Assembly: GCA_016873775.1 (NCBI GenBank) | Contig: VGWC01000010.1 | Span: 1-49,828, forward strand | DNA: 49,828 bases | DNA from: Ignavibacteria bacterium | GTDB taxonomy: Bacteria; Bacteroidota; Ignavibacteria; UBA10030; F1-140-MAGs086 | Direction of reading: 5' to 3' | Shown: positions 1-49,828 of the stretch, piece after piece | How positions within the stretch are numbered: the stretch's first letter is position 1 | Layout of the letters: every line of letters begins with the position of its first letter | Made by a program: the position numbers and the translations under genes | Notes under the pieces: model-generated | Told to the model about the DNA's origin: nothing | The model's database searches: none | The model's input: only the letters and a program-made list of their open reading frames with translations

Positions 1-76
1 GCAATGGATAATATAAGGTGATAAGGTTAGAGCGATTGGAAATACATTTTGCTATTAAGGTTTATAAAAATATTTT

Positions 77-937
77 ATGAAACTACAAACATACATACTT
101 GCTTTTCTCCTCCTTGCGCCATTCTCCACGCTGGTTGCGCAGAGGATTGAGAATGTGGATTTTCGTGTGGTGAATGAAAAAGAAATTTGGGTAACGTATG
201 ATATTGTGGATGCGCTGAACTCCGAGACGTTTGATGTAAGTATGGAAGTTTCTCTTGATGGCGGAAAAACTTACACGATTGTGCCGAAAAGTGTGAGTGG
301 AGATGTTGGAGTCGGTGTTTATGGTGGAAAAGGAAAGAAAATTATTTGGAATGTCTTAGCAGACACGAAAGAATATTATGCCGAACAGACAACTATCAAA
401 CTTTCTGCAAAAGTAAATGTGCAAAAAGGTTTGTATCTTTTTTATGGGCTTGGTGTTGGCTTTATTAGATTTATAGAAACAAATTGGGAAGAATATAGAC
501 CGCCTAACTGGTATGGCGAGCCAACAGGTTATAATGCAAAAAATGAAGAAAGAATTAAGATATCTGTTACCGGAACATTTGGAGCATTATTATTTTTACC
601 TGCAATTGGTTATAGATTTACCAAAGAATTTGCTATTGAATTTCGATTAATCTTGAATGCTTCGGGGGGAAGTAGGCCAATCAAAGATGGAGGTTTACTT
701 GTCGATTTGAAATATTATTTAACTCATAAGTTTTTTCTAAAAGGCGGTACTGGAATTGGAAACAATCAATATGAAGTTAATTATCAGAATATCGCAAATA
801 AATTACCTTTTTCTTTTAGCGCTGGGTGGTTAGATTATTCAAATGAGAATTGGTTTTATGTTTATGAAATTGGATTATTTGGGATGAATGGTTCTCAATC
901 AGTTTCAGTGAACATTGTTTTAGGTTATGACTTTTAG
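77..937 (+). CDS. Exported protein, probable outer-membrane beta-barrel
   Basis: No named family is recognised. Residues 1-22 form a clear signal peptide ending in LVAQ. Residues about 23-113 look like an Ig/fibronectin-type beta domain with a GGKTY turn. From residue 118 the chain alternates aromatic and small residues (GLYLFYGLGVGF) and ends in LGYDF, a terminal Phe as in outer-membrane barrels. The stop codon TAG is part of an AGGAG ribosome site for the caspase-like gene nine bases downstream, so the two genes are probably co-translated. I infer a surface or outer-membrane partner of that protein. Export is well supported; the barrel is an inference and the function unknown. Confidence 0.7.
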   Translation: MKLQTYILAFLLLAPFSTLVAQRIENVDFRVVNEKEIWVTYDIVDALNSETFDVSMEVSLDGGKTYTIVPKSVSGDVGVGVYGGKGKKIIWNVLADTKEYYAEQTTIKLSAKVNVQKGLYLFYGLGVGFIRFIETNWEEYRPPNWYGEPTGYNAKNEERIKISVTGTFGALLFLPAIGYRFTKEFAIEFRLILNASGGSRPIKDGGLLVDLKYYLTHKFFLKGGTGIGNNQYEVNYQNIANKLPFSFSAGWLDYSNENWFYVYEIGLFGMNGSQSVSVNIVLGYDF

Positions 938-946
938 GAGAATTGT

Positions 947-2122
947 ATGTCACAGAAAATAATTTATTTCTTCATCATACTAAATGTAATAAATATTGTT
1001 TATGCTCAAGAAGAATTAATTACTAATACGAGCAAGCCAAAAAACGTGAAAATCGTTGCAGATACAAAATATCCAACAATCAAAATCCTATCTCCACAAA
1101 ACTTTCGCGGAATGAAACCACTTAAAGAATCATCGCTTGAAATTATTGGTCTTGCAAGTGATGAGAGTGGAGTGAGTTTAGTTTCTGTTAATGGAAAAGC
1201 GGCGCAACTTTCTGAGCCATCATATAGCGAAGTGCAACAATATAATGTAAGCGGCAAAGTGGTAAAGTTTTCGGGAGAGGTTTCACTTTCAATGAGAGAA
1301 AATACAATCACTATAATAGCAACGGATACAAAAAATAATACGGCAGAGGAAACGTTTACGGTTGTGCGAGAGGAAGAAAAAATTTCTACACTAATTACAA
1401 CAAACGATTCGCAATTTATCAAAGGAAAATATTATGCGCTTATTATTGCTGTGCAAGATTACAAAAGCATTATGGGTTTGGAGTACCCATTGCAAGATGC
1501 AGAGAATGTAAAAAATGTTTTAACGACAAATTATACATTTGAAAATAATGCAATTCATTTTTTGAAAAATCCTAATCGCAAAGATATTTTTTCTGCGTTG
1601 CAGCAACTCAAGAAAAAACTTTCTGCGGAAGATAATCTGCTCATTTATTATGCAGGACACGGGTTTTGGGATGTGGATAATAGTCAAGGATATTGGCTTC
1701 CCGCGAGCGCAAGTTGGGACGACCGCGCGGAATGGATTTCCAACAGCGATATTCGCGACAACATCAAAAGCATCAAAACGAAACATACGCTGTTAATTTC
1801 GGATGCGTGTTTCAGCGGAGGAATTTTTAAGTCGCGCGAAGCAAAGGAGAAGCCGGATATTTCGATTCAAAAAATGTATGAACTGCCGAGCCGCAAAGCG
1901 ATTACGAGCGGCACGTTCAAAACCGCCGTTCCCGATAAAAGCGTGTTTGCGGATTACTTGCTCAAACGCTTGAAAGAAAATTCCGCAAAGTATTTGGACG
2001 CAGAAAATCTCTATCTCAACTTCAAGCAAGCGGTCATCAATAATGGTCCCGCCGTTCCGCAGTTCGGCGTGATTTATGATGCGGGTGATGAAGGGGGAGA
2101 TTTTATTTTTGTGAGGAAGTAG
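947..2122 (+). CDS. Exported caspase-like (peptidase C14) protein
   Basis: A signal peptide (residues 1-21, ending VYAQ) is followed by a bacterial Ig-like domain at about residues 40-140 and a caspase-like domain from about 160 to the end. The caspase dyad is intact: His238 in YYAGHG and Cys288 in DACFSGG. The signal peptide places the enzyme outside the cytoplasm. The gene follows the barrel-like gene at 77-937 by nine bases with an AGGAG ribosome site. Base composition changes within the gene: the row 1021-1080 has 20 G+C of 60, while 1681-1740 has 34 and 1801-1860 has 30. Substrate and role are unknown; metacaspase-like proteins usually cleave after basic residues. Confidence 0.85.
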   Translation: MSQKIIYFFIILNVINIVYAQEELITNTSKPKNVKIVADTKYPTIKILSPQNFRGMKPLKESSLEIIGLASDESGVSLVSVNGKAAQLSEPSYSEVQQYNVSGKVVKFSGEVSLSMRENTITIIATDTKNNTAEETFTVVREEEKISTLITTNDSQFIKGKYYALIIAVQDYKSIMGLEYPLQDAENVKNVLTTNYTFENNAIHFLKNPNRKDIFSALQQLKKKLSAEDNLLIYYAGHGFWDVDNSQGYWLPASASWDDRAEWISNSDIRDNIKSIKTKHTLLISDACFSGGIFKSREAKEKPDISIQKMYELPSRKAITSGTFKTAVPDKSVFADYLLKRLKENSAKYLDAENLYLNFKQAVINNGPAVPQFGVIYDAGDEGGDFIFVRK

Positions 2123-2219
2123 TTTGCTCGTTTGTTCGTTTCTAAAAAGTTTTTCCATTAACTAACTAACCAGCAAACGAACTAACTAAATAACATTTAA
2201 ATCTAACACCTAAAACCTA
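2122..2219 (+). repeat. Periodic intergenic repeat element before yajQ
   Basis: Positions 2122-2145 read as three 8-bp units, GTTTGCTC, GTTTGTTC and GTTTCTAA. Positions 2130-2141 pair with 2175-2186 in inverted orientation with one mismatch, and AACTAACTAA occurs at 2160-2169 and 2180-2189. A second part at 2199-2219 is three 7-bp units, AAATCTA, ACACCTA and AAACCTA, ending four bases before the yajQ ATG. There is no recognisable purine-rich ribosome site in the element. Related periodic elements lie before hpnC, rnhB and yraN. Confidence 0.65.
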
Positions 2220-2223
2220 ATTT

Positions 2224-2721
2224 ATGGCATCAGACAGTTCATTCGACATCGTTTCTAAAATTGATTTTCAAGAAGTAGATAATGCACTGAATCAAGCGCG
2301 GAAGGAAATTATTCAACGCTATGATTTTAAGGATTCAAAATCATCCATCGAGTTGAAAGAGAAAGAAAAAGAAATTGTTCTCATTTCTGACGACGAATTT
2401 AAAATGAAATCGGTTGTGGACATTGTGCAATCGAAAATGATTAAACGTGGAATACATTTGAAAGCGTTGAAGTTTGGGAAAATTGAACCTGCTGCAAATA
2501 CAACCGTGCGGCAAGTGATTTCTCTGCGCGTCGGAATTGAAAAAGAAGATGCAAAACTTTTGACGAAGATGATAAAAGATTCCAAGTTGAAAGTGAACGC
2601 GCAAATAATGGAAGACCAAGTTCGCGTTGCAGGAAAAAGTAAAGATGATTTGCAGTCTGTAATTCAGATGGTGAAGAATGCTGACCTACCATTTCCAGTT
2701 CAGTTTGCGAATTATAGATGA
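2224..2721 (+). CDS. yajQ: YajQ-family nucleotide-binding protein
   Basis: The 165-residue length and whole sequence fit the YajQ (DUF520/UPF0234) family. Family hallmarks are the N-terminal [20 protein letters not shown] stretch, the QRYDFK segment near residue 33, and the C-terminal [12 protein letters not shown] end. Members are cytoplasmic proteins with two ferredoxin-like domains; some bind cyclic di-GMP and act with transcription factors, while others have only been shown to bind nucleotides. The flanking genes (caspase-like upstream, squalene synthesis downstream) give no functional clue. Whether this copy binds cyclic di-GMP and influences the nearby flagellar locus is not shown by the sequence. 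The start follows a periodic repeat rather than a ribosome site, but no other start fits the family. Confidence 0.93.
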
Positions 2722-2802
2722 TATGCGATTTGAGATTTGCGATGTGAGTATTTTGAATTGACTTGATATGGACTCACATATCTCACATCTCACATCTCAC
2801 AT
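2720..2802 (+). repeat. Heptamer inverted-repeat element overlapping hpnC start
   Basis: The left half, 2720-2747, is four 7-bp units: GATATGC, GATTTGA, GATTTGC and GATGTGA. The right half holds CTCACAT at 2773-2779, 2782-2788, 2789-2795 and 2796-2802, the complement of the left units (GATGTGAG against CTCACATC). The right half lies inside the hpnC reading frame and encodes the Ser/His-rich start of that protein. This is the same design as the element before rnhB, with a different unit sequence. Confidence 0.7.
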
Positions 2803-3703
2803 CATTTCACATTCACTAAAAGAAATAGACGATGCATTTGATTATTGTGCAAGAATTACAAATTCACATTACGAAAATTTTCCAGTTGCATCGTTATTTC
2901 TTCCGCAGGAAAAACGTCCGTACATCCAAGCGATTTATGCTTTTGCAAGAACTGCTGATGATTATTCCGACGAAGGAAATATTTCGGTTGAAGAACGTAT
3001 GGAAAAATTAGAAGATTGGAATACGCAACTTGACCTTTGTTTTCAGCATCAATCTCAACATCCAATTTTTATTGCATTGGAAGAAACTGTTTTTAAACTC
3101 AATCTTCCGAAAGAACCATTTACCGATTTACTTACAGCATTCAAGATGGATGTAACAAAAAATCGTTTTGAAAATTTTGAAGAGTTGCTTTTCTATTGCA
3201 AACACTCTGCAAATCCGGTTGGAAGATTAGTGTTGCTCGTGTTCGGTTATCGCGATGAAAAACTATTTCAGTTTTCCGACAACATTTGCACTGCATTACA
3301 ACTCGCAAATTTTTGGCAAGATGTTTCTGTTGATAAAAATAAAAACAGACTTTATATTCCACTTGATGATATGAAACGATTTGATTATTCAGCGGAGAAA
3401 TGGAATGATGGAGTTATGGATGATAGTTTTTTTCAATTGATGAAATTTCAAGCAGAAAGAACGAAACAACTTTTTTATGATGGAACAGAATTACTCGAAA
3501 GCGTTGATAAAGATTTGCGTTTGGAATTACGACTCGTATGGTTTGGCGGAATGAAAATTATACGAAAGATTGAAAAACAAAATTACAACGCGTTTGCGCG
3601 AAGACCACAATTGAATTTGTTCGATAAACTTTCAGTATTTTACAAAGGAATGTTTGCAAAAAGTTTTTATCACAATCCAGAATCACCTGCACGATGGGAA
3701 TAA
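2768..3703 (+). CDS. hpnC: Squalene synthesis protein HpnC (hydroxysqualene synthase)
   Basis: This trans-isoprenyl diphosphate synthase-family enzyme belongs to the three-step squalene route, where HpnC converts presqualene diphosphate to hydroxysqualene. The first acidic motif is FARTADDYSDEG (residues 59-70); the second is around Asp185 in FWQDVSVDKNKNRLYIP, where HpnC has FWQD in place of the HpnD NIIRD form. HpnD follows with a 10-base overlap and HpnE after that, so all three enzymes are here. The N-terminus (MDSHISHLTSHIISHS) is encoded by the CTCACAT repeats and is not conserved in the family. No other ATG, GTG or TTG in this frame lies between it and the conserved region, so I keep this start. 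Confidence 0.92.
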   Translation: MDSHISHLTSHIISHSLKEIDDAFDYCARITNSHYENFPVASLFLPQEKRPYIQAIYAFARTADDYSDEGNISVEERMEKLEDWNTQLDLCFQHQSQHPIFIALEETVFKLNLPKEPFTDLLTAFKMDVTKNRFENFEELLFYCKHSANPVGRLVLLVFGYRDEKLFQFSDNICTALQLANFWQDVSVDKNKNRLYIPLDDMKRFDYSAEKWNDGVMDDSFFQLMKFQAERTKQLFYDGTELLESVDKDLRLELRLVWFGGMKIIRKIEKQNYNAFARRPQLNLFDKLSVFYKGMFAKSFYHNPESPARWE

Positions 3704-4536
3704 CGGTTGCCGCTGATATTGTCCGCGAAAGTCATTCGAGTTTCACGCTTCCGTTTTTGTTGTTTCCCAAAGAACAGCGGGAAGCATTAAATACAGTGTA
3801 TGCATTTTGTCGTCGCACTGATGATATTGTTGATGAAATTGAAGATACATCGTTGCGCGTGTTGTTTTTAAAAAAATGGCGCGAAGAACTTGGTAATGCA
3901 TTAAACGGAAATTCGGAATATGTGTTGTTGAATCAATTGATTGTCGTTGCCAAAAAATTTAACATTCCCATCGAATATTTTTATCAACTTATTGAAGGTG
4001 TGGAAATGGATTTGAACAAAACGCGCTATCGAACGTTCGATGAGTTGCAGCAATATTGCGAATATGTTGCATCCTCTGTTGGTTTAATGTGCATAGAAAT
4101 TTTCGGTGCGCGAAAAGAACAGACGAAAGAATACGCACTGAATTTGGGAATTGCACTGCAACTCACGAATATCATTCGGGATGTGAAAGAAGATGCAAAG
4201 CAAGGAAGAATATATTTTCCGCTTGAAGATTTGCAGCGATTCAATTATTCCGAAAATGAATTGCTCAAGAATTTGTATAACGATAAATTTGTTGCGCTCA
4301 TGAATTTTCAAACACAGCGAGCGCAAGAATTTTATGAACGAGCAATGCAATTACTTCCCCATGAAGAAAAACGCTCAATGTTTGCTGCAAAAATTATGGA
4401 GCGTGTTTACTATCATACACTTATCCGCATCAAGAAATTTCGCTATAATGTATTCGAAAGAAAATTATCCTTGCCAAAATATTTGCGCATATTGATAGCG
4501 ATGAAATATTGGGTAAAACTTCGCCTCTTTGGATAA
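3694..4536 (+). CDS. hpnD: Presqualene diphosphate synthase HpnD
   Basis: HpnD condenses two farnesyl diphosphates to presqualene diphosphate, the first step of the HpnC/D/E route to squalene. Both acidic motifs are intact: YAFCRRTDDIVDE (Asp43, Asp44) and LTNIIRDVKEDAKQGRIYFP (around Asp163). The length of 280 residues is usual. The ATG lies inside the last codons of hpnC (10-base overlap), which indicates translational coupling. The C-terminus is basic and could touch the membrane. Phytoene synthases share the fold, but the paired hpnC and hpnE make the squalene role much more likely. Confidence 0.93.
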   Translation: MGITVAADIVRESHSSFTLPFLLFPKEQREALNTVYAFCRRTDDIVDEIEDTSLRVLFLKKWREELGNALNGNSEYVLLNQLIVVAKKFNIPIEYFYQLIEGVEMDLNKTRYRTFDELQQYCEYVASSVGLMCIEIFGARKEQTKEYALNLGIALQLTNIIRDVKEDAKQGRIYFPLEDLQRFNYSENELLKNLYNDKFVALMNFQTQRAQEFYERAMQLLPHEEKRSMFAAKIMERVYYHTLIRIKKFRYNVFERKLSLPKYLRILIAMKYWVKLRLFG

Positions 4537-4666
4537 ACCCAATATCGAATTAAAGAAATAAAGTATTTTGGAGTTCGTAAGTCACAATTTCTCAGCGCTC
4601 CACTGTTCCTCGACTCATCATTTCAATTGCTTGATATTCTCAATCAGTTTTATTCTATAGCAACAA

Positions 4667-5986
4667 GTGAAAACTGACGTTCTCATTATCGGTGGGGGTT
4701 TGAGCGGACTTGCAACCGCTGTAAAACTTTCACAAAAAGGCGTTAAGAAAATAACACTTGTTGAGGCGAGCGGAAAACTTGGCGGCAGAACGTATTCGTT
4801 TATGCACAAAGAAACCGGCGATATCATTGATAATGGACAACACGTTCTCGTTGGCGCGTACACAAACACTCTTGAATATTTGGATATTATTGGAACAGGA
4901 AAATTTCTTTCTGTGCAAGAAGAACCACATTTGAATTTTTGGTCTGAAGACAAGGGATTTTCGACATTTGAAATTGGAACAGGAAAAATATCTGTTTCGT
5001 TGAAGTTTAAAGGACTTTCGCTTATAAGCAGAATTGGTTTGAAAAACGTTGGGAACTTTATTCAAAAATTTCCATCGAACGAAAATGAAATTGTTGATTC
5101 AACAGTTGAAGATTGGTTGAATTCGTTACATCAATCGGAAGAAGCGAAAAATAATTTTTGGTTTCCAATTGCTATTGCTGTAATGAATGAATTGCCGGAA
5201 CAAGCATCAGCATTGTTATTTGCGCGTTCACTTAAGTCAGTTTTTTTTTCAAGTAAAGGAAATGCACGTATCCTCATTCCGACAATCGGACAAACGGAAC
5301 TGTATGTTGAACGTGCGGAAAAATTGTTGGAGAAAAGTGGAGTGGAAATTTTTTTAAACAATGAAGTAGTTTCCCTCGAAGAAAAAAATGGTAAATTTAT
5401 TTCAGCGCGATATCATAATGGTGAAAAAATAGAAGCAAACTATTTTGTCAGTTGCGTTCCATACTTTGCGCTTGACAGAATTATAGAAAATTCTGAAACG
5501 GATGAAAAACAGTTTTCATATTTGAAGGAATTTTCTTCTTCTCCGATTATCTCCGCCTATTTTTGGTTTGATAGAGAAGTAATGAAACAAGATTTTGTTG
5601 GAGTTTGCGGTAGAACTATACAATGGATTTTTAATCGGGAACAAATTTTACAAAATAAAAATAAACTACCACAATGTATTTCCGTTGTCATCAGTGGTGC
5701 ATACGTATTGATTGATAAATCGAAAGGCGAAATTGAAAAATTATGTTTGAATGAAATGCAAGAAATTTTTCCGAAAGCAACGAGCGAAAATATGCTTCAT
5801 TCATTTATTATAAAGGAAAAGCGAGCAACATTTTCATCTTCTCCATCAATTGAATTTCTTCGGACAAAAACAGAAACTGTGTACGAAAATTTTCTTCTTG
5901 CTGGTGATTGGACAAATACGAAACTTCCCGCAACAATTGAAGGAGCAATACAAAGCGGGTTTGAAGTTGCAAAAAAAATATTTTAA
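4667..5986 (+). CDS. hpnE: Hydroxysqualene dehydroxylase HpnE
   Basis: This is an FAD-dependent amine-oxidase/phytoene-desaturase-like enzyme that reduces hydroxysqualene to squalene. The N-terminal dinucleotide-binding motif LIIGGGLSGLATA covers residues 7-19, followed by the LVEASGKLGGRTYS strand typical of the family. The C-terminal FAD motif is FLLAGDWTNTKLPATIEGA. The start is GTG at 4667, which places the nucleotide-binding motif at the usual distance from the N-terminus. A 130-base gap separates it from hpnD; I see no gene or clear hairpin in that gap. Squalene cyclase and later hopanoid genes are not in the window, so the final product (hopanoid, sterol or free squalene) cannot be told. 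Confidence 0.92.
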   Translation: MKTDVLIIGGGLSGLATAVKLSQKGVKKITLVEASGKLGGRTYSFMHKETGDIIDNGQHVLVGAYTNTLEYLDIIGTGKFLSVQEEPHLNFWSEDKGFSTFEIGTGKISVSLKFKGLSLISRIGLKNVGNFIQKFPSNENEIVDSTVEDWLNSLHQSEEAKNNFWFPIAIAVMNELPEQASALLFARSLKSVFFSSKGNARILIPTIGQTELYVERAEKLLEKSGVEIFLNNEVVSLEEKNGKFISARYHNGEKIEANYFVSCVPYFALDRIIENSETDEKQFSYLKEFSSSPIISAYFWFDREVMKQDFVGVCGRTIQWIFNREQILQNKNKLPQCISVVISGAYVLIDKSKGEIEKLCLNEMQEIFPKATSENMLHSFIIKEKRATFSSSPSIEFLRTKTETVYENFLLAGDWTNTKLPATIEGAIQSGFEVAKKIF

Positions 5987-6003
5987 TTTTTTTTTAGTTA
6001 CTA

Positions 6004-6032
6004 TTGACTTTTGTAAAAAAACGTTATATATT
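6004..6032 (+). promoter_or_regulatory. Sigma70-like promoter before the 6196-6825 pair
   Basis: TTGACT (6004-6009) and TATATT (6027-6032) are separated by 17 bases, the best spacing for a housekeeping promoter. Transcription would begin near 6039 and leave a leader of about 157 bases. A small dyad, GTTTTAC (6139-6145) and GTAAAAC (6151-6157) around a 5-base loop, lies in that leader. Confidence 0.5.
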
Positions 6033-6195
6033 TCACCCAGAAACATAAAAGTAACCCATAAATCATTCCTAATATCCTTGATACTCGCCTATCGAACGGT
6101 TGATACGAATTTACTCAATAACTAATCTGTAAGTTCACGTTTTACATTTCGTAAAACATATTTATTTTACATCATCGAAACTCAAGAGAGTAAGG

Positions 6196-6486
6196 ATGAA
6201 ATCTCCACTATTAAAAAACGTTCAACTGATTCGCCATAATCATTTTTTGTTCCATCAATGCGAATACTGTGGAAAAGCATGGAAATCCAAAAATGAATTT
6301 TTAAGAGACAAAAATATTTCTCTCAATAATTATTCATTACATCACGAGGAGCCGGTTTCTGATTTATCGTATGGAGGCGTACTTGTGTTTGTTCATAGTT
6401 CGCGGGAATGCGGGAAGTTTTTGCGAATTAAAGCAAGTGATTTTCGCGACAGGATGCGTGGGCATTCACTATTAAAGATGAAATAA
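6196..6486 (+). CDS. Small cysteine-containing protein, unknown function
   Basis: I do not recognise this 96-residue protein. It has a CxxC pair (Cys22, Cys25, in HQCEYCGKAW), adjacent histidines at 49-50 and a third cysteine at 72 (RECGKF), a possible metal site of the zinc-ribbon kind with one ligand unclear. It is basic and has neither signal peptide nor membrane segment. GAGAGTAAGG just before the ATG is a good ribosome site. It sits behind a sigma70-like promoter and 36 bases before another small cysteine-bearing protein, between the squalene genes and the flagellar locus. A nucleic-acid-binding or regulatory role is only a guess. Confidence 0.6.
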   Translation: MKSPLLKNVQLIRHNHFLFHQCEYCGKAWKSKNEFLRDKNISLNNYSLHHEEPVSDLSYGGVLVFVHSSRECGKFLRIKASDFRDRMRGHSLLKMK

Positions 6487-6522
6487 TATCCTTTTCAATA
6501 CGATTATTTAGAATTAACAAAT

Positions 6523-6825
6523 ATGAAGAAAGACGTAAAAGATTTACTTCAGTTTTCACAAACTGAAAATACTGGGCATCAAACAAAACCGTTTGTTGAA
6601 TTTGGAACGATGAGACAAATTTCCGGAGTACGATTTCGCGCTTCGGGAAATGTATTTAAATCAAAAAGTATTCAGCATAATCGAGAAAAAACTATTCACG
6701 TAACTCCCGGCGACGATGAAGACCAACCGATAATTGTCATTCGTCGTTCTGAAGGAGTTGTTGATTCAATAGAGTTTTCTTGTAAGTGTGGGCGTTCGAG
6801 TGCAGTGAATTTAAAATATGAGTGA
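6523..6825 (+). CDS. Small protein with C-terminal CKCG motif, unknown function
   Basis: No family is recognised for this 100-residue protein. The N-terminal half is polar. The middle contains an acidic GDDEDQP stretch followed by beta-rich IIVIRRSEG. The end carries CKCG (Cys87, Cys89) in a short strand-turn-strand, a form seen in single knuckles of zinc ribbons. There is no signal peptide. It follows the 96-residue cysteine protein by 36 bases and is the last gene before the sigma54-type promoter of flgB. The two small proteins could supply complementary cysteines in one complex, but that is speculation. Confidence 0.6.
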   Translation: MKKDVKDLLQFSQTENTGHQTKPFVEFGTMRQISGVRFRASGNVFKSKSIQHNREKTIHVTPGDDEDQPIIVIRRSEGVVDSIEFSCKCGRSSAVNLKYE

Positions 6826-6839
6826 ACGGTTGGCTAATT

Positions 6840-6876
6840 TTAACCAAGAATTAACCAAATACAATTCTTTAACCAA
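6840..6876 (+). promoter_or_regulatory. Three TTAACCAA copies upstream of flgB promoter
   Basis: TTAACCAA occurs exactly at 6840-6847, 6851-6858 and 6869-6876. The first two are 11 bases apart start to start, about one helical turn. Relative to the start predicted from the sigma54-type site downstream they lie about 80 to 115 bases upstream, where enhancer-binding proteins of sigma54 promoters normally bind. The binding protein is unknown. Confidence 0.45.
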
Positions 6877-6928
6877 ATGTAAAGTTCTTAAAATATGTTT
6901 TTTTTCGATTTTCAAACAAAAAACATTG

Positions 6929-6944
6929 TGGTATAAATATTGCT
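6929..6944 (+). promoter_or_regulatory. Sigma54-type promoter of flgB
   Basis: TGGTATAAATATTGCT has the invariant GG and GC of a sigma54 (RpoN) promoter with the exact consensus spacing (TGG, eight bases, TTGC). Transcription would start near 6955, 28 bases before the flgB ATG. It heads the whole rod, switch and export gene block. The middle positions differ from the consensus CACG, so this is a good but not perfect match. Confidence 0.55.
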
Positions 6945-6982
6945 AATTTTCAAAAACATCAAATCAACAAAATAATTAAATT

Positions 6983-7393
6983 ATGATATCTTCATTTTTT
7001 GACAAAACTAAAGTTCCATTGTTAGAAAAAGCGATGGATGCGTATCTCGTTCGTCATCAAATTACTGCTGACAATATTGCGAACATTGGAACACCGGGGT
7101 ATAAAACCAAACGAGTAAAGTTTGAAGAATATTTTCAAGATGCACTCGGCGGCAGTAGGTTGATTGGGGCGAGAACGAACGAAAATCATATCCCTCTCGG
7201 AAAAGCATCCGTTGAGAATTTAAGTTCTACAATCAATGAAATAAACTTTGGAAATCATATGGCAAGCGGTACTAATGATGTAGATATTGACAGAGAAATG
7301 GCAGAACTTGCAAAAAATCAAATTCAATTTAAGTTTTCTTCTCAGGCAACCGCGGGGATTTTTCAGCAACTTCAAAAAGCAATCAAAGGATAA
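6983..7393 (+). CDS. flgB: Flagellar proximal rod protein FlgB
   Basis: FlgB is a proximal rod subunit exported by the flagellar type III system. The N-terminal rod/hook motif NIANIGTPGYK covers residues 31-41, and the C-terminal helix NDVDIDREMAELAKNQIQF is the matching coiled-coil partner. At 136 residues it has the usual length. It is the first gene of the flagellar block, 28 bases after the start predicted for the sigma54-type promoter, and is followed by flgC after seven bases. No clear purine-rich ribosome site precedes the ATG, which matches several other genes in this window. Confidence 0.95.
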   Translation: MISSFFDKTKVPLLEKAMDAYLVRHQITADNIANIGTPGYKTKRVKFEEYFQDALGGSRLIGARTNENHIPLGKASVENLSSTINEINFGNHMASGTNDVDIDREMAELAKNQIQFKFSSQATAGIFQQLQKAIKG

Positions 7394-7400
7394 TTAAGTT

Positions 7401-7904
7401 ATGAATATTGACCAACTCTTTTCCGGCTTTAATATGAGCGCGATGGGAATGACGTACCAACGGCGAAAGATGAATGTTATTGCCGACAATCTTGCAAACG
7501 TAGAAACCACGCGTACGAGCGATGGCGGAGTTTACAAAAGAAAAATAGTTGTTCCGCATTTTCATTCAGAAGCGGATGGTGGTTTTCTTGGTTTTTTAAG
7601 AAACTCGCAGATAAAACTTGCCAATTCCGATGCCAATCATTTTCAGGACCCAAAAATACCCGGTTCTTTAGATGATGGACTTACGGGAGAATTGCTGACA
7701 ACGATAATACGAGATGAAAGTGAACCGCTTCTTGAGTACAATCCATCTCATCCCGATGCCGATGAGAATGGTATGGTGCAAAAACCGAATGTTAATATTG
7801 TAACAGAAATGGTAGATATGATTGCGGCATCGCGAGCATTTGAAGCAAATGTGGTTGCAATAAATGCTTCCAAAAATATGATGAAGGATTCTTTACAAAT
7901 TTAA
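7401..7904 (+). CDS. flgC: Flagellar proximal rod protein FlgC
   Basis: FlgC is a proximal rod subunit. The N-terminal motif ADNLANVETTRT (about residues 29-40) and the C-terminal stretch NVNIVTEMVDMIAASRAFEA are diagnostic of the class. The length of 167 residues is slightly above the usual 135-150 because of an expanded middle between residues 50 and 110. It lies between flgB (7-base gap) and fliE (38-base gap) in the usual flgBC-fliE order. Confidence 0.95.
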   Translation: MNIDQLFSGFNMSAMGMTYQRRKMNVIADNLANVETTRTSDGGVYKRKIVVPHFHSEADGGFLGFLRNSQIKLANSDANHFQDPKIPGSLDDGLTGELLTTIIRDESEPLLEYNPSHPDADENGMVQKPNVNIVTEMVDMIAASRAFEANVVAINASKNMMKDSLQI

Positions 7905-7942
7905 GTTATGATAGTAGTTTTTAAAATATCTCGAGGTGAAAA

Positions 7943-8233
7943 ATGGTAGAACGCATTAGTCAAGAACTGAAACTGATTCCCAATAGCATTCCGAACATGC
8001 ATCAACAGCCGAAAACAAATTTTGTTGATGTTATAAAGGAAGCCGTTGGCGATGTAAATATGCTTCAAGTACAAGCAGGAAAAGCAGTAGAACAAATGGT
8101 AAGCGGAGAAGCTGCCAATATTCATGATGTTATGATAGCAATCGAAAAAGCGCGCACAAGTTTTGATTTACTGCTGGAAGTTCGGAACAAAGCGCTTGAT
8201 ATGTATCGTGAATTGATGAGAATACAGGTTTGA
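7943..8233 (+). CDS. fliE: Flagellar hook-basal body protein FliE
   Basis: FliE joins the MS-ring to the proximal rod. The 96-residue protein shows the family core: a NFVDVIKEAVGDVN helix near residue 27, the conserved SGEAANIHDVMIAIEKA segment, and the C-terminal FDLLLEVRNKALDMYRELMRIQV, where the final basic/hydrophobic helix is nearly invariant. A GAGGTGAAAA ribosome site precedes the ATG. The gene is followed by fliF after nine bases. Confidence 0.95.
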   Translation: MVERISQELKLIPNSIPNMHQQPKTNFVDVIKEAVGDVNMLQVQAGKAVEQMVSGEAANIHDVMIAIEKARTSFDLLLEVRNKALDMYRELMRIQV

Positions 8234-8242
8234 TGATAACCT

Positions 8243-9886
8243 ATGGAATTTTTTAATCGTCTCAGACAACAAATTCAAGAATTTTTCAAGCGATTGACAG
8301 TTCAACAACGAGCCGTAATTGTTATAACGGCTGTTGCTGTCGTTGCTGTGATAATTGGATTAGTATTTTTTGGTGGCGCATCGTACATGGTTTTGTATAG
8401 CAATTTAAGCCAACAGGATGCAAACCAAATCGTAAAAAAACTTCAAGAAAAAAGCATTCCGTATCAATTAGACAATGAAGGTTCAACAATTCTTATCCCT
8501 GCAGATGATGTGTACGAATTGCGATTATCATTAGCAGGCGATGGTCTTCCTGGTTCAAGCATTGTTGGGTACGAAATTTTCGATAAAACTAATTTGGGAA
8601 TTTCTGACCAAACGCAAAAAATAAATCGAGTTCGCGCATTGGAAGGAGAACTCACGAAAACGATTTTACAAATAGAAAATGTAGAAGCTGCGCGAGTTCA
8701 TATTGTTCTTCCGGAAAAAAGATTTTTCAGAGAAGACCAAAAACCTGCGACCGCATCAGTTTGGTTGAAAACAAAAGGAGGTTTAGTTCTTTCCTCTGAA
8801 ACTTCACAAGGAATTGCACATTTAGTTGCAAGCAGTGTAGAAGGACTTGACCCATCGAATGTACGCATCTTTGATAAACGGGGAATATTGCGTTCTTCTG
8901 CGCGCGCAAGTAACAGTGCAGCAGGCGCGATTTCAAGCAATATGGATATTCAACGTCAAATAGAAGGAACGCTTTCTCAAAAAGTGCAAGGAATGCTCGA
9001 TGTAGTACTGGGTCCAGGGAATTCTTATGTGGAAATATCTACCGAGATTGATTTTCGGCAGGTGAGCAAAGTTGAAGAAAAATTTGACCCGGAAAATCAA
9101 GTTGTTCGCAGTGAACAAATCATGGAACAGCAAGGAAGAACGAATGATACTTCGCGCATCAATTCAAAATATATAACTTCCACAAATTCGAACTCCACCA
9201 TCAATTACGAAATAGGAAAATCAATTGAGAATAGCACTTCCGGCGGTGGGGATATTAAAAGAATAAGCGTAAGCGTTGTCGTGAACGGTAGATATTCTGA
9301 TAGTGTCATTGCTAAAGCCGGTATGTTTGGAAGCGACTTTGATACTGTTGCCATCTATCATTCGATGACAGAAAAAGAAATAAGCGATATAACCGAATTG
9401 GTAAAAAAACAAGTAGGTTTTTCCAGCGACCGTAACGACCAAATTGCAGTAGTTAATATGCAATTTTTTAGCGATAGAGAATTATTCGGTAAAGAACAAC
9501 AACCAGATTTATTGATGTGGAGTGTGGAACAACTAAAAAACCCCAGTACAATTTTGATGCTTTTCTTAATGTTAGGCGCAACATTTTTCCTTTTCAGTAT
9601 AGCGCGGCGAATTCGATTCAAGAAAGAATTGGAAGCGGCAGTAGCATTACAGCGTGCTGCACGAGTTAAAGTGGTGAAAGGAAAAATTGTTCCTGATAAC
9701 GCAGTTACAATGCCAGCAACATTAGAAGAGGGTGCAACAGCATTAGAAGTAATGCAAGCGGAAGAATTAGGCGAGGAGGAAATGAAAGCGCAACAAGTGA
9801 CGCGCGATAAAGTTAAAACATATTTCAAAGATAAACCAGAAGAAGCATCTTCACTTCTCAAAGTTTGGCTTTCAGAAAATAAATAA
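8243..9886 (+). CDS. fliF: Flagellar MS-ring protein FliF
   Basis: FliF forms the MS-ring in the inner membrane and houses the export apparatus. A first membrane helix lies near residues 24-46, followed by the YscJ/FliF periplasmic ring-building domain (LYSNLSQQDANQIVKKLQ, then ARVHIVLPEKRFF). A Ser/Asn-rich spacer occupies about residues 300-330, and the second membrane helix about 434-455 (ILMLFLMLGATFFLFSIA). The C-terminal tail KDKPEEASSLLKVWLSENK is the FliG-binding segment. The length of 547 residues is normal. FliG starts two bases after the stop. Confidence 0.96.
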   Translation: MEFFNRLRQQIQEFFKRLTVQQRAVIVITAVAVVAVIIGLVFFGGASYMVLYSNLSQQDANQIVKKLQEKSIPYQLDNEGSTILIPADDVYELRLSLAGDGLPGSSIVGYEIFDKTNLGISDQTQKINRVRALEGELTKTILQIENVEAARVHIVLPEKRFFREDQKPATASVWLKTKGGLVLSSETSQGIAHLVASSVEGLDPSNVRIFDKRGILRSSARASNSAAGAISSNMDIQRQIEGTLSQKVQGMLDVVLGPGNSYVEISTEIDFRQVSKVEEKFDPENQVVRSEQIMEQQGRTNDTSRINSKYITSTNSNSTINYEIGKSIENSTSGGGDIKRISVSVVVNGRYSDSVIAKAGMFGSDFDTVAIYHSMTEKEISDITELVKKQVGFSSDRNDQIAVVNMQFFSDRELFGKEQQPDLLMWSVEQLKNPSTILMLFLMLGATFFLFSIARRIRFKKELEAAVALQRAARVKVVKGKIVPDNAVTMPATLEEGATALEVMQAEELGEEEMKAQQVTRDKVKTYFKDKPEEASSLLKVWLSENK

Positions 9887-9888
9887 TT

Positions 9889-10935
9889 ATGTCTATTCCA
9901 ACAGCACCCAAAGAAGGTAAATTAGAGCAACTTGGCGGCGCACGTAAAGCGGCGTTGTTGCTTCTCTCCATTGATATGGATGTTGCTTCCAATATCATGT
10001 CGCGTTTAAACACTGATGAAATAGAAAAAATAACGAGCGAAATTAGTAACATCAAATCCGTTCCCGCAAAAATGGTATCCACGGTTCTTGAAGAATTTAA
10101 ACAAATGATTCAAGCGCAAGAATACGTTATCGAAGGGGGCGTAGAATATGCAGGGAAATTGCTCGAAAGTTCATTGGGATTTTTGAAAGCAACAGAAATA
10201 TTGGAGCGAGTCAAAACGAAAGCACAACCGACGATGACTCGTGGATTCAACATTTTGAAAAAAGTAGACAGTATTCAACTCGCAACATTTTTACAAAAAG
10301 AACATCCGCAGACTATTGCTATTGTGCTTTCTCAACTTGCACCTGAACACGTAGCACAAGTTTTGTTACAAATGGATGATGATTTACGCAGCGATGTTGT
10401 TTACCGAATGGCAACTTTGGGAAAAATTGCGCCAACTCTTCTTGCAGAGATGGAAGAAGTAATCGGAAATGTTGCAGAAGCAGAACTTACGACGAATGCA
10501 AGTGCAACTGGTGGAGTTCGTGTTGTTGCTCAACTTTTGAATAAATGCAGTTCTGCTGTCGCAAAAGGTGTATTGGAACAAATAGAAAAACGAGAACCCG
10601 GAATTGCTGGAGAAATTAAGAGACTAATGTTGCTCTTTGAAGATTTATTGTTTGTAGATGATCGCGGGATACAGCGCATATTACGCGATGTTGACCGTCG
10701 TGATTTGGCAATGGCATTAAAGGTTTCCGACGAACGATTGAAAGCAAAAATATTCCAAAATATGTCCGAAGGTATGCGTCAATTAGTGAAAGAAGAGTTG
10801 GATTATATGGGGCCTGTTCGTGTTAAAGATGTTCAGGATGCACAGGTGCGTATTTTGGATATTGTAAAAGCGTTGGCAGATAAAGGCGAAATATTTATTG
10901 CGGGTCGCGGTGGAATGGAAGAAACGTTTGTATAG
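9889..10935 (+). CDS. fliG: Flagellar motor switch protein FliG
   Basis: FliG is the rotor protein that meets the stator and transmits torque. The N-terminal domain (GGARKAALLLLSIDMDVA) binds FliF. The middle domain holds the EHPQ motif (about residues 138-141), used for FliM binding. The C-terminal domain carries the charged torque helix DDRGIQRILRDVDRRDLAMA. At 348 residues it is slightly longer than the usual 330-340. It lies between fliF and fliH with two-base gaps on both sides, consistent with translational coupling. Confidence 0.96.
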   Translation: MSIPTAPKEGKLEQLGGARKAALLLLSIDMDVASNIMSRLNTDEIEKITSEISNIKSVPAKMVSTVLEEFKQMIQAQEYVIEGGVEYAGKLLESSLGFLKATEILERVKTKAQPTMTRGFNILKKVDSIQLATFLQKEHPQTIAIVLSQLAPEHVAQVLLQMDDDLRSDVVYRMATLGKIAPTLLAEMEEVIGNVAEAELTTNASATGGVRVVAQLLNKCSSAVAKGVLEQIEKREPGIAGEIKRLMLLFEDLLFVDDRGIQRILRDVDRRDLAMALKVSDERLKAKIFQNMSEGMRQLVKEELDYMGPVRVKDVQDAQVRILDIVKALADKGEIFIAGRGGMEETFV

Positions 10936-10937
10936 CA

Positions 10938-11633
10938 ATGATAGAAATTGTTAAAATTCATTCTCCGGTTCGGAACGTTTCAATAATCAAATCACCATCC
11001 GTGCGATTGAAAAATAAAATTGTTGAAGAACCGATAGCAGTAAAAACCGATGAATCGGTTTTTACTTCGGAGCAGATAATTTCATCTTTAGAAGAAATCA
11101 ATGTTGGCGTAACGCATTTTTCTGATAAACTTCATGAAGAATTTCAACGTGGATATGATACAGCGCGATTAGAATATGAACAGGAACTTGGTTTTCAAAT
11201 AAATTTGAAAACTCAAGAAACCGTTAAACGATTTGATGCCATTCTTTCACGGTTATCACATGAACACAAGATGTTGTTAGAACGTATTGAACAAATTGTT
11301 CCCAAACTATCTATTGCGATATCAGAAAAAATTATTCGAAAACAATTATCTATCGCCAATGACGTTATTGTTGCACAAGTTCGCGATGCAATACGCAGAG
11401 TAGTCGGAGTGAATAAAGTTCGGCTTCGTATCAATCAAGAAGATGAAGCAATGTTACGTGAGCATCGTTCATCGTTGATGCAAGAAGTAGATTCAATTAA
11501 TGACATCATCATAGAAATTGACGACAAAATAGAACCCGGAGGATGTATTTTAGAAAGTGATATGGGAAATGTAGATGCACGATTGTCTACGCAATTAAAA
11601 CAAATTGAAGACGTTTTCTTTGAACAACGATAA
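10938..11633 (+). CDS. fliH: Flagellar export stator protein FliH
   Basis: FliH holds and restrains the FliI ATPase and links it to the C-ring. The protein has a variable N-terminus, a helical middle (about residues 60-120, FQRGYDTARLEYEQELGF), and the conserved FliH/YscL C-terminal domain, including EPGGCILESDMGNVDARLS near residue 196 and the final LKQIEDVFFEQR helix. The position between fliG and fliI is standard. Sequence conservation in this family is low, but the C-terminal motif is unmistakable. Confidence 0.93.
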   Translation: MIEIVKIHSPVRNVSIIKSPSVRLKNKIVEEPIAVKTDESVFTSEQIISSLEEINVGVTHFSDKLHEEFQRGYDTARLEYEQELGFQINLKTQETVKRFDAILSRLSHEHKMLLERIEQIVPKLSIAISEKIIRKQLSIANDVIVAQVRDAIRRVVGVNKVRLRINQEDEAMLREHRSSLMQEVDSINDIIIEIDDKIEPGGCILESDMGNVDARLSTQLKQIEDVFFEQR

Positions 11634-11638
11634 CGTTG

Positions 11639-13027
11639 ATGAACACGATAGAAACAACAACAACAGAAACTGCAAGTTCGCGTTATTTGCTCGACTTCAA
11701 TAAAGAAAGCGATGCATTTTTGTCTCGCTTAAAAAATGTTGATTTATTAAAAGTAAATGGACGTGTATCTCAAGTTATTGGACTTGTTATCGAATCCGTA
11801 GGACCCAATTGTTCACTTGGCGAAGTATGTGTCGTGAAATCGCACGATGGCGAAGATTTATGCTATTCTGAAGTTGTAGGTTTTAAAGAAAACAGAGTTC
11901 TTTCAATGGTACTTGGTGGAACATCACGAATTAGTCCGGGAAGTGAAATTGTTGCAAGCGGAAAAACTTTTTCTATCCCTGTTGGAAAATCATTACTGGG
12001 AAGAATTATAGACGGACTTGGAAGACCAATGGATAAAAAAGGACCGATTGAAGGAGAAGAAATGCGAACAATTTATGCGCTTCCTCCCAATCCATTGACA
12101 CGACGAAGAATTACCGAGCCGATTGTAACCGGAATTCGTTCCATTGATATGTTGCTTACGTGTGGTCGTGGACAACGAGTCGGAATTTTTTCTGCAAGCG
12201 GCGTAGGGAAAAGTGTTACCTTAGGAATGATAGCGAGAAATACGAATGCCGATGTCAATGTTATTGCTCTCATAGGCGAACGAGGAAGAGAAGTTCGGGA
12301 TTTTATTGATGGAGAACTTGGCGAAGAAGGTTTGGCACGTTCAGTTGTAATCATTGCAACAAGCGACCAAGAAGCATTAGTACGCTTAAAAGCAGCGTTT
12401 ATTGCTACGACTATTGCAGAATATTTTCGCGACCAAGGATTGAATGTTATGTTTTTGTTTGATTCTATCACACGTGTTGCAACTGCTCAACGTGAAGTAG
12501 GATTAGCAATCGGTGAACCACCAACAACAAAAGGATATACGCCTTCGGTTTTTGCGTTGCTTCCAAAACTCCTTGAGCGTACGGGGAATTCTGATGTCGG
12601 AAGTATTACGGCAATGTACACTGTTCTTGTGGAAGGGGACGATTTAAATGAACCCGTCGCAGATAATGCAAGAGCAATATTAGACGGTCATATCGTTCTT
12701 TCCCGACGACTTGCTTCTGCGGGACACTATCCTGCAATAGATGTTTTGCAAAGTATCAGCAGAATTATGCCTTCGATTGTATCTGCAGAACAACGGAAAG
12801 CCGTCCATCGTTTTTTAGATTTGCTTGCAACATATAATGAAGCGGAAGACCTTGTGAACATTGGTGCGTATGTAAAAGGAAGCAATTCCAAAATAGATGA
12901 ATCGCTTGCTTATATTGAAGAAATGAGAGCATTTCTTCGACAAGGCTCGCATGAAAAGATTGATTTTAAGCAAAGTCTTCAGCGTCTTCTTGCATTAATG
13001 AATCAAACACCACCGAAAAATAAATGA
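11639..13027 (+). CDS. fliI: Flagellum-specific ATPase FliI
   Basis: FliI is the type III export ATPase. The P-loop SASGVGKS lies at residues 185-192, the Walker B region is LNVMFLFDSITRVA, and the F1-like GEPPTTKGYTPSVFALLPKL segment follows. The frame could also begin at TTG 11636, directly before the ATG; I take the ATG at 11639 as the start (462 residues). The last bases overlap fliJ in an ATGA arrangement. The N-terminal region lacks long extensions and the length is normal for the family. Confidence 0.96.
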   Translation: MNTIETTTTETASSRYLLDFNKESDAFLSRLKNVDLLKVNGRVSQVIGLVIESVGPNCSLGEVCVVKSHDGEDLCYSEVVGFKENRVLSMVLGGTSRISPGSEIVASGKTFSIPVGKSLLGRIIDGLGRPMDKKGPIEGEEMRTIYALPPNPLTRRRITEPIVTGIRSIDMLLTCGRGQRVGIFSASGVGKSVTLGMIARNTNADVNVIALIGERGREVRDFIDGELGEEGLARSVVIIATSDQEALVRLKAAFIATTIAEYFRDQGLNVMFLFDSITRVATAQREVGLAIGEPPTTKGYTPSVFALLPKLLERTGNSDVGSITAMYTVLVEGDDLNEPVADNARAILDGHIVLSRRLASAGHYPAIDVLQSISRIMPSIVSAEQRKAVHRFLDLLATYNEAEDLVNIGAYVKGSNSKIDESLAYIEEMRAFLRQGSHEKIDFKQSLQRLLALMNQTPPKNK

Positions 13028-13479
13028 GCAACATCATGAACAGCGATTCGCAATTTCGATTGCAAACTGTATTGACGGTTCGCGAATACCAGGAACGTCG
13101 GTTGCAGCACGATTTATTTAAAATCGGGCAAGATAAAGAGCGGGAGAATAGTGTCCTTACACAATTAAATGATGAAATTGAATTAGCGGTGATTGAAGAC
13201 TCGGCTATTGTACGCGTTCGTGCAACGGAATTGCAAACAAGTAAAGCGTTCATTGATACGCTTTCCAATAAAATTACTGACCAAGAACAAGTTATCGGAG
13301 ATTTGAAACATAAAGAAAAACACGCGCGTGGTGAATTAGTGAACAAACGGCAATCACGTCATATGTTGGAATCGCTGAAAAAAACGCACGAAGAAAAAGT
13401 TCAAAAAGAAGAAGATGAGAAAGTGCAGAAAATAATAGATGAATTCGGTAACCGCGAGAGAAAAAAAATAGGCGAATGA
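13024..13479 (+). CDS. fliJ: Flagellar export chaperone FliJ
   Basis: This 151-residue protein is almost entirely helical and charged, as expected for the antiparallel coiled coil of FliJ, which binds inside the FliI hexamer. The N-terminus FRLQTVLTVREYQERRLQHD matches the family opening, in which a short beta-like start leads into Leu/Glu/Arg-rich helix. Overlaps of four bases with fliI before it and with the motE-like gene after it suggest tight coupling. Family identity rests on fold and position, because FliJ sequences diverge strongly. Confidence 0.88.
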   Translation: MSNIMNSDSQFRLQTVLTVREYQERRLQHDLFKIGQDKERENSVLTQLNDEIELAVIEDSAIVRVRATELQTSKAFIDTLSNKITDQEQVIGDLKHKEKHARGELVNKRQSRHMLESLKKTHEEKVQKEEDEKVQKIIDEFGNRERKKIGE

Positions 13480-14075
13480 AAAACACGTTATATTTTTACA
13501 TCATAGGCGTTGTTCTCTTAATTATAGCGGCAGAACTTGTTTTATACATTTTAGAAGACACGAATAAGTATAGTTTACCTCGTATATATAACGTTCTGCG
13601 TGGAGAAGTAATTGTTGATTCTTCAAAGATAAAATATGATTCGTTACTTGCGTTGAAAAAAGATTCTACCAAACAAGGTATACGAACGAAAACGAAACAA
13701 AAGCCAAAAGATAATAATGCGTCTCTTCCAATTTCGAATGAAATATTTGTAACTGATCCGACGCAACCAAGTTCTCAAAATGAACAGCCGGCTGGAACAA
13801 CGGGTAATATACAGAGTGGCGGTCCAATCGGCAGTATTTCAAGTGGGGGAATAGAGTCGCAATTTGTAAGCGATAAAGAACGAAAAAAATTATTGAAACT
13901 TTATGAATCAATGCCGCCGGAAAAAATTGCCGAGTTGCTTGATATGACAAAAGACGATAATGCCGTTCGTGAAATAATTTTTATGCTCAAAGAACGAAAG
14001 GCAAGTAAAGTTCTTCAACTGTTACCGCCGGAACGAGTTCAAAAAATTTTAGGATTAAAAAAAGATACATATTAA
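13476..14075 (+). CDS. MotE/YlxF-like protein with MgtE N-terminal domain
   Basis: An N-terminal membrane helix (about residues 5-25, IIGVVLLIIAAELVLYIL) is followed by a Lys/Asn/Gly-rich periplasmic linker and a C-terminal domain from about residue 130. That domain has the MgtE N-terminal repeat pattern: YESMPPEKIAELLDM, then ERKASKVLQLLPPERVQKILGL. This is the domain found in MotE, a periplasmic chaperone of MotC in rhizobia, and in YlxF of Bacillus, which also lies between fliJ and fliK. I infer a flagellum-related periplasmic protein; the exact partner is unknown. Overlap with fliJ and six bases to fliK support co-expression. Confidence 0.8.
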   Translation: MKNTLYFYIIGVVLLIIAAELVLYILEDTNKYSLPRIYNVLRGEVIVDSSKIKYDSLLALKKDSTKQGIRTKTKQKPKDNNASLPISNEIFVTDPTQPSSQNEQPAGTTGNIQSGGPIGSISSGGIESQFVSDKERKKLLKLYESMPPEKIAELLDMTKDDNAVREIIFMLKERKASKVLQLLPPERVQKILGLKKDTY

Positions 14076-14081
14076 AAAACT

Positions 14082-16151
14082 ATGTCTGTATTCCTCCAAT
14101 TTCTTAGACAATTCAACGGACCTGCAGAGATTCCCTCGGAAACTGTTTCGCAGCAAACATCCGAAGCGTCTTCTGAATTTCAACAGATGTTGTTTGAAAT
14201 GATGACGACAAATGAACAATTTGAAGGAGTTCCATCGGATATGGTGAAACGTCCTTCTGGAAATGCTACTAAGCAAATAAGCAATACAGAAAATCTCGAA
14301 ATACGTGTTGATGATATTCTGTTACAAACCGAAGGAGAAACGAATGCAACAGTGAAAACAGTTCAACATTCTGCTGAACAAAATGTTGATACTCAAATCC
14401 AGATTTCCGGAAAAGAAAGTACTGCGGTGCAATCATTTGCTCAGAGCATCGTTCCGATTCAACAGTTTTCTGAAAACACCAATGTATCATTTCAAGCAAA
14501 ACATTCTCCAACGCCACAGCAATCAGTTGCAACAACACCAGAACTACCGATTATTTCTCGCGCAACATCCATAGTTCTTCCGGAATATTCTCAACAACAA
14601 GAGAATGTTCCAACAACTGAAAACAAAGAAGTTTTTACAAATAATAAGCAAGTTGAAAATATATCTACTCCGATAAAACAACACGTTCAACAACATTTCT
14701 TTGGCACAACATCCGATAATACAAATAATACGATTACACAAACTGTTGTCGAAAACGCGAGCATAGATTTTCAACAAGTCGAGAATGTCAATTTTCAACC
14801 GAAGGAAAAAATTGCGGACATTCCAACCCCGGCAAGTGAAAACAAGAATGTTCGATTTGTTCAACAACCAACAAGAGAACACACTCAAATAATTCAAGAT
14901 GACAAGCATCAGCAGTTTACGTTTGTTGCTTCGAAAGAGATACTTCAAAATCTTACTTTGGAGACTCAGGCGAAAACAAGCACAAAGGATACACCAAAAT
15001 TTTCTGTTCATCAGAATATTGCAAAAAATGTATCAGAACAACCGTCGAATGTTACGATTGAAAACATTGTTCATCAGAATGAAGTAGATACTGATTTTTC
15101 TTTGCCGAAGGAAATCAAAACTCTTGCCCAATTGTTTGACAAAGAAAAACCTGCATTATCGAAAAAGAGTGATGTTTTGACTGAACTGAGGAAATTGGAA
15201 ACAAACAAAGTAGACACTTCTTCCTTTGTGAAGGAATCTTCCGCGCAGCATACTTCGACGATTTTTATGCAATCGCAAGCAGCAATTCTTAAAGAAACAG
15301 TAGAAAACGTTTTGCCGAAAAAATCTGCGATTGCAAATAGGAAACAAAATGAAATTACGGTTGATAGAACGAAGTTGAACACCAATGGAAACAGCGAAAT
15401 CAAACTTTCAGAAACAATACAACCTGTCGAAACGAAATTTGTGAATGAGAGCAAAACTGTTTCAGAAAACATTCCTAAAAATTTTGAACAGAAAAAAATT
15501 GCTGATTCGAACGTAGCAACTTCTTTGAACATAGAAAACGCAGCAGAGAAACAGTTATCTCCAACATTGAATACAACGGTTGTTGAAGAACAAATTTCTT
15601 TGGGAAAAGAAACAACGCAGCAAAAACAACCATTGCAACAATTTACTCGAAACGATGCTATCGAAACAAGCAATCGTATGCAAGATGTCGGAACGCAGCG
15701 CAACGAAATTCAGTCGAGATATTCAAACGCTTTATCGAATGAGTGGGCAAAACAAGTAATCGAAGATGTAAGTAAATCCGCAATGTTCAAAGTTACGGAA
15801 CAACTTTCCGAAATACGGCTTCGTCTGCATCCTGAACATTTGGGCGAATTGGTTCTTTCGGTGAAATCGGATGGTGAAAAAATGAGTGCAAATATCCTCG
15901 TGAACAGTTTTGAAGTAAAGAGAGCGCTCGAAACAAATTTATCGGTTTTACACGATGCGTTGCTGATTCGCGGAATAGAAATGAAAAAAATTGATGTGAA
16001 CGAGAACACGAATGCACAGCAGCAATTTCGGCACAACGACGATTCTCAAACAGAACAGCAAAACCGTCAACAGAGTCGTCCGTACGATGAAGAACGCGCA
16101 AAACAATTTGCGCGCTATTTCGGTTACAATACGATGGAATATACAGTTTAA
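14082..16151 (+). CDS. fliK: Flagellar hook-length control protein FliK
   Basis: FliK is an exported ruler that sets hook length and switches export specificity through FlhB. The first 570 residues are low-complexity, rich in Gln, Asn, Thr, Glu and Lys, as is typical for the ruler part. The conserved C-terminal domain lies at about residues 575-640: LSEIRLRLHPEHLGELVLSV, then NSFEVKRALETNLSVLHDAL. At 689 residues it is long compared with the 400-residue enteric FliK; family members vary widely. It follows the MotE-like gene by six bases and precedes flgD by 16 bases. Confidence 0.93.
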   Translation: MSVFLQFLRQFNGPAEIPSETVSQQTSEASSEFQQMLFEMMTTNEQFEGVPSDMVKRPSGNATKQISNTENLEIRVDDILLQTEGETNATVKTVQHSAEQNVDTQIQISGKESTAVQSFAQSIVPIQQFSENTNVSFQAKHSPTPQQSVATTPELPIISRATSIVLPEYSQQQENVPTTENKEVFTNNKQVENISTPIKQHVQQHFFGTTSDNTNNTITQTVVENASIDFQQVENVNFQPKEKIADIPTPASENKNVRFVQQPTREHTQIIQDDKHQQFTFVASKEILQNLTLETQAKTSTKDTPKFSVHQNIAKNVSEQPSNVTIENIVHQNEVDTDFSLPKEIKTLAQLFDKEKPALSKKSDVLTELRKLETNKVDTSSFVKESSAQHTSTIFMQSQAAILKETVENVLPKKSAIANRKQNEITVDRTKLNTNGNSEIKLSETIQPVETKFVNESKTVSENIPKNFEQKKIADSNVATSLNIENAAEKQLSPTLNTTVVEEQISLGKETTQQKQPLQQFTRNDAIETSNRMQDVGTQRNEIQSRYSNALSNEWAKQVIEDVSKSAMFKVTEQLSEIRLRLHPEHLGELVLSVKSDGEKMSANILVNSFEVKRALETNLSVLHDALLIRGIEMKKIDVNENTNAQQQFRHNDDSQTEQQNRQQSRPYDEERAKQFARYFGYNTMEYTV

Positions 16152-16167
16152 TTAAAAAGAAAATATT

Positions 16168-16836
16168 ATGCCACAACGAATAGTTAATCAATCATTTCCG
16201 ACAACACAAACGGAAACACGAGGAACGCCAGGAACGCTTGGAAAGAATGATTTCCTCAAATTACTAGTAGGACAGATGAAGTATCAAGACCCGTTGAATC
16301 CAATGAAAGGAACGGAATTTACGGCGCAACTTGCTCAATTCAGCGGCTTGGAACAACTGCAAAATATGAATGATAATTTGCAGGAAAGTATGAGTACGAA
16401 CTATATTCTCACTTCATCCATCAATAATGCGTTAGCGTCGAATTTTGTCGGAAAAAATGTAAAAGCGGCTTCCGACCAATTTTATTGGCAAGGTGGAAAC
16501 GGAATGCGTCTTGGATATAATCTTACGAAGGATTATTCCAAAGTTACCGTAAAAATCTATGATGAAAGTGATAATTTAATACGTGAATTTCGAGGAGGAA
16601 ACAGAGTGGGTGAAAACGTTGTCGTATGGGATGGAAAAGACGATAATCATGGAATTGTAGATGAAGGAATTTATCGTTTTGAAATTGAAGATAGTGAGGG
16701 GAGAAACATTAGTGCGCAACAATTTATGTTTGGCAAAATAAATTCGGTTCGATACGACCAAAACGGAACAGTATTTTTGGTTGATGGAATTGAAGTTCGG
16801 CTTTCTGACATTTTAGAAGTTTCGTACGGAGGATAG
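16168..16836 (+). CDS. flgD: Flagellar hook capping protein FlgD
   Basis: FlgD caps the growing hook and is then removed. The N-terminal signature LGKNDFLKLLVGQMKYQDPL (about residues 24-43) and the following FTAQLAQFSGLEQLQNM are nearly invariant. The C-terminal half has the FlgD Ig-like/tudor fold, with WDGKDDNHGIVDEGIYRFEI. The length of 222 residues is usual. It is followed after four bases by the TIGR02530-type flagellar operon protein and then flgE, as in Firmicutes operons. Confidence 0.95.
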   Translation: MPQRIVNQSFPTTQTETRGTPGTLGKNDFLKLLVGQMKYQDPLNPMKGTEFTAQLAQFSGLEQLQNMNDNLQESMSTNYILTSSINNALASNFVGKNVKAASDQFYWQGGNGMRLGYNLTKDYSKVTVKIYDESDNLIREFRGGNRVGENVVVWDGKDDNHGIVDEGIYRFEIEDSEGRNISAQQFMFGKINSVRYDQNGTVFLVDGIEVRLSDILEVSYGG

Positions 16837-16840
16837 AAAA

Positions 16841-17233
16841 ATGACGGAAACTCCGATTATCAACGGTGTACAGCCGCCTTTTTTACCGATTGGTGGAATA
16901 GAAGCGTTAAGCGATAAATTAGCAATTTCCCCTTCTGCTGATTCAAAATCGTTTCAGTCTATTCTTCAAAAAGAAATGCGTGCAGTAAAATTTTCTGCTC
17001 ATGCACAAGAACGATTGAAGAATAGACAAATAGAATTGAACGAGCGTGATATTACGAGCATAGAAAACGCCGTAACACGTGCCGAAGAAAAAGGTTCTCG
17101 CGATTCATTATTGCTAATGAATAATCTCGCATTAGTTGTAAGTGTAAAAAACCGAACAGTTGTAACGGCGATGGATTCGCAAAGTATTCGCGAACACGTT
17201 TTTACCAATATAGATAGTACGGTAATTATTTAA
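16841..17233 (+). CDS. Flagellar operon protein of the TIGR02530 type
   Basis: The 130-residue protein matches the flagellar operon protein family that lies between flgD and flgE in many Firmicutes and spirochaetes. Conserved parts are KFSAHAQERLKNRQIELNE, GSRDSLLLMNNLALVVSVKN and RTVVTAMDSQSIREHVFTNI. There is no signal peptide. The family's role is not well established; position and conservation suggest a part in hook assembly. GGAGG lies just before the ATG. A hairpin-bearing 111-base leader follows before flgE. Confidence 0.88.
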   Translation: MTETPIINGVQPPFLPIGGIEALSDKLAISPSADSKSFQSILQKEMRAVKFSAHAQERLKNRQIELNERDITSIENAVTRAEEKGSRDSLLLMNNLALVVSVKNRTVVTAMDSQSIREHVFTNIDSTVII

Positions 17234-17252
17234 GTTTTTTTTTAATTAACAA

Positions 17253-17280
17253 AGGGCTGGACCTTTTGCGAGGAAGCCCT
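17253..17280 (+). promoter_or_regulatory. Two-tier hairpin in the flgE leader
   Basis: AGGGCT (17253-17258) pairs with AGCCCT (17275-17280), and inside this CCT (17262-17264) pairs with AGG (17271-17273) around TTTGCG. There is no T tract after it, so it is not a simple terminator. It lies in the only sizeable gap of the first flagellar block, 64 bases before the flgE ATG, and could set hook protein expression or mRNA stability. Confidence 0.4.
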
Positions 17281-17344
17281 CGAATGAACGGAATGACAGA
17301 CGTTTATTCGTTTTTTCTCACATTATTCTGAAAGGATAATTTAT

Positions 17345-18778
17345 ATGTCATTTATCAGAGCATTATTTTCGGGTGTTTCCGGTATTAAGGGACACCAAAC
17401 AATGATGGACGTTATCGGTAATAATATTGCAAATATTAATACCATTGGATTCAAAACAGGACGTGCAACGTTTGCAGAAACGTTCACACAAACGTTAAGT
17501 TCAGCAACTCCGCCTCCTGCAACAGCAATTGGCGGCGGGAGATTGGCTCGCGGCGGTACTAATCCCATTCAAGTTGGTTTAGGAACTGCGATCGGAAGTA
17601 TAGATAACTTATTTGCACAAGGAACTATACAAGCAACAGGTCAAGCAACGGATATTGCTGTCGAAGGCGATGGATTGTTTGCTGTACGAATCAATGATTC
17701 AATACTATACACTCGCGCAGGTAATTTTACCGTAGATGGCGATGGAAGACTTATCAATCCTTCTACGGGTGGAATTTTACAAGGAAGAATTGCTAATCAA
17801 TTTGGAGAATTTCCAACAGGAGATGCAACTGTTTCGGGTGCTGCTTTAACAGATTTAGCAATAAATCGAGCACAAAAAATTGCAGCGCGACAAACTTCTG
17901 AAATTACACTTTTTGGTAATTTGGATCCAGGTGCGCCGGCTGATATTGGTGATGGTACTCCAACTATTGTTACAGTTACAACGCCAATGTATGATTCATT
18001 AGGAAATCGTTTGAATCTTACGTTGCAGTTCGTAAAAGATACTGAATTTGGCGCTGGAGATAATCAAACATGGACAGTTAATTTAAAGAGCGTTCAAATG
18101 GAAGTAAATGACCCGCTCAATCCGAATATTACTGAACCTGGATATATCACTGTCGAACTTGATGAAGAACTTGCGTCTTTAACGTTCAATCAAGATGGTT
18201 CGTTAAACAGTGATGGAGTTGATGATACCGGTGAAGTGTTGTATGAATTCGACAATACAACATTTGGAGGAGTTGATGTTCAACCTGTTATTTTCAAATT
18301 CGGAACCGTTAACCCAGATTTTGATTCTGCAGTACCAAGTACGTGGGGTCCTTTAGATGGAGTAACGGGTAATACAGCACAGACGTCAATTGCCGTGCGA
18401 AAACAAGATGGATACGCTTCAGGATTGCTTGAAGATTTCTTTATAGACCAAAACGGAAAAATAACCGGTAAGTTCTCGAACGGTAAGACGCTTACATTAT
18501 CTCAAGTTTTGCTTGCACAATTTGATAATGTCAGCGGTCTTGAAAAAATAGGAGATAATTTATTTGGTGAAACGGGTAATTCCGGTTCGCCGATTTTTTC
18601 CATTGCCGGTGTTCAGAATTCTACTCGTATTCGCGGCGGGACTCTGGAACAATCCAACGTTGATTTGACTGAGGAATTTACCAATCTCATTCTTGCACAG
18701 CGTGGATTTCAGTCGAATGCAAAAGTCGTAACGACAAGCGACGAACTTATTCAAGATTTAATTTCGATGAAGCGATAA
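17345..18778 (+). CDS. flgE: Flagellar hook protein FlgE
   Basis: FlgE polymerises into the hook. The N-terminal rod/hook motif is IGNNIANINTIGFKTGRATF (from about residue 24), and the C-terminus ends with the coiled-coil partner ILAQRGFQSNAKVVTTSDEL. The middle contains the FlgE domain (GNLDPGAPADIGDG, then YDSLGNRLNLTLQF). The length of 477 residues lies in the usual range for the class. AAAGGA precedes the ATG. A hairpin-bearing leader upstream and a strong inverted repeat immediately downstream make this gene look like a separately adjusted segment of the operon, fitting the high amount of hook protein needed. Confidence 0.96.
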   Translation: MSFIRALFSGVSGIKGHQTMMDVIGNNIANINTIGFKTGRATFAETFTQTLSSATPPPATAIGGGRLARGGTNPIQVGLGTAIGSIDNLFAQGTIQATGQATDIAVEGDGLFAVRINDSILYTRAGNFTVDGDGRLINPSTGGILQGRIANQFGEFPTGDATVSGAALTDLAINRAQKIAARQTSEITLFGNLDPGAPADIGDGTPTIVTVTTPMYDSLGNRLNLTLQFVKDTEFGAGDNQTWTVNLKSVQMEVNDPLNPNITEPGYITVELDEELASLTFNQDGSLNSDGVDDTGEVLYEFDNTTFGGVDVQPVIFKFGTVNPDFDSAVPSTWGPLDGVTGNTAQTSIAVRKQDGYASGLLEDFFIDQNGKITGKFSNGKTLTLSQVLLAQFDNVSGLEKIGDNLFGETGNSGSPIFSIAGVQNSTRIRGGTLEQSNVDLTEEFTNLILAQRGFQSNAKVVTTSDELIQDLISMKR

Positions 18779-18807
18779 TTTTGAATATTTCGTAATGTAA
18801 AATAGTA

Positions 18808-18843
18808 ATGTGCGGTTTGTGCATTATTTCACAAACCGCACAT
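18808..18843 (+). other. Perfect 14-bp hairpin between flgE and flbD
   Basis: ATGTGCGGTTTGTG (18808-18821) and CACAAACCGCACAT (18830-18843) are perfect complements around an 8-base loop. No T tract follows on the plus strand, so it is not a textbook terminator. It lies 30 bases after the flgE stop and ends 17 bases before the flbD ATG. It may protect the flgE message 3' end or attenuate read-through. Confidence 0.6.
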
Positions 18844-18860
18844 CATGTTATGTAAAAAAA

Positions 18861-19061
18861 ATGATAGAAGTAACACGATTTAATAACCAAAAAATAATCA
18901 TCAATGCAGAGATGATTGAATTCGTTGAATCAACACCTGATACTGCTATCCATATGGACAATGGAAAAACGCATCTCGTCAAAGAAGATGTCAAAAGTAT
19001 TGTAGATAAAGTGTTGAAATATCGGCGAGATATTCATTTACTTACTGAAACCATTAATTAA
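18861..19061 (+). CDS. flbD: FlbD/SwrD-family flagellar protein
   Basis: This short protein (66 residues from this start) matches the small FlbD/SwrD family found between flgE and fliL in Firmicutes and spirochaetes: MIEVTRFNNQKIIINAEMIE, then ESTPDTAIHMDNGKTHLVKE. The frame is open further upstream to a GTG at 18810, but that would place the start inside a hairpin arm and add 17 residues the family lacks, so I start at the ATG 18861. In Bacillus the homologue SwrD raises flagellar motor power; the mechanism is not settled. Confidence 0.88.
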   Translation: MIEVTRFNNQKIIINAEMIEFVESTPDTAIHMDNGKTHLVKEDVKSIVDKVLKYRRDIHLLTETIN

Positions 19062-19080
19062 TTTCCACCAAGAATTCACT

Positions 19081-19554
19081 ATGAAATCGTCAAGCACCAT
19101 TATCATAATTTTATTGCTCATCATCATCGGCGGCGGCGGATGGTATTTGTATTCATCGAAAAATAAAACCGCAAGTACTGAAGAAATTGATGGAGGATCG
19201 GGAGACGGTGTTTCTTCAAAGAAAGTAGCCGTAGAAAAAACAAAAGTAGAAACATTGGAAATAAAAGAAAAATTTTTGATAAACATTACAAGCGCTTCTG
19301 GAAGTACGTATATCTTAAAAACAGAAGTTTCGGTTGAAGTTTCAAATAAAAAATCTGCAGGCGAATTAGCGTTGCGACAAGCAAAAATTGCAGATATATT
19401 AAACACAGTACTTCGTTCAAAAACGTATGAAGAATTAAATAATGACTTTCCAAAACTCAAAGAAGAATTACGTGAAAAATTTGATGCGCTTGTTACCGAA
19501 GGAAAAGTGTTAGACGTATTATTTAAGACATTTGTTTTTCAACCACTAAAATAA
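19081..19554 (+). CDS. fliL: Flagellar basal body-associated protein FliL
   Basis: FliL is a single-pass inner-membrane protein that surrounds the stator and modulates it. A short N-terminus leads to a membrane helix at about residues 6-24 (TIIIILLLIIIGGGGWYLY), a Lys/Glu/Ser linker, and the periplasmic FliL domain (KFLINITSASGSTYILKTEV, then ADILNTVLRSKTYEEL). The length of 157 residues is usual. It lies 19 bases after flbD and 11 bases before fliM, the standard order. Confidence 0.92.
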   Translation: MKSSSTIIIILLLIIIGGGGWYLYSSKNKTASTEEIDGGSGDGVSSKKVAVEKTKVETLEIKEKFLINITSASGSTYILKTEVSVEVSNKKSAGELALRQAKIADILNTVLRSKTYEELNNDFPKLKEELREKFDALVTEGKVLDVLFKTFVFQPLK

Positions 19555-19565
19555 AGAATACCCTG

Positions 19566-20579
19566 GTGGAAATACTTTCAAAACAAGAAATAGATAGTCT
19601 GCTTGGCGGAATAGCATCGGGTCAAATTCGTCCTCAAATGACTGATGTGGATGCAGACGCAAAAATAATAGAATCGCACGATTTTCGTTTGCCGCATCGT
19701 TTATCGGAAGAACGGCTTCGAACGTTGAGGGCAATTCACGAAAACTTTGCAGATTCGTTTAAAACATATTTGGTTTCGCGGTTGCAAATGATGGTTTCCG
19801 TCGGATTGCAAAATATCGAACAAGTCATTTACAATGAATACTCGCTTGGAAGTTCTGGGCCGCGTTGTTTATACATTTTTCGTATTGAAGAATCAAGTTC
19901 TTATGCAATTTTAGAATATACACCGGAACTTATATTAGCACTTGTTGAACGATTACTTGGCGGTTCGCTTTCTGAACCGATTGAGAAATCCGGAAATGAT
20001 ATTCGTCAAATTACAAAAATTGAACAAAGTATAGTCAAAGGATTTATTCAACGAGGAATTACAGATTTACAAAATGCTTGGAGACGACTTGCGCCATTGA
20101 CATTTCGATTAGAACGGTATGAAAGTAGAGCGGATTTTGCTCAAATAACACCTTCAAATGAAAACGTTATTGTGATGGCATTTGACATTGCAATAGGAGA
20201 TAAGCATTACAGAATGAATGTTTGTTTTCCAACAGCCGCCGTCAAAGACGTACTCGAAAAATTAGAAGGACAAGAAAAAGTTACGTTACGGGGCGGGAAA
20301 TCGAGAGATTCATGGGGTCCGGAACTTCAGAAACGAATCGAAAAAACTGAACTTCCTGTTGGAATTCAATTGGGAAAAGCATCAATTACTATTCAAGAAA
20401 TGATGGATTTGGAAATTGGTGATGTGTTACGATTGGATACGAAAATTGGCGGAGAAGTACGAGTATTAGTTGGAGGGAAAATAAAATTTTATGCAAAACC
20501 AGGTTTTTCAAACGATAATTATTCAGTAAAAATTTCAAGAAAAGAAACAGAGAACATCTCAAAAGGAGAAATGTACTAA
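19566..20579 (+). CDS. fliM: Flagellar motor switch protein FliM
   Basis: FliM is the middle C-ring protein that binds phospho-CheY and FliG. The N-terminal CheY-binding peptide LSKQEIDSLL (residues 4-13) is present, so a chemotaxis input is expected even though no che genes are in the window. The CheC-like middle domain has the GSSGPRCLYIF strand and GGSLSEP. The C-terminal SpoA domain (PVGIQLGKASITIQEMMDLE) pairs with FliN. I use the GTG at 19566, which preserves the normal N-terminus. The stop overlaps the fliN start by one base. Confidence 0.95.
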   Translation: MEILSKQEIDSLLGGIASGQIRPQMTDVDADAKIIESHDFRLPHRLSEERLRTLRAIHENFADSFKTYLVSRLQMMVSVGLQNIEQVIYNEYSLGSSGPRCLYIFRIEESSSYAILEYTPELILALVERLLGGSLSEPIEKSGNDIRQITKIEQSIVKGFIQRGITDLQNAWRRLAPLTFRLERYESRADFAQITPSNENVIVMAFDIAIGDKHYRMNVCFPTAAVKDVLEKLEGQEKVTLRGGKSRDSWGPELQKRIEKTELPVGIQLGKASITIQEMMDLEIGDVLRLDTKIGGEVRVLVGGKIKFYAKPGFSNDNYSVKISRKETENISKGEMY

Positions 20580-20995
20580 TGGCACACAGTAGATTTGCTG
20601 CAACAGAACCAGTCGGAACTTCAGAATCACCGGAAACAACACCAATGTCTCCAGAAATGGAATCATCTGGTGTAGAAATCCATAAAGCCGAATTTGAACC
20701 ACTTCACCCGGGACCAAAATTCGAAGAGAAAGAACGAAAATTTGATATACTTTTAGATTTGAAACTTCCTCTCAATATAGAATTGGGAAGAACGAATATG
20801 CAGATAAAAGATATATTGGAATTGGAGCGAGGTTCTCTCATCGAACTCGATAAATATTCTACGGAACCAGTAGATATTTGGATTAACGGGAAAAAAATGG
20901 CAGAAGGAGAAGTGGTCGTAATTGATAAACATTTCGGAGTACGCATTACGAATCTCGTAGATGCTTCTGAACGATTGAAAGGTTTAGGAAAGTAG
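20579..20995 (+). CDS. fliN: Flagellar motor switch protein FliN
   Basis: FliN forms the lower C-ring and an export docking site. A disordered Pro/Glu/Ser-rich N-terminus (about residues 1-50) leads to one SpoA domain: ILLDLKLPLNIELGRTNMQI, then LERGSLIELDKYSTEPVDIW, ending in VRITNLVDASERLKGL. The length of 138 residues fits the single-domain FliN class, and there is no CheC part as in FliY. The ATG overlaps the fliM stop (TAATG), and fliO starts two bases after the stop. Confidence 0.95.
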   Translation: MAHSRFAATEPVGTSESPETTPMSPEMESSGVEIHKAEFEPLHPGPKFEEKERKFDILLDLKLPLNIELGRTNMQIKDILELERGSLIELDKYSTEPVDIWINGKKMAEGEVVVIDKHFGVRITNLVDASERLKGLGK

Positions 20996-20997
20996 CG

Positions 20998-21411
20998 ATG
21001 GAATGGATTGCTCTCAAAGCAATATTTTCGCTTATTTTTGTTCTCGTTTTTATGGGATTAGTATTATTTCTTTTGAAGAAATATATGTTCTCAAAAACGC
21101 GTGCTCCTTCTATCGGTGCCGATATGCAAATTCTTGGCACACTCGTACTCCATCCCAAGAAATCTATTTATATTGTAAAAGCAGCGAATAAATTTTTAGT
21201 TGTTGGAGTTACTGATAGTTCCATTCATTCACTTTCCGAATTTTCCGCAGAAGAAAGCGCGCAATTAATGAAGCACGTTGAAAGCGCGCAACAAATTTCC
21301 TCGAAATCGTTTACCGAATATTTCACAGAGTATTTAGGCATTATCGGCTGGCGAAACAAGAAGAAGACCCAATTTTCTGTTTTTCAGTCTTCCGATACCA
21401 ACGAATCTTGA
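20998..21411 (+). CDS. fliO: Flagellar export assembly protein FliO
   Basis: FliO is a small bitopic membrane protein that helps build the FliP ring. The membrane helix covers about residues 6-27 (LKAIFSLIFVLVFMGLVLFL), followed by the cytoplasmic domain with ILGTLVLHPKKSIYIVKAAN and FLVVGVTDSSIHSLSEF, the conserved FliO core. The position between fliN and fliP is standard. FliO is the least conserved export gene, but both core motifs are easy to see. Confidence 0.9.
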   Translation: MEWIALKAIFSLIFVLVFMGLVLFLLKKYMFSKTRAPSIGADMQILGTLVLHPKKSIYIVKAANKFLVVGVTDSSIHSLSEFSAEESAQLMKHVESAQQISSKSFTEYFTEYLGIIGWRNKKKTQFSVFQSSDTNES

Positions 21412-21418
21412 AACCACT

Positions 21419-22168
21419 ATGAGAAAATTGTGGTTGATTGTATTTTTGCTTTTTGCAGCAGGAACGTTTGTTTTTGCTCAAGACAAACAACTCCCGTTTC
21501 CTAAAATTGGAATTGAAGTAGGGAAGTCAACTAAACCGGAAGAAGTTGCAGTTACGTTGCAAATTCTTTTTTTGATGACGATACTTTCTCTTGCTCCTGC
21601 GTTGATGATTCTCACGACGTGTTTTACAAGAATAATTATCGTACTGCATTTTATTAAACAAGCGATTGGAGTTCAGCAAGTTCCTCCGTCACAAGTGCTC
21701 GTTGGTCTTGCAATATTTCTGACGTTTTTTATTATGGGACCAACGTGGAACGAAGTGAATAACAAAGGGTTGCAACCGTATCTGAAAGAAGAAATTACGT
21801 TAGATGAGGCGTATATCAAAGGCGTTGAACCGATTCGCGAATATATGTTTAAGCATACGCGCGAAGAAGATTTGGAATTGTTCACCAAGATGGCAAACGT
21901 TGAAAAACCGAGTTCAAGAAAAGATGTTCCAACGCACGTATTAATTCCAGCATTTGCACTGAATGAACTTCGTATTGGATTTCAAATCGGATTTGTTCTT
22001 TTTATTCCGTTTATCATTATAGATTTAGTGATTACGAGTATTTTAATGTCTATGGGAATGATGATGTTGCCGCCGGTAATTATTTCGCTTCCGTTTAAAC
22101 TGTTGCTCTTTGTTATGGTTGATGGCTGGCATCTGGTTATTGATTCGTTGATGCGAAGTTTTCAATAG
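21419..22168 (+). CDS. fliP: Flagellar export gate protein FliP
   Basis: FliP is the main subunit of the export gate core. A cleavable signal peptide (residues 1-20, ending FVFAQ) is typical of FliP. Membrane segments follow with the signature ILTTCFTRIIIVLHFIKQAI and QQVPPSQVLVGLAIFLTFFI, then a periplasmic loop (about residues 115-170) and the C-terminal helices with GMMMLPPVIISLPFKLLLFV. The length of 249 residues is usual. It is followed by fliQ after seven bases. Confidence 0.97.
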   Translation: MRKLWLIVFLLFAAGTFVFAQDKQLPFPKIGIEVGKSTKPEEVAVTLQILFLMTILSLAPALMILTTCFTRIIIVLHFIKQAIGVQQVPPSQVLVGLAIFLTFFIMGPTWNEVNNKGLQPYLKEEITLDEAYIKGVEPIREYMFKHTREEDLELFTKMANVEKPSSRKDVPTHVLIPAFALNELRIGFQIGFVLFIPFIIIDLVITSILMSMGMMMLPPVIISLPFKLLLFVMVDGWHLVIDSLMRSFQ

Positions 22169-22175
22169 ATAAACT

Positions 22176-22445
22176 ATGTCGGAAGAATTTGTCATCAGTC
22201 TTGCACGCGATTTTTTTTGGACAACGATATTAGTTGGTGGTCCAGCGTTAGTTGTTTCACTCGTTATTGGGTTGCTGATTTCAGTTTTTCAGGCGGCAAC
22301 TTCTATTCAGGAGTATACGTTGACGTTTGTTCCTAAACTTATTGGAATTGCAATCGTGATGTTTTTTACGTTGCCGTGGATGTTGCAAGTGTTAATTACG
22401 TTTACCACAAATTTATTTCTCAAAATTCCGGATTTGGCTCGATAA
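22176..22445 (+). CDS. fliQ: Flagellar export gate protein FliQ
   Basis: This 89-residue protein has two membrane helices (about residues 15-37 and 50-72) with the FliQ hallmarks GGPALVVSLVIGLLISVFQA and ATSIQEYTLTFVPKLIGIA. FliQ subunits wrap the FliP/FliR core of the type III export gate. It lies between fliP and fliR, with a four-base gap to fliR. Confidence 0.96.
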   Translation: MSEEFVISLARDFFWTTILVGGPALVVSLVIGLLISVFQAATSIQEYTLTFVPKLIGIAIVMFFTLPWMLQVLITFTTNLFLKIPDLAR

Positions 22446-22449
22446 TGTA

Positions 22450-23220
22450 ATGTCGGATATATTGTTATCACAATTCGTTCTCTTTTTATTATTGTTCGTA
22501 CGCATTGGTTCAATGGTAATGATTGCCCCTGTACTTGGGCACGAAGCAGTTCCTCCGCAAGTAAAAATAGTATTGAGTTTGTTCCTTGCGCTAATTTTTT
22601 ATCCGTTTGTGTTCAAGATGAAACAGCAAATTCCGTTACAACTTGCGCCGTTTGTCATTGCAGTTTTTTCGGAAGCGTGTATTGGAATGTTAATGGGATT
22701 TGCAGCAGGAATATTTTTTGCTGGCGCTCAAGTAGCAGGAGATTTTCTTGCGTTTAATATGGGACTCGGGTTTGCGCAAATGTTTGACCCGGGAATGAAT
22801 CAACAAGTTACCGTACTCTCGAAGTTTTTTTACGTGATTGCGTTATTGATTTTTGTTGTCATCAACGGTCCGCATTTCCTTTTACAAGGATTACAATTAA
22901 GTTACAGTTACGTTCCTATCGGACATTTTCAATTGAGCGAATCGCTCTATAAAGAAGTAATAACATTATCGAAAACAATGTTCGTGGTTGCAGTAAAAAT
23001 TTCTGCGCCTGCGGTTGTCGCGTTGTTTCTCACGAATGTTGTGCTTGCAATTCTTGCACGAGTTGTTCCGCAAATGAATGTGTTTCTTGTTGGATTTCCG
23101 TTGCAAATAGCCGTTGGATTAATTGTGCTGTTTATTATTTCACCGTTAATGGTGTTTGTATTTAAAAAGTTATTACTCACCTTTGAAGATAATTTCTTTG
23201 AACTTGTGAAAGTGTTGTAG
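22450..23220 (+). CDS. fliR: Flagellar export gate protein FliR
   Basis: FliR completes the FliP5Q4R1 export gate. About six membrane segments are visible; family motifs are RIGSMVMIAPVLGHEAVPPQ (about residues 19-38), AFNMGLGFAQMFDPGMNQQV, and the C-terminal FLVGFPLQIAVGLIVLFI. The length of 256 residues is usual. FlhB starts two bases after the stop, as is common where fliR and flhB are coupled or fused. Confidence 0.96.
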   Translation: MSDILLSQFVLFLLLFVRIGSMVMIAPVLGHEAVPPQVKIVLSLFLALIFYPFVFKMKQQIPLQLAPFVIAVFSEACIGMLMGFAAGIFFAGAQVAGDFLAFNMGLGFAQMFDPGMNQQVTVLSKFFYVIALLIFVVINGPHFLLQGLQLSYSYVPIGHFQLSESLYKEVITLSKTMFVVAVKISAPAVVALFLTNVVLAILARVVPQMNVFLVGFPLQIAVGLIVLFIISPLMVFVFKKLLLTFEDNFFELVKVL

Positions 23221-23222
23221 CA

Positions 23223-24341
23223 ATGGCAGATGACGATACGAGAGAAAAAAGCGGCGGCGGTGAAGACTCCGGTCAGGAGAAAACGGAAGAACCATCGCAG
23301 CATAAACGAGAAAAATCGCGGCAACGCGGTGCAGTAGCAAAAAGCGTAGAAGTAAATTCTGCGTTCATTCTTATTTTCGGATTGTTGTTATTGTATTTTA
23401 TGGGTTCTGCAGCAATTGTCAATCTTGGTGATGCAGCAAAAAAAATTTTTATGGAATCTGGCGCATCGCGAATTAGTATGGTTAATGCTGAGCGATTTTT
23501 TTTGCAGGGATTTGTAACTCTTATTTCGACCATACTACCGATTGTAGCAATATTAATGTTAATAGGGTTAGCGTCAAGTATAGCGCAAGTAGGATTTCTT
23601 TTTACAACACAAACATTAGAATTTTCTTGGGATAAACTTGACCCACTTAAAGGAATCAAAAGAATATTTTTTTCGCGTCGTTCGGTAGAAGAACTCGCAA
23701 AAAGTGTTTTAAAAATTATTATTGTAGCAGTAGTAGGTTATTTTTCATTAAAAAGCGTAGTGAACGAATCAATTATGGTTCTTGATAGCGACATCGGCAT
23801 TGTGATGTCATTCATCGGAAAATCCTCCGTAAGTGTTGGATTAAAGATGGGACTTGCATTTTTGGCGTTAGCGTTACTCGATTATATGTTTCAATGGAGA
23901 GAACATCAACGCCAGTTACGTATGACGCGCCATGAATTAAAAGAAGAAACAAAAGAAACAGAAGGAGACCCGCTTTTAAAATCGCGCATTCGCAGTATTC
24001 AGCGTTCAATGGCAAGAAAACGAATGATTGCAGAAGTTCCGAAAGCGGATGTCGTGATTACAAATCCGACACACGTTGCTATTGCATTGAAATACGAAGT
24101 GGGAAAAATGGAAGCACCGAAAGTTATTGCAAAAGGCGCAGAACTACTTGCACAAAAAATAAAAGCGATTGCAATTTTGCACAATATTCCAATAGTTGAA
24201 GACCAACCGCTGGCGCAATCGTTATACAAAATGGTTGATGTGGGAGAAACAATTCCCGATAAATTATACAAAGCAGTCGCTGAAATTTTAGCATACGTTT
24301 ATCGTTTGAAAAACACGCGATTCGGTTTTGGTTTGAATTAA
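23223..24341 (+). CDS. flhB: Flagellar export switch protein FlhB
   Basis: FlhB sits on the export gate and changes substrate specificity after self-cleavage. The N-terminal cytoplasmic part EKTEEPSQHKREKSRQRG is typical, followed by four membrane helices and a cytoplasmic domain with the self-cleavage site NPTH at residues 281-284 (VITNPTHVAIAL). The C-terminus has EDQPLAQSLYKMVDVGE. The length of 372 residues is normal. With the intact NPTH and a FliK C-terminal domain both in this locus, the standard hook-length switch should operate. Confidence 0.96.
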   Translation: MADDDTREKSGGGEDSGQEKTEEPSQHKREKSRQRGAVAKSVEVNSAFILIFGLLLLYFMGSAAIVNLGDAAKKIFMESGASRISMVNAERFFLQGFVTLISTILPIVAILMLIGLASSIAQVGFLFTTQTLEFSWDKLDPLKGIKRIFFSRRSVEELAKSVLKIIIVAVVGYFSLKSVVNESIMVLDSDIGIVMSFIGKSSVSVGLKMGLAFLALALLDYMFQWREHQRQLRMTRHELKEETKETEGDPLLKSRIRSIQRSMARKRMIAEVPKADVVITNPTHVAIALKYEVGKMEAPKVIAKGAELLAQKIKAIAILHNIPIVEDQPLAQSLYKMVDVGETIPDKLYKAVAEILAYVYRLKNTRFGFGLN

Positions 24342-24345
24342 AATA

Positions 24346-26529
24346 ATGGCAGCAGCAGCACGAAGAAATACAGTAGCACTCGAAGGTGGTTTAACAAACG
24401 GTAAATCACGAAACGGGCGTAGAAACGGCAACGGTTCATCACCTCATTTGCCGCGAACAGGAATATTGCGTGCGTTTGAGATACTCGGCACGAACACCGA
24501 TGTAATGATTGCAATTGGAGTGATTTCAATCATTACCGTGCTTGTCATTCCATTACCTCCACAATTTCTTGATGTTTTACTCACGCTCAACATAACACTT
24601 TCCATTATTACACTAATGGTTTCAGTGTACTTAAAAACTCCCCTTGAGTTTTCCGTTTTTCCCGGACTTCTTCTTCTACTCACATTGTTTCGCTTGTCGT
24701 TGAATATAGCATCAACGCGTTTAATTTTAGGAGAAGCATACGCCGGCGAAGTGATTCAAGCGTTCGGTTCGTTTGTAGTAAAAGGAAATTACGTAGTTGG
24801 ATTTATCATCTTTATTATTCTCATTATTATTCAATTCGTCGTCATCGTAAAAGGATCAGGTCGTGTTTCGGAAGTTGCTGCGCGATTTACGTTGGATGCA
24901 ATGCCGGGAAAACAAATGGCAATTGACGCTGACTTAAACGCCGGAATGATTGACGAAGCAACTGCACGCACACGCCGTCAAAATATTGCGAGAGAAGCGG
25001 ATTTTTATGGTGCGATGGATGGTGCAAGTAAATTTGTTAAAGGAGATGCGATTGCCGGATTAGTTATAAACATAGTGAACCTATTAGGCGGACTTGTTAT
25101 TGGAATGTTACAAGAAGGATTTTCATTTACAGATGCCGTTCAAAAATACACATTGCTCACTGTTGGAGACGGATTAGTTACACAAATTCCCGCATTGATT
25201 GTAGCAACCGGAGCCGGTATTGTTATTACGAGAAGTTCTTCCTCCGGAGGTACGCTTGATATTGAGTTAAAGCAACAACTCTTCGGAAATCCCAAAGTGC
25301 TGTATGTTGTCGCAAGTACGTTGCTGTTCTTTGCAATTATTCCGGGACTTCCTGGGATTCCGTTTCTCTTACTTGCATTTATTACGGGAGGAATAGGATA
25401 CTTGACAACCAAAGAAAAACTATTGCAAGAAGAAGAAAAGGCACAACCGCCAATTACTCCCGTTGTTGAACGTGAAGAAAAAGTTGAGGAATACTTGCAA
25501 GTTGACCCGTTGGAATTGGAAATTGGCTATGGTTTAATATCTATTGTTGATGAATCGCAAGGAGGAGATTTATTCAAACGAATCGGAAATTTGAGAAAAC
25601 AACTTGCTATTGATTTAGGAATTATTGTTCCTGCTATTCGTGTACGCGATAATCTGCAACTTGAACCGAATGAATACGTTTTCAAAATTCGCGGGAATGT
25701 TTCAGGAAGAGATTTTCTCCGAATAGGAAGAATTTTAGCGATGAGTCCCGGTGAAATCGGAGAACACATTGATGGAATTGAAGTTCGCGACCCTGCTTTT
25801 GGATTACCTGCAGTATGGATTGCGGAACGAGAGCGAGAGCGCGCAGAACTTTCCGGTTATACAGTTGTAGAACCATCGGCAGTATTATCTACACACTTAC
25901 AGGAAATCATAAAACGAAACGCATACAAGATTCTTGGGCGTCAAGAAGTTCGAAAACTCATTGAGAACTTAAAGAAAGATTATCCCGCAATTGTTGAAGA
26001 ATTGACACCGGAACTATTGCCGCAAGGTATGGTTCAAAAAGTATTACAGAATTTATTGAAAGAAGGTATTCCTGTTCGCGACCTCGTCTCAATTTTAGAA
26101 GCGTTAATTGATTATGCGCGTGTAACAAAAAATGTTGACGTTCTCACTGAATATGTTCGTCATTCTCTTTCGGAAACCATTGCGCGTTTGTATCAAGACG
26201 AACGCGGCGTTGTTCATGGAATTGCGATGGGTCCTCGACTAGAGCAAGCAATTATCTTGGCGGTGCAATCACAAAAAGAAATCGGTCCAAGTCTTGGGTT
26301 ATCGCCGTCGCTCATTCGTTCCATTCACTCGGGATTAACCAAAGCGATGGAAACAGCGATAGCCACTGGTTATTTGCCAATCATTATTTGTGCGGCAACA
26401 GTTCGTCCGTATTTCTTTAGAATGATTCATACAACATTTCACAATGTATCCGTGCTTTCATTTACAGAATTGCCGCCGGAAATGGAAATTGAATTTATCG
26501 GTAAAGTGGAGATAAACGATGAAGGTTAA
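24346..26529 (+). CDS. flhA: Flagellar export gate protein FlhA
   Basis: FlhA forms the nonameric export ring and proton channel. Eight membrane helices occupy about residues 45-350, with the conserved cytoplasmic FHIPEP-type loop TLDAMPGKQMAIDADLNAGM and READFYGAMDGASKFVKGDA. The large cytoplasmic domain follows from about residue 390 (LELEIGYGLISIVDE) and ends VSVLSFTELPPEMEIEFIGK. An unusually polar, Gly/Asn/Arg-rich N-terminal 40 residues precedes the first helix. It overlaps flhF by 11 bases. Confidence 0.96.
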   Translation: MAAAARRNTVALEGGLTNGKSRNGRRNGNGSSPHLPRTGILRAFEILGTNTDVMIAIGVISIITVLVIPLPPQFLDVLLTLNITLSIITLMVSVYLKTPLEFSVFPGLLLLLTLFRLSLNIASTRLILGEAYAGEVIQAFGSFVVKGNYVVGFIIFIILIIIQFVVIVKGSGRVSEVAARFTLDAMPGKQMAIDADLNAGMIDEATARTRRQNIAREADFYGAMDGASKFVKGDAIAGLVINIVNLLGGLVIGMLQEGFSFTDAVQKYTLLTVGDGLVTQIPALIVATGAGIVITRSSSSGGTLDIELKQQLFGNPKVLYVVASTLLFFAIIPGLPGIPFLLLAFITGGIGYLTTKEKLLQEEEKAQPPITPVVEREEKVEEYLQVDPLELEIGYGLISIVDESQGGDLFKRIGNLRKQLAIDLGIIVPAIRVRDNLQLEPNEYVFKIRGNVSGRDFLRIGRILAMSPGEIGEHIDGIEVRDPAFGLPAVWIAERERERAELSGYTVVEPSAVLSTHLQEIIKRNAYKILGRQEVRKLIENLKKDYPAIVEELTPELLPQGMVQKVLQNLLKEGIPVRDLVSILEALIDYARVTKNVDVLTEYVRHSLSETIARLYQDERGVVHGIAMGPRLEQAIILAVQSQKEIGPSLGLSPSLIRSIHSGLTKAMETAIATGYLPIIICAATVRPYFFRMIHTTFHNVSVLSFTELPPEMEIEFIGKVEINDEG

Positions 26530-27838
26530 AAAATTTGTAGGACCAACGTTGCGTTCAGTTACCGAACAAATGAAAACGGAGTTCGGTGACAATGCAATTA
26601 TATTAAACACACGAAAAGTGCCACACGGTGGTTTGTTCAGTTTTCTTGGCAGAGATTTGTTAGAAATAACCGCAGGAGTTGAAGATGATGTGTTGGATGT
26701 ACTGGACATTGGGAACCAACGTTCTGCAAACCCAGGTTCCGAAAAAACATTTGACTACATTCTGTCTCGCTTTCAATCTGATACAACGAATTTAGATGAA
26801 TCAACGAGAAAAATTAGCGGTGTTCCTGCGGCAAAAAACGGCAACATAGAAGGAGAAGATGTTACAGAAATTCTGTCGAATTTATCGAAAGATGTTGAGC
26901 GAAAGCAGCGCGGAAACAAAATAGACTTTCCGACGACATCACGCTCGGATTTGCATAATTTGAAAGATGAATTAAACGATGTAAAACATACATTGCGAGA
27001 AATAGTTGAGCAACTGAAATACAGTAAAATGCCAAGTCTTCCCGATCATTTACGACGGGCATTTGTTACACTTGTCGGACAAGATGTGAACGAGCAACTT
27101 GCGGCGCAAATTGTTCAATCCATTTATGCGCATTTGAGCGGAGAGCAACTTGATGACGATACATTAGTTGAACAGCGGTTGTTATCCGAGATGGCAAAAA
27201 TGATTCGAACTGCAGGTGCCATTGAGCAAAAACTTGGAAGGGCAAAAGTTGTTGTGTTTGTTGGTCCAACAGGTGTAGGAAAAACAACGACGATTGCAAA
27301 ACTTGCGGCAATCAACAAGTTATTCAACGGATTAAACGTTGCGTTGATCTCTGCTGATACGTACCGCATTGCAGCAATTGAACAACTGCGAACGTTTGCG
27401 GCAATTGCAAACATTGAAATGGATGTAGTGTATCGTCCCGGTGAAATGCAAAAAGCAATCAGAAAACACAAGACGAAAGACGTCATAATTGTTGATACAT
27501 TTGGAAGAAGTCAGCGGGAAACAAAAGGACTAACACAATTACGAAAATTTCTCGATGTTGCAGACCCCGACGAAGTTCATCTCGTTCTCTCCGCCGCTTC
27601 GAATGAAAAAACAATGATAGATATTTGCGAACGATTTGACGTTGCAAAACCCAATCGCCTCGTCTTTTCGAAAGTAGATGAATCTGCTACATTTGGTCCG
27701 TTGTTGAATATTTCGTACAAAACCGGAATTCCTATTTCATATATCACTACGGGACAAACTGTTCCCGACGATATCGTTATAGCAGATTCATTGAAAATAG
27801 CAACAATGATTTTTCGCGGAGTAATTTACGATGTTTGA
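26519..27838 (+). CDS. flhF: Flagellar SRP-type GTPase FlhF
   Basis: FlhF is an SRP-family GTPase that places flagella and sets their number. It has the basic N-terminal B domain (MKVKKFVGPTLRSVTEQMKT), a helical N domain and the G domain with P-loop GPTGVGKT at residues 249-256 and SADTYRIAAIEQLRTFA. The G3 motif, DTAGR in almost all SRP GTPases, here reads DTFGR (residues 326-330); I checked the codons (GAT ACA TTT GGA AGA). The G4 motif is SKVDE. It overlaps flhA by 11 bases and flhG by 8 bases. FlhF with FlhG suggests a controlled, probably polar, flagellar pattern. Confidence 0.95.
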   Translation: MKVKKFVGPTLRSVTEQMKTEFGDNAIILNTRKVPHGGLFSFLGRDLLEITAGVEDDVLDVLDIGNQRSANPGSEKTFDYILSRFQSDTTNLDESTRKISGVPAAKNGNIEGEDVTEILSNLSKDVERKQRGNKIDFPTTSRSDLHNLKDELNDVKHTLREIVEQLKYSKMPSLPDHLRRAFVTLVGQDVNEQLAAQIVQSIYAHLSGEQLDDDTLVEQRLLSEMAKMIRTAGAIEQKLGRAKVVVFVGPTGVGKTTTIAKLAAINKLFNGLNVALISADTYRIAAIEQLRTFAAIANIEMDVVYRPGEMQKAIRKHKTKDVIIVDTFGRSQRETKGLTQLRKFLDVADPDEVHLVLSAASNEKTMIDICERFDVAKPNRLVFSKVDESATFGPLLNISYKTGIPISYITTGQTVPDDIVIADSLKIATMIFRGVIYDV

Positions 27839-28655
27839 CCAAGCAGCAAAACTTCGTACGATTGCTTCTCGCCATAGAGAAGAACTTTCTAAAGTTGTAA
27901 CACCAAAGCTGATAACAGTTACCAGTGGAAAAGGCGGAGTCGGGAAAAGTATGATTTCATTGAATCTTTCTCTTGCAATTGCAGGGTTAGGGAAACGCGT
28001 GCTTCTCGTGGATGTGGATTCAAACTTAGCAAATCTTGATGTATTAATAGGAATGACGCCGACGTATCGTTTGAGTCATGTACTGCGAGGAGAAAAAACA
28101 ATTGATGAAGTTGCAGTTCCTGTGTGGAAGACTATGCGCATCATCCCGGGAAGTTCCGGAGACATTCGATTTCCGCTCATTGATACGGAAGTTCAGTTAA
28201 AATTATTCGAAGATTTACGTTCGTTGGAACAGCCGTATGACTATATTCTGCTTGATACGGGCGCAGGATTAAATTCTGAAGTAGTAACATCAGTAATCAA
28301 TACGGATGAAGCATTAGTCATTACTACTCCCGAGCCGACTGCCGTAATGGATGCGTATGCTGTAATTAAAACAGTATGTCTTGAATCATCAGAAAAACTA
28401 AAACTCAATTTAATTGTCAATGCAGCATGGTCTCCGTTGGATGCGGAAGAAACAGGAAGAAAATTGCAAATGGTTGTTAATCATTTTTTAAAAACACATA
28501 TAAATTATTTAGGATTCGTACCGTACGATAAAAACGTACATCACGCAGTACTGGAGCAGCAGCCGGTGATATTACGATTTCCTCGTTCTGCTTCTGCTCT
28601 TTCAATTCAAAAAATAGCGCAAACAATTATTAAACAACCCAAAACATATAATTAA
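27831..28655 (+). CDS. flhG: MinD-like ATPase FlhG (FleN/YlxH)
   Basis: FlhG is a MinD/ParA-type ATPase that limits flagellar number by stimulating the FlhF GTPase. A short N-terminal region (DQAAKLRTIA), used in other species to act on FlhF, precedes the deviant Walker A SGKGGVGKS at residues 32-40. The LLVDVDSNLANLDVLIG segment and YDYILLDTGAGL follow. The length of 274 residues is usual. It overlaps flhF by eight bases. In many bacteria FlhG also dampens the master regulator FleQ, which would fit the sigma54-type promoter at flgB; no FleQ homologue lies in the window. Confidence 0.94.
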   Translation: MFDQAAKLRTIASRHREELSKVVTPKLITVTSGKGGVGKSMISLNLSLAIAGLGKRVLLVDVDSNLANLDVLIGMTPTYRLSHVLRGEKTIDEVAVPVWKTMRIIPGSSGDIRFPLIDTEVQLKLFEDLRSLEQPYDYILLDTGAGLNSEVVTSVINTDEALVITTPEPTAVMDAYAVIKTVCLESSEKLKLNLIVNAAWSPLDAEETGRKLQMVVNHFLKTHINYLGFVPYDKNVHHAVLEQQPVILRFPRSASALSIQKIAQTIIKQPKTYN

Positions 28656-28676
28656 CTCTGAAAGGTTGTCAAAAAT

Positions 28677-28958
28677 ATGATTCGATTTATTACTGAATTT
28701 GGTCTCTTTATTTTTTGTATGGCTGGTGTGTTATATGGAACTCGAGGATACTCTATAGTTGATATAGTAACGTACTCGTTTCTTTTTTTCATCAGTACAT
28801 TATCCCTTGCATTTTTGTGTCTCGCCGCTTTTGGTACCGAACAAAAAGAAAACGGTGATGGCAATGGTGCGGGAAAACTTTCGACGCCAGGTGAACAGTC
28901 GCCAAGTATAACAGTACCGCCAGCAACTCAGCCGAGTGGTTTTGGCACACTACAATAA
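28677..28958 (+). CDS. Small two-helix membrane protein, unknown function
   Basis: I do not recognise this 93-residue protein. Two membrane helices are visible (about residues 5-20 and 27-51), followed by a Gly/Asn/Pro/Thr-rich tail (residues 55-93) that looks disordered. GAAAGG precedes the ATG. It lies between flhG and fliA, a place occupied by chemotaxis genes in the Bacillus operon, and its short spacings (21 bases before, 21 after) make it part of the flagellar transcript. A structural or localisation role at the flagellar base is possible but not shown. Confidence 0.65.
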   Translation: MIRFITEFGLFIFCMAGVLYGTRGYSIVDIVTYSFLFFISTLSLAFLCLAAFGTEQKENGDGNGAGKLSTPGEQSPSITVPPATQPSGFGTLQ

Positions 28959-28979
28959 TAACAGAATCAGGTTATTGTC

Positions 28980-29753
28980 GTGAGAGAAGGTTTATTACCG
29001 CAACTCGAAGATACTTCAATGCATATTGAATTTCGGAAAGATAGGCAAAATAAGAATTCCAAAGAGCAAATGATTCTTCGCTACTTTGGATTAGTACGGT
29101 ATGTACTTCACCATTTGCATTTGGCGCGTGGGTATGTTTTATCGAACGAAGATTTGTTGCATTTTGGCATTCTTGGATTGAATGAAGCTATAGAAAATTT
29201 TGACCCGAATAAAATGGTCAAGTTTGAAACGTATGCTATTCCCAGAATTCGCGGAACCATTTTAGATGAAGTACGAAAAATAGATTGGGTTCCCCGCGCA
29301 GTTCGAAAACAGATGCGAGAGGAAGGGAAAAACAATCCAGAATTATTACAGTATCGTCAATTTGAACAGTACCGAGAACGTGTAGCTCAAAAATTATCGC
29401 TTACACTTTCAGATTACGACAGAGTTGTTGATGAAGCGCAGAAAACTACTACTGGAGATGGAAATCATTTACGCAAGAACGGACATATTTCTGATATGGA
29501 TGAATTTATTGATGAAGGTTCGCTGGACCCGAGTCAGTTGATTACTGAAGTTGAAGCAAAAGAAATGATCGTCGAAAGAATAGAAGCGCTTCCGAAAAAA
29601 CAGCAGATCGTTATTGCGTTGTTTTATTACGAAGAACTTTCATTCACTGAAATAGCGCAAGTACTGAAATTATCAGTATCTCGAGTATCGCAAATTCACT
29701 ACGAAGCGTTAGCAACACTTCGTAAAGAATTACGTGTAGTATATAATGCATAA
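28980..29753 (+). CDS. fliA: Flagellar sigma factor FliA (sigma28/SigD)
   Basis: FliA directs transcription of late flagellar genes. Region 2 covers about residues 36-104 with EDLLHFGILGLNEAIENFDP, FETYAIPRIRGTILDEVRK and IDWVPRAVRKQ, all typical of the FliA/SigD class. Region 4 near the C-terminus is LSFTEIAQVLKLSVSRVSQI. The length of 257 residues is normal. The start is GTG at 28980; an internal ATG at 29019 is an alternative. No flgM anti-sigma gene is in the window. It overlaps the HDOD gene by eight bases. Confidence 0.95.
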   Translation: MREGLLPQLEDTSMHIEFRKDRQNKNSKEQMILRYFGLVRYVLHHLHLARGYVLSNEDLLHFGILGLNEAIENFDPNKMVKFETYAIPRIRGTILDEVRKIDWVPRAVRKQMREEGKNNPELLQYRQFEQYRERVAQKLSLTLSDYDRVVDEAQKTTTGDGNHLRKNGHISDMDEFIDEGSLDPSQLITEVEAKEMIVERIEALPKKQQIVIALFYYEELSFTEIAQVLKLSVSRVSQIHYEALATLRKELRVVYNA

Positions 29754-30630
29754 GAAGAAACAACATACATTAACTGAGCAGGAAATACGAGACAGATTAA
29801 ACACGTTGTCCCATTTTCCTGTGCTTGATTCGTTTTCTATAGATATTTTACAACTGTTGGAAGAACCATCAACAACGCCGTTGCATATACTTCGCGCAAT
29901 AGAAACAAATCCTTCGCTTGTTGTTCAGATACTTAAGAAAGCAAATTCGCTGCTTTACGGATTTCCACGAAAAATTAGCACCGTTGAGTTTGCACTTTCT
30001 ATTATTGGATTCGATATCATCAAAGAAATAATTGCATTGCAAATTCTTCATTCGCATTTTGAACAGAAATCTGAATGTTCGATTCAATCGTTATGGGAAC
30101 ATTCGTTTTCGACCGCGGTTATTGCGAAACGAATTGCGCGGGATGTCGAATACCCTGTTGTTGGAGAAGCATTTACTGCCGGACTGCTTCACGATATAGG
30201 AATAGCAGTTTTTCAATATCAGTTTGCGAATGAGTTTTCCATAATAATGAATAATACTAAAAAAACCGGAACAACATTTGAAGAAGAAGAGCAACGAATT
30301 TTCGGAGAATATCATCACGCCATTGTTGGCGGATGGCTTGCAGAACGTTGGAATTTTTCACCATCAATTGTGGAATCAATTACATTTCATCACAATCCGA
30401 CAAATGCAAGAAAATACCAACTACTTTCTGCTATTGTGCATTGCGCAGAAGTTTTTTCGAACAATTATTCATCGGAAAAAATATTGTTCGATTCTCATTC
30501 TACGTATAACGCTTCGGCAGTGCAATTGTTAGAATCGCGATATGCTGGTTTTGAACGTCGTTTTCTCCATCAAGAAAATATGTACAGCGTGGAAAAAATT
30601 TCTTTGAGTAACGAAACGGTTACGCTATGA
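29746..30630 (+). CDS. HDOD-domain signalling protein
   Basis: Residues about 13-240 form an HDOD domain, a relative of HD phosphohydrolases. Visible landmarks are LLEEPSTTPLHILRAIETNP, ILKKANSLLYGFPRKISTVE, and the HD pair His149-Asp150 in GLLHDIG, followed by EYHHAIVGGWLAERW. HDOD proteins mostly act in signalling and lack proven catalysis. It starts inside fliA (8-base overlap) and overlaps the GAF-protein gene by four bases, so it is translated with the flagellar sigma factor. I infer a motility-linked signal protein, possibly scaffolding or cyclic-nucleotide responsive; the sequence does not settle which. Confidence 0.85.
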   Translation: MHKKKQHTLTEQEIRDRLNTLSHFPVLDSFSIDILQLLEEPSTTPLHILRAIETNPSLVVQILKKANSLLYGFPRKISTVEFALSIIGFDIIKEIIALQILHSHFEQKSECSIQSLWEHSFSTAVIAKRIARDVEYPVVGEAFTAGLLHDIGIAVFQYQFANEFSIIMNNTKKTGTTFEEEEQRIFGEYHHAIVGGWLAERWNFSPSIVESITFHHNPTNARKYQLLSAIVHCAEVFSNNYSSEKILFDSHSTYNASAVQLLESRYAGFERRFLHQENMYSVEKISLSNETVTL

Positions 30631-31664
30631 AACAGGTTGCCAAAGAACGTACTACGATTACAAACGAAGAAGTATCGTTGTTGCGAACAGTGCTTCCGCA
30701 ACTTGAAGAAGTGATGGAACAGCGCGAATCGTATATCAAAGCACTCGAAAAAACTATTGATGTGTTGAAAAACGAGATAACACCGAATGCATTAAGTACT
30801 TTTCGTCAAACGTATTTTTTTAATGATATGATGTCGTTGCAACGTCGCTCGTATGTTCTTTCAGTATCAGAAACTCCAGAAAAACTGTTAAACCAATTAT
30901 ATAACTTTGTTTGCGAATTGGTGCACGTTCAGGAACTCAATGTGTTTTTGATGGAATCAGATAAAAATACGTTTGTCCCTTTTGTTCCCGAAAAAAAAGT
31001 ACTTACCAGTGAAATGAAAGATTTTCTCAAGAGTGGAATCGCATCTTGGGTGATGGAAGAAAAATCCGTCATTATTATTCCACAGAACGATATGCCCGCT
31101 CCGATAACTGAATCGTATGTAATACTTCCGATGTTGTTAGCGCAAAAACAATTGGGCGTTATCATCGTACAAGTAAAACAAAAGGTAGAAGATTATACGA
31201 ATCTCCAGCGCCGTGCGCTACAACTTCTCGCAAATCAAGCATCCGTTGGCGTGTATTATTTATTACGAATGAAATTAACTCAACAAAATTCGGAAGAAAT
31301 TTCACTTGGAGAATTATTGCAGCGATGTATTGATTTTAACGGGAAAGAAAAATTTTCATTGAGTTATACCAATGATTTTCCTTTTATCAACGGAAACACT
31401 TATTTGATGAGAGATGCGTTTACTTCGTTATTACAATCGCTCGAAACGAAAGAGGTTATTGTAATACGACTTGTGAGAACAGCGTATTTTGCTATTGTAC
31501 AAATTGCATTACATTCAAAAACCGAAGAGTTTCAAAAAAATGAAAAATATCTTTCAGCGAAAAATATTTTTCATCTGCAACACGGAGATATTTTGGTACA
31601 GAGCGGCGATTCAGGAATCAATCTCAATGTTTTTTTACCGTTGAAGAAAGAATATGTGCAATAA
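30627..31664 (+). CDS. GAF-domain protein with degenerate kinase-like C-terminus
   Basis: A helical N-terminus (about residues 10-50, probably coiled coil) precedes a GAF-like sensory domain at about 85-215 (LYNFVCELVHVQELNVFLME, then LPMLLAQKQLGVIIVQVKQK). The remainder, to residue 345, recalls the dimerisation and ATPase parts of a histidine kinase (NTYLMRDAFTSLLQSLETKE, SGDSGINLNVFLPLK). However, no H-box and no clear N or G boxes are visible, so catalysis is unlikely. There is no membrane segment. It overlaps the HDOD gene and the next gene, and probably works with both downstream of fliA. The GAF ligand is unknown. Confidence 0.7.
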   Translation: MKQVAKERTTITNEEVSLLRTVLPQLEEVMEQRESYIKALEKTIDVLKNEITPNALSTFRQTYFFNDMMSLQRRSYVLSVSETPEKLLNQLYNFVCELVHVQELNVFLMESDKNTFVPFVPEKKVLTSEMKDFLKSGIASWVMEEKSVIIIPQNDMPAPITESYVILPMLLAQKQLGVIIVQVKQKVEDYTNLQRRALQLLANQASVGVYYLLRMKLTQQNSEEISLGELLQRCIDFNGKEKFSLSYTNDFPFINGNTYLMRDAFTSLLQSLETKEVIVIRLVRTAYFAIVQIALHSKTEEFQKNEKYLSAKNIFHLQHGDILVQSGDSGINLNVFLPLKKEYVQ

Positions 31665-32664
31665 AAGTCTTATATTTTGCTTCGTTGCAATGCTTGTGTT
31701 TTTTAGTCATATAAGTAAAGCAGATAAACGTGTTGATTTTATTCCGTCGCACAAAGTTTCGCCGTTGGATTCTCAAAAACAATCGTATGTTGGAAAAGGG
31801 AATGTGATTTCTAAACAACAAAAAGAAGAAATAATTCCAACAATTCAAACGAATAATAATTCGGTGCAAAATGAAGAAAACAAAAATATTGAGAAGAAAC
31901 GAACGATTCGAGAAAAGGTAAAAAGAGAACGACCAACGCGCAATAAAGCAATAATTACGGACAACAACGTTATTCAGCAAACACTGAATGGAAATACACC
32001 GGATTCAACATTGCACCAATCAGAAACGAATAACGTAGCGGATACTTCAAGAGATGATTCGCAAGTTCAAGAAGAAGAAAAGAAACCAATTCCTGCTTCA
32101 GTGAAGGAAGAAAACGGAGTGTTTGTTCGCTCTGTTTTTGTGTTAGCGTTGCTCGTTATCATTGGAGCGTTTGTATTGCTCGGTTTGCAATTGACCGGAT
32201 ATTTTTCTAATAAATCAAAGCTCCCGATCTCCACATTTACGAGAAGTGTTGATGAAGAGATTGTTCCGGCAATTCAACAACCGAAGAAAAAAGAGCACGA
32301 TATTTTTGCAACAATTAGTGAAAGAGAAACTAATCAGATAACTGACAAAGAAGATGAACTGATTGAAGAGATAGAATCGGCTAATGATGCGGTAAATTAT
32401 GAAACTGTGTATTTAGCAAGGCAATTCGGGCGAGGTAATGGAGAAGTGGAACTTGCAATGAAAATGATGACGCATCGAAAACCATCGGTGGTTTCGTCGC
32501 AATATTCTTATCAAGCGACAATGATTGGAACGACGGATGCACAGAATAAACCGGGACGAAAAAAAGATGCAAGTGTAATAGCAAAAAAATTAGGAATCGG
32601 GAAAGGCGAAGTTCTTTTGGCTCGTCATCTCGAAGATTTAGAATATCATCATACGAAAGGATAA
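31654..32664 (+). CDS. Membrane protein in the swrB position, DUF2802-like C-terminus
   Basis: The protein starts with a signal-like hydrophobic stretch (residues 1-23), then a long polar Lys/Glu/Asn-rich region. A membrane helix lies at about residues 157-182 (VFVLALLVIIGAFVLLGLQL), followed by a C-terminal part with two related motifs: VYLARQFGRGNGEVELAMKM (about 251-270) and IAKKLGIGKGEVLLARHL (about 309-326). A single motif of this kind ends DUF2802/DUF6115 proteins and SwrB-like proteins. Downstream of sigD, Bacillus also has swrB, an activator of flagellar assembly. Homology is an inference from motif and position. It overlaps the GAF gene by 11 bases. Confidence 0.65.
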   Translation: MCNKSLIFCFVAMLVFFSHISKADKRVDFIPSHKVSPLDSQKQSYVGKGNVISKQQKEEIIPTIQTNNNSVQNEENKNIEKKRTIREKVKRERPTRNKAIITDNNVIQQTLNGNTPDSTLHQSETNNVADTSRDDSQVQEEEKKPIPASVKEENGVFVRSVFVLALLVIIGAFVLLGLQLTGYFSNKSKLPISTFTRSVDEEIVPAIQQPKKKEHDIFATISERETNQITDKEDELIEEIESANDAVNYETVYLARQFGRGNGEVELAMKMMTHRKPSVVSSQYSYQATMIGTTDAQNKPGRKKDASVIAKKLGIGKGEVLLARHLEDLEYHHTKG

Positions 32665-32670
32665 AATTAT

Positions 32671-33438
32671 ATGCCTATTGAAGGAATAGACGCTGCTGCA
32701 AAATTTATGCGTCCACTTATGTTACGAATGCAAGTCATATCCAACAATTTAGCGAACGTTGATTCCATAGGATTCAAACGCGGAAAATTGTTCGTTGAAT
32801 TATTGAACGAAGGTGAACCGACAGTTCAGCAATACGACACAGGATTGGGAGAATATCTCCCGGGAACAAAGGTTACCGAAGTACCCGATTTTACACAAGG
32901 AGAACTTCAACAAACGAGCAACGCATTTGATTTTGCGGTTGACGGTCCAGGTTTTTTTGTCGTGGAAACTCCCGATGGAATACGTTATTCTCGCGCAGGA
33001 AACTTTATGGTATCTCCTGATGGTGAATTACGAACGAAAAATGGATATACTGTTCTTGGACAAAACGACAGTGCAATAACGTTTCCGAATTTTACGAATT
33101 TAAAAAAAGAAGATATTGCTGTAACTCCATTAGGAGAAATTTTTGTTCAGCATATTTACATTGGACAATTAAAAATAGTTGGGTTTGCAAGCCAAGAGCA
33201 ACTGAAAAAAGTTGGCGCTTCGCTTTTTATGCCAAGAGAAAATGTTGAACCGATTCCGATTGACCCAGATAAAGTTTTTGTGCGTCAAGGATTTCTTGAA
33301 GGTTCTAACGTTGATGGAATCGAAGAAATGGTTGAAATGATAGAACTTATGCGCCAATTTGAAACCGGTCAACGATTAATTCAAACGCAAGACGAATCGG
33401 TAAGTCGTTCATTGGAAGTTGGTAGATTGTCGTCGTAG
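32671..33438 (+). CDS. flgF: Flagellar basal-body rod protein FlgF
   Basis: This rod-class protein has the N-terminal motif SNNLANVDSIGFKRGKLFVE (from about residue 25) and the FlgF/FlgG core FAVDGPGFFVVETPDGIRYS, RAGNFMVSPDGELRTKNGY. It ends with the helix GIEEMVEMIELMRQFETGQR. Of the two neighbouring rod genes this is the less FlgG-like and comes first, so I call it FlgF (255 residues, usual length). The position fits the flgF-flgG order. It follows the SwrB-position gene by six bases and is 56 bases from flgG; the gap is T/A-rich with no clear promoter. Confidence 0.88.
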   Translation: MPIEGIDAAAKFMRPLMLRMQVISNNLANVDSIGFKRGKLFVELLNEGEPTVQQYDTGLGEYLPGTKVTEVPDFTQGELQQTSNAFDFAVDGPGFFVVETPDGIRYSRAGNFMVSPDGELRTKNGYTVLGQNDSAITFPNFTNLKKEDIAVTPLGEIFVQHIYIGQLKIVGFASQEQLKKVGASLFMPRENVEPIPIDPDKVFVRQGFLEGSNVDGIEEMVEMIELMRQFETGQRLIQTQDESVSRSLEVGRLSS

Positions 33439-33494
33439 TTTTTTTTTACAAACAAATTTTATTTTTTTTATTCACAATATAAATAAACAATAGT

Positions 33495-34289
33495 ATGAAT
33501 AGAGCACTTCGCGCCGCAACAACGGGATTATCTGCGCAGCAAATGAGCATTGAAATCATCGCCAATAACTTATCGAATGTTAACACTGCTGGGTTCAAAA
33601 AAATGCGACCTGAATTTCAAGATTTGATGTATCAAACATTGGAAATTGCAGGCGCATCTCCGCAAGGGCAAACTACACAACAACCTGTTGAAGTTCAAGT
33701 AGGAAATGGAGTAGTTCCTATTGGTACTGTTCGACAATTTTCCCAAGGAGATCCGTTGATAACAAATAATCCATTGGATATGGCAATCGAAGGCGAAGGA
33801 TTTTTTCAAATTCGTCGTCCAGATGGAACATTAGCATATACGCGAGACGGAGGTTTAAAACTTACTAGTGACGGAACATTGGTAACATCGCAGGGATATT
33901 TAGTTGAGCCGGGAATTACGCTTCCGCAAAACACTCGCGACATTCAGGTTTCACGAGACGGAAAAGTGAATGCGCTGATTCCAGGAGAAATTAATCCGGA
34001 ACTTGCAGGTGAAATTGAATTGGCAAAATTTGTGAATCCGGCAGGGCTTCGTGCTATTGGAAATAATTTATATCAAGAAACCATTGCATCTGGACCGCCA
34101 ATTTTAGGAAAAGCAGGAGACGAAGGATTTGGCGAAGTAAAGCAAAAAGAAATTGAAACGTCAAACGTTGATATTGTTGAAGAAATGGTTGCAATGATTG
34201 TTGCTCAACGTGCATATGAAATCAATTCCAAAGTTATACGTACGGTTGAAGATATGTTATCTGTAGCGAATAATCTTAAACGTACATAA
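33495..34289 (+). CDS. flgG: Flagellar distal rod protein FlgG
   Basis: FlgG forms the distal rod that passes through the P- and L-rings. The N-terminus MNRALRAATTGLSAQQMSIE with IANNLSNVNTAGFKKMRPEF, the QGDPLITNNPLDMAIEGEGF core and the C-terminal IVEEMVAMIVAQRAYEINSK are those of FlgG rather than FlgF. At 264 residues it has the usual length. Its stop codon overlaps the flgA start (TAATG). The presence of ring genes immediately after fits its role. Confidence 0.95.
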   Translation: MNRALRAATTGLSAQQMSIEIIANNLSNVNTAGFKKMRPEFQDLMYQTLEIAGASPQGQTTQQPVEVQVGNGVVPIGTVRQFSQGDPLITNNPLDMAIEGEGFFQIRRPDGTLAYTRDGGLKLTSDGTLVTSQGYLVEPGITLPQNTRDIQVSRDGKVNALIPGEINPELAGEIELAKFVNPAGLRAIGNNLYQETIASGPPILGKAGDEGFGEVKQKEIETSNVDIVEEMVAMIVAQRAYEINSKVIRTVEDMLSVANNLKRT

Positions 34290-34972
34290 TGATTTTGTTT
34301 TTTTTTCTATGGTTTGTTTCTGAAATACAATTTTCAGTAATTTCTTTCGAAGAAATTCAAAAAACAGTAGAAAGATTTGTATTTCAAGAAGTAGGATTAC
34401 CGAAAGAAGATGTAACGGTGGAATTCCGAAATACTCTTTCCAATATTCGTATAGAAAAAAAAACATATCAAGTGAATGTAGTTCCTGATAAAAATATTAT
34501 TTTTCGCGGGAAGGTAACGCTGCCCGTGGAAATTGTCAGCGAAGGTAAAACTGAAAAGCGGATATTAGTATCACTGAATGTTCGTAGGTTTGCCAACGTT
34601 TGTTCTCCATCGCGTTTGATTGCAAAAGGAGAAATACTTTCTGAACACGATATTTTGGTTCGGAAAATAGAAACAACGTCTATTACACAACCGTTTTATT
34701 CGATAAAGGAAGAATGTATTTCAAAACGAGCGACGAAATCGTTACTTCCGGGAAAAACGTTACTGAAAGAAATGCTGGAAGAAATACCGATTGTACTCAA
34801 AGGAAAAACAGTGCGAGTAATTGCAAAAACACCGACGGTTTCAATTTCAACATTCGGTGAAGCGCAACAGGACGGAAGTCGGAACGAAATTATTTCCGTT
34901 CGGTTATCAAATTCAAAAGAATTAGTCAAAGTAAAAATATTAGATGATAGTTCAGTTCTCGTTATTCAATAA
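34289..34972 (+). CDS. flgA: P-ring assembly chaperone FlgA
   Basis: FlgA is a periplasmic chaperone for FlgI assembly. The N-terminus MILFFFLWFVSEIQFSVI is a signal peptide. The C-terminal SAF domain starts at about residue 105 (PSRLIAKGEILSEHDILVRK) and continues through the SAF-type chaperone fold with LLPGKTLLKEMLEEIPIVLK and GKTVRVIAKTPTVSIS. The length of 227 residues is normal. The ATG overlaps the flgG stop by one base. Together with flgH and flgI it shows that the cell has an outer membrane and a P-ring. Confidence 0.9.
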   Translation: MILFFFLWFVSEIQFSVISFEEIQKTVERFVFQEVGLPKEDVTVEFRNTLSNIRIEKKTYQVNVVPDKNIIFRGKVTLPVEIVSEGKTEKRILVSLNVRRFANVCSPSRLIAKGEILSEHDILVRKIETTSITQPFYSIKEECISKRATKSLLPGKTLLKEMLEEIPIVLKGKTVRVIAKTPTVSISTFGEAQQDGSRNEIISVRLSNSKELVKVKILDDSSVLVIQ

Positions 34973-34990
34973 TTTGAGAAAGGAAAAAAT

Positions 34991-35587
34991 ATGATACGTA
35001 CAACATACGTTTTAGGCATTAGTATATTGTTATTCGTATTTTGCGGAGAAACATTTTCGCAGGATATGAGAGGAAACGTTGCGCGTTCTCTTTTTAGCGA
35101 TACGAAAGCAAACAGAGTTGGTGATGCTATTACTGTTGCAATCCTCGAAGTGAGTAGTGCAATTAATAATGCGACAACGACAACAGAACGTTCAAGCGAT
35201 TTGACGTTAAACGCAAATGCGGCATCATCCGGGATCGGAAATATTCCTGAAATCAGCAACGATATGTCTTTAGGAACGGGTAATGCGTTTTCCGGCGGAG
35301 GTTCTGTTGCAAATCGGGGAGATGTACGTGCTACGATTAGCGCAACCGTTGATTCGGTTTTTGCAAATGGGAATCTACGGATTTACGGAACAAAAACAAT
35401 AACTATACGAAACGAAGAACAGCGAATAGAGATTTCCGGTATCGTTCGTCCTTCGGATATTCAAGCAGACAACAGTGTTTTATCAACCAATGTAACGGAT
35501 TTAGTGATAGTTTTTTCAGGAAGCGGAATGGTTGACCGCGCACGTGAACCCGGTTGGTTAACACGTATTTTCCATTGGATTTTCTAA
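34991..35587 (+). CDS. flgH: Flagellar L-ring protein FlgH
   Basis: FlgH forms the outer-membrane L-ring. The core is clear: SLFSDTKANRVGDAITVAIL, then GDVRATISATVDSVFANGNL, IYGTKTITIRNEEQRIEISG and IVRPSDIQADNSVLSTNV. At 198 residues it is short compared with the 220-240 usual in Proteobacteria, mainly at the N-terminus. Enteric FlgH is a lipoprotein; here the only N-terminal cysteine (Cys18) lies in FVFCGE, which is not a proper lipobox, and cleavage after FSQ by signal peptidase I looks more likely. GAGAAAGGA precedes the ATG. Confidence 0.93.
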   Translation: MIRTTYVLGISILLFVFCGETFSQDMRGNVARSLFSDTKANRVGDAITVAILEVSSAINNATTTTERSSDLTLNANAASSGIGNIPEISNDMSLGTGNAFSGGGSVANRGDVRATISATVDSVFANGNLRIYGTKTITIRNEEQRIEISGIVRPSDIQADNSVLSTNVTDLVIVFSGSGMVDRAREPGWLTRIFHWIF

Positions 35588-35593
35588 ATCAAT

Positions 35594-36694
35594 ATGAAAA
35601 AATTTTTTGCAGTTTTATTTACAATCATTACTCTTGTCAATAATATTTTTGCAGTTCGAGTCAAAGATATTGCGTATGTGAACGGTGTTATGAGCAGCCA
35701 ACTCATCGGGTATGGATTAGTTACGGGTTTGAACGGAAGCGGCGACACGCAACGTTCCGCATTTACACTTCAATCTGTATCAAGTATGTTGAAACGATTC
35801 GGAGTAACAGTATCTCAAGATGCGTTGCGTTTGCGTAATGTTGCCGCAGTTATGATTACTGCAACGGTTCCTCCGTTTGTAAAAAAAGGCGGAACAGTTG
35901 ATGTAATAGTTTCTTCGATGGGTGATGCGACGAGTCTTCAAGGAGGAACATTATTACTCACTCCAATTTCTGCAATTGATGGAGTAGTTTATGCGATGGC
36001 GCAAGGTCCAATTTCCGTTGGTGGATTTAGCGCAACTGCTGGTGGAAGTGAATTTCGTCGTTCGCATACTGCATCGGGACGAATTCCATCGGGTGCAATT
36101 TTAGACAAGGAAATTCCAACAAATTTTCATACACAGGATTGGAAAGTAGAAGTTGTTCTTTTTCAACCGGATTTTACAACGGCGCAACGTATTTCTGATA
36201 CGGTAAATACAAAATTCGGAAGTGAAATTGCTTTTGCACGCGATGCATCTTCTGTTACTATGAATGTTCCTGCAGAATTTCAATCGGAATCGAAAGTAGT
36301 GCAGTTTATTGCACAGGTGGAATCGTTTGAAGTTTCTCCTGATGTTGCTGCAAAAGTCGTTATCAATGAACGAACTGGAACCGTTGTTGCCGGAAGCAAT
36401 GTAACGATTTTGCCTGCCGCAATTTCTCACGGTGGAATTACTATTGAAATACAACAGGTTCCAGTAATTTCGCAACCTGGTCCTTTTTCAAAAGGAAATA
36501 CGGTTCAGACGGAACTCTCTGCAATTTCTGCGTCGCAAGATACTTCCTCGGTGAAAGCAATTAGTGGTGCAGCGACGGTTCAAGATGTTGCACAAGCGTT
36601 GAATTCGTTGCGCGTAAAACCACGGGATATTATTGCTATTTTTCAGGCGTTGAAAGAAGCAGGTGCATTAAAAGCGGAATTGATTATTATTTAG
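35594..36694 (+). CDS. flgI: Flagellar P-ring protein FlgI
   Basis: FlgI forms the periplasmic P-ring. A signal peptide (residues 1-20, ending NIFA) is followed by the hallmark VRVKDIAYVNGVMSSQLIGY and GLVTGLNGSGDTQRSAFTLQ. Further motifs are AVMITATVPPFVKKGGTVDV, SSMGDATSLQGGTLLLTPI and the C-terminal VQDVAQALNSLRVKPRDIIA. The length of 366 residues is normal. It stands after flgA and flgH and before the flgJ-type gene, the standard ring segment. Confidence 0.96.
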   Translation: MKKFFAVLFTIITLVNNIFAVRVKDIAYVNGVMSSQLIGYGLVTGLNGSGDTQRSAFTLQSVSSMLKRFGVTVSQDALRLRNVAAVMITATVPPFVKKGGTVDVIVSSMGDATSLQGGTLLLTPISAIDGVVYAMAQGPISVGGFSATAGGSEFRRSHTASGRIPSGAILDKEIPTNFHTQDWKVEVVLFQPDFTTAQRISDTVNTKFGSEIAFARDASSVTMNVPAEFQSESKVVQFIAQVESFEVSPDVAAKVVINERTGTVVAGSNVTILPAAISHGGITIEIQQVPVISQPGPFSKGNTVQTELSAISASQDTSSVKAISGAATVQDVAQALNSLRVKPRDIIAIFQALKEAGALKAELIII

Positions 36695-36704
36695 TTTTGA
36701 AAAA

Positions 36705-37547
36705 ATGAGCATCCATACATCAATACCATTACAAGACGTAGTTGCGCAAAAACCGCGTGTAGAACTTGACCCTCAGAGAAAAATAAAGTTACAACGCGCT
36801 GTACGAGATTTTGAAGCAATGTTTCTTAATCAAATGCTGAAAAGTATGCGTAGTACGGTTCAGCAATCAGGATTATTTGGTGAAGAAAATTTTGGTGGAG
36901 ATGTTGTTAATTCAATGTTTGATATGGAATTATCAAGCAAACTTGCTCAGAGTCGTGGCTTCGGAATTGGCGATATGTTATATTACAAAATTACCGGCGA
37001 ACATTTGCCTACAACGATTACTGCTTCTTCGCAATCTTCCGAAATGAATAGCGTTTCTCCAAAACGTAATGTGAGTAAAGAAGTACAAGAATTTACTCCG
37101 ATAAATGCGGCTCCGCGTCCTTTGCCTGGAGAAGCAAAAACATTACGAGAACGAGTTGAGCAATACAATGATATTATTGATGAAGCAGCAAAGAAATATT
37201 CGTTGGATTCGAATTTAATTAAAGCAGTGATAGCAACGGAATCAAGAGGGAATATGAATGCGCGCTCGCCGAAAGATGCAAAAGGAGTTATGCAACTTAT
37301 TGATAGTACAGCGGCAGAGATGGGTGTAAAAGATGTTTGGAATCCTTCTGATAATATAATGGGAGGAGCAAAATACTTAAAGTTGATGTTAGATAATTTT
37401 GACGGTGATATTGAAAAAGCACTCGCTTCGTATAATGCCGGTCCAGGTTCTGTAATGAAACACAAAGGAATTCCGCCGTATAAAGAAACGCAGCAATACG
37501 TAAAACGTACGATGAACTATATGAAATATTTTCAGATTCCGGAATAA
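36705..37547 (+). CDS. flgJ: FlgJ-type rod-binding protein fused to lytic transglycosylase
   Basis: The N-terminal part (about residues 25-100) is the rod-binding domain: AVRDFEAMFLNQMLKSMRST, then QSRGFGIGDMLYYKI. The C-terminal part (about 150-275) is an SLT-type lytic transglycosylase, not the glucosaminidase domain of enteric FlgJ: Glu179 in ATESRG is the expected catalytic residue, with DAKGVMQLIDSTAAEMGV and ASYNAGPGSVMKHKGIP. The enzyme should cut peptidoglycan so the rod can pass. No Sec signal is present, consistent with export through the flagellar system. The Ser/Pro-rich linker spans about 100-150. Confidence 0.93.
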   Translation: MSIHTSIPLQDVVAQKPRVELDPQRKIKLQRAVRDFEAMFLNQMLKSMRSTVQQSGLFGEENFGGDVVNSMFDMELSSKLAQSRGFGIGDMLYYKITGEHLPTTITASSQSSEMNSVSPKRNVSKEVQEFTPINAAPRPLPGEAKTLRERVEQYNDIIDEAAKKYSLDSNLIKAVIATESRGNMNARSPKDAKGVMQLIDSTAAEMGVKDVWNPSDNIMGGAKYLKLMLDNFDGDIEKALASYNAGPGSVMKHKGIPPYKETQQYVKRTMNYMKYFQIPE

Positions 37548-37549
37548 CA

Positions 37550-38032
37550 ATGCCCGTTCATCCAATACAATTATCTCCTGTTGAGCAACTCATAAAATTG
37601 ATGCTTATGGAATCGGAAACCGCTGAAGAATTATTCCATATTCTTACGGAACAACAGGAATCGCTCATTACATTATCTGGAGATATGCTTGAAATTACTG
37701 TTGAACGTTGCACGGAAATCAATCGTCGGATGCGAGCGTATGAAAAAGATAGACAACGATTGCTTGCAAATGTAATGAAAGGAACACTTGCGGAAAAGTA
37801 TATTGGTTCGCCGAATGCGTTTGATAGATTGATGGAAGTAATGGATAATCGCGGAGGAATGAAAATAAAATTACGAGATGTACGTGAACGATTACGAATT
37901 GCTGTTGCAAGTGTCGTTCAACGCAATGCTGTAAATTCTCTATTATTAGAACACTCGATGCATTATGCACAGAATATGATAAGAACAATTACGACAAGTT
38001 TTTCAAAACAACTGATAGATCAAAAATATTAA
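37550..38032 (+). CDS. flgN: FlgN-like export chaperone
   Basis: This helical 160-residue protein has the FlgN pattern: an N-terminal amphipathic helix with paired Glu (AEELFHILTEQQESLITLSG) and the ITVERCTEINRRMRAYEKDR helix. FlgN binds the hook-filament junction proteins FlgK and FlgL before export. The gene is directly before flgK and flgL and two bases after the flgJ gene, which supports the call. Sequence conservation in this family is low, so identity rests on fold pattern and place. Confidence 0.8.
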   Translation: MPVHPIQLSPVEQLIKLMLMESETAEELFHILTEQQESLITLSGDMLEITVERCTEINRRMRAYEKDRQRLLANVMKGTLAEKYIGSPNAFDRLMEVMDNRGGMKIKLRDVRERLRIAVASVVQRNAVNSLLLEHSMHYAQNMIRTITTSFSKQLIDQKY

Positions 38033-38044
38033 ATTACAATATTT

Positions 38045-39610
38045 ATGCCTGGACCAAGTTTAAACCATATCATCGAAATTGCTAAACGCGGCTTGTATGC
38101 TCAACGTCTTGGAATGGACATTGTAGGACACAATGTTGCAAACGCATCAACTCCCGGATATTCACGACAACGTGTTGATTTCCGTACAGGAGAAGTTTTA
38201 AAAACAAATCAAGGATTGTTGGGAACAGGAGTTATTTCCACGAATGGAGGAAGAATTCGCAACGCATTTGTTGATGAACATGTGCGCGTTTCGACTGGCA
38301 CATTTGAAGATGCGAGCGCACAACGACAAACAATGTCGCGTATAGAAACGAAAATCAACGAATTAACAATAAACGGTTTAGGACAGCAGATAACAAGGTT
38401 TTTCAATGCATTTCAAACATTGGCGCAAAAACCCGAAGATGTTGGACCACGTATAAATGTTATTAATCAAGCAAAACGAGTTGCAGATGCATTTCATAAT
38501 GTTGTTCAAGGATATGAAAGTGCGCAAAAAGAAACGCATCAAGAAGTTGAAAAAATTTTAAATCAAATTAATAGATTAGCCGAAGATATTGCTATTGCAG
38601 ACAGAGAAGTTCTCCGTTTGCAATCTGTTGGCGTTGATGCAAGCGATGCAAAAGACACGAGAGATTTGCTCATTGATGAACTTTCGAAATATGCAAACGT
38701 AAAAGTCAGCGAAGATTCGAAAGGTTCCGTGTTAGTTTCTATCGGAGGAATTGTTGTTGCATCACGTGGAGGCGCATCAAAATTGCAGATGGAGCAGATT
38801 ACTCAAGATATATATTTTGAAGGGCAAGAAGACCCGTTCACCGTTGATAGACTTGCAATTACTATTCCTCCGTTCAACGAAGATTCAATATTGGAACCGC
38901 AAAATCGAACTGTCAATATTACTTCCGGTCAATTGAACGGATTTTTAAAAACATATAATGAGCATTTGGTTCCGGGAATAATGCGCATCAATACACTTGC
39001 GCAATCATTCGCTGCAAAAGTGAACGAAATTCATTTATTAGGATATGGAAGATTCAATCCCGAATCGGGAACAATGACTTCTGAACTTCCGCTTTTCACC
39101 ATTGGATATGATGGAAGCGGCGCTGATGTATATACAGATCCCGATGATATTCGGAGTATAGATATTACAGATAAGAGCGATCCGTATAGCACCGTTGCAA
39201 AATTTATTAATGTATCGAAAGATATATTGTCTAATCCTGATGGAGTTGCGGCTTCAGCAGAAGATGGAGTTCCGGGAAGTAACGCTATAGCACTTCGCAT
39301 CGCAAACTTGGCGAATCTTCAATTTGTAATCGAAGACCCGAATAATCCCGATACGTTTCGCTATACGTTTGAAGAATATAACAGAAAAAGTGTTGATGAA
39401 CTGGGAACTGCAATCTTCAGCGCAACAAATTCGGAAGAAGCATCGCAAATAGTTCTTGAAAGAATGGTTCAGGAACAACAAGCAATTTCAGGTGTTTCTA
39501 TTGATGAAGAGATGAAAAACTTAGTGGAGTTTCAACGAGCATACGACGCTTCGGCAAAAATAGTGGCAACAGTGAATGATATGTATTTAACAATCTTAAA
39601 TATGGTATAA
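38045..39610 (+). CDS. flgK: Hook-filament junction protein FlgK (HAP1)
   Basis: FlgK joins hook and filament. The N-terminal motif VGHNVANASTPGYSRQRVDF (about residues 27-46) and the C-terminal helix VSIDEEMKNLVEFQRAYDAS with AKIVATVNDMYLTILNMV are diagnostic. The NQINRLAEDIAIADREVLRL helix and DTRDLLIDELSKYANVKV lie in the middle, as in other FlgK. The length of 521 residues is usual. It is followed by flgL after seven bases. Confidence 0.95.
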   Translation: MPGPSLNHIIEIAKRGLYAQRLGMDIVGHNVANASTPGYSRQRVDFRTGEVLKTNQGLLGTGVISTNGGRIRNAFVDEHVRVSTGTFEDASAQRQTMSRIETKINELTINGLGQQITRFFNAFQTLAQKPEDVGPRINVINQAKRVADAFHNVVQGYESAQKETHQEVEKILNQINRLAEDIAIADREVLRLQSVGVDASDAKDTRDLLIDELSKYANVKVSEDSKGSVLVSIGGIVVASRGGASKLQMEQITQDIYFEGQEDPFTVDRLAITIPPFNEDSILEPQNRTVNITSGQLNGFLKTYNEHLVPGIMRINTLAQSFAAKVNEIHLLGYGRFNPESGTMTSELPLFTIGYDGSGADVYTDPDDIRSIDITDKSDPYSTVAKFINVSKDILSNPDGVAASAEDGVPGSNAIALRIANLANLQFVIEDPNNPDTFRYTFEEYNRKSVDELGTAIFSATNSEEASQIVLERMVQEQQAISGVSIDEEMKNLVEFQRAYDASAKIVATVNDMYLTILNMV

Positions 39611-39617
39611 TTATTTT

Positions 39618-40646
39618 ATGAGAATCTCAGATAATACATTTGTTTCCAATTTTCTTTCAAACATTACGAAAAATAAAATTCGTACTGACCAACTTCAGGT
39701 GCAGTTAGCATCGGGAAAGCAATTTACACGCCCATCTGAACGTCCACTTGATGCTGATTTTCTTATACGGAACAAACATTATTCCGACAGAAACAAACAG
39801 TATTTGGATAACATTCAAATTGCTTCAAACAATTTATTGGTAACTTCTGAAGCAATTGACCAAGCAGTACATGTATTTCAAGATGCACTGGAAAATCTCA
39901 TTGCCGCTTCAACTTCAACGAATCTTCACGCTCGCCCGTTTTACGCACAGCAATTTGAAAATTTAGTAGGGAAATTAACTGTTATTGCAAACTCAACCAA
40001 CGACGGCAAATTTCTTTTTGGCGGTTCACAAACAGTCTCTACCGTGCTTGTTTCCGATGACCTTGGAAATGACCGTCCTTGGGTGCCATATTTACGAAGC
40101 GTTGAACTACAAGAAGACCCAATATATGCCGAGCGAACAACAAGTATTGTTTTTAATCCAGATGGATTAACTGGTGTTGAAGATTCTTTTTTAGATGTAG
40201 AAGTTGGAGACGGAACAACAACGCAAATGAATATCGCCGCCATTGAAGTTCCCATTGGAGATGGAATAAATATTCAGATGAATATTACCGCAGCAGAAGC
40301 ATTTAACGAAACATCGGATTCTGCATTTCAAGTATTGTTGGATATCCGTGATGCGTTAGATGCAGGCGACCCAACTGATGGAGATATGATGAGTCGAGTT
40401 AAATTAGCACTGGACCATTTTATCAAAGTGAATGAAAAAATCGGAGCGCAATTGCAAACATTGGATGCGGTAAAAGAGAGAATTGATATGGAACAAATCG
40501 AATTGGAAAATATGCGCGCATTACGGGAAGATACGGATATTGCGTCAGCAGTTGTCGAATTACAAAAACAACAAACACAATTAGAGGCGGCGTATAAAAT
40601 GGGCGCTTCTATTTTGCCGAAATCACTTGTAGATTTTTTACGATAA
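39618..40646 (+). CDS. flgL: Hook-filament junction protein FlgL (HAP3)
   Basis: FlgL is the second junction protein, related to flagellin. The N-terminal helix RISDNTFVSNFLSNITKNKI and LQVQLASGKQFTRPSERPLD, plus the GKFLFGGSQT turn, are typical. The C-terminal coiled coil includes DIASAVVELQKQQTQLEAAY. The middle contains a short internal near-duplication (VEVGDGTTTQMNIAA and VPIGDGINIQMNITAA). It is the last filament-side gene before motA; flagellin itself is not in the window. Confidence 0.93.
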   Translation: MRISDNTFVSNFLSNITKNKIRTDQLQVQLASGKQFTRPSERPLDADFLIRNKHYSDRNKQYLDNIQIASNNLLVTSEAIDQAVHVFQDALENLIAASTSTNLHARPFYAQQFENLVGKLTVIANSTNDGKFLFGGSQTVSTVLVSDDLGNDRPWVPYLRSVELQEDPIYAERTTSIVFNPDGLTGVEDSFLDVEVGDGTTTQMNIAAIEVPIGDGINIQMNITAAEAFNETSDSAFQVLLDIRDALDAGDPTDGDMMSRVKLALDHFIKVNEKIGAQLQTLDAVKERIDMEQIELENMRALREDTDIASAVVELQKQQTQLEAAYKMGASILPKSLVDFLR

Positions 40647-40688
40647 TTACATTTAACCACGTTATAGTTTTTAGAAAGTTCGATACGT

Positions 40689-41486
40689 ATGGATAGAAAA
40701 TTTGATATGATGACTCTCATCGGTTTCATTATGGGAGTAGGCGGAATTGTTGTTGCATATAAGTTCATTGGACATGGTAAAATGAGAATGCTCGTCGGAG
40801 CCCCTGCATTAGAGGCAATTCTCATCGTGGGATTAGGAACAATGTCTGCTACGATTGTTGGTCAATCGTGGAAAAGATTTACAACAATTCCAAAACTCGT
40901 TGGACAAGCATACAATCCTTTGACGTTCAATTTTCACGAATCCATTGATCAAATGGTAAACTTCGCAGCCATCGCAAGAAAAGATGGAGTTCTCGCATTG
41001 GAAAAAGAATTGCCTACAATAAAGGAACCATTTTTCAAAAAGATGCTTGGGTTAGCAATTGATGGAAATGACCCCGATGTGATTCGTTCTATTGCAGAAA
41101 CGGAAATGACGTTTGTCGGAGAACGTCATAACGTGAACATCACCATCTTCAATAAAATGGGAGGATATTCTCCCACGATGGGAATTATTGGAACAGTAAT
41201 CGGATTAATAGGAACATTCGCGGCTGCTGGCGGCGGCGGCGGCGATTCCGAAAAATTAATTTCTCATATTGCTACCGCATTCGTTGCAACATTGTGGGGA
41301 ATATTTTTAGCAAACCTTGTCTTTCTCCCTATTGGCGACCGGTTGAAAAATATTCATTTAGAAGAAGAAGAATATATGGATGTTATTATGCGCGGCGTTA
41401 TAGCAATACAAGAAGGCGAAGCGCCTTCAATTGTTAAAGCGAAACTGTACAGTATGCTTCCGGCAAGTAAACAAGAAAAAAAATAA
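40689..41486 (+). CDS. motA: Flagellar stator protein MotA
   Basis: MotA is the membrane ion-channel subunit of the stator. Four membrane helices are visible (about residues 8-25, 36-58, 152-175 and 190-215). The conserved third-helix region NKMGGYSPTMGIIGTVIGLI and IATAFVATLWGIFLANLVFL are present. A run of five glycines follows at about residue 180, encoded by GGC/GGCG repeats. The length of 265 residues is normal. The gene is 42 bases after flgL and is followed by motB after 30 bases. Whether the stator uses protons or sodium cannot be told with certainty. Confidence 0.95.
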   Translation: MDRKFDMMTLIGFIMGVGGIVVAYKFIGHGKMRMLVGAPALEAILIVGLGTMSATIVGQSWKRFTTIPKLVGQAYNPLTFNFHESIDQMVNFAAIARKDGVLALEKELPTIKEPFFKKMLGLAIDGNDPDVIRSIAETEMTFVGERHNVNITIFNKMGGYSPTMGIIGTVIGLIGTFAAAGGGGGDSEKLISHIATAFVATLWGIFLANLVFLPIGDRLKNIHLEEEEYMDVIMRGVIAIQEGEAPSIVKAKLYSMLPASKQEKK

Positions 41487-41516
41487 ATTTTGTTCATTCA
41501 TAAATAATTAAACTGT

Positions 41517-42245
41517 ATGAAAAAGAAACATGTAGAACAACATGCAGATGAAAGATGGCTTTTAACGTATGCAGATTTAATTACATTGTTACTCGCATTG
41601 TTTGTTGTTTTATGGTCATTCGAAAAGATGGATTCAAAACAAGTTATGGAAGCGCTTTCTGGAGTTTTCAGCGATGATTTATCTGGCGGCGGAGAAGGTG
41701 TGCTTGAAGGAGCCGGGACCTCCATTGACCCATCTCTCGCAAGGTCAATTCGCGACCAAAAACAAATTGAAAATGTTAAAAAAGCATTGGATTCCGCTGG
41801 TTTAAGTGATATAATAGAAATCAGCACACAACTTGGAAAATTGAACATCACTATGAAAGGTGATGTAAGTTTTCAATCCGGCAATCGGGCTTTAAAAACA
41901 GAAGTTCGTAAAGCACTGGTAGCAACGCTTCCGATTATCAAAGACCAGATTGAACGATTCAAGCGATTAAAAATTTCCATTGAGGGACATACTGATAATG
42001 ACCCTATTTCGACTGCTGAATTTCCTTCCAACCTTCATTTATCAACAGCACGCGCACTTAGCACAGCAGACTACTTAATCAGCGACCTTCATATTGACCC
42101 GAAGTTAATTCAAGTTGAAGGATATGGTGAATTTAAGCCAATTGCTCCGAACAATTCAATTGATGGAAAGAAGAAAAACAGAAGAGTTGAAATTTCTTTG
42201 ATTACTGGCGAACAAACAAGTTCAACTGTAAAAAACGAAGAATAG
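41517..42245 (+). CDS. motB: Flagellar stator protein MotB
   Basis: MotB anchors the stator to peptidoglycan. The single membrane helix follows the basic N-terminus, with the essential ion-binding aspartate at Asp20 in WLLTYADLITLLLALFVV. The C-terminal OmpA-like domain contains ISIEGHTDNDPISTAEFPSN, LSTARALSTADYLISDL and VEGYGEFKPIAPN with KKKNRRVEIS. The length of 242 residues is usual. A clear intrinsic terminator begins 19 bases after the stop and closes the flagellar locus. Confidence 0.95.
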   Translation: MKKKHVEQHADERWLLTYADLITLLLALFVVLWSFEKMDSKQVMEALSGVFSDDLSGGGEGVLEGAGTSIDPSLARSIRDQKQIENVKKALDSAGLSDIIEISTQLGKLNITMKGDVSFQSGNRALKTEVRKALVATLPIIKDQIERFKRLKISIEGHTDNDPISTAEFPSNLHLSTARALSTADYLISDLHIDPKLIQVEGYGEFKPIAPNNSIDGKKKNRRVEISLITGEQTSSTVKNEE

Positions 42246-42263
42246 CCAAAACAGATTCACATG

Positions 42264-42297
42264 AAAAACCCCAAGTAAAAATTGGGGTTTTTATTTT
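42264..42297 (+). terminator. Intrinsic terminator after motB
   Basis: AAAAACCCCAA (42264-42274) pairs perfectly with TTGGGGTTTTT (42282-42292) around a 7-base loop, and a T-rich stretch follows. It ends the flagellar transcript 19 bases after motB. Confidence 0.9.
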
Positions 42298-42375
42298 CTC
42301 GAATAGCAGTTATTTACTCCGTGTTGCTCAGAGAAACGTCGAAAAAGAATGAATTATTTTTTGGCAAATAATTGG

Positions 42376-42426
42376 TTTTCACACAAAAATAATTTAATTT
42401 TTGCATGCAATTTTTTTTCACACAAA
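42376..42426 (+). promoter_or_regulatory. TTTTCACACAAA direct repeat before the response regulator
   Basis: TTTTCACACAAA occurs exactly at 42376-42387 and 42415-42426, 39 bases apart start to start, with TTTGCATGCAA between them. The second copy ends 17 bases before the response-regulator ATG. OmpR-type regulators commonly bind direct repeats at their own promoters, but usual spacing is 10-11 or 20-22 bases, so autoregulation is only suggested. Confidence 0.4.
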
Positions 42427-42443
42427 TATAAAAGGAAAATAGA

Positions 42444-43127
42444 ATGCGCATTTTAGTTGTTGAAGACGAAAAAAAAGTAGCGAAGTTCATCAAGAAAGGA
42501 CTTGAGGAAGAACACTACGCAGTGGATGTTGTTCACGATGGCGATTCTGCATTTCAACTTGCCAAATCTGAACCGTACGATTTGTTCATCATAGATATAA
42601 TGCTTCCGAAAAAAGATGGAATTTCGCTGGTGAAAGAATTGCGAGCAAGAAAAGTAACGATTCCCATTCTCATCGTAACTGCCAAAACATCTGTCGAAGA
42701 CCGTGTTGGCGGACTTGATAGCGGCGCTGATGATTATTTGACAAAACCGTTTGCAATGGAAGAATTGTTTGCACGCGTGCGCTCGCTTCTTCGCCGCGGA
42801 GCAGCAGAAAAAACTCCAACGCTTCGAGTCGCAGATTTGGAACTTGACCTTGTGAAACATAAAGCCAAACGCGGAGAAAAAATGATTGAACTTACTGCGA
42901 AAGAATATTCCCTCCTCGAATATTTTATGCGCAATAAAAATCGCACGCTTTCCCGTACGCTTATTTCTGAACATATTTGGAATTACAATTTTGATACGGG
43001 AACAAACATTATTGACGTTTATGTTAACCATCTTCGTCAAAAAGTAGATAACGGTTTCGAAAAAGGTTTGATACACACCGTTCGCGGTGTTGGCTATATG
43101 ATGAAAGAACCCGATGAGAAAATGTAG
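42444..43127 (+). CDS. OmpR-family response regulator
   Basis: The receiver domain (residues 1-120) has the acidic pocket Glu7-Asp8, the phosphorylated Asp51 in IIDIMLPKKDG, and the LTKPF lysine. The C-terminal winged helix (about 125-222) includes LTAKEYSLLEYFMRNKNRTL and the recognition part NIIDVYVNHLRQKVD. The opening MRILVVEDEKKVAKFIKKGL recalls the CusR/CopR subgroup of metal-responsive regulators. GGAAAA precedes the ATG. The histidine kinase follows after 87 bases. Adjacent to these is an exported protein with a heavy-metal-binding-like motif, which is the main reason to suspect a metal signal. Confidence 0.93.
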   Translation: MRILVVEDEKKVAKFIKKGLEEEHYAVDVVHDGDSAFQLAKSEPYDLFIIDIMLPKKDGISLVKELRARKVTIPILIVTAKTSVEDRVGGLDSGADDYLTKPFAMEELFARVRSLLRRGAAEKTPTLRVADLELDLVKHKAKRGEKMIELTAKEYSLLEYFMRNKNRTLSRTLISEHIWNYNFDTGTNIIDVYVNHLRQKVDNGFEKGLIHTVRGVGYMMKEPDEKM

Positions 43128-43214
43128 ATTGTTTGTACGACAGAAAAAAGTTTTTTCCCTTTTCTTTTTTTGAAAAACCTCGTTCTCGTTTCATTCAAAT
43201 TTTTTTATTAAGGA

Positions 43215-44738
43215 ATGAAACTTCATTTTTCGTTACGCACGAAACTTACACTGTGGTACGCATTGGTACTCACAGTTACGCTTTCCTTGTTTGGAACTGC
43301 GGCATATTTCTACACAAAGGAAACGATTTCGGAATCGCTTGATGTTTCGTTACGCAGTCAAGTTGGATGGTTGCGTCAGTATTTACAGCAGCGTGCAGAA
43401 ATAAAAAAGAAGAAAAAAAAATCCCCACCGAAAAAAACGCTCACTCCCAAAAATATTGTTACAAAAAAAGATACGGTAACAACTTCTCCGTATTTATTCG
43501 AATGGACAGAAGCGGATTCCATTTGGTACGAAATTTATGAACAAGCGATGCGGAATCCGAAAAAAACTTTTCTCTACGTGAAAAACAATAAAGGATTAGT
43601 TTTTTATCGCTCGGAAAATTTAGAGCCAGATGATTCACTGTTTATTCCACGCGACACAGCAACATTCGGAGATGCAGTTCTTACAACATATCAAACGAAG
43701 AACGGAGAAGAACGTCGTCTTGCATACGCAAAAGACGTCAACGGAGAAGTTTGGGTTGCATATCCCATGCAAGAAATAGAAACAATTCTTGATAATCTTT
43801 TCGCGAACTTAATCTTCATTTCTCCCATCGCCATTGTATTTTCACTGATTGGAGGATGGTTCATTGCAAGAAAATCATTACGCCCGATTGACGAAGTAAT
43901 AGAAACGGCAAAAAAAATAACCGCTTCAAATCTTGACCAACAAATTCCGCACCATTCTGTTGATGACGAAATCGGAAGACTCATCGCAACGTTCAATGAA
44001 ATGATACTGCGATTACGCAATTCATTTGAACTGACGCAACAATTTACTATGGATGCTTCGCACGAACTTCGTACTCCGTTGACTATTATGCGTGGAGAAA
44101 TTGAAGTTGCATTACACAATGAAAACCTTGAAGAAGAGCATCGCGAAATTCTTCTCTCTCTTCTTGAAGAAACAATACGGATGAATAGTATTATTGAGGG
44201 ACTTTTGTTGCTTTCAAAATCGGATTTGAATATGTATAAGCCGTCGTGTGAAGAAGTGCATTTGAACGAACTCACTTCAGAACTTTTTGAAGATGGTGAA
44301 TTGCTTGCGCAGACAAAACATATTTCTATTGTGTTAGAACAAAATGATGAAATTCGTTTGTTCGGCGACAAAGTGCGGTTACGACAATTGTTTTTAAATC
44401 TCCTCGATAATGCGATTAAGTACACTCCCGAAAACGGAAAAGTAATTCTCGCACTGTACAGATTGGACGGAACGGCAGTATTTAAGATAGAAGACACTGG
44501 AATTGGAATTCCTCAAAATGAAGTGCATAAAATTTTCAACCGCTTTTATCGTGTTGACAAAGCGCGTTCAAGAGAAATGGGAGGAACAGGTTTGGGGCTA
44601 TCTATTGCAAAATGGATTGTTGAAATGCACGGCGGAAGAATTCTCGTTCACAGCGAAGTAAATTCGGGAACAACGTTTGTTATAAAATTTCCCTTAGATA
44701 ACAATTCAACGATACATTCTGCGATTAACAATCCTTAA
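43215..44738 (+). CDS. Sensor histidine kinase
   Basis: The protein has two membrane helices (about residues 12-34 and 193-215) flanking a periplasmic sensor with a Lys-rich segment (about 58-75), then HAMP. The dimerisation domain carries phospho-accepting His283 in MDASHELRTPLTIMRGEIEV. ATPase boxes follow: N box LFLNLLDNAIKYTP, then EDTGIGIP and GGTGLGLSIAKWIVEMHGG. The H-box context resembles heavy-metal sensor kinases (CusS type), but the same form occurs in other kinases. It is the partner of the response regulator just upstream. The ligand cannot be read from the sequence. Confidence 0.93.
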   Translation: MKLHFSLRTKLTLWYALVLTVTLSLFGTAAYFYTKETISESLDVSLRSQVGWLRQYLQQRAEIKKKKKKSPPKKTLTPKNIVTKKDTVTTSPYLFEWTEADSIWYEIYEQAMRNPKKTFLYVKNNKGLVFYRSENLEPDDSLFIPRDTATFGDAVLTTYQTKNGEERRLAYAKDVNGEVWVAYPMQEIETILDNLFANLIFISPIAIVFSLIGGWFIARKSLRPIDEVIETAKKITASNLDQQIPHHSVDDEIGRLIATFNEMILRLRNSFELTQQFTMDASHELRTPLTIMRGEIEVALHNENLEEEHREILLSLLEETIRMNSIIEGLLLLSKSDLNMYKPSCEEVHLNELTSELFEDGELLAQTKHISIVLEQNDEIRLFGDKVRLRQLFLNLLDNAIKYTPENGKVILALYRLDGTAVFKIEDTGIGIPQNEVHKIFNRFYRVDKARSREMGGTGLGLSIAKWIVEMHGGRILVHSEVNSGTTFVIKFPLDNNSTIHSAINNP

Positions 44739-44777
44739 CTCGTTGTTAATCTCGTCATACATTCCGTTTGATATATT

Positions 44778-44805
44778 GCACTGAAAATTTTTTTAAATTC
44801 AGTGC
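44778..44805 (+). promoter_or_regulatory. Hairpin over the GTG start of the 44802 gene
   Basis: GCACTGAA (44778-44785) pairs with TTCAGTGC (44798-44805) around an A/T-rich loop. The GTG start codon (44802-44804) of the next gene lies in the right arm, so the start would be hidden in a folded mRNA. No T tract follows, so this is not a terminator. Confidence 0.4.
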
Positions 44806-45203
44806 GTACACTTCTTTTACATTCTTTTTTTGTTTTTTTCTATTGCGGTATTGTTGCAAATGTGATTGCACAAAACAACTATGGAAGAAATATATCTCAA
44901 AGAGCAACTATGGATTCAATCAATCTACAAGTTGTTGATTCTACCATAGTTCAGGAAGAAAGCACAGAAATTTCAGACATTCATAGACTAACTCCACAAG
45001 AGCGGTTAATGAGGGCAAAGCAATTAGAACGAAAAACGAGCAACAAAGATAATTATTATTGTACTCATCATCCGGCTATGCAAAGCGAAAGCGTTGGAGT
45101 TTGTATTTTGTGTGGAAACGTGTTAAAATTGCACTACAAACAAACGATAATGAACAGAAACGATTCAACAAAAGTTCTTCCTAAAAAAAATCGTTTAAAG
45201 TAA
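44802..45203 (+). CDS. Exported protein with heavy-metal-binding-like motif
   Basis: An N-terminal signal peptide (about residues 1-24, ending NVIAQ) precedes a polar region and a short motif near residue 87. That motif reads YYCTHHPAMQSESVGVCILC followed by GNVLKL. Its C-x2-H-P ... G-x-C-x2-C-G layout matches the heavy-metal-binding domain found in metal ATPases and efflux adaptors (typically YTCPMHPE ... GKCPICGMDL). The gene follows the histidine kinase by 63 bases and ends with a terminator, so it may be the output or a metal sensor of that system. The GTG start has no clear ribosome site and lies in a hairpin. Confidence 0.7.
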   Translation: MRTLLLHSFFVFFYCGIVANVIAQNNYGRNISQRATMDSINLQVVDSTIVQEESTEISDIHRLTPQERLMRAKQLERKTSNKDNYYCTHHPAMQSESVGVCILCGNVLKLHYKQTIMNRNDSTKVLPKKNRLK

Positions 45204-45226
45204 CTGCTATTCTCATAAATTCCAAG

Positions 45227-45253
45227 GCACGAAATCTATTTCGTGCTTTTTTT
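45227..45253 (+). terminator. Intrinsic terminator after the metal-motif gene
   Basis: GCACGAAA (45227-45234) pairs with TTTCGTGC (45239-45246) around TCTA, followed by seven T. It ends the two-component/metal-motif transcript. The hairpin overlaps the 3' end of the convergent cysteine desulfurase gene, whose last codon bases lie in it. Confidence 0.85.
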
Positions 45254-46423
45254 ATGAATAAGATTTACGAGTGAACGTTTTAAAATTGCAACCGCAGAAA
45301 GAATTTCCTGTTCGCTTGTCCAGCGACCGAAGGAAAACCTCAATGTTGCTTTTGTTGTTGCTATATCTCGTTTCATTGCAAGCAAAACGTGCGATGGTTC
45401 AATACTACCAGATGTGCATGCAGAACCACTGGAAACTGCTACACCGTTCATATCCATATTCAAGAGGAGCATTTCACCATCGATGCTTATTTGCGAACAA
45501 TCAATCGAAATACTGAGAATATTTGACAATGAAGTTTCGTCGTTTCCATTGAATAGAAGAATGTTGTTTCCAAACAATGGAGAAATTTCTTTAACGAGTT
45601 TTTCTTTCAACAGAGATTTCAATAATTTCATTCGAAGAAATTCTTCTTCACGATGTTGATTCATCAGCATCGTTGCTTTTCCGAAACCAATCACGAGTGG
45701 AACTGCTTCCGTTCCCGCGCGTTTTCCTCGTTCTTGTCCTCCTCCGTGAAACAACGGTTCAATTTCAATACCCCGACGTATATACAATGCGCCGATTCCT
45801 TTGGGACCATAAATTTTATGTGCAGAAATGGCAAGTGTATCAATATTCATTCTACTAACATCTATAGGAATTTTGCCAAACGATTGCACTGCATCGGTGT
45901 GAAATAATATTCCGTTTTGTTTAGCAAATGCACCAATTTTTTCAATTGAATGAATAGTTCCGGTTTCATTATTGGCGTGCATAATTGCAATAAGACCGGT
46001 TTGTTTTGTGCAAAGTTTTTGAATTTCTTCAAATGAAATTTCGCCGAATGCATTAACCGAACAATACGAAACAATAATTCCCGTGTTCTTTATATACTCG
46101 CACGAATTCAGCACGGCGTGATGTTCTGTTGGTGATGCGATGATATGCTGTTTTCCTTGTTTTCGTAAATGTTGTGCAAAACCTTTAAGTGCAATATTAT
46201 TCGCTTCTGTTCCGCTCGAAGTAAAAATAATTTCAGATGGAATAGCCGAAAGAGAAGATGCTATAATTGTTCTGCTTTCTTCAAGTGCGCTTTTCACTTC
46301 TTGTCCAAAAGAATGAATCGAAGAAGCATTGCCGAATTTTTCATTGAAGTAGGGTTTCATTGCTTCAAACACTTCCGGGTCTAACGGAGTGGTTGCTGCG
46401 TAATCTAAGTAAATGCGTTGCAT
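45236..46423 (-). CDS. Cysteine desulfurase (NifS/IscS family)
   Basis: This PLP enzyme takes sulfur from cysteine for Fe-S clusters or tRNA thiolation. The start MQRIYLDYAATTPLDPEV is typical. The PLP lysine is Lys203 in ISAHKIYGPKG; other contacts are TEHHAVLNS and HTDAVQSFGKIPIDV. The active-site cysteine is Cys336 in SSGSACTSGS, the Ser/Gly-rich loop form of class I enzymes. The length of 395 residues is usual. It is the only minus-strand gene here, convergent with the metal-motif gene and divergent from the peroxiredoxin-like gene; no scaffold (iscU) is adjacent. The true pathway (Fe-S or tRNA) is open. Confidence 0.93.
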   Translation of the reverse strand: MQRIYLDYAATTPLDPEVFEAMKPYFNEKFGNASSIHSFGQEVKSALEESRTIIASSLSAIPSEIIFTSSGTEANNIALKGFAQHLRKQGKQHIIASPTEHHAVLNSCEYIKNTGIIVSYCSVNAFGEISFEEIQKLCTKQTGLIAIMHANNETGTIHSIEKIGAFAKQNGILFHTDAVQSFGKIPIDVSRMNIDTLAISAHKIYGPKGIGALYIRRGIEIEPLFHGGGQERGKRAGTEAVPLVIGFGKATMLMNQHREEEFLRMKLLKSLLKEKLVKEISPLFGNNILLFNGNDETSLSNILSISIDCSQISIDGEMLLLNMDMNGVAVSSGSACTSGSIEPSHVLLAMKRDIATTKATLRFSFGRWTSEQEILSAVAILKRSLVNLIHKKSTK

Positions 46424-46528
46424 ATTAGTTTTCTCAAATATATATTATCTTATGATAATGAAATTTTTTTTTTAATATAATGAATAGATGAAAAAAATTG
46501 AATAAAGATAATTTTAAATTTTTATCGT

Positions 46529-46556
46529 TTGCATTTTAAAAAAAGTTTTGTATAAT
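46529..46556 (+). promoter_or_regulatory. Sigma70-like promoter of the peroxiredoxin-like gene
   Basis: TTGCAT (46529-46534) and a perfect TATAAT (46551-46556) are separated by 16 bases. Transcription would start near 46563, which fits translation from the ATG at 46602 and excludes an upstream TTG at 46548 that lies within the -10 region. Confidence 0.65.
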
Positions 46557-46601
46557 GCACCCGTATTATTTACAACTATCAATTTCGTGGGAGAAGTTTA
46601 T

Positions 46602-47120
46602 ATGACTCAAAAAACATATTGGTATTTATTCATAATCTCATTGATATTATTCAATGGTTGCGCAAGCGATGCGTTGCAACCAGGAGAAACAGCACCGGAT
46701 GTTACTCTTAAAAATCAAGCAGGAAATGAAGTATCGCTTTCCGATTACAAAGGAAGTTACGTGATTGTGGCTTTTTACGGAAGAAGTAATAATAAAAATT
46801 CCGTTATTCACTTAAAAAATTTTGAATTGGATTTTAGTTTCTATCGTCAATCGAGGATGACAGTGATTGGAATAAATTCAGAACGAGAAGAAGTAATTCG
46901 CAATTTTTATTTCAAGAATAATTTTTCGTTTGATTTACTTTGCGATAAGAAAAAAGTTGCGATGAAAGCGTACGGCGTTTCGGGTGGATTAGGCGGTACA
47001 GACCGCATTACGTTTATCATTGCTCCGAATCAAAAAATCGTGAGTGTCATTGAATCGGATGAAGTTGACGAACATCGTGAAGAGTTGCACAACGAAGTTA
47101 AAAAAATTGTTGAGGAATAA
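46602..47120 (+). CDS. Peroxiredoxin-like lipoprotein lacking the peroxidatic cysteine
   Basis: A lipoprotein-type signal (IISLILFNGC, Cys20 as lipid site) leads to an AhpC/TSA-type thioredoxin fold: GETAPDVTLKNQAGNEVSLS, DYKGSYVIVAFYG, then DLLCDKKKVAMKAYGVSGG. In active bacterioferritin-comigratory-type enzymes the strand is followed by a T-x2-C peroxidatic site; here it reads FYGRSNNKNSVIHLKNFE with no cysteine. The only cysteine in the fold is that in DLLCDK. The ATG at 46602 follows GGGAGAAG and the promoter. It may be a redox-inactive binding protein or use a different residue. Fold assignment is firm; activity is doubtful. Confidence 0.8.
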   Translation: MTQKTYWYLFIISLILFNGCASDALQPGETAPDVTLKNQAGNEVSLSDYKGSYVIVAFYGRSNNKNSVIHLKNFELDFSFYRQSRMTVIGINSEREEVIRNFYFKNNFSFDLLCDKKKVAMKAYGVSGGLGGTDRITFIIAPNQKIVSVIESDEVDEHREELHNEVKKIVEE

Positions 47121-47159
47121 ACAGATATTTTCTTTGTAAAATTTGCGCACATTTTTTTC

Positions 47160-48659
47160 TTGTCCTCTTTCTTCGGTTTTTCTTTTTTACGAAGTGAACC
47201 GAACATACGAACTTTTCAACATTTTTCAGGCGTTGTTGATACTGTTCCATCTTACAACATAGACACAATTCTATTTTCGGGAAATACTGCTTTTTCCCAA
47301 GAATATCTGTTGCAGCACTTCGCGTCATCAATCAAAGTACAACTAAGCGAACCAATAATTGAAAACTGTATTGAACAGTTGCTTCAGTTATACGAAAACA
47401 ACGGCTATCCTTTTACTTCTGTTTCGGTGGCCAATATTTCTTTACTTTCGATAAACAACGAAGAAAGAATTTCCATCGAACTTGAAATCAACGAAGGACA
47501 AATTGTGTACATCGAACAATATTCCATCGAAGGAAATAAAAAAACCAATCGCGATATCATTCTTCGTGAGTTGCGAATGAACAATGGAGAACTCTACAAC
47601 CAAACGAAAATCAACCGTATTGAAAAAAATCTTCGCCGTTTAAATATTTTTTCTTCTGTAAATAAACCGCAACTTTTACTCGATAACAACGGAGGAAATT
47701 TATTCATCAAAGTCGAAGAAGGTTCGTTCAATAATTTCAATGGGATTATTGGTTACGTTCCTTCTACAAATAATCAGCACGGAATCGTTACAGGACAAAT
47801 TGATATTTCGATGCGGAATTTATTTGGCACAGCGCGAAAAGCAACAATTCATTGGCAACGCGAAAGTGAACTCACACAAGAAATTGCGTTGCGATATTCA
47901 GAACCGTGGCTGTTCAACATTCCACTTTCCGCAATTATTGGATTCGCTCAGCGAAAACAGGATTCCACGTTTGTCCAGAGGGTTACTGATGTGAATACAG
48001 ATTTTTTGTTCAACGAAAGTTTTTCTCTCGGCACAATATTTTCTTATGAACAAACACTTCCATCGCTTACAACCACTTCATCAGTGTTCTCAAATACAAT
48101 AATTACCGGCGGAATACAAGCACAGTTCGATTCACGCGATGATATTCTCTCGCCAACCAATGGAGGTTTGTACCATGTACAAATTGAATGGGGAAATAAA
48201 ACGATCGCGTCGTCACGTTTTTCTCTACAAAGATTGTTTACGAACGTCGAGCAATATTTTTCTCCTACAACACATCAGGTACTTTCTGTGGCGCTTCACA
48301 CGAAAGAAATAAAAAGCACAAAACTTGAATTCTCTGATTTGTTTCGTTTCGGCGGCGCAACAACAATTCGCGGTTACAGAGAAAAACAATTTCTCGCTTC
48401 GAGTATTGTTTGGTCGAATACCGAATATCGTTTTCTGTTTTCGCAGCAATCATTTTTCTTCGGATTTTTTGACGCGGGGTATTATTCGCGTTCAGCGCTT
48501 GCTCCATTTCTTTTTTCCACAAAAGAATTTTTATTCGGTTACGGAGCCGGCGTTCGATTGGAAACCCGTGTAGGTTTACTCGGCGTAAGTTTTGCATTGG
48601 GAAAAGGCGATACGTTTTCGCAAATGAAAATTCATATTCAACTCATCAACCAATTTTAG
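47160..48659 (+). CDS. Omp85-family outer membrane protein (BamA/TamA-like)
   Basis: The N-terminal half has POTRA-like repeats (IDTILFSGNTAFSQEYLLQH, then IVYIEQYSIEGNKKTNRDII, LRRLNIFSSVN). The C-terminal half is a beta-barrel with the family signature GGATTIRGYREKQF (RGY at about residues 404-406) and LFGYGAGVRLETRVGLLGVS. At 499 residues it is smaller than BamA, more like TamA or FhaC. The start is unclear: TTG 47160 has no ribosome site, while the frame stays open to 47121 and a hydrophobic stretch begins earlier, so an unusual upstream start such as ATT 47127, after GAGG, is possible and would complete the signal peptide. Confidence 0.85.
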   Translation: MSSFFGFSFLRSEPNIRTFQHFSGVVDTVPSYNIDTILFSGNTAFSQEYLLQHFASSIKVQLSEPIIENCIEQLLQLYENNGYPFTSVSVANISLLSINNEERISIELEINEGQIVYIEQYSIEGNKKTNRDIILRELRMNNGELYNQTKINRIEKNLRRLNIFSSVNKPQLLLDNNGGNLFIKVEEGSFNNFNGIIGYVPSTNNQHGIVTGQIDISMRNLFGTARKATIHWQRESELTQEIALRYSEPWLFNIPLSAIIGFAQRKQDSTFVQRVTDVNTDFLFNESFSLGTIFSYEQTLPSLTTTSSVFSNTIITGGIQAQFDSRDDILSPTNGGLYHVQIEWGNKTIASSRFSLQRLFTNVEQYFSPTTHQVLSVALHTKEIKSTKLEFSDLFRFGGATTIRGYREKQFLASSIVWSNTEYRFLFSQQSFFFGFFDAGYYSRSALAPFLFSTKEFLFGYGAGVRLETRVGLLGVSFALGKGDTFSQMKIHIQLINQF

Positions 48660-48663
48660 CAAA

Positions 48664-48735
48664 GAGCAACGAGCGTAGAGCATAGAGTAAAATCTCTTCT
48701 CTTCGCTCTTCGCTCTTCGCTCTATGCTTTATGCT
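48664..48735 (+). repeat. Heptamer inverted-repeat element overlapping rnhB start
   Basis: Left half, 48664-48691: 7-bp units GAGCAAC, GAGCGTA, GAGCATA and GAGTAAA. Right half, 48701-48735: CTTCGCT three times, then CTATGCT and TTATGCT. AGCATAGAG (48679-48687) and CTCTATGCT (48720-48728) pair perfectly. The rnhB ATG (48731) lies in the last unit. The design matches the element at hpnC. Confidence 0.75.
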
Positions 48736-49333
48736 TTCTTTGAATTTTGAAAACGAATTTTGGAACAACAACATGAATTTCGTTGCTGGAATTGATGAAG
48801 TGGGACGCGGACCTCTTGCAGGACCGGTTGTTGCATCTGCAGTTTTATTTCCCCAAAATATTTCTTTGAACGGAATTAACGATTCAAAAAAACTTTCAGA
48901 AAAAAAACGCGAAGAATTATTTGACAAGATTTACGAAAACGCAATTTCTGTCGGTGTCGGAATTGTATCGCACGAAGAAATTGATGAACTCAACATTCTC
49001 AATGCGACATTTGAAGCAATGCATCGGGCGGTAAAAAAACTTTCCATTTCACCGCAGCATTTATTGATTGACGGAAATAGATTTTCAAAAGATTCAAATA
49101 TTCCATTTACAACTATTGTTAAAGGAGACGCGAAATGTTATTCAATTGCCGCCGCTTCCATTATAGCAAAAGTTACACGCGATAGAATGATGAAAGAACT
49201 TCACCAACATTTGCCGCATTACGGTTTTGCACAACACAAAGGTTATCCGACAAAAGCGCACGTAGAAGCAATACGAAAATTCGGATTGAGTGAGTTTCAC
49301 CGAAAAAGTTTTGTTGTGAAGGGATGGAAATAA
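48731..49333 (+). CDS. rnhB: Ribonuclease HII
   Basis: RNase HII removes RNA from RNA/DNA hybrids and single ribonucleotides from DNA. All four acidic catalytic residues are present: Asp22 and Glu23 in GIDEVGRGPLAGP, Asp114 in LLIDGN, and Asp133 in VKGDAKCYSIAAASI. DSKKLSEKKRE and AKVTRDRMM are further family motifs. The first 14 residues precede the conserved start MNFVAGIDEVGRG; the ATG at 48731 is part of a heptamer repeat and an ATG at 48773 would give the shorter, equally usual N-terminus, so the start is uncertain. yraN follows, a common pairing. Confidence 0.95.
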   Translation: MLSLNFENEFWNNNMNFVAGIDEVGRGPLAGPVVASAVLFPQNISLNGINDSKKLSEKKREELFDKIYENAISVGVGIVSHEEIDELNILNATFEAMHRAVKKLSISPQHLLIDGNRFSKDSNIPFTTIVKGDAKCYSIAAASIIAKVTRDRMMKELHQHLPHYGFAQHKGYPTKAHVEAIRKFGLSEFHRKSFVVKGWK

Positions 49334-49358
49334 TTTCCAATTGACAATTGATAATTAG
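49331..49358 (+). repeat. Heptamer repeat element before yraN
   Basis: Four 7-bp units, TAATTTC, CAATTGA, CAATTGA and TAATTAG, fill the gap between rnhB and yraN and end two bases before the yraN ATG. CAATTGA includes the palindrome CAATTG. It is a short version of the periodic elements at yajQ, hpnC and rnhB. Confidence 0.6.
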
Positions 49359-49360
49359 AA

Positions 49361-49717
49361 ATGGTAAACACAAAAACCACCGGCAACAACTACGAAGACA
49401 TCGCTGTAAAATTTCTTCAACAAAAGAATTATGAAATCATTACTCGCAATTTCAATATTCATCACGGAGAAATTGATATTATTGCGAAAGATAATTCCAT
49501 ACTTGTATTTATTGAAGTAAAAGCACGAACAAACGATTCACACGGAACTCCTGAAGAATCCATTACGCCGAAGAAACAACAAGCACTTCGCAAAACCGCC
49601 GAAGGATTTTTATTCAAACATCCCGAAATTCAATTCAAAGAATCTCGCTTCGACGTAATCGCAATTGAAAACAACAACGGCGAAATTCAAATTCGACATT
49701 TGATAGAAGCATTTTAA
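49361..49717 (+). CDS. yraN: YraN/UPF0102-family nuclease-like protein
   Basis: This 118-residue protein matches the YraN (UPF0102) family, which has an endonuclease-like PD-(D/E)xK fold. Family residues are seen: the N-terminal helix GNNYEDIAVKFLQQKNYEII, the HHGEIDIIAKD motif (Glu37, Asp39), and IEVKAR (Glu52, Lys54). The C-terminal SRFDVIAIENN is also typical. The role in the cell is not established; close association with rnhB and other DNA repair genes is common. The start follows a periodic repeat element rather than a ribosome site. Confidence 0.93.
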   Translation: MVNTKTTGNNYEDIAVKFLQQKNYEIITRNFNIHHGEIDIIAKDNSILVFIEVKARTNDSHGTPEESITPKKQQALRKTAEGFLFKHPEIQFKESRFDVIAIENNNGEIQIRHLIEAF

Positions 49718-49725
49718 AATGCGGA

Positions 49726-49807
49726 AAGATGGAGTCCACCTTTTTTTAATACCAACGTAAAGTTTTTAAGATGCAATGATTCTATTAAGCAAGGTGGACT
49801 CCATCTT
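49726..49807 (+). repeat. Perfect 17-bp inverted repeat, MITE-like or hairpin
   Basis: AAGATGGAGTCCACCTT (49726-49742) and AAGGTGGACTCCATCTT (49791-49807) are exact complements, separated by 48 bases of A/T-rich sequence. Pairing resumes further inside with TTAATA and TATTAA. It could be a miniature inverted-repeat element, the 3' hairpin of yraN or a bidirectional terminator (T7 follows the left arm). No target-site duplication is obvious. Confidence 0.6.
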
Positions 49808-49828
49808 ATCCCAATCTAAAATATAAAA

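Follow-up and report, generated by a model that had tools for sequence, protein, structure and literature searches.

Short repeats fill the 101 nt that separate a caspase-like gene from yajQ in an Ignavibacteria bacterium, which raises the question of whether this leader is a solitary curiosity or a member of a larger class and, if the latter, what process makes and keeps such sequences. The locus lies in the window, i.e., the whole stretch of DNA that was analyzed (49,828 nt), which is one whole contig of the source genome, a 2.54-Mb draft MAG in 157 contigs that is 97.7% complete and that related genomes, one of them from the same genus, assign to Ignavibacteriales. The initial annotation described the gap as 8-bp units with an inverted counterpart, followed by 7-bp units, and the sequence and TRF agree on this layout:

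947-2122, plus strand: caspase-like gene (PF00656), with its TAG at 2120-2122
2123..2142, plus strand: element 1 left arm, G/T-rich, 8-nt units (TRF 2122-2141, period 8, 2.5 copies; RNA fold)
2156..2190, plus strand: element 1 right arm, A/C-rich, with TAAC/AACT core repeats, inverted to the left arm (TRF 2159-2194, period 4; RNA fold)
2199..2220, plus strand: element 1 start-proximal array, AAATCTA ACACCTA AAACCTA (TRF period 7, 3.1 copies; a related array occupies the same place in G001, a same-genus relative, isolate CROMO_A_84)
2224..2721, plus strand: yajQ (DUF520; Pfam PF04461, E 8.9e-65), whose protein in G001 is 93% identical

Directly 3' of the TAG, the left-arm units read TTTGCTCG TTTGTTCG TTTC. 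In a predicted RNA fold of positions 2122-2223, the left arm pairs with the right arm and a loop is left between them; the fold (z = -3.5) is better than that of all 200 shuffles. Three further elements with the same type of periodicity had been proposed for this window:

2720..2812, plus strand: element 2, a period-7 hairpin (TRF; RNA fold z -2.2); at this position G001 carries a period-7 hairpin built of different units
48660..48737, plus strand: element 3, a period-7 hairpin (TRF; RNA fold z -4.3), with other arrays at the same stop codon in G001
49334..49360, plus strand: element 4, a short array, CAATTGA CAATTGA TAATTAG, between rnhB and a UPF0102 gene (TRF period 7, 2.7 copies)

Elements 2 and 3 bear out this proposal clearly, and both are cleaner than element 1. 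Element 2 has left GATTTGN units that run from the yajQ stop codon and right CTCACAT units (TRF 2780-2803, ATCTCAC in 3.4 copies, 100%), and element 3 has left GAGCNNA units and right CTCTTCG/CTCTATG units (TRF 48699-48723, CTCTTCG in 3.6 copies, 100%). Element 1, however, is the least regular of the four, with TRF scores of 30 to 37 and a lag-4 signal that outscores lag 7, and element 4 is short and weak (fold z -1.4); with TRF scores of 30 to 37, elements 1 and 4, each taken alone, would not be convincing. The suggestion that each element touches a start codon holds for element 4, which ends at the ATG at 49361, but not for element 1, which stops 4 nt short of the yajQ ATG (2224). Elements 2 and 3 begin at the upstream stop codon instead. 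In element 2, the loop contains the start predicted for the squalene/phytoene synthase gene (2768), and the right arm is read in frame. Element 3 starts at the stop codon of an Omp85-like gene and reaches into the beginning of the rnhB reading frame, overlapping an alternative ATG at 48731; a further in-frame ATG lies at 48773.

Other observations in the window concern its coding potential and its edges. The synthase N terminus is the in-frame right arm of element 2 (2768-2812; MDSHISHLTSHIISHSLKEIDD...), and in G001, judged by eye, an ATG in the loop likewise opens a frame through the different arm found there. At the contig end, past the UPF0102 gene, there is an inverted repeat at 49726-49812 (AGATGGAGTCCACCTT ... 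AAGGTGGACTCCATCTT). At gathering scores, no Rfam covariance model matched any part of the window.

Element 1 is weak alone but strong as a member of a genome-wide class. Intergenic periodicity was compared with dinucleotide-preserving shuffles of gaps in a 1.04-Mb sample of the genome (about 41%), taken as stretches, with genes called by a simple and crude codon-usage caller. Period-7 arrays were found in 73 of 494 co-directional gaps, about one gap in seven, versus 2.0 expected. In the same gaps the signal was weaker at lag 8 (14 observed/2.0 expected) and lag 9 (13/3.2); lag 14 gave 49/2.0, lag 12 10/2.2, lag 4 6/2.2, and lag 11 4/1.8, and there was no excess at lag 5 (1/1.5), lag 6 (2/3.2), lag 10 (2/4.5), or lag 13 (3/4.2). 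Both periods suspected from the window, 7 and 8, are therefore enriched over shuffles, and 7-nt tandem units occur above chance in intergenic DNA, as heptanucleotide repeats do elsewhere. In the first 845 kb, lag-7 and lag-14 matches in co-directional gaps reached z 13.3 and z 10.4 against shuffles, whereas convergent gaps gave z 0.1, divergent gaps gave -2.1, and coding regions showed a deficit.

Some long period-7 arrays do lie within predicted coding regions (e.g., L117:3072, L130:13034, and L220:16995). Arrays of this kind with a score of at least 11 number 41 in 0.93 Mb, of which some may be explained by gene-calling errors. One example, ACAAAGA ACAAGGA, sits apparently inside a protein-coding gene (L013:1030-1059 and L024:2426-2456) and is kept in genomes G004 and G040.

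The placement of the arrays is uneven. Across four genomes, arrays were borne by 110 of 832 co-directional gaps, compared with 3 of 98 convergent and 7 of 110 divergent gaps (Fisher p 4e-4), corresponding to densities of 0.98, 0.21, and 0.23 arrays per kb, respectively. The first array lay at most 10 nt from the stop codon in 63 of the 110 co-directional gaps, versus 42.7 expected under uniform placement, while the corresponding count for the start side was 45 versus 42.7; arrays thus tend to hug the upstream stop codon rather than the start codon. On the sense strand, arrays at stop codons are G/T-rich (32 versus 11) and those at start codons are A/C-rich (24 versus 5; p 7e-6), and the G/T-rich arm comes first in 21 of 30 inverted pairs (p 0.04). 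Most exceptions with the opposite polarity come from a single family, CAAATNAC...GTNATTTG, and gaps without arrays show little asymmetry of this kind. Two ordinary functions agree poorly with the data. Intrinsic terminators do not fit the scarcity of arrays where transcription units converge (3/98 versus 110/832), and a cassette providing stops in all frames was rejected on a count of 362 sense stop codons in arrays versus 450, i.e., more, in the reversed sequence.

The initial annotation envisaged a family defined by period rather than by sequence. The 60 distinct canonical words among 100 arrays favor this idea; nevertheless, words recur, as all seven letters are common to 2.5% of array pairs versus 0.4% expected, about 7 times above the null, and some arrays are inherited. 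NAATNAC arrays occupy 37 bins versus 2 for the reversed word, and three successive NAATNAC units occur 102 times in the genome versus 0 for the reversed pattern. A family defined purely by period is therefore not supported; the class is mainly defined by period, with recurring words in addition. When neighboring units differ, the substitutions recur at one or two positions of the unit more often than expected by chance (Z of 8.6, 5.3, and 4.5 in three of the genomes), giving units with restricted free positions, such as GTNATTN, ATTTTAN, and GATNTGN. Diversification of adjacent units within arrays was set aside as a candidate feature because its test was biased by the array selection procedure. 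An inverted partner better than 20 shuffles was detected for 36 of 98 arrays, and nearly two thirds have none.

One alternative explanation is independent replication slippage at each locus, with a polymerase that favors 7 nt and no dispersal. This polymerase preference was proposed in a 2007 SSR survey, as reported in passages of PMC4679880, according to which heptanucleotides also outnumber the other longer SSRs in many bacteria. In the arrays studied here, period is the most constant property while words number 60 per 100 arrays, and words shift in register along some arrays (L113:12185 and L128:12706), and both observations favor slippage. In G001, moreover, the array after the Omp85-like gene prolongs the 7 nt with which that gene ends, ATTTTAG. 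MutS1 is present in the genome, but 7-nt loops exceed the size that MutS handles; the presence of MutS1 led us to reject a loss of mismatch repair as the cause. Local duplication of gene ends was likewise rejected as a general origin, as the periodicity reaches only weakly into a gene's last 7 nt (135 matches versus 114 +- 7). Slippage alone, however, leaves unexplained the sharing of words 7 times above the null, the absence of the reversed NAATNAC triplet against 102 forward occurrences, the confinement of substitutions to one or two unit positions, the inverted arms, the polarity, and the co-directional restriction. We consider it a possible but unlikely account of the whole class, and slippage is kept below as an inferred growth step.

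Comparison with a modest set of relatives reveals both turnover and descent. In G001, a period-7 hairpin also follows yajQ, but its units differ from those of element 2. In the Omp85-rnhB gap of G001, the stop codon is identical (CAATTTTAG), yet GAGCNNA is replaced by ATTTTAN and AACTCGT arrays. Three gaps are filled in one genome and array-free in the other when the source genome and G001 are compared (window position 4537, L164:3340, and L168:6797), and the gap at L159:14986 contains unrelated words in a close relative. By contrast, the start-proximal AAATCTA array of yajQ is retained in G001 despite a different upstream gene. Between G004 and G040, arrays are present in both genomes for 4 of 6 array-bearing gaps, mostly as recognizable descendants; the core of the yajQ-side leader array is without indels, and one gap (L177:11257) differs between these species by 3 versus 8 units. 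The prediction that elements differ while genes agree was hence borne out in the yajQ-synthase and Omp85-rnhB gaps of G001 but not in the 4 of 6 gaps conserved in G004/G040: turnover of arrays is real, though not universal. A separate G001 gap, that after 16788 in L209 (G001:C2), carries a period-7 hairpin whose right arm is split by a small palindrome (TCCGAAAGGAGTCCTTTGGA), a further instance of one palindrome nested in another.

Arrays conserved by descent in G004 and G040 would also fit an ordinary functional leader. Accordingly, a second explanation holds that these are conserved cis-regulatory arrays, i.e., tandem sites for RNA- or DNA-binding proteins, a role already proposed for TAACTGA arrays in Beggiatoaceae. 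Substitutions in fixed unit positions, the position of arrays upstream of start codons, their polarity, and the retention of a leader array at its site both in the pair G004/G040 and beside yajQ in G001 all agree with it. The number of words is too high for one protein, though, the same gap can hold unrelated words in a close relative (L159:14986 and Omp85-rnhB), and divergent gaps, where promoters lie, show no enrichment of arrays. In our view a regulatory origin of this kind is doubtful.

The dispersed palindromes of the genome bear on a third explanation, namely that the elements are REP/BIME-type palindromes mobilized by RAYT (Y1) transposases, with incidental periodicity. Gap-versus-gap BLAST uncovered palindromes of about 83 bp with period-9 arms (AGAACACNGATNACACNGATNNNACNGAT...), of which there are about 23 in the genome, and four PF01797 genes are present:

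G000:C5:2799-2880 and C35:21295-21387 (L224, L235): examples of period-9 palindromes, AGAACACNGATNACACNGAT..., with conserved ends AAT..ATT
L299-L302 (G000:C18, C105, C91): four Y1/RAYT-like transposase genes

REPs, too, lie between genes. However, the palindromes on either side of the transposase gene on contig 105 belong to a family without periodicity (ACCGTAAACGGT ... AATCATAAATGATT) that occurs also in convergent and divergent gaps (2/1/3), and period-7 arrays have no fixed core and, in two thirds of cases, no inverted partner. Among the genes found in this genome, none that could mobilize the arrays is tied to them; where a palindrome is visible beside the four Y1 genes, it is of another, non-periodic kind. 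A RAYT-driven origin of the arrays is therefore improbable.

The period-9 palindromes have features of their own. Their motif is found in 28 of 198 Bacteroidota genomes and in members of other phyla, and the free positions in their arms avoid complementarity (61 matches versus 89 +- 6 expected when polarity is kept). Anti-complementary free positions were rejected as a general hairpin rule, as they hold for one palindrome family and not for two others. No target-site duplication is visible around the palindromes of this genome, whose ends read AAT[AGAAC...GTTCT]ATT, and in this they do not match a MITE. In G104, a MITE of about 150 bp with ends GAGACCTCTGAAAAA occurs in dozens of near-identical copies, some with target duplications of 5 to 6 bp (L303-L311 and L330-L358), and carries the period-9 palindrome as a passenger. 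In L312 and L314, the period-9 palindrome sits within a second palindrome and is itself interrupted by a third.

Lastly, a reverse transcriptase or a telomerase-like enzyme could have copied the arrays from an RNA template of 7 nt, an origin that the initial annotation had raised alongside slippage. Units of constant length in which one or two positions vary freely do resemble templated repeat addition, as does a constant period with a changing sequence. A profile search for RVT_1, though, gave no match in the 97.7% complete genome while control genomes gave matches, and this disfavors the idea, as do the many words, the periods of 7, 8, and 9, and the words common to different loci. Templated copying is the least credible of the explanations weighed here. 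Phage and plasmid carriers were rejected as well, since searches returned no phage match and one weak plasmid match.

We tentatively prefer, with somewhat less than even confidence, a composite reading in which the yajQ-leader element belongs to a large and heterogeneous class of 7-nt (and less often 8- to 9-nt) repeats, often in imperfect hairpins, that arises by slippage, dispersal, and filtered survival. Slippage by whole units would lengthen and shorten arrays, consistent with the different lengths in orthologous gaps. A limited stock of words and palindromes would be spread among loci as insertions, as seen in the sharing of words, the dispersed palindromes, and the occurrence of gaps with and without an array. 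Selection may then permit survival almost solely between co-directional, presumably co-transcribed genes, in a set orientation and from the upstream stop codon, which is the distribution observed. Their most likely status is that of intercistronic mRNA hairpins, tolerated or retained, that hold two cistrons apart; such a hairpin would leave an A/C-rich, G-poor stretch ahead of the next start codon.

A bolder and rather unlikely possibility is that a general bacterial process makes intergenic repeats with a fixed unit length (7, sometimes 8 to 9), a free word, a set orientation, and a start at the stop codon. If so, period, place, and polarity would be inherited or remade while the sequence turns over, and the process may act during operon transcription or via a copying enzyme not yet known. 

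Beyond this genome, period-7 arrays similar in style occur at individual, scattered loci in Acidobacteriota, Desulfuromonadales, Psychromonas, and Vibrio; among 80 diverse loci they were about ten times rarer overall than here, at slightly different thresholds. NAATNAC is patchy in Bacteroidota (57 of 198 genomes), and the reversed word is frequent in others.

That bacteria carry an excess of 7-nt repeats has been on record since 2007, though no mechanism has been given, and the pattern described here suggests that a poorly understood process is behind their formation and maintenance. Any mechanism would need to account for co-directional gaps, polarity, stop anchoring, limited substitution positions, inverted arms, and word replacement in the same gap, constraints that make the question testable in cultured relatives. 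Heptanucleotide repeats as such are known, but their polarity, their restriction to co-directional gaps, and their turnover within a gap seem not to have been described in the literature searched, which takes in few subscription journals and in which the exact array words also had no match. Likewise, the passages cited here from PMC4679880, PMC4692102, and PMC2700814 do not mention many words with one period, polarity, or same-gap word replacement.

Among known systems, REP/REPINs with RAYTs and MITEs are also short, dispersed intergenic palindromes, but they share no fixed core with the arrays, which have no tied transposase and are defined by period-7 arms. The heptanucleotide elements of Geobacter metallireducens are similarly multicopy and intergenic, with 4 to 5 units and some drawn as fold-backs, yet in the passages of PMC2700814 they have a fixed consensus (GGACCGG, MTYCTGA) and are read as regulator-binding or RNA elements. 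The TAACTGA arrays of marine Beggiatoaceae, Cyanobacteria, and some Bacteroidetes resemble the present arrays as patchy, start-adjacent heptamer direct repeats, for which passages of PMC4679880 propose a translational role; unlike here, they consist of one exact word, with related heptamers rare as repeats. TAACTGA is not among the words listed for the arrays of this genome. Passages of PMC4692102 give single-word heptamers in Xanthomonas and Nostoc, and the GGGAATC repeats of Xanthomonas, too, form intergenic arrays with some inverted pairs, but they are a single G-rich word with proposed quadruplexes, whereas the arrays here are A/T-rich and have many words. A further likeness is to bacterial heptanucleotide SSRs and cyanobacterial STRR, which passages of PMC4679880 and PMC4692102 portray as intergenic, built of 7-nt units, and patchy across phyla. 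Those known cases are each named after a single fixed word or a small number of them, while the arrays described here comprise 60 words per 100 arrays, with degenerate units and inverted arms, and are further set apart by their co-directional restriction, their polarity, and the turnover of words within the same gap.
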